From a virus: a stretch of 22,045 nucleotides of DNA. Positions 1-22,045 of this stretch are shown in pieces. Made by a program: the position numbers and the translations under genes. The notes beneath the pieces were generated by a model, which did not search any database, was not told the DNA's origin, and saw nothing but the letters and a program-made list of their open reading frames with translations. The DNA lies in the IMG/VR virus record IMGVR_UViG_3300035184_000955, positions 1-22,045 of that record; one strand, given 5' to 3'. Within the stretch, counting starts at the first letter, position 1. Each line of letters starts with the position of its first letter.

Positions 1-2055
1 AGCAGGACCGGCAGGACTGCCATTACCTCCCACATCGTATACTGTTATGGATGATGCGGATGAAACTCCAAATGAAGATTCATCGTTTTTATATTGCATG
101 CTTTCTAAATCTAAAAAGTCTGTTCTAGCATTTGAAGTATCGTAGAAATCGAAATTAAAATCTTTAAAATCATAAGCTGAAAACTTCCCAAAGGGAGTAT
201 CATAAGTTTCATAACTCGTAATTACATTATCCATTGAAAAAACTACAGGCTTTTGAAAAATAACTCTAAAGTTTTCAGAATACGGATCTTTTATTATTTC
301 TATAATTCTGACGTAATTATCCTTATTAAGTTCTTTAACAAAATACCCTACTTGTAAATTACCTATTTCATTAGGAGATACTAACACACCTTGATTAACA
401 GAACATCCACCTATCATTGTGTAAATTTCATAGTCTCCTAATTGTAAACCACCTGTAACGGTTCCACCGTCACCTATAAAATCATTGTATTTATTTGAAA
501 AAGAAAGATTGGCATCCGTCGAACTTTGCATACTAATGAAAGGGTAAGGATTAGAGGAGTTAATACCGAATACAGTTGTATTCTTATTTCTTCCCTGTGA
601 GTAGTCATCTATGATCACCCTGTTCTTTATAGAGGTAGCCTTATAGGGTATAACTTCTGCATTTCTAATTGCGGCAGCTAAAGCTGATGCTACTTGAGAA
701 GTATTTCCTAACGCAGAATATCTATTTTCTTGAAACGTTCCAATTGGAAGAGCAGTGTCTGCAATTAAAACAAAATCACCTAAATTAAAATTCTCAATAC
801 TTATTTCTAATAAGTCTCCTAAAAATATCTTATCGTTATCAGAAGGTTGATTTATTATATCTAATACTATAAACCCATTAAATGGAGTTTTACTTATGAC
901 AGGAGTGTTAAACTCCGTTTGATTTTTATTTACAAAAATAGAGGAGTCACCCTTATATGAAGTTAGTATTTGATATTTTTCTATTCTAGATTTTCTAAAT
1001 CTATTTAAAATGTTATGATATTTATTATTAATATCTTTTACCCATCCTAGAATAGGCTGAGTATATTCTCTTACAGATGGTAATTTATCTAAATCTTCTG
1101 CCGATGAATTACTCGTGTCTATATTTAAATTCCCTACGGAATTTACTGAATTAACAACTACACTTCCTTCAACATGTTCATCTACGAATATTCCAAAATA
1201 TCTATAAATATTATAATCATCCGCTTCTTCATCATCAAATAAAAATTCTAAATTAATTATATTATGAGAAACAATTCCGTTTCTTTCAAAACTAGTAGTT
1301 AATGTATTATTAGCTAAAATTTCCGGAAGATCTTCTTTGATATAATCGTCATCTATATAATCTGATTTTTCAACGAATCCTCCTATCATCACGTCTATTC
1401 CGTTAAACGAAGTAGGATCATCTAGTTCAAAATTAAAATCAATATGAGATGTAGGAATTAAAGGATCGGCTAGATGACTATTTAAATATCTTCCTAATTT
1501 AGAATTATTAGTCATATCATACGATTTTATTAAAGTCGCATTTGATAACATTTCTTGGATTCTAGAATTTTGGCTATATGTGCCTTCGAATATCTGTTCT
1601 TTAAAGTCTACATCCTTGACTCTATAAATTATAAATTTTTCAGGAACGCTTTCTTCTAGCCAAATCGGTGCAAAGATTCTATATTGCTCATCATACGCTT
1701 TCGTGTAATTAAACGAGGCACCATAGTTGTATAAGTTTTCGTATTGTGTAGAATAATCTGAAGAAATACCTAAATCTGTAAATTCTCTACCTATCTGATA
1801 TCTTTCATCTTTACTTAATCTTCCGTAAAACTGGGCAACATCTCTACAATATGCACCTGAGCTAGAAATAGGATATTTCTGATACTCGGACTGCGATAGA
1901 GTTCTATTAGCTTTGATCGAGCTCAGATAGATATCTCCCTCTTCGTCAGTAATTAATTTGACATTAGAAGTTAACTTCGGGTTAGTTCTTAATAGAGCAA
2001 AGGATTTATCCTTATGCGAACTACCCTCTACGTTGTTGTTAATAATTTTCGCCAT
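1..2055 (-). CDS. Large phage structural protein, 3' end beyond left edge (partial)
   Basis: My own reverse-strand reading gives an open frame from an ATG at 2053-2055 (MAKIINNNVEGSS...) through to base 1 with no stop, so at least 685 residues are visible and the C-terminus is missing. I do not recognise the family. Residues about 410-490 (bases about 830-590) contain a pattern seen in many phage tail proteins: two strands around LGDFVLIAD, an Ala-rich helix near SQVASALAAAIRNA, then a strand-turn with a Gly-Arg-Asn loop. The rest is Asn/Asp/Ser/Tyr-rich and predicted mostly beta. There is no signal peptide or membrane segment. It is the last visible gene of the run and starts 57 nt after the 1260-aa gene, so a role at the baseplate periphery or in tail fibres is likely from position. 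The start has no Shine-Dalgarno sequence; the preceding bases are CTATTTATA. Confidence 0.8.
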   Translation of the reverse strand, partial: MAKIINNNVEGSSHKDKSFALLRTNPKLTSNVKLITDEEGDIYLSSIKANRTLSQSEYQKYPISSSGAYCRDVAQFYGRLSKDERYQIGREFTDLGISSDYSTQYENLYNYGASFNYTKAYDEQYRIFAPIWLEESVPEKFIIYRVKDVDFKEQIFEGTYSQNSRIQEMLSNATLIKSYDMTNNSKLGRYLNSHLADPLIPTSHIDFNFELDDPTSFNGIDVMIGGFVEKSDYIDDDYIKEDLPEILANNTLTTSFERNGIVSHNIINLEFLFDDEEADDYNIYRYFGIFVDEHVEGSVVVNSVNSVGNLNIDTSNSSAEDLDKLPSVREYTQPILGWVKDINNKYHNILNRFRKSRIEKYQILTSYKGDSSIFVNKNQTEFNTPVISKTPFNGFIVLDIINQPSDNDKIFLGDLLEISIENFNLGDFVLIADTALPIGTFQENRYSALGNTSQVASALAAAIRNAEVIPYKATSIKNRVIIDDYSQGRNKNTTVFGINSSNPYPFISMQSSTDANLSFSNKYNDFIGDGGTVTGGLQLGDYEIYTMIGGCSVNQGVLVSPNEIGNLQVGYFVKELNKDNYVRIIEIIKDPYSENFRVIFQKPVVFSMDNVITSYETYDTPFGKFSAYDFKDFNFDFYDTSNARTDFLDLESMQYKNDESSFGVSSASSITVYDVGGNGSPAGPA

Positions 2056-2065
2056 TTATAAATAG

Positions 2066-2084
2066 ACTCTATTTTTGTTAGAGT
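2066..2084 (-). other. Weak hairpin between two structural genes
   Basis: A perfect 6-bp inverted repeat (ACTCTA / TAGAGT) with a 7-nt A/T loop lies between the stop of the 1260-aa gene and the start of the gene at the left edge. No U-run follows it in the direction of transcription, so I do not call it a terminator. It could be an RNA-processing or leader structure, or chance in AT-rich DNA. Confidence 0.25.
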
Positions 2085-2112
2085 ATATATCTTGCTTTGT
2101 TACGGCGAGATA

Positions 2113-5100
2113 TTACCTATATGGGCGAGCATCGAAATCGTATAATCTAGATGAACTAAAATCATTATATCCGCTAAAGAATTTTCTTCTATTCCACCAC
2201 CAGTTACCACCACTACCAATAGAGCTTCTATAATTAGTCAACATCACTTTATTAATACTGTTTTTATTTGTACCAACTGCCCTGTATTTAGAGTAAACTT
2301 CTATATCGAAACTAAATTCAGTTTTATATGAATCTATAATGTCTAACCCAATTTTCTTTGAATATGTTAAATTGCTAAAGGTATTTCCATATATTCCGGC
2401 AACTCTACCTTTACCTGTATTATCTTTTCCGAAGTAATCCGTCATTCTATATTGGAATACCATGTCAACTGACACTGCATTTTGACTTCCACCTTCTATT
2501 AATTTTTTACCATATTTATTAGGTCCATCTACTGATAAACTAGTTTGGTTTATGGGTGAAAGATATAGGAATGAACCACATGAAAGACCACCTAATAAAA
2601 ACTGATCATCTTCTGTAAATGAATTTTTTAAAGATTTTCTACCAATTATACTGCCAGCTTCATCTATTGGACCAGTTTCTGGATCATCTCTAAATGTAAT
2701 TGTTAAAGGCTGATATGCTGTTTGTATTTTACCATCTTTATCATTAGATCTCTTAACTGCGTATTTAGGCATGGCAACTAATCCTGTCGAAACTATATCG
2801 ATAGAATGCATTTGATCTACAGTAGCCAAGGGCGGATCAACCACAAGAGGATGAAACTTAGATAGAAAAAGACCCGAATCGTATGTCGCAGCCGTTATTG
2901 TTGAAATAGGAACTGAATCCGGAGAATAAGTTGAAGCACCACCTAAACCACTTGCTCCTTGGTTTGAATATGTTCCATTCCATATAAAATCGTTAGCACC
3001 GTTAAGATTCTGAGTCGCCCATGGACTCAATGTTACACCTGTAAAATCTCTTAAATGTGCTCTACCTGTAATTGAACCAATTGGAGTACTACCCGTGTCG
3101 AATGTCAATCCGTATTCTGCGCTACTTACTCCTGTTAAGTTAGAAGCTCTATTAGTATCAGTATCGGGGTTTACAACTGAATAAAGATCGCCATTATTAG
3201 CTATGTTTCTATATCTAGAGTAAATAAATTGTCCATTTAATTGCGATGATTGATCTGGGGCGCTAGCAAAATGATTGTAAGAATTTCCATCTCCTGTAAG
3301 GTTTTGATAAACAACAGGAACTAAATCATATTGTGCCTCTGTTGTATAATATGCATCGTTTGCTATCATAGGATCTGGCGCTGCATCGGCACTAGACCTT
3401 TGATTAGACGTTTCTAAGTCTATAAGACCTAGGCCATATTCCTGCTGCGATGAAGATACATACGCAGGTTGTTTAAGATTTCCAACAATTCTTGCACATA
3501 ATTCTAGATCAGATGCTTTAGTATTATGAAGTTCTACTCTATAATTTTTGGTAACGATATATCCTTTAGTTTCTCCAGTAGGAGCTTCATCTACATAATA
3601 TCCTGCAAATATTTTAGCAGTAGAATTATTTTTAACTAAAGTTATTTCACCATCTTCGTCAATAATTTTAATTTGTAATTCACCAACTGCACCTTCAACT
3701 TTAGCTTGTAATCTTTCTAATTGATTTTGCAATTCTAGTAATTTATCATAAACACTAATAGGATTCTGTTCTCCTGTTAAAAAGCCAGATGCTAGTGATT
3801 CTGCAGCATGTGCATAATAAGTATCTCCTGCTGTAAATCCACTATCAAGGTGTGTAAATAATCCTTGTGATTCTAAATCATCGTTTATTTCAACTTTAAC
3901 ATTATCTAAGTCGTTTTGGTTTACTAATGAGTTTGCACCGTCTGATGATATTTCTCCTTCAGGGAATGGAATAGTAATAATATCTGACCATTCTGATTCT
4001 ACTGGAGTTTGTGGAAAACCTGCTTCAGAAACAGATTTAATCATCATTTCTATTTTCTCTCCCGGTTGAATAGATAAATCTATTGAATTAAAATTAATAG
4101 CTTGTGAATCTTCTTCAGATTCTAGAATCCATCTATATCCGCCATCTGCTTGCTTTTCTCTTTTTCTAATAGGACCTTTAACTTCTACCCAATTTGAAAA
4201 TGCAGCAGTTTTCTTATTAAATTTAATTTGCTCTATTACAGATGTTTTACCCGTCGCTGAAACATATCTATATCTAGCAACGAACTGAACCACCTCTTGT
4301 GAAATTTCATCACCAACTTTTTTCGGCTCTGGAATAGACCAGAAGCCTCTTACCCTATATTTAGGATTAACTTTAGGTAATTCATTTGATTCTGCAATCG
4401 CTTTAATCTGACTAACACTAGAAGAGAATACTTTAGTTTCAGCTGACTTTTCTCTAATAATAGAAGCTAATTCATTTTTCTCTCTGTTTCTTTCTATTTT
4501 AGATGAGAACTTTTTAGTAGCAATTAATTTTCTTTTCTTTCTAATTGTAGTGTCAAGCTTTTTAATAACTTCTTTAGCTTTAACTTTGTCAGACTTGATC
4601 TTTTTTACCTGCTCTACACTTGCGTTTTGAGTAAGGTGTTTATTGATTTGAGTTACTTTAAAGTTATCTGCTTCTACTACAGGTGCATCTGGGATTAGAC
4701 CTTCTGACGCAGGTGGAATGTAATCAACCTTAAGCGCTTTAATAAATTGACCAAAATCAGCAACTTCTTCTTTATAATATTTAGCAAGCGTAGTAACTAT
4801 ACCATCTTCATTTTGAATAGTAAGTTCATTCGAAAAGAATGCAACACCTGGTGAGAAATCAGTAGCTGGTAATTTAGAGATAGGGTCTATTGGTTTAACA
4901 AAAACAATCTGTCTTTCATTAAAACCAACTTTAACGTCTATGGAAACAGAAACATCAATGTCTTTGTAAATAGCGAGAGCATTTGCTCCTATCTTAATTG
5001 GTGCATAACCTTCTAAAAGAGATAGTTCAACTTGTGTAGTTGAAGAATCAATAGAGGTTACTTTATATCTTGTATTGTACTCAGATGTATTTACTACTAA

Positions 5101-5895
5101 TGAATCTCCAATTTTTAGAGTTTCAGTATCTTTCATCTCTTTATTAGAGTCTGAATACGTTAATTTATTTAGAGTGTAAACCTTTACAGTTTTAGTTTGA
5201 CTAGTTCCGTCTATTAAAGAGGTTTTTTGAACATTTTCTACTTTTAATACGTCTAATTGGCCATTATATTGAATAGACCTTATTGGCATATCTACCGTCT
5301 CCGCATCTATTCTATATTTTAAACCATCTTCTTTTATTTTAGAAATAAATTTAGAATAATTAACATCATTTTGACCTTTAAAAACTTCATCAAAAGATTC
5401 AGTAGATGCTAGGTCTTCATGATCGAATATAAATCTTTCAGTATAAACTCTTTCAGTATCTACTGGAATCTGTCCTTTAACATCTAAGCTAATAGTTAAT
5501 AAAGGATTTAGGAAATCTTCAAAGAAATCATTTAATTGAGTATTGAATTCCTTAGGAGTCGCTAGAGACTTTATAGGTAAAGAAGGGCCTTTTAATTTAG
5601 AAGTATGTATTCTTCTATAAGATCCATCTTTAAGTTTTACGTTTGCACTAGAAGTATCTAACCCACTAATAGCGGTCATATTCTTATCAATTCTTTCAAT
5701 TTCCCTTTTCAAAAATCCAAATGCTGGAATTTGAATCGCAGTCATTTCTCCTGTGCGATTATCGAATAAATCTATTGTAACCGTTTCTTTGTCGGTTGAA
5801 ATAGCCTCATTGATACGTTCGAAAGTTTCTAGTGAATTAGTATTTAATTCTAGAAACTGTTCGAGTAAATGTGATATAGAATTGCTAGCGCTCAT
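2113..5895 (-). CDS. 1260-aa mosaic baseplate-periphery or tail-fibre protein
   Basis: Family not recognised; called a virion protein from its size, composition and place after the wedge genes. Visible architecture: an N-terminal part (about 1-130) with helices and a short beta segment; a beta-rich region (about 130-410); a strongly basic Lys/Arg/Glu helical stretch (about 412-500) likely to be a coiled coil; a beta domain resembling fibronectin type III (about 510-650, ending near SEWSDIITIPFPE); a second short coiled coil (about 712-735, KLLELQNQLERLQAKV); and a long Gly/Ser/Asn/Tyr-rich C-terminal half (about 736-1260) with aromatic clusters including three consecutive Trp near the end. 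There is no signal peptide or membrane helix. It starts 1 nt after the stop of the 661-aa gene, which suggests coupled translation. The order of domains fits a long trimeric fibre or an arm linking baseplate to fibre, but sequence alone does not settle this. Confidence 0.75.
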   Translation of the reverse strand: MSASNSISHLLEQFLELNTNSLETFERINEAISTDKETVTIDLFDNRTGEMTAIQIPAFGFLKREIERIDKNMTAISGLDTSSANVKLKDGSYRRIHTSKLKGPSLPIKSLATPKEFNTQLNDFFEDFLNPLLTISLDVKGQIPVDTERVYTERFIFDHEDLASTESFDEVFKGQNDVNYSKFISKIKEDGLKYRIDAETVDMPIRSIQYNGQLDVLKVENVQKTSLIDGTSQTKTVKVYTLNKLTYSDSNKEMKDTETLKIGDSLVVNTSEYNTRYKVTSIDSSTTQVELSLLEGYAPIKIGANALAIYKDIDVSVSIDVKVGFNERQIVFVKPIDPISKLPATDFSPGVAFFSNELTIQNEDGIVTTLAKYYKEEVADFGQFIKALKVDYIPPASEGLIPDAPVVEADNFKVTQINKHLTQNASVEQVKKIKSDKVKAKEVIKKLDTTIRKKRKLIATKKFSSKIERNREKNELASIIREKSAETKVFSSSVSQIKAIAESNELPKVNPKYRVRGFWSIPEPKKVGDEISQEVVQFVARYRYVSATGKTSVIEQIKFNKKTAAFSNWVEVKGPIRKREKQADGGYRWILESEEDSQAINFNSIDLSIQPGEKIEMMIKSVSEAGFPQTPVESEWSDIITIPFPEGEISSDGANSLVNQNDLDNVKVEINDDLESQGLFTHLDSGFTAGDTYYAHAAESLASGFLTGEQNPISVYDKLLELQNQLERLQAKVEGAVGELQIKIIDEDGEITLVKNNSTAKIFAGYYVDEAPTGETKGYIVTKNYRVELHNTKASDLELCARIVGNLKQPAYVSSSQQEYGLGLIDLETSNQRSSADAAPDPMIANDAYYTTEAQYDLVPVVYQNLTGDGNSYNHFASAPDQSSQLNGQFIYSRYRNIANNGDLYSVVNPDTDTNRASNLTGVSSAEYGLTFDTGSTPIGSITGRAHLRDFTGVTLSPWATQNLNGANDFIWNGTYSNQGASGLGGASTYSPDSVPISTITAATYDSGLFLSKFHPLVVDPPLATVDQMHSIDIVSTGLVAMPKYAVKRSNDKDGKIQTAYQPLTITFRDDPETGPIDEAGSIIGRKSLKNSFTEDDQFLLGGLSCGSFLYLSPINQTSLSVDGPNKYGKKLIEGGSQNAVSVDMVFQYRMTDYFGKDNTGKGRVAGIYGNTFSNLTYSKKIGLDIIDSYKTEFSFDIEVYSKYRAVGTNKNSINKVMLTNYRSSIGSGGNWWWNRRKFFSGYNDFSSSRLYDFDARPYR

Positions 5896-5896
5896 A

Positions 5897-7882
5897 TTAT
5901 CTTAAGATATCGTATTCAAACGTTTTATTTACTGGATCTACGCATACTATTTCAATATATGGTTTATTAGATAATAAGTCAGATAAAGAAATAGAAAGTT
6001 TCTGCGACCATCCATTACTCTTATCAGTCCATAGCGTTATATAATGCGTTGATAAGTTTTTTATTTTATTTTTAAAAGTTACTCTAACAACTTGGCCTTT
6101 TTTCCAGTTCGTTATTGTATCATCTAAGTATATATTCAGGTTAGAATCAAAGCTCTGTGCTTGGTCTGTGTATATTCTAACTAAATTATCAAACTCTTTA
6201 AGTCTTTGCCACACTGCCTTTGTTCCGGCTTCATCTGGTAAAAACATAGAATCGGCTGATAATTCTCTTTCATTGGTAGAAGTTACAGTGTCATATACAT
6301 AGGTTTGTCCTAAAGAATAACCGTAATTTACACAACTAATTTTAACTTTACCATTACTTGATTTATCAATAGAGACTCCTGTGTTACCTGATTCTAGAAC
6401 GTCTGTATTATATTGTATCTCTGCTGGGATTACACCAGATATAACCTGATTTAACCTAGAGTTGGTGTTTGTTATCAAGTCTAAAAGACTTCTTTCATCT
6501 TGGAAATTAATAGTAGCGTTTTCAACATCTTGCTCTATATTATCTAATCTTTTAGATATTCCTTGTAAATTTTCAGAACTTAAAAAGAAACTTTCTAACA
6601 TTTCAACTTTCTTAGAAATAGAGTTATATCTCTTATTTGCATCCTTTAATAATTGAACTGCATTTTCTAAAGCACTTGTCGTGTCTAAGAAAATATCCAT
6701 TGAGAATGTAGAATAATCATTAACATTCTTCTCTATTCCTACATTATCTAAGGCAGAATTAAACTTAAGATTTAATTTAAGTGCAAATGCGTTACCATTA
6801 AGACCTGTAACCTCGTTTGGTTTATATTTAGTTAATTCTGGAATATACCATCCATCATTAGACGTATCTTCTTTCCAATTATCTAATAAAATTATACCAT
6901 ATAGGTTAGTTGCTTTGTTTCCAATATTGGATTTTGAGTATATGTCATAGTATACTAAAATAGCGTTAAACCTGAAATCTCCACCTCTTTGTGAATATTC
7001 TAATACTGAATTTAGTTTTGGATCATTTATGATTTTAGAGTATGCACTCGCGTTAAAATCAATTCCAAACGTGGGTATTTCATTTTCATCTGTATTATAA
7101 GTTCCGTCAGATTGATCTGCATAAGATTCTAAACTTAAGAAAGGATCTGGATGAATATCATCACTTGTTCTTCCTTCAATTTCAGAACCCGGTACAAACT
7201 TAATATTATTAGTATTAAATTTAGATGTTTCTAATAAAACTTCAGGAGTATATCCTACAGAAGAAGGAACATTAACAAATATTTCGTTATATTGTTGTCC
7301 TTTGTAATTTTTATCGTTAGTTACATCGATGTTTCCGATATATTTTATAACTTGACTATATTCAGAACCAGACTGGGTAGAATCATCTAACTCAATCATT
7401 CTAGAATATCCTGTTGAAACTTCTTGTGAAGTTGCAGTTCTAACTCTTATTGCATTTATATGATATAAGTATTTAAAGAATATTTTTTCTGCATCACTTT
7501 GAAATAATACATCATCAAAATCGTCATTAACTTCAGGGTTAAGAAGCATGTTCTCTAAATTAAGTGCGTAACTTTGAAAAGTCTGTGCGAAATGAACATT
7601 ACCGTTACCATCATGTAATGTGTCGCTATACGCACTAGCATTTTCACCACCACCTCCTTCGAATAAATTCGTATAGTTAATATAGTTAGGTCCGGAAGTA
7701 GGGTCATTGGGATCACTTAAATTACCATCTGCATATACTGGCAAGTCTAGCAATGCAAATTTAGAAAATTCAAAATTAATATCCGGATTATAATACGCAC
7801 GAGTAAGATCTCTTGCTGAGTTAGCAAAAGCATACATCGTACCTCCCTGTTCCTGCGGAATCCTTATTAGCGGTGTAGCCAT
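5897..7882 (-). CDS. 661-aa phage structural protein with central coiled coil (baseplate/fibre attachment)
   Basis: Not recognised as a named family. The N-terminal 400 residues are Asn/Asp/Tyr/Ser-rich and beta-like, with a Gly-rich loop (FEGGGGENAS, near residue 75). Residues about 405-480 form a probable coiled coil with several heptads (KKVEMLESFF, SKRLDNIEQDVENA). The C-terminal about 180 residues are again beta-rich and include a Trp-containing segment near TNWKKGQVVRVTFKNK. A globular head, coiled-coil neck and beta tip is a common layout for trimeric baseplate or short-fibre proteins. The gene sits between the 184-aa fibre-like protein and the 1260-aa protein, where T4-like phages usually keep gp8-gp12-type wedge and fibre genes. 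I cannot assign it to one of those by sequence. The start has an A-rich leader and no Shine-Dalgarno. Confidence 0.75.
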   Translation of the reverse strand: MATPLIRIPQEQGGTMYAFANSARDLTRAYYNPDINFEFSKFALLDLPVYADGNLSDPNDPTSGPNYINYTNLFEGGGGENASAYSDTLHDGNGNVHFAQTFQSYALNLENMLLNPEVNDDFDDVLFQSDAEKIFFKYLYHINAIRVRTATSQEVSTGYSRMIELDDSTQSGSEYSQVIKYIGNIDVTNDKNYKGQQYNEIFVNVPSSVGYTPEVLLETSKFNTNNIKFVPGSEIEGRTSDDIHPDPFLSLESYADQSDGTYNTDENEIPTFGIDFNASAYSKIINDPKLNSVLEYSQRGGDFRFNAILVYYDIYSKSNIGNKATNLYGIILLDNWKEDTSNDGWYIPELTKYKPNEVTGLNGNAFALKLNLKFNSALDNVGIEKNVNDYSTFSMDIFLDTTSALENAVQLLKDANKRYNSISKKVEMLESFFLSSENLQGISKRLDNIEQDVENATINFQDERSLLDLITNTNSRLNQVISGVIPAEIQYNTDVLESGNTGVSIDKSSNGKVKISCVNYGYSLGQTYVYDTVTSTNERELSADSMFLPDEAGTKAVWQRLKEFDNLVRIYTDQAQSFDSNLNIYLDDTITNWKKGQVVRVTFKNKIKNLSTHYITLWTDKSNGWSQKLSISLSDLLSNKPYIEIVCVDPVNKTFEYDILR

Positions 7883-7906
7883 CTAATCTATTGTTTTATT
7901 TTTATG

Positions 7907-8461
7907 TTACGAAATTACAGCGTTATGTGAACTTGTGATCCACCACTTATTGTTAATACCTCCTATCAAACTAATGCTACCATTCTGTGAAACGGTTACT
8001 TCAGTTGTAACTCCATGTATATTCGCTAAACTTGCACTTGCTATAGAAAATGCTGTTGATGCGATTATAGTCAAAGTTTGTCCATTATTAGAATCTCCTA
8101 ATATAAGATCCGTGGATCCAGTATATATGTAAGCTCCTAGCGTTGGATTTACAGTTGGAAAATTAACAGTGTCTGCAATAGAATGCTGTAATCCTTTTTC
8201 TAAGATAACATTTTCTTTAAACGTAGCTTCGACGCCTGCTTCTAATGAAGATGCGGTTACGTTAAATGTAGTTAATGTACCTGTGTTTACGGACAGTGTA
8301 CCTGCCGTGATAGCTCCAGTTAAAGATAACGTAGAACTTGTCGTGTCTAGAACATTTGCAATTAATCCTAATTCATCATTTACATTATCAAAATTGTTAT
8401 TGATAGTAAGTCTCGAAGAAGAAAGTGAGTGCGTTCCTAAAATTGTTGTAATACTTGCCAT
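7907..8461 (-). CDS. Small fibre-like structural protein (184 aa)
   Basis: A Thr/Ser/Asn/Leu/Ile-rich protein with almost no Cys and few charged residues. The N-terminal segment (about 10-40, SSSRLTINNNFDNVNDELGLIANVLD) is helix-like and resembles the attachment helix found at the start of many phage fibre proteins. It is followed by short strand repeats (LTGAITAGTLSVNTGTLTTFNVTA) typical of trimeric beta-helical shafts. The C-terminus, with NGSISLIGGINNKWWITSS, looks like a surface-repeat ending of the kind seen in marine phage tail fibres. It starts 1 nt from the stop of the gp7-like gene, so the two are probably co-translated. Likely role: a small trimeric fibre or tip on the baseplate. 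The function is inferred from composition, not from a recognised family. Confidence 0.7.
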   Translation of the reverse strand: MASITTILGTHSLSSSRLTINNNFDNVNDELGLIANVLDTTSSTLSLTGAITAGTLSVNTGTLTTFNVTASSLEAGVEATFKENVILEKGLQHSIADTVNFPTVNPTLGAYIYTGSTDLILGDSNNGQTLTIIASTAFSIASASLANIHGVTTEVTVSQNGSISLIGGINNKWWITSSHNAVIS

Positions 8462-8462
8462 T

Positions 8463-11252
8463 TTATTTAATTGTTAAGATGTTTTTTCTTGTTATGTTTT
8501 TATTTCCGTTCAAATCAGTTAATTCAAGCTCAATACTATACTCTCCCTTTGTGTCAAATAAGTATGTCAGCCACTGATTATCATAATATATATCTTCTTT
8601 TTTTACACTATTATTTATCAATCTCCATTTCTGATTTATTATACCTGGCATTTTAGTCAAGTCATAAGAAAAAGTCATGTGATTTAATAGATTTATAGTG
8701 CCATGGTCGTCTATTACGTAAGAGTCATTAAAGCTAGGGTTGTATGCCTGGTATTTAACAAAACTAGCAGGATCTATAATCCCAGTAGTTGTCGTTACGT
8801 TATAAAAATCATATACTTGATTAGGTTGTTTAGACACTACTAGCATATAATCGCATATATCTGCTCCATCGAAATTGTTTATTATATTTCCGTCAATGTC
8901 TTTATATATTGGATTCCAATTGAATTTAGTAAAAATAGGGTATTGATTAGGATTTAAATTATTTAATTCATTCTTTAAATTTTCCCAGGCAACAAAGTCA
9001 GTATTGGATGTAGGGTATGTTGCGGTTGGAGTATATTCTTCCACTATTTCAAGATCTGTAAAGGGATCTAACTGTGAAATAGATATAGTTCCATTGTTAG
9101 CACCGTTTAATTCTACTTTAAAAGAAGAATTTAAATCAGGTCCGACTCTAGTTTGATCCCAACATATTTCAGGACCATCGTTCCATACTTGTTTTCTTAG
9201 TGATTTCCACTGATATGGTCCGGTTGTTTCATTAAAGCCAGTCGGAGTTGTAGAATCAGCAAATCTTCTTACTATTGAAAATTCTTTACCATCTTCGTCG
9301 TCGTGTAAATAATTAGCCCTATCGAGGGTTATATAATATGTAGCAATGCTTTCTTCGACGGTATTTAGGTTTTCTCTACCCCATTCCCACGAAGAACCCG
9401 CTTCTTCCCATTTATATTTGTAATTTGCCCAGTCTAATTCAGGTGTAAGTTTTTGATACATTCCATATACTTCAACATTCTTAGATTTAACTATTATCTT
9501 TTCATTGTGACTAATACTTCTAACGTTATATAAATCCCAAAAGGCAACGTCAATTGTATATTCACCTATATATGGAAGTATGATTGGCAACGTGTACCAG
9601 TTGTCAATGGATCCTCTAATAGTTTTAGAGTAACCTCTAGGACCTTTAATTATCCATTCAATTTCATATACACTTCTTTTCCACCAATCATCCCATGTTA
9701 AGAAAGGATCCTGTAGGGTGGTGTATTGAGGTTGTCCGAGTGGAGAATGTAAAACATTAGCATCATCGTCAGTGTCGTTTGCATCTATGAACGTAAAATC
9801 TGCATCATCCCATGTATCTTTAAGAGAAGTTCCTGTTAATATAATAGGAGCTCCGATAGGAATTCCTGCCATCGTATTATGCGAAGACATATCTTCGTCA
9901 TGCCAATCAGTATAAAAAGATCTAATAGAATCTTCTAATTCATTTCTTTCTGTTTTATTAAAAACTTCTATCTTTTGATTACGACCTTCTAGTCTATAAT
10001 CTATTTTCCTAAGATCTTCTATATAAATTGATTTAGCATCTGGAAATATATCATAATGTACGTCTTGTCCGGCATACTGTGCATGTATTTGGTGTTGATT
10101 ATTCCAAACTCTTTGATTTACTCCGTCAAAGTAATCACCCTCTGCTGTGATATCTACGATCTTTGCATTGAGTGGTAGATATTCTCTTTGTAGTTTACGC
10201 TTTAAAGCATATAACTTTATTAGAATTTCGTCCGGTGAGAAGTCTGTAATTTCTTCTACTTCCGGCAAATCAAATTCATTTAGTTTTCCAGTAGGAATAT
10301 TTAGTCTATATGCTAATGAAAACCTAGAAGTCTTTTTTTGATTAGAATTAGGAAGATTCGTATTTTTACTTTTCTTTGCTAAAAAACCAACTTCAGTTTG
10401 ATTAGCAACAGGAACAACCATCATTTTTCCAAAACCTTCAGATTGTTCATTTATATTTAACCAATATTCTCTAAGACTTACATTACTATATCCAAAGAAA
10501 TCTATAACACCCAACAGGGCTTTATATGTTCCTATAAATGGCTTAATAGTCGAAGCCTGTAATAAAAGTTCTTTTCTTTTTCTATTTAATAGTTTATAAT
10601 CTACACCAAGATCTTTAATATCAGAATCTCTAAATATTAAATAATCCATTTCTGTAAGATTAAGTGCCATATTGGTTAAAAGGGTTTTCAGTCTTTCATC
10701 CTCAGCAACAATTTCACCATATACTTTAATTTCTGCAACCTTTACGTCAGTTCCATTCTCAGTAGCATAGACTTCTAATTTTCTAATATGAAATCCTTCT
10801 TTTTCTGAACTCATTACAATGTTAGCAAGACAAGCTTGTGGCTGTAATGCTGACGCATTTAATGGAACTAGTTTAAAACCATTTGCATCAATGCCATTAT
10901 AAAACGTATTGTCTCTCATCTCACTGATTTGAAACGAATCTACATGTACATCATAATCACCATTATTCATTTTACCACTATAAAGAAATATGTCTGTACT
11001 TTCTCCATATTCCGTGGTAAATTTAAATTTAAGTGTATTCTTATTTGCGTCAACTGATATTGGATGTACAAACCTTTGATTATCTAATTCATCCCTTACT
11101 TCTTCTAACACATATAGGTTTAAAGTTTCATATAGGCCTGTTGATATTTCAGGTAGAAATATAGTTCCCTTAGAATAACCTAAAGTACTATCGTAATCTA
11201 GGTTTAATTCATTAGAATTATTATCAAAAAATCTAAGATTCTGATATGACAT
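8463..11252 (-). CDS. Baseplate wedge protein, gp7/gpI-like, with PKD-like C-terminal domains
   Basis: A 929-aa protein third in the wedge order after gp25- and gp6-like genes, where P2 has gpI and T4 has gp7 (about 1030 aa). Supporting sequence: a segment at about residues 235-262 (PFIGTYKALLGVIDFFGYS followed by an aromatic-rich strand) resembles the gpI-type core, in which a G-T-x-x-A-L helix precedes a Gly turn. The N-terminal about 190 residues are beta-rich and hold a discoidin-like pattern (KEGFHIRKLEVYATENG). After a helical region (about 340-370) the C-terminal half holds beta domains ending in a strand pattern typical of PKD/Ig folds: one near residues 530-580 (GEYTIDVAFWDLYN) and one at the C-terminus, about 870-929 (GEYSIELELTDLNGN). 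The gene starts 2 nt after the 89-aa gene. A wedge role is supported by both order and motif; exact equivalence to gp7 is an inference. Confidence 0.65.
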   Translation of the reverse strand: MSYQNLRFFDNNSNELNLDYDSTLGYSKGTIFLPEISTGLYETLNLYVLEEVRDELDNQRFVHPISVDANKNTLKFKFTTEYGESTDIFLYSGKMNNGDYDVHVDSFQISEMRDNTFYNGIDANGFKLVPLNASALQPQACLANIVMSSEKEGFHIRKLEVYATENGTDVKVAEIKVYGEIVAEDERLKTLLTNMALNLTEMDYLIFRDSDIKDLGVDYKLLNRKRKELLLQASTIKPFIGTYKALLGVIDFFGYSNVSLREYWLNINEQSEGFGKMMVVPVANQTEVGFLAKKSKNTNLPNSNQKKTSRFSLAYRLNIPTGKLNEFDLPEVEEITDFSPDEILIKLYALKRKLQREYLPLNAKIVDITAEGDYFDGVNQRVWNNQHQIHAQYAGQDVHYDIFPDAKSIYIEDLRKIDYRLEGRNQKIEVFNKTERNELEDSIRSFYTDWHDEDMSSHNTMAGIPIGAPIILTGTSLKDTWDDADFTFIDANDTDDDANVLHSPLGQPQYTTLQDPFLTWDDWWKRSVYEIEWIIKGPRGYSKTIRGSIDNWYTLPIILPYIGEYTIDVAFWDLYNVRSISHNEKIIVKSKNVEVYGMYQKLTPELDWANYKYKWEEAGSSWEWGRENLNTVEESIATYYITLDRANYLHDDEDGKEFSIVRRFADSTTPTGFNETTGPYQWKSLRKQVWNDGPEICWDQTRVGPDLNSSFKVELNGANNGTISISQLDPFTDLEIVEEYTPTATYPTSNTDFVAWENLKNELNNLNPNQYPIFTKFNWNPIYKDIDGNIINNFDGADICDYMLVVSKQPNQVYDFYNVTTTTGIIDPASFVKYQAYNPSFNDSYVIDDHGTINLLNHMTFSYDLTKMPGIINQKWRLINNSVKKEDIYYDNQWLTYLFDTKGEYSIELELTDLNGNKNITRKNILTIK

Positions 11253-11254
11253 TG

Positions 11255-11524
11255 TTATCTAATTTTTTTATCGTTCTTTTTCATGGTATATGATTTATAA
11301 ACTTTTAAATAGTTTACAGAATCAACCCAATCTGCTAATATCTCTTGAACAAAATTGACAAAGTCGTTCATTTGATTATTTCTCCATATATGATTAGATA
11401 TGGAATTCTTTAAGATATTATTTCTATAATCGTTTCCTAGATTCTTTCTATCATCAAATACATTTTCTCTAATAGAGTATATTCTTTTCCTTCTGCTTTT
11501 AAAGAGTTTACTAAAAATATTCAT
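11255..11524 (-). CDS. Small basic protein of unknown function between gp6- and gp7-like genes
   Basis: An 89-aa, strongly basic protein (Lys/Arg clusters at the N-terminus, KLFKSRRKRIYS, and at the C-terminus, MKKNDKKIR) with a central amphipathic, Trp-containing helix region (about 45-72). No family recognised. It is probably real: its ATG overlaps the gp6 stop codon by 1 nt (TAATG), its own stop is 2 nt from the next ATG, and it fills the whole gap between two wedge genes, so it looks translationally coupled. It could be a small wedge or assembly factor. The basic ends would also suit binding to an acidic protein or nucleic acid. Confidence 0.65.
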   Translation of the reverse strand: MNIFSKLFKSRRKRIYSIRENVFDDRKNLGNDYRNNILKNSISNHIWRNNQMNDFVNFVQEILADWVDSVNYLKVYKSYTMKKNDKKIR

Positions 11525-13344
11525 TATATTGCTTTTCTATTTTTAGCTTGAACTTTTGCAAATATCGAGTTTTTTACTGCCGGCTCATCAAAGTATATTG
11601 AAAGAGCAGCCTTTTCACCCGTCTTAACTGAATCATCAACCATTATATTCTTTCTATCTAGCCATCCACCTCTGAATAGTGCTACTTCTTCAGGTTCTAA
11701 AATAATATCTCCAAATGAATCTAGATTAATTACATTTTCAGGAAGAGCAGCATCGGGTTCAAAGTTGACCTGTGATGTGGTTACTGTTCTTTTAAAGAAA
11801 ACCATCTTTTGTTTACCATTACCAACGTCCTTTAATACTGGAGTAGACGGTGTTACGGTTACTGTCTCAGATACATAGTAGCCTAGTCTTCTTGCTGTTT
11901 CTTCTTTTTCAGAAGTAAATTTAACATTAACTGAATCAATACCGTCAATTGCCTCAACAATTGCAACGATATCAGATTTAGGTAATCTGTCTCTTCGCGT
12001 TATATTAATTAAGTATTCTGCAATCTTAGATCTAATCTCTGTTGCAACGTTAGCTTTACTATATCCTTCAAAGTATCTTACCTTAACATCCATTCTAAAA
12101 AATTGTGGTTCTGGATCAACGACCTTTACTTCAGTAGTGACCATTTGTCTTCCTGACTTTTCTAATAAACCTAAGATACCTTCTTTTTCTATTTCAGTAA
12201 AAAAGAATTCAGATGTATCTAAATTAAAATAATCTTTATTATTTTGTAGTTTTTTGAGAGTATCAGGCAGCATAAACAGATAGATAACATTATCATCATC
12301 TAAATATCCATCATCTGTTGTATTATATGCATCTAAATAAGAGAACATACCATACCTTGATAAGAAATGCTCATAATTTTCAGGTGTTGCTAACACAAAC
12401 GAGTGTGATTGTAACGGAGCGATTAATTTCGTTAATTGAATATCTTCAGGATTTGCTCCCATTTTTGGGGCAACTGTAAATTCCGACTCTAGCATTTCGT
12501 TTAAGTCATGTGTATTTCCTAAAGAATCCATGCCTTCTGTTTTAAATGAAAAGGATAAATCAGCTCTACCATTTAAATTACCCATGGATCCCGCTATTTT
12601 TAAATATTCCACTTCTATCGTAGAACCTGAAGGTGGTATTTCACCAAAAGATCCATTTCCAAAATAAATATCTAAACCTCCTGTGATACCTGTCTTAACA
12701 AGATATCCTTGAGTTCCCTTTTTCATATCATACAAAGAATCGTATTTAGACCAAAGATTAGAATTAACCTTTATTCTAACTTGGGAATGATCTACCATAC
12801 TTTTTGTTATAACATTAAAGGATTGGAAGGATTCTCCAGTTGAGGTTAAATTCTGTGATTCATATTCACCTTGTATAACAGGAACATATATGTAGTTTGA
12901 GTTTGATTTTTCTAACCTGAATTGATCGTTGCTAGTTCTTAGGGTGTATTTAAGACCGTTATCCTTACATTCTATAATAGAATTTGCTGGAATGTTTAAT
13001 GCATCACCTGCAATGTCGTCTAAATTAGAAACTCCTAGTCTTAATTTTACTTCACCAGAAGCGGCAGCTCCTCTAAATGAATCATGCCCGGCTAATCTAG
13101 ATAAACCATATATTGATTCAGGATTCTGTGCTGTTAGTATGTTTTGTTCAACAGTAGCATCTTCTATATAAAAGAATATTAATCTACCTATTTGCGAAAT
13201 AACATCAAGTAATTGTGAAAAGGGTGAAGCTGTTGTGAATGCTCCTTCTACCTCGCCGTATACCCTAGTAACATAGGATCTTACGTCATCGATCATTTCT
13301 CCAACTTTAATTCTAGATGTTGATAAAAAGTTATTATCTGCCAT
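11524..13344 (-). CDS. gp6: Baseplate wedge protein gp6 (Baseplate_J / P2 gpJ-like)
   Basis: Structural protein forming the ring of wedges around the hub of a contractile tail. The 606-aa length is close to T4 gp6 (660 aa) and longer than P2 gpJ (about 300). Hallmarks: the N-terminal helical region (about 30-90) with SPFSQLLDVISQIGRLIFFYIED; the Baseplate_J core motif at about residues 222-252, where a DIYFGNGSFGEIPPSG strand-loop is followed by a strand ending in AGSMGNLNG; and a C-terminal DRLPKSDIVAIVEAIDGIDSV segment (about 449-470), the usual gpJ family pattern ahead of the final beta region. It lies directly after the gp25-like gene (19-nt gap), the standard W-J order. The leader is AT-rich (AATAAAATAAAA) with no Shine-Dalgarno. 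Family assignment is secure. Confidence 0.9.
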   Translation of the reverse strand: MADNNFLSTSRIKVGEMIDDVRSYVTRVYGEVEGAFTTASPFSQLLDVISQIGRLIFFYIEDATVEQNILTAQNPESIYGLSRLAGHDSFRGAAASGEVKLRLGVSNLDDIAGDALNIPANSIIECKDNGLKYTLRTSNDQFRLEKSNSNYIYVPVIQGEYESQNLTSTGESFQSFNVITKSMVDHSQVRIKVNSNLWSKYDSLYDMKKGTQGYLVKTGITGGLDIYFGNGSFGEIPPSGSTIEVEYLKIAGSMGNLNGRADLSFSFKTEGMDSLGNTHDLNEMLESEFTVAPKMGANPEDIQLTKLIAPLQSHSFVLATPENYEHFLSRYGMFSYLDAYNTTDDGYLDDDNVIYLFMLPDTLKKLQNNKDYFNLDTSEFFFTEIEKEGILGLLEKSGRQMVTTEVKVVDPEPQFFRMDVKVRYFEGYSKANVATEIRSKIAEYLINITRRDRLPKSDIVAIVEAIDGIDSVNVKFTSEKEETARRLGYYVSETVTVTPSTPVLKDVGNGKQKMVFFKRTVTTSQVNFEPDAALPENVINLDSFGDIILEPEEVALFRGGWLDRKNIMVDDSVKTGEKAALSIYFDEPAVKNSIFAKVQAKNRKAI

Positions 13345-13363
13345 TTTTATTTTATTAGTTTTA

Positions 13364-13717
13364 TTATACGTAAACTCCTAGTTGATACCTATTATCAATT
13401 CGTATGTCTACAAACACGGCATGCCTGTCAACTTCTTTTGTGAAGTCAACATCTACCGTGACGTTAAATTTTCTAGCCAAGGGTGCATATCTATAAATTT
13501 GCTCAGCAACTACTTTTTTTAATAAATAGTCATTATAGCTTAAAGCATAGACATAATCTTCTAAATTTGCTCCAAATTCAGGATCACCTAATACATCACC
13601 TCTTCTTGTAAAAAGAATGGTTTCTATCTGTGTCATTAGCCTAGCCAGTTCAGAATTAACTTCTAACTTTGCTGGATCAAATCCAGGATCTCCTTTTGCT
13701 TTTATATAAAACTCCAT
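13364..13717 (-). CDS. gp25: Baseplate wedge protein gp25 (GPW/gp25 family)
   Basis: A 117-aa protein, against 132 aa in T4, with the family signature: a helix QIETILFTRRGDVLGDPEFG (about residues 31-50) carrying the conserved T-x-x-G-[DE]-x-x-x-x-P-x-F-G pattern, then LEDYVYAL, and a final beta pair (HAVFVDIRIDNR). gp25 sits at the tail-sheath/baseplate junction, nucleates sheath assembly and forms part of the wedge core with gp6 and gp7. It lies directly before the gp6-like gene and 16 nt after the gp13-like gene. The leader GAATATATAGTTAA-ATG has no Shine-Dalgarno. Family assignment is secure. Confidence 0.92.
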   Translation of the reverse strand: MEFYIKAKGDPGFDPAKLEVNSELARLMTQIETILFTRRGDVLGDPEFGANLEDYVYALSYNDYLLKKVVAEQIYRYAPLARKFNVTVDVDFTKEVDRHAVFVDIRIDNRYQLGVYV

Positions 13718-13733
13718 TTAACTATATATTCTA

Positions 13734-14567
13734 TTAAGAATGCATCATCCAATCGGTGCCTTCATCTGATTTTATTTCTTCTATTACTGCTTCTAATTCT
13801 CCTTCACCTAAACCTTGAATTGCATCGGCGTTTACTTCTATATTACCAGGTAAAGCAAATCCAAATATACTTAACTTTTGGCCAAGTGATATTTTAATTT
13901 TTGCAGCACAGTATCTAAAGAATGCTTCATCTTCGAAAAGAGCACATTCAGGAATGGTTTCATATACCTCTAATATAATATTTCTATTAGGTGTTTCACC
14001 TGTAAATTTAATCTCGTGTGTTAATTGATTATAGTGGAATCCTATAGGATTCTCTAAAATTTGTCTAGCCATATCAAAGAAACTTTCATTGACTACATAA
14101 TATTGTAAGTTTTCTGCAGCATCAACTACACCATCTCCACTAAACATACCTTGATACATCATTCTCTCAATAGCAAAATCTCCTTCTTGAAATCTAATAT
14201 CTGAACCACCTGCATACTTAGATCCGGTTTCAAAACATCCATACACTGAATAAACTTCTCCACCTCCAGTCACTGGATCCATTGTAGGTAGTGTGAACGA
14301 TCTTTTATCCTTAAAATATTGTGTTGTAAATAGTTCTTTTGGTAAAACCATGAAGTTTTCTTTCATGGAATATTCGTAATTCTTATAAAACCATTTCTTT
14401 GCTCTTTTGACAAGTCTTTCAACTTCTGCCCTTGGAAGATTCATAGGAATCATACATGACCCTGTCACTTCCGATGCCAGCTCATTTACAAAATTATTAA
14501 AGCATGTAGGATTATCCCAGCTTGGAGCCTGTTGGTTGCTATCATTACCTATTATATTATCACTCAT
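13734..14567 (-). CDS. gp13: Neck protein, T4 gp13-like (head completion)
   Basis: A 277-aa soluble protein (T4 gp13 is 309 aa) expected at the head-tail junction, completing the portal side of the head before tail joining. The C-terminal 62 residues are the best evidence: an aromatic/Ala helix (FFRYCAAKIKISLGQKL), then a Gly-rich turn with LPG at about 239-241, a short strand (IEVNADAI) and an acidic helix (ELEAVIEEIK). This matches the layout I know from cyanophage gp13 proteins (helix with ATALIKRQWG, then LPGG, then an acidic helix). The N-terminal half has a basic helix (ERLVKRAKKWFYKNY, about 50-64) that fits the early gp13 region. It starts 17 nt after the amidoligase stop. Finding a neck gene beside the wedge genes is less usual than in T4. 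Another adaptor or neck protein is possible. Confidence 0.55.
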   Translation of the reverse strand: MSDNIIGNDSNQQAPSWDNPTCFNNFVNELASEVTGSCMIPMNLPRAEVERLVKRAKKWFYKNYEYSMKENFMVLPKELFTTQYFKDKRSFTLPTMDPVTGGGEVYSVYGCFETGSKYAGGSDIRFQEGDFAIERMMYQGMFSGDGVVDAAENLQYYVVNESFFDMARQILENPIGFHYNQLTHEIKFTGETPNRNIILEVYETIPECALFEDEAFFRYCAAKIKISLGQKLSIFGFALPGNIEVNADAIQGLGEGELEAVIEEIKSDEGTDWMMHS

Positions 14568-14584
14568 TTTATCTTACTTATTTT

Positions 14585-15880
14585 TTAAACTTCAGTATAA
14601 AGTATTTTTTCTGTTTTGTCAAACTTAGCAGTTCTTTTATCATATCTACCCATTCTAAAGATACCACCTTGCATCGATCCTTTCATCATTCCATTTCCAT
14701 AGATATAACAGTCCTTTAAAACACAAGATTGGTGAACGTATGAACTCTCTAGCTTAGAAGAATTAAGCTGAGTAGATTGATAGAAATTACAAGAATGAAT
14801 ATCAGATCCGTTTATATCACATCCGAAAAAATCACAATTTGTAAATTCTCCTCTCAGAGAACATCTTATAAATTCATATCCTTCTAGTTCTACACAGTAT
14901 GATAAGTTACCACCTTCTACTTGAATAGTCCCGTTATCTGCATCATAATTAATATGCCCTTTAGTTAATTCACCATGCGTAAATAATCTAAGAACTCTTT
15001 CTCTAATATTAGACCAGTGTAAATCTATTATCTTTTCATTGTCATTTAAGTCAACTGTTAATTTAACATCTTGATTCCAACCTGCATTAATACTTTTCCA
15101 ATCTTTTCTAGCCTTTATAATTCTTTCATTCTTTGCAAGAATTTTTCTAAGCTCTATTGAATTAAGATTATCAAATTGAACACTAGACGTGCTATTCCAT
15201 AATTGTGTTATGAAAAGATCTAGCATTTGTAGAATTTTAGAAGTTTTCTTTTCCCAATCTTCTCCACCTAGATATCTAAATTCTAAATAATTCTTATGTC
15301 TTTTTTCAAAGTTAATTCCGTAATATTTAGAATCAGGATATATGAAATTACTTGGCGTAATATTTGCTCCATCATAGAAATAAGTGTCTGACTTTGGTAA
15401 AACAAATTTAATAGATTTTGCGTATGCAGAATCTTTTCTTTCAGGGAAAAACTTAAAGACTTGACCCTCTTTAAAATCTAAAATAAATTTAAGAACATTC
15501 ATCTTAGATATTCTATGTTTATTTTCTATTTTATCGGTGTCGAAGGATATGTTTAAGTGAATAGAACTTCTATCATTAGTATATCCATTTTCTTCTATCC
15601 ATTTACATACCTTGATAATCATCATTCTTGCAGAATAGTAAGGCTGAGGTCCCGTTACAAGTTCCATTAATTTTTCGCCACCTGACATGTCAGGTTCTAT
15701 TTTGAACTCGTCTCTTGTAACTTCAAAATCACTATGTGCCTTTGCTTCTACTCTAATCTTTTTACCTAAAATCCCTGCTAATTCCTTAGCAGTCGTATCG
15801 ATATCCTTATTAGAATAGAATTCAAATTCAACGCCTAGTAGCGCATTCTTCAATATGTCTGAATTATTAATATTATTCAT
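14585..15880 (-). CDS. Predicted amidoligase (COOH-NH2 ligase, glutamine synthetase-like fold) fused to pentapeptide-like repeats
   Basis: A 431-aa two-part protein. The N-terminal part (about 1-230) has the ordered motifs of the Amidoligase_2 family: a first strand with Gly-x-Glu-x-Glu (GVEFEF, 16-21), D-x-S at 64-66 followed by E-L-V-T-G-P at 73-78, S-I-H-L-N-I-S at 106-112, and E-F-R at 200-202. These acidic, His and Arg positions are where glutamine synthetase-fold ligases bind metal, ATP and the acid substrate, so an active enzyme forming an amide bond is plausible. A linker (about 231-329) follows. Residues about 335-395 hold five-residue repeats such as EFTNC, DFFGC, DINGS, DIHSC and NFYQS, with Cys or Ser at every fifth position, as in a right-handed pentapeptide helix. 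There is no signal peptide, so it acts in the host cytoplasm. The substrate is unknown. It is the first gene after the terminator and precedes the gp13-like gene by 17 nt. Confidence 0.75.
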   Translation of the reverse strand: MNNINNSDILKNALLGVEFEFYSNKDIDTTAKELAGILGKKIRVEAKAHSDFEVTRDEFKIEPDMSGGEKLMELVTGPQPYYSARMMIIKVCKWIEENGYTNDRSSIHLNISFDTDKIENKHRISKMNVLKFILDFKEGQVFKFFPERKDSAYAKSIKFVLPKSDTYFYDGANITPSNFIYPDSKYYGINFEKRHKNYLEFRYLGGEDWEKKTSKILQMLDLFITQLWNSTSSVQFDNLNSIELRKILAKNERIIKARKDWKSINAGWNQDVKLTVDLNDNEKIIDLHWSNIRERVLRLFTHGELTKGHINYDADNGTIQVEGGNLSYCVELEGYEFIRCSLRGEFTNCDFFGCDINGSDIHSCNFYQSTQLNSSKLESSYVHQSCVLKDCYIYGNGMMKGSMQGGIFRMGRYDKRTAKFDKTEKILYTEV

Positions 15881-15938
15881 TTACGTAATTGTATAACTTA
15901 AGTTGGTTTATATATCTCTGTTAGATACACTATAACGT
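15881..15938 (-). promoter_or_regulatory. Leader of the amidoligase gene with two palindromes; candidate promoter
   Basis: These bases separate the terminator from the amidoligase ATG and must hold any promoter for the downstream unit. They contain two perfect palindromes: AACTTAAGTT (15895-15904), and TTACGTAA (15881-15888) directly before the ATG. Reading the minus strand, an A/T box GATATATAAAC lies about 30 nt before the start and could act as a -10-type or phage late element. I see no clear -35 or -33 partner. The palindromes could bind a dimeric regulator, or be chance. Promoter activity is inferred from position only. Confidence 0.3.
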
Positions 15939-15966
15939 GAAAAAGCCCGAGTGATCGGGCTCTTTC
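15936..15966 (-). terminator. Intrinsic (rho-independent) terminator after the S1-domain gene
   Basis: On the minus strand the sequence reads AGCCCGA, loop TCAC, TCGGGCT, followed at once by a T-run (GGGCTTTTTC). The stem is a perfect 7 bp with five G/C pairs, extended by A-T pairs, in otherwise AT-rich DNA, and lies 25 nt beyond the stop of the S1-domain gene. It is the only strong G/C hairpin with a U-run found in a gap of the window. It should end, or partly end, transcripts coming from the hub genes. Confidence 0.85.
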
Positions 15967-15985
15967 AATTAAATTATAGATTTGA

Positions 15986-17314
15986 TTATAGTTTCAGGAA
16001 TACTTTTCTAGTATCTTCTTCAACTCTGATCACCTGGACAGTAATATCTGCACCTTTAGATATGTCTTTAATATCTATGTTATCAGGGAATTCTGATATA
16101 TGTAAGAGTCCTACAACACCTTCTTCTATTTCTACAAATAAACCATAATCTTTAGTAGATTTTACAACACCAACTACTTCGGTTTTCTTAGTATATCTTA
16201 ATGAAATACCTTCCCATGGGTCGACCTTCTTTTCAGCTGGAGAACCTTGCACTAGTGTGATTTTTCTTTCATTAATAACTTCTTTAACATAGAATTTAAT
16301 CTCTGTTCCTGGTTCTAGAGTTCTATCTCTATGTGCCTTTGAAGTTTCAGTATCTAGATCATTAACATGTATCATACCTGTTAAACATCCTTTGAATTCG
16401 ACAAATACACCATATTTCGCAGAGCCTGTAACATGGCCTGTTCTTTCTGTTGTGATGTCATCTTGTATTTCTTTAAGTGTATTAGGAATAAGAGCTCTTA
16501 AATATGCTCTGTGAGAAACTACAACAGTTCCTTTTTCTTCTGAATAACTTACAGGTACTACATACATTTCAGTGTCAATAATTGATTCGAAGTCGTGTAA
16601 TTTATTTACACCGGCTAATGAGCCTGGCATAAAGCAATCAATACCCTGAACTTGTACAATATATCCTCCACCTGGAATCATCTTAGTAACAACGCCACTA
16701 TATGCTGTATTTCCGTCATCAATAGATGCTACTATTTCTTTAATAACCTTAGTCTTAAGACCTTCAGTTACAGAACCTATCATATATTTTTTGACATTCA
16801 TCGAAGTGTCAGCAATTAACTGAACGTCGACTTCTGCACCCTGTTTTAAAAGTTCTCTTACATCTGTTGCTTCTCTTGATAAATCTACATAGACTAATTC
16901 TCTATATCCTACATCAATTGATGCCCATTCAGTATCAACTGCATACACTTTTCCGGTATAACTAGCTCCTAATTGTAAAGAATATATCGTATTAGAAGTC
17001 AATGAATGACCTTCCATTATGTCAAATAATTCCTGAGCATAGGATTCTCTGCTATATACCTTTACACCTTTAGGTGTTTTAATATGTGGATTGGGTTTTC
17101 TAAGCTTGGTAATACAAGTTGCCTCATATTGGTCCCACATGAATTCTCCGTTTTCATCTATGTAATCGGTGTCTGGGCCTGGTGTTGCTTTTTCTGGGGC
17201 TGGTGAGTTTAATGAAGTTTCTACTTTAACTTCTGTTTCTTGATTTGCTTCAACTAGTTGAGTTGTTGCTGAGAGTCTGGCTCTCTTTTGTTTTTGAGTT
17301 GTCTTTGTTGACAT
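15986..17314 (-). CDS. Ribosomal protein S1-like protein with four S1 (OB-fold) RNA-binding domains
   Basis: A 442-aa protein. After a low-complexity Lys/Gln/Thr/Glu/Pro-rich N-terminus (about 1-50) and a helical segment, four S1 domains follow at about residues 114-185, 203-270, 289-357 and 377-442. The last two are clearest: RTGHVTGSAKYGVFVEFKG...GMIHVNDL and VVGVVKSTKDYGLFVEIEEG...GLLHISEF, each with the G-x-V, Y-G-x-F-V-[DE] and G-[LM]-[IL]-H landmarks. Domains 1 and 2 are more divergent. Bacterial S1 (often six domains) unwinds and holds mRNA on the 30S subunit and matters most where Shine-Dalgarno pairing is weak. The N-terminus does not resemble the S2-binding helix of E. coli S1. The gene is followed by a terminator and preceded by a 45-nt leader (TTAACCCTTTTAAAAAC). 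It could be a phage translation factor, an RNA chaperone or a nuclease partner; there is no catalytic domain. Confidence 0.85.
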   Translation of the reverse strand: MSTKTTQKQKRARLSATTQLVEANQETEVKVETSLNSPAPEKATPGPDTDYIDENGEFMWDQYEATCITKLRKPNPHIKTPKGVKVYSRESYAQELFDIMEGHSLTSNTIYSLQLGASYTGKVYAVDTEWASIDVGYRELVYVDLSREATDVRELLKQGAEVDVQLIADTSMNVKKYMIGSVTEGLKTKVIKEIVASIDDGNTAYSGVVTKMIPGGGYIVQVQGIDCFMPGSLAGVNKLHDFESIIDTEMYVVPVSYSEEKGTVVVSHRAYLRALIPNTLKEIQDDITTERTGHVTGSAKYGVFVEFKGCLTGMIHVNDLDTETSKAHRDRTLEPGTEIKFYVKEVINERKITLVQGSPAEKKVDPWEGISLRYTKKTEVVGVVKSTKDYGLFVEIEEGVVGLLHISEFPDNIDIKDISKGADITVQVIRVEEDTRKVFLKL

Positions 17315-17359
17315 TTACTTTGTTTTTAAAAGGGTTAATGTATGTTTACTAGCTATATA

Positions 17360-19039
17360 TCAAATTACGGTGGCGTCAAATCCTATCATAGGAATATAAG
17401 GAACTAAAGGAACCGGTATACCGCCCATATAAATAAATTTCATTTGGCTAAGATGTGTAAAATAAGAATATGCTAATGCACTTGCAACTGTCTCAGCTGC
17501 TTCATGGGCATCGCCAGACGCCTTTCCAGAATTAAGAGCTCTTCTTAAATTATCTGCTAATTTCTTTTGATTTCCATAACTGACACCTATATATTTTCCT
17601 TGAAGAACTGGAACAGATAAACATGGCGGTGTTGGGGGATCAGTTGCAAATGGCTGTATTGTTGCATCTTTCCAATATTTAAGAGTTGCCTTTGCAAGTT
17701 CATTATATGGATCATCTTTACTTCCACCTTCTGCTAACATTAAAGCTTCAATTCCAATTTCTGCAATTAGAACATTTCTAATTTGTTTAGCTAAAGTTCC
17801 CGTTTTAGACATATCTATATTTACAATAGAATCCTGGCCTTCGTCACTTGTACCTAATGGACATCCTTGCCATTTTTTTCTTAGCTCAGTATCTACATAT
17901 TCTGATTTAAGCTTTGAATGCTTTTGTCCATAATCATCAGTTCCGTTCCATGAAAATTCAGAAACAAATGATTGTGTTAGCACAGGTGGCATTTTCTGAT
18001 TCTCCTCATACGGTTCTTGCATCTTTAGGTTGTTCAATTTGAAATGATATCTGACCTTTATTTTTTCTGAAGGTTCCATTTCTTCATAACCCTCGGGTAT
18101 TGCTGTGTCGAATGGCCAAGGATATGTCATTTCATTTATTTTATCCATCTCTACGGCCACCTCATTCGCCTTTTCAACCGTACGGTGTGCAATATTTCCA
18201 TAACTATTAGTATATTCTGTCGAGGCTGGATGTGATAATAATATTGACTCCCTTATATATTGTACCACTAGTTCATGGAACCTGTGTTTATTTCCAGAAG
18301 AATAGCCTGCAAATGAACTCCAACTCCAATCTAATCCCTTCAGTGTAGTGATAGCGTTATCCCTATTTCGTGTTCTGTCGTTTATAATACCCACACTTGT
18401 AGTGAAATGTGTATTCTTTTCTAGGCGCTCTAGCCATTTCCAAAAATCTAGTCTTTTTTCTCCATCTGATATATCTTCAAAGGTCATTAACAATCTTGTT
18501 GCAGTTATTCGAGCTAATTCATCAGCTGATTCCTTACCATCTAAGCGGTGGAATTCAAAATATCTATATCTATATAGGTTTTCTGCTTCGTCATCCTTAA
18601 ACTCTTCCAAATACTTGTCAAGCTCTTCCGTTGGCTCATATTGTATACCTCCTGAAATTTCACCTTCTAGTTTATTATATTCAGGATCATTGTCCTTCCC
18701 TGCAATCGTTAATCTAGTCGCAGCACCTTCAGCTGTCGCTAAGAATGCTATTAAATTATCTTTTTCATTTACAAGGGGTTCTTCGTTATCAGGGGTTACC
18801 ATCACAGGTTCACCTTTTTCCCAAAGATCATGAAACCATTGTTCATAGCTTGCTATAAATACAGATTCACCTGCTGAACTTTCATGAGGAGCCATTCCCG
18901 GAATACATGTTGCATTATTCTTAACTGCTGTTAAATATGCATTCGCTAATTTGTTTCCAAAATCTTTAGCATCGGAAGGTACTCTGTTTTCAAGAATGTC
19001 AGATACCTCATCTATGAATGGTGACCATTGTGCTGGCAT
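17360..19039 (-). CDS. 559-aa phage protein of unknown function in the hub gene group
   Basis: Not a family I can name. Acidic, Glu/Lys/Trp-rich and without signal peptide or membrane helix. The first about 80 residues (DAKDFGNKLANAYLTAVKN, then SYEQWFHDLW) and the last about 120 (AKATLKYWKDATIQPFATDPPTPPC, KLADNLRRAL, EAAETVASALAYSYFTH, and a Gly/Pro-rich end GGIPVPLVPYIP) recall the two ends of a shorter phage structural protein of about 150-200 aa that I associate with T4-like marine phages. The central about 330 residues would then be an insertion. This resemblance is from memory and weak. The gene starts 2 nt from the stop of the gp5-like spike gene, so it is probably co-translated with it and belongs to the hub or tail-assembly group. 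Confidence 0.7.
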   Translation of the reverse strand: MPAQWSPFIDEVSDILENRVPSDAKDFGNKLANAYLTAVKNNATCIPGMAPHESSAGESVFIASYEQWFHDLWEKGEPVMVTPDNEEPLVNEKDNLIAFLATAEGAATRLTIAGKDNDPEYNKLEGEISGGIQYEPTEELDKYLEEFKDDEAENLYRYRYFEFHRLDGKESADELARITATRLLMTFEDISDGEKRLDFWKWLERLEKNTHFTTSVGIINDRTRNRDNAITTLKGLDWSWSSFAGYSSGNKHRFHELVVQYIRESILLSHPASTEYTNSYGNIAHRTVEKANEVAVEMDKINEMTYPWPFDTAIPEGYEEMEPSEKIKVRYHFKLNNLKMQEPYEENQKMPPVLTQSFVSEFSWNGTDDYGQKHSKLKSEYVDTELRKKWQGCPLGTSDEGQDSIVNIDMSKTGTLAKQIRNVLIAEIGIEALMLAEGGSKDDPYNELAKATLKYWKDATIQPFATDPPTPPCLSVPVLQGKYIGVSYGNQKKLADNLRRALNSGKASGDAHEAAETVASALAYSYFTHLSQMKFIYMGGIPVPLVPYIPMIGFDATVI

Positions 19040-19041
19040 AG

Positions 19042-19743
19042 TTATTTATTTTCTTGTTGATATGACTTGTGATCTCCTTCGTCAAATGGAACTTGTAAAG
19101 TACTCGAAGGACCAACACCTGTCGGATGAATATGTGCTTTATAGTCTGCAATAAAATTAGCTAGAAATTCTTCTAAAGATAATCCTCTTACGGCTGGCTG
19201 TTCGGTGTCTTCACCTGGTTCTCCAGTATTACTTAAAAATATATTACCTGCATCTAAAAATATTCTAGCATCTGTAGAAATTTTAATATCACCGGCTTCG
19301 TCTATTTGTATTATAGGTCTTTCTTTCGCACCGAGACCTCTAGTAATTACAAGACCATCTTCTTCTGAATGATAAATTCTTACATTTCTTTCAGCATCAT
19401 ATACTAAACTGATTACGTTTTCAGCATTATCCGCTCCATCTAATATATCTTCTTTAAGATCAAGATTCTGCTCTATATGAAACCAATATTCAGGATGATA
19501 TAAATTTCCATTATCAAATCTAGCTGAAACTATATCTCCTATTCTAGGAACATGGTGAGAACCTACTGCGTTTCTATTCATGGGTGTTGCCCATGGAATA
19601 GCATCATCTGGTAAATTATCATATTTACCTAAAACTTTAACCTTACATCTACCCATTTTAAGAGGATCGACATTGTCGATAACTTCTCCTAACCAATGAG
19701 TGTCTCTAAGATTATCAGTATTTAATTCTTTTTCAGTTGACAT
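19042..19743 (-). CDS. gp5: Baseplate central spike protein, gp5-like (OB fold, no lysozyme domain)
   Basis: The N-terminal OB fold (about residues 17-92) has the gp5/gpV pattern: WLGEVIDNVDPLKMGRCKVKV, a loop, IPWATPM, then a run with VPRIGDIVSARF and a strand ending at WFHI. It is followed by short strands (about 110-172: VRIYHSEEDG, IIQIDEAGDIKIST, IFLDAGNIFLS) that look like a short beta-helix or prism. The C-terminus carries HIHPTGVGPS with H-x-H at 204-206, the kind of His pair that binds iron at the tip of phage spikes. At 233 aa it is much shorter than T4 gp5 (575 aa) and lacks the lysozyme domain. It sits between a probable tube/baseplate gene (3-nt gap) and the 559-aa gene, with the gp27-like hub gene two genes upstream. 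It would trimerise under the hub and pierce the outer membrane. Confidence 0.85.
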   Translation of the reverse strand: MSTEKELNTDNLRDTHWLGEVIDNVDPLKMGRCKVKVLGKYDNLPDDAIPWATPMNRNAVGSHHVPRIGDIVSARFDNGNLYHPEYWFHIEQNLDLKEDILDGADNAENVISLVYDAERNVRIYHSEEDGLVITRGLGAKERPIIQIDEAGDIKISTDARIFLDAGNIFLSNTGEPGEDTEQPAVRGLSLEEFLANFIADYKAHIHPTGVGPSSTLQVPFDEGDHKSYQQENK

Positions 19744-19746
19744 GTG

Positions 19747-21009
19747 TTAATCGTTTATATTACCAAGAGATTCAGATGCTGCCTTTGTTAAAGCATCACC
19801 AACCGTCGATGATGTATCTACATTAAATACATTTTCAGCTATGTTTCCACCTATATTATCTACTCCGTCAGAAACACCCTTAAGGGCATCTTGGTATATG
19901 TTCTCAAAATTAGGAATTCTACCTCTAACACCGTCTCTTGCACTTTGAACTAATTCATCTTTCTTTTCTCTCGCTAATCTATTAAGATCATCTAATCCTC
20001 TTTCTCCTAATTCTTTCAGCTTTCCTTTTAACTTATCACCTAAAAGTCCAAGTATTCCGTCTGCTTTATAATCTTCAGAGTCATGAGCCGGGGAAAGTCC
20101 ATCAGGTATAGTGTCTGATACAATTCCATTTAAAACCCTAGCATCCATTTTATCTATGACTTCATATGTCATTTCTATAGTTTGCCTAGCTTGTTCGCCT
20201 GGATTTTTAGTAAGATCTCCGAATATTTCAGAACCTGTGTTTAATGAAAATTCACACTCTCCGAATCTAAACATAAAGAAAGGTCTATTGGCACTTCCGG
20301 AGATTCCTTCATTACCATTATTAACACCTAAACTTGGCTTCATATTTCCAGGAAAACCCTTAATAGCAGCTAAGTCTATTTTCTTAGGAATTCCACTTAA
20401 TTCTATTCTAGATATATTTTGAAACTTCCTAACTTCAGTAACATATACTATCATCGAAAACTTTCTTAAATTTTCAGGTAATATCCAATTCCATTTAATT
20501 TCGTCGAACACCGCTTTTCTATAAAGGTGCATAAGACCAGAAACTCTAAGGTTAATAGATTCTAAACAACTTAATGTTAACTTTGCCTCATCTCCTCCAA
20601 GATAAGGATTATTAGGATCAAACGCAGTAACTGCTCTATCAACACCCTGTAATCCTTGAAAGAACCAAGGGGTATTTCTATTTATGTCAAGTAATGCTTT
20701 CTTAAATTTAACAAGGCTTTCTAATCTATCTTCATAAAACCGAACAGTCGGTGATGAAGCAGAATCCGCAGGACCCTCTGATGTAGGAATCGCTGACAAT
20801 GCACTACCGCTATCTATATTTCTAGCTGCTTTCGCCTTAGCTCCAAGCTGCTCTGTATAAAATTCTTCAGCGGCTCCAGATAAAAGAGGAGAATTAGTAT
20901 GATCTGCCACGTTAAATAATATAACAAATGAAAGATACGTAGGATCTTGGTACGGGGATTGTGCTAACTTACCCTTTTGAAAATCTAATTTATTTTTAAA
21001 ATCTGACAT
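19747..21009 (-). CDS. Probable baseplate/tail-tube junction protein (420 aa)
   Basis: An acidic-to-neutral soluble protein between the gp27-like hub and gp5-like spike genes. The first 40 residues (YQDPTYLSFVILFNVADHTNSPLLSGAAEEF) form a strand-loop typical of phage proteins built on a tube-like fold. A second beta segment (about 245-290), FFMFRFGECEFSLNTGSEIFGDL followed by ARQTIEMTYEVIDKM, looks like the ending of such a fold. The C-terminal about 110 residues are an amphipathic, Lys/Glu/Leu-rich helical tail (LKGKLKELGERGLDDLNRLAREK) and then Gly/Asn-rich. In T4, gp48 and gp54 cap the baseplate and start the tube, and have a tube-like domain plus extra helices. This protein would suit that role, but I cannot match it to either by sequence. 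The 27-nt gap to the hub gene holds GAATATATACTAT before the ATG and no Shine-Dalgarno. Confidence 0.55.
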   Translation of the reverse strand: MSDFKNKLDFQKGKLAQSPYQDPTYLSFVILFNVADHTNSPLLSGAAEEFYTEQLGAKAKAARNIDSGSALSAIPTSEGPADSASSPTVRFYEDRLESLVKFKKALLDINRNTPWFFQGLQGVDRAVTAFDPNNPYLGGDEAKLTLSCLESINLRVSGLMHLYRKAVFDEIKWNWILPENLRKFSMIVYVTEVRKFQNISRIELSGIPKKIDLAAIKGFPGNMKPSLGVNNGNEGISGSANRPFFMFRFGECEFSLNTGSEIFGDLTKNPGEQARQTIEMTYEVIDKMDARVLNGIVSDTIPDGLSPAHDSEDYKADGILGLLGDKLKGKLKELGERGLDDLNRLAREKKDELVQSARDGVRGRIPNFENIYQDALKGVSDGVDNIGGNIAENVFNVDTSSTVGDALTKAASESLGNIND

Positions 21010-21036
21010 ATAGTATATATTCTTATTAGTTTAGTG

Positions 21037-22045
21037 CTAGCCTTCCAAATTATTAATTCTACTAGGCCACTCTCTTCTTAGCATTGTAAGTTTTTGTGTA
21101 AGACCAGTGCTTTGACTATAGACATATTTAATTCCTCCTATTATATAGTAGCCCGTTAAAAACTCATCTTTAACTTGATCTGCATTTAAATCATTTACAT
21201 TTTCAGCTTCAACTTCTTGATCTGTTTCAAATCCCTTTTCATCCTTTGCCTCATTAATACCCTGTTGTGAACTAATTTGTGTAAATCCAGATTTCATAAT
21301 CTGCACCGGTATTTTTTGCCAAAGATGTATTCCTGGATTAAATGTTTTTAAAGTTAATTCTAATTTCATTTTATTCATTTCATCTAAGTTCTGCTTATTA
21401 CTAATTGCAGAATATGAATAATTTAAATGTACGTTTGGCGTATCGTCAGATTGAATAGGGAGCCTTCCAACGTATTTTGATTTTACTTCTTTGGTATATC
21501 TGTCTTCATCTCTTCTGCCCTTCAGAGGCTCATCTATGTCCTTCATGTTATCACTCGCAAGTGGTTCTAGTTCATGAGCAACTACACCCACTGAATCATT
21601 TTCCCAATATATCATTTTTCTTTTATATCCGTTTTTCTTAGCTAATGCTCCGGAATTATTTACAAGATTATAACTTGATATAAAGGTGTTAGTGGAATTC
21701 ATGCTAGCCGCATTGGTCAGTATGTTTGGGGATTCTATTTTATTTGAAGTTTGATCTTCTCCATCTTCGTCAAAGTCTACAGACATATTAATAAAAGTTT
21801 CATCTAATCCTTCTTCTGAATTTAATAGGGCATTAACATCAACAAAACATAGATTATAATAAGGATCTATGCAATATGTTTGAAAACTATCTTCTCCTAT
21901 GTACGAGTGTTCTACTAAATTATTTAAAAATTCTAAGTTAGGCTGACATGCATTAAGAGCTTTCATAGCATCGTCGGCTGAATCTATATTTGTTGCTAAC
22001 CCTAATTTTAAGTTCGTAGCAAACTCTTCAATCTGTTCTCTAGAA
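21037..22045 (-). CDS. gp27: Baseplate hub protein, gp27-like (5' end beyond right edge, partial)
   Basis: The frame stays open to the right edge. An internal ATG lies at 21964-21966, but 26 further in-frame, coding-like codons lie upstream of it (SREQIEEFATNLKLGLATNIDSADDA), so I treat the gene as truncated by the window; 335 residues are visible. The gp27/gpD-type hub signature is at the C-terminus: FNPGIHLWQKIPVQIMKS, then an acidic loop (Asn/Glu/Asp, about 60 residues), then LTGYYIIGGIKYVYSQSTG and LTQKLTMLRREWPSR. The pattern of a loading strand, a G-x-Y-x-I-x-G-I strand and a final RREWP is characteristic of this hub family. The hub forms a trimeric ring that holds the gp5 spike and connects to the tube, in keeping with the gp5-like gene two genes downstream. 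Confidence 0.75.
   Translation of the reverse strand, partial: SREQIEEFATNLKLGLATNIDSADDAMKALNACQPNLEFLNNLVEHSYIGEDSFQTYCIDPYYNLCFVDVNALLNSEEGLDETFINMSVDFDEDGEDQTSNKIESPNILTNAASMNSTNTFISSYNLVNNSGALAKKNGYKRKMIYWENDSVGVVAHELEPLASDNMKDIDEPLKGRRDEDRYTKEVKSKYVGRLPIQSDDTPNVHLNYSYSAISNKQNLDEMNKMKLELTLKTFNPGIHLWQKIPVQIMKSGFTQISSQQGINEAKDEKGFETDQEVEAENVNDLNADQVKDEFLTGYYIIGGIKYVYSQSTGLTQKLTMLRREWPSRINNLEG

Follow-up and report, generated by a model that had tools for sequence, protein, structure and literature searches.

The window, by which we mean the whole stretch of DNA analysed here (22,045 nt), is a marine phage fragment from IMG/VR record IMGVR_UViG_3300035184_000955, and its main genes lie on the minus strand. 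One of these genes encodes a fusion of an amidoligase domain and a pentapeptide-like β-helix (Table 1). An earlier reading made from the DNA letters only (the sequence-only reading) had given its coordinates, strand and frame, and we obtained the same values. The fusion gene heads a run of neck, gp25-like and gp6-like genes, the neck gene following after 17 nt. Pfam and PHROGs searches confirmed that the gene sits in a phage morphogenesis run, with gp25-, gp6- and gp5-OB-like genes in addition to the neck gene.

Table 1. Features of the fusion locus (positions in the window)
Feature	Coordinates	Strand	Remarks
Baseplate wedge gp6-like	11524..13344	−	phrog_219 4.1e-35
Baseplate wedge gp25-like	13364..13717	−	PF04965 22.5 bits (below cut-off 27.2); phrog_43 5.5e-6
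gp13/Ad2-like neck (head-tail adaptor) gene	13734..14567	−	phrog_211 'head-tail adaptor Ad2', 3.6e-10; next downstream
Amidoligase/β-helix fusion protein	14585..15880	−	431 aa; ATG at 15880, stop at 14585
Pentapeptide-like right-handed β-helix (predicted)	14585..14983	−	residues 300-431; end motif G-x-M-x-G-G-[IV]-F-R-x-G
Amidoligase domain, predicted GS fold plus helical extension	14984..15880	−	residues 1-299; Pfam match 14-210
105-nt gap 5' of the fusion gene	15881..15985	−	hairpin 15944-15961 past the S1-domain gene, then GATATATAAACCAACTTAAGTT upstream of the ATG
S1 RNA-binding-domain protein, upstream neighbour	15986..17314	−	PF00575 6.5e-23; 442 aa
gp5-like baseplate hub OB protein	19042..19743	−	PF04717 4.4e-6; phrog_37871 1.6e-12

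The window protein passed the Pfam cut-off for Amidoligase_2 (PF12224; 26.2 bits, cut-off 22), and the same model matched 22 of 57 family members at E ≤ 0.01. The Pentapeptide model (PF00805) remained under its cut-off in the whole protein (12.9 bits vs 20.2) and reached 16 bits with the tail alone. Searching PHROGs gave no match for the window protein; some distant family members had weak matches, to amidoligase or unknown families. The amidoligase motifs G16-V-E18-F-E20-F, D64-M-S66, E73-L-V-T-G-P, H108-L-N110 and E200-F-R202 were all in the places given by the sequence-only reading. Following that reading, we take these ordered acidic, His and Arg residues to be the motif set of Amidoligase_2.

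To model the protein, we used AlphaFold2 with a 57-row alignment. The model of the whole protein had a pLDDT of 90.8 and a pTM of 0.82, and both proposed folds, GS-like for the N-terminal part and β-helical for the tail, were indeed predicted. A Foldseek search of the PDB with the whole model matched its N-terminal part to glutamine synthetases (GS; E 1.4e-5), with a TM of ∼0.27 and an rmsd of 15 for the whole alignment. In VIA-align, residues 1-235 gave Z scores of up to 12.1 against GS chains (rmsd 3.4, 183 residues aligned). Profile comparison by hhalign did not relate the sequence to that of E. coli GlnA (probability 0.7%), so the relation to GS rests on the predicted structure; the C-terminus of GS is also different. 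Among predicted viral proteins, A0A6J5PQ40 from an uncultured phage aligned over the full length (TM 0.85, 25% identity). The next viral models had TM ≤ 0.44 by query length, and many of them are named amidoligase.

In the full model, the tail has short strands at five-residue spacing around residues 350-378 and more strands up to ∼404. The tail modelled alone (pLDDT 93.2) is a right-handed β-helix, again with strands at five-residue spacing. A 36-row profile of the tail matched pentapeptide-repeat proteins in the PDB from E 1.4e-7. In VIA-align, AlbG, EfsQnr and MfpA scored Z 9.0-9.2, and the helices of pectate lyase and antigen 43 scored equally. Foldseek of the tail alone yielded nothing at E ≤ 0.001. 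Because of this null result, and because VIA-align does not separate pentapeptide from other β-helices, it is mainly the sequence profile that supports the pentapeptide label. The tail thus resembles the three pentapeptide-repeat proteins in its five-residue period and right-handed β-helix, but it is irregular, fused to an enzyme and below the Pfam cut-off.

Six records among 50,697 annotated phage records matched the fusion protein over 90-95% of its length and at 31-40% identity. All six are from uncultured phages of 462-735 kb. Two of them have an identical length (735,411) and an identical match and are therefore probably one genome. In the part of PMC7162821 that we draw on, the four largest genomes of that study are put in the Mahaphage clade; we infer the Mahaphage label for the 634-, 636-, 642- and 735-kb records and likewise for the 462-kb one. 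In IMG/VR, 195 stretches encoded relatives with the window protein as query (the best 80 of 195 were kept), and 493 with an alignment led by distant copies (the best 80 of 493 were kept); the two counts may overlap, and one phage may recur across contigs. In bacterial and archaeal genomes, a single scan turned up two loci, both on short MAG contigs. A profile search of the ORFs in these various loci collected 169 members, the window's own included. They comprise 114 distinct complete sequences, which we thinned to 71. The length is 430-483 aa in 168 of the 169, which implies that the tail is present in them; the remaining ORF, of 140 aa, is truncated by a contig end.

Some observations on individual loci may be mentioned here. 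Two ligase-bearing contigs, L167 and L168, belong to bins labelled deltaproteobacterium and uncultured bacterium. The first of these also carries relatives of the neck, gp25, gp6 and S1 genes, which makes it a probable case of phage DNA placed in a MAG. A weak second match in LR756502.1 (208696-208956; L259) covers ligase-profile positions 187-275 and contains two in-frame TAA stops; it is perhaps a decayed or split copy of the ligase. In LR756501.1 (617800-618411; L260, L262) the β-helix part alone was matched, within an open frame of 692 aa.

The alignment of the 71 relatives revealed strong constraint on the enzyme part. Residues G16, E18, E20, D64, S66, G68, E73, T76, K131, E138, P146, R148, K185, Y186, G188, N190, E200, R202, Y203 and G205 are identical in all 71, as are N311 and R409 of the tail. 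H108 is kept in 69 (Gln in the other two, L123 and L167) and N110 in 70. The acidic, His and Arg residues of the motif set are thus conserved in order across the 71 relatives, H108 with the two exceptions given, at identities to the window protein as low as 29%. Together with the GS fold, this implies that the enzyme is under constraint. The sequence-only reading had named conservation of the motif residues among homologues beforehand as a test that could refute it, and the claim withstood this test, with E18, E20, D64, S66, E73, E200 and R202 unchanged throughout.

The tail is the less conserved part: mean conservation by block was 0.43-0.58 for residues 301-431, compared with 0.47-0.75 for residues 1-220. 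Within residues 300-431, N311 and R409 are the only residues identical in all 71; K376 (68), G344 (67), G411 (67) and G406 (66) come next. The five-residue Cys/Ser pattern proposed earlier holds family-wide, Cys being replaced mostly by Ser. Thus C340 is present in 64 relatives (Ser in 7), C349 in 59 (Ser in 11), C391 in 56 (Ser in 8) and C354 in 41 (Ser in 20). Cys is frequent at these four positions, yet invariant at none of them.

We then compared the surroundings of the gene in near, mid and Mahaphage-like loci, which were split by profile score and locus list. The neck gene lies downstream within 1 kb and on the same strand in 80/80 near loci, 32/32 mid loci and 2/55 Mahaphage-like loci. 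When loci were retrieved with the neck protein, the ligase was present in 80 of 80; these 80, the best of 278, come from near relatives, so that they largely reflect inherited order and are not independent. The 55 Mahaphage-like loci are rearranged. A relative of the neck, gp25, gp6 or gp5 gene lies within 10 kb of the ligase in 36 of them; with five further window genes that lack a structural name counted as well, nine in all, the number is 46. As the loci are interrelated and have flanks of ≤ 10-15 kb that are often ended by the contig, both are raw counts. By record coordinates, ligase and neck genes are close together in the 462- and 636-kb records and ∼213-387 kb apart in the 634-, 642- and 735-kb records.

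Three clusters of neighbours recur in the Mahaphage-like loci. One, present in 36/55, has a representative that is weakly tape-measure-like (4.4e-4). A second, in 31/55, has a representative that is endolysin-like (2.7e-17) or tail-lysozyme-like, with a tape-measure-like end (6.8e-13). The representative of the third, which is found in 34/55 and mostly directly downstream of the ligase, gave no PHROG match. In one locus (L159, 2728-6618), 3.4 kb from the ligase, a relative of the window gene at 21037-21966 is fused to an endolysin-like domain and a tape-measure-like end in a protein of 1296 aa. The S1-domain gene stays beside the ligase in the morphogenesis run, a relative being located within 2 kb in 108 of the 169 loci. 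No repeat proteins with G[GA]x[FWY] runs were found among the ORFs of the loci.

The gap in front of the fusion gene is probably the start of a new transcription unit. Its hairpin, which the scan listed only as a plus-strand terminator, would then serve as a minus-strand terminator behind the S1-domain gene and be followed by a promoter. A dyad lies upstream of the ligase start in the window (15890-15930, minus strand) and also in L085, L056, L050, L153 and L160. Its arms differ among relatives (GGATATAT..ATATATCC, AGATATAT..ATATATCT and CGAATATAT..ATATATTCG), and the outer arms seem, by eye, to co-vary. This suggests a leader hairpin or an operator, though one that is weak in the window's own subgroup. 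A leader hairpin as a general regulator was considered and rejected: it is strong in some subgroups and weak or absent in most Mahaphage-like loci. It is weak as well in L007, whose leader equals that of the window (dG −6.0, z −0.4), and for these reasons we left it out of the explanation.

In 15 loci (L002-L005, L087, L089, L090, L092, L097, L101, L108, L111, L113, L119 and L129), a separate element, TAATATATA, was counted 38 times with its start 13-17 nt ahead of an ATG. Of 245 ORFs with a length of at least about 150 aa, 61 have it ≤ 30 nt from an early ATG, and there are 132 copies in total, compared with 50-74 in block shuffles. Possibly, TAATATATA is a phage promoter that would yield nearly leaderless mRNAs.

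To estimate how fast the fusion gene changes, we compared the window genes with their relatives in loci of less than 90% identity. Median identities to the window, measured on the best local BLAST segments, were 70.0% for the ligase (54 loci), 71.1% for gp6 (47), 70.8% for the neck protein (51), 63.9% for gp5 (44), 53.9% for gp25 (50) and 54.0% for the S1-domain protein (45). The ligase is therefore as conserved as the neck protein and gp6.

Presence and absence of the gene were scored in 12 genome records. PF12224 proved too weak a probe for this purpose, as none of the 12 records rose over its cut-off and the known huge-phage copies were missed; the family profile A3 was used instead. It matched five of the 12, namely the five huge-phage records, each with one full-length copy (two of the five had weak partial matches besides). 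The profile did not find the ligase in two Lak phages, Tenacibaculum phage PTm1, Sphingomonas phage PAU and Chryseobacterium phage MA9V-2, which had been chosen by the same neck protein, nor in Tenacibaculum phage pT24 and Flavobacterium phage MaF61, chosen by a gp6-like match. Since these seven related phages gave no match, virions of this general kind can evidently be built without the gene. Ten other records (eight virus records and two MAGs) had one match each.

Phage proteins annotated as amidoligase enzyme (phrog_2443 and phrog_7469) share the GS fold and the ordered motifs of Amidoligase_2 with the window protein. They differ from it in that the window protein has a C-terminal β-helix, lies in a neck-baseplate setting and has no PHROG match. 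One cultured phage, Agrobacterium phage Atu_ph07, encodes a distant relative (AUZ94978, 500 aa; PF12224, 30.2 bits) that matches both of these PHROGs. It has most of the motif set (GFEFE, PDGS, ELVS, HIN and EFR-x-x-GG) but no Pentapeptide match, and a search of plasmids with this protein gave no match. Its gene lies 2.7 kb, with one gene in between, from the portal gene, which is on the opposite strand. The accessions run unbroken from the amidoligase (AUZ94978) through the portal (AUZ94980) and core (AUZ94986) proteins to the major capsid protein (AUZ94997). In the relevant passages of PMC6102473, gp198, gp204 and gp215 are head proteins, gp215 being the major capsid protein. By this numbering the amidoligase should be gp196. 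According to the same passages, most proteins that mass spectrometry detected in the particles are encoded in three clusters, of which CDS 170-215 is one, and by its number gp196 should fall inside it. In Salicola jumbo phage SCTP-2, the tandem paralogues gp125 and gp124 (L268, 11056-14816; phrog_33777, 'unknown function') also carry amidoligase motifs. They share with the window protein a jumbo-phage origin and part of the motif set, but are longer (gp124 and gp125, 647 and 606 aa) and have a long insertion after the first motif.

Taken together, the two-domain protein is real and widely conserved, and its motifs are intact; the kind of enzyme is known, and the architecture and the setting are new. 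What stands of the earlier interpretation is that an amidoligase of GS fold, to all appearance intact, is joined to a Cys/Ser pentapeptide-like β-helix and encoded among structural genes; nothing in the analysis points to DNA mimicry by the helix. That acidic and Arg residues are invariant within a fold of the GS type points to ATP-dependent acyl-phosphate chemistry, in which a carboxyl group is joined to an amine. Our preferred reading, tentative and a little short of an even chance, is that of a carboxylate-amine (peptide or isopeptide) ligase which would be expressed late, use ATP and modify a virion protein during assembly, docked by its β-helix. In this reading, catalysis, late expression and docking are what we infer; the fold prediction, the motifs, the fusion, its location and its rate of change were computed.

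With ATP, the GS-like domain would turn a carboxyl group into an acyl phosphate, and the group so activated would be joined to an amine, so that an amino acid is added or a crosslink is made. The target would be a structural component of the neck or tail, or a protein assembled together with these. The β-helix would most simply be a docking or oligomerising arm of the enzyme, either placing it on the assembling structure or making it oligomeric. The fusion is kept across highly diverged phages, and its position and rate of change are like those of core virion genes. The structural-gene relatives near the ligase in many rearranged loci and the place of the Atu_ph07 gene also speak for this reading. 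Several results argue against a virion ligase: the large distance between ligase and neck genes in the 634-, 642- and 735-kb records, the seven related phages without a match, the common neighbour cluster without a PHROG match and the two relatives without H108. The C-terminus of the neck protein was considered as a substrate and dropped, since a comparison by eye of phages with and without the ligase revealed nothing special to the carriers.

The main rival, which we regard as rather unlikely, is an enzyme that modifies the host envelope, changing peptide links of the peptidoglycan for superinfection exclusion or control of lysis, and that is merely carried in the late operon. In passages of PMC5498523, PMC10580990 and PMC11318856, such modification of the cell wall is proposed for phage amidoligases of the LUZ24/phiEco32 type. 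The neighbour cluster with an endolysin-family match (one representative scanned) in the Mahaphage-like loci would fit this proposal. The LUZ24/phiEco32 cassette, however, pairs the amidoligase with GATase_6, a class II glutamine amidotransferase, and a search of 10 large records, made up of five huge-phage records and five possibly fragmentary contigs of 179-508 kb, found this partner in none, whereas the control was positive in 14/14 genomes. The COOH-NH2 ligase PF14395 was also found in 0 of the 10, but its control was positive nowhere; its absence carries no weight, nor does that of a match to the phrog_33777 probe. Neither an ATP-grasp enzyme nor a gamma-glutamyl cyclotransferase was present among the window ORFs searched against Pfam and PHROGs. 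Furthermore, in LUZ24-like phage UFV-P2 the cassette sits among early genes, according to part of PMC3890496, whereas the gene described here lies among structural genes. A rate of change as slow as that of virion genes would also, we think, be unusual for an accessory gene. The missing GATase_6, the position of the gene and its rate of change moderately favour a substrate in the particle over one in the wall.

An enzyme that is packaged via its β-helix, delivered with the DNA and used on a host protein at the start of infection would likewise fit a gene within the structural run, as it would the position of the Atu_ph07 relative's gene in a virion-protein cluster (in the passages of PMC6102473). 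Our analysis singled out no host target for it, and we consider it improbable.

GS-fold ligases act mostly on small molecules. A ligase for nucleotides or small metabolites, for example one that amidates a modified base or an amino acid while the β-helix contacts nucleic acid, would agree with this. HalA, a pentapeptide protein solved with oligo-dA (9nyi), is among the weaker matches of the tail (E 0.15 and 0.0023). The gene, however, sits with neck and baseplate genes, and no base-modification family was found among the window ORFs searched against Pfam and PHROGs, which leaves such a ligase slightly more improbable still. That the protein is an enzymatically dead structural protein reusing the fold would account for the Gln at H108 in two of 71 relatives, but is very improbable given the identity of E18, E20, D64, S66, E73, E200 and R202 in all of them.

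Returning to a virion-modifying ligase, we consider it possible, though we lean against it in so specific a form, that huge phages of the Mahaphage lineage have a dedicated, ATP-driven GS-fold ligase for virion maturation that docks through its β-helix and forms a covalent amide on a protein of the neck or tail, so adding a residue or making an isopeptide crosslink. The sequence-only reading knew of no standard tail or neck function that uses an amidoligase, and this agrees with the full-text literature searched, which consisted mainly of open-access journal papers. The fusion is undescribed in that same literature, although an earlier mention is possible, and by word search the main text of PMC7162821, the source of the largest such genome, does not contain the word 'amidoligase'.

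A slowly changing fusion gene is thus common to marine phage contigs, to hundreds of related phage contigs and to phage genomes of 462-735 kb, yet the window protein is without a PHROG match. If the host wall is the target, its modification would be a widespread trait of these phages. If the particle is the target, the virion would be modified covalently by a dedicated ligase, of which there was no case in the titles, starts of abstracts and passages that made up the literature searched. The spread of the fusion suggests covalent modification of a protein during particle assembly in the phages that carry it. Should the ligase indeed serve virion maturation, it would match, by means of an enzyme, the autocatalytic crosslinking of capsids, and would do so in the largest of phage particles.
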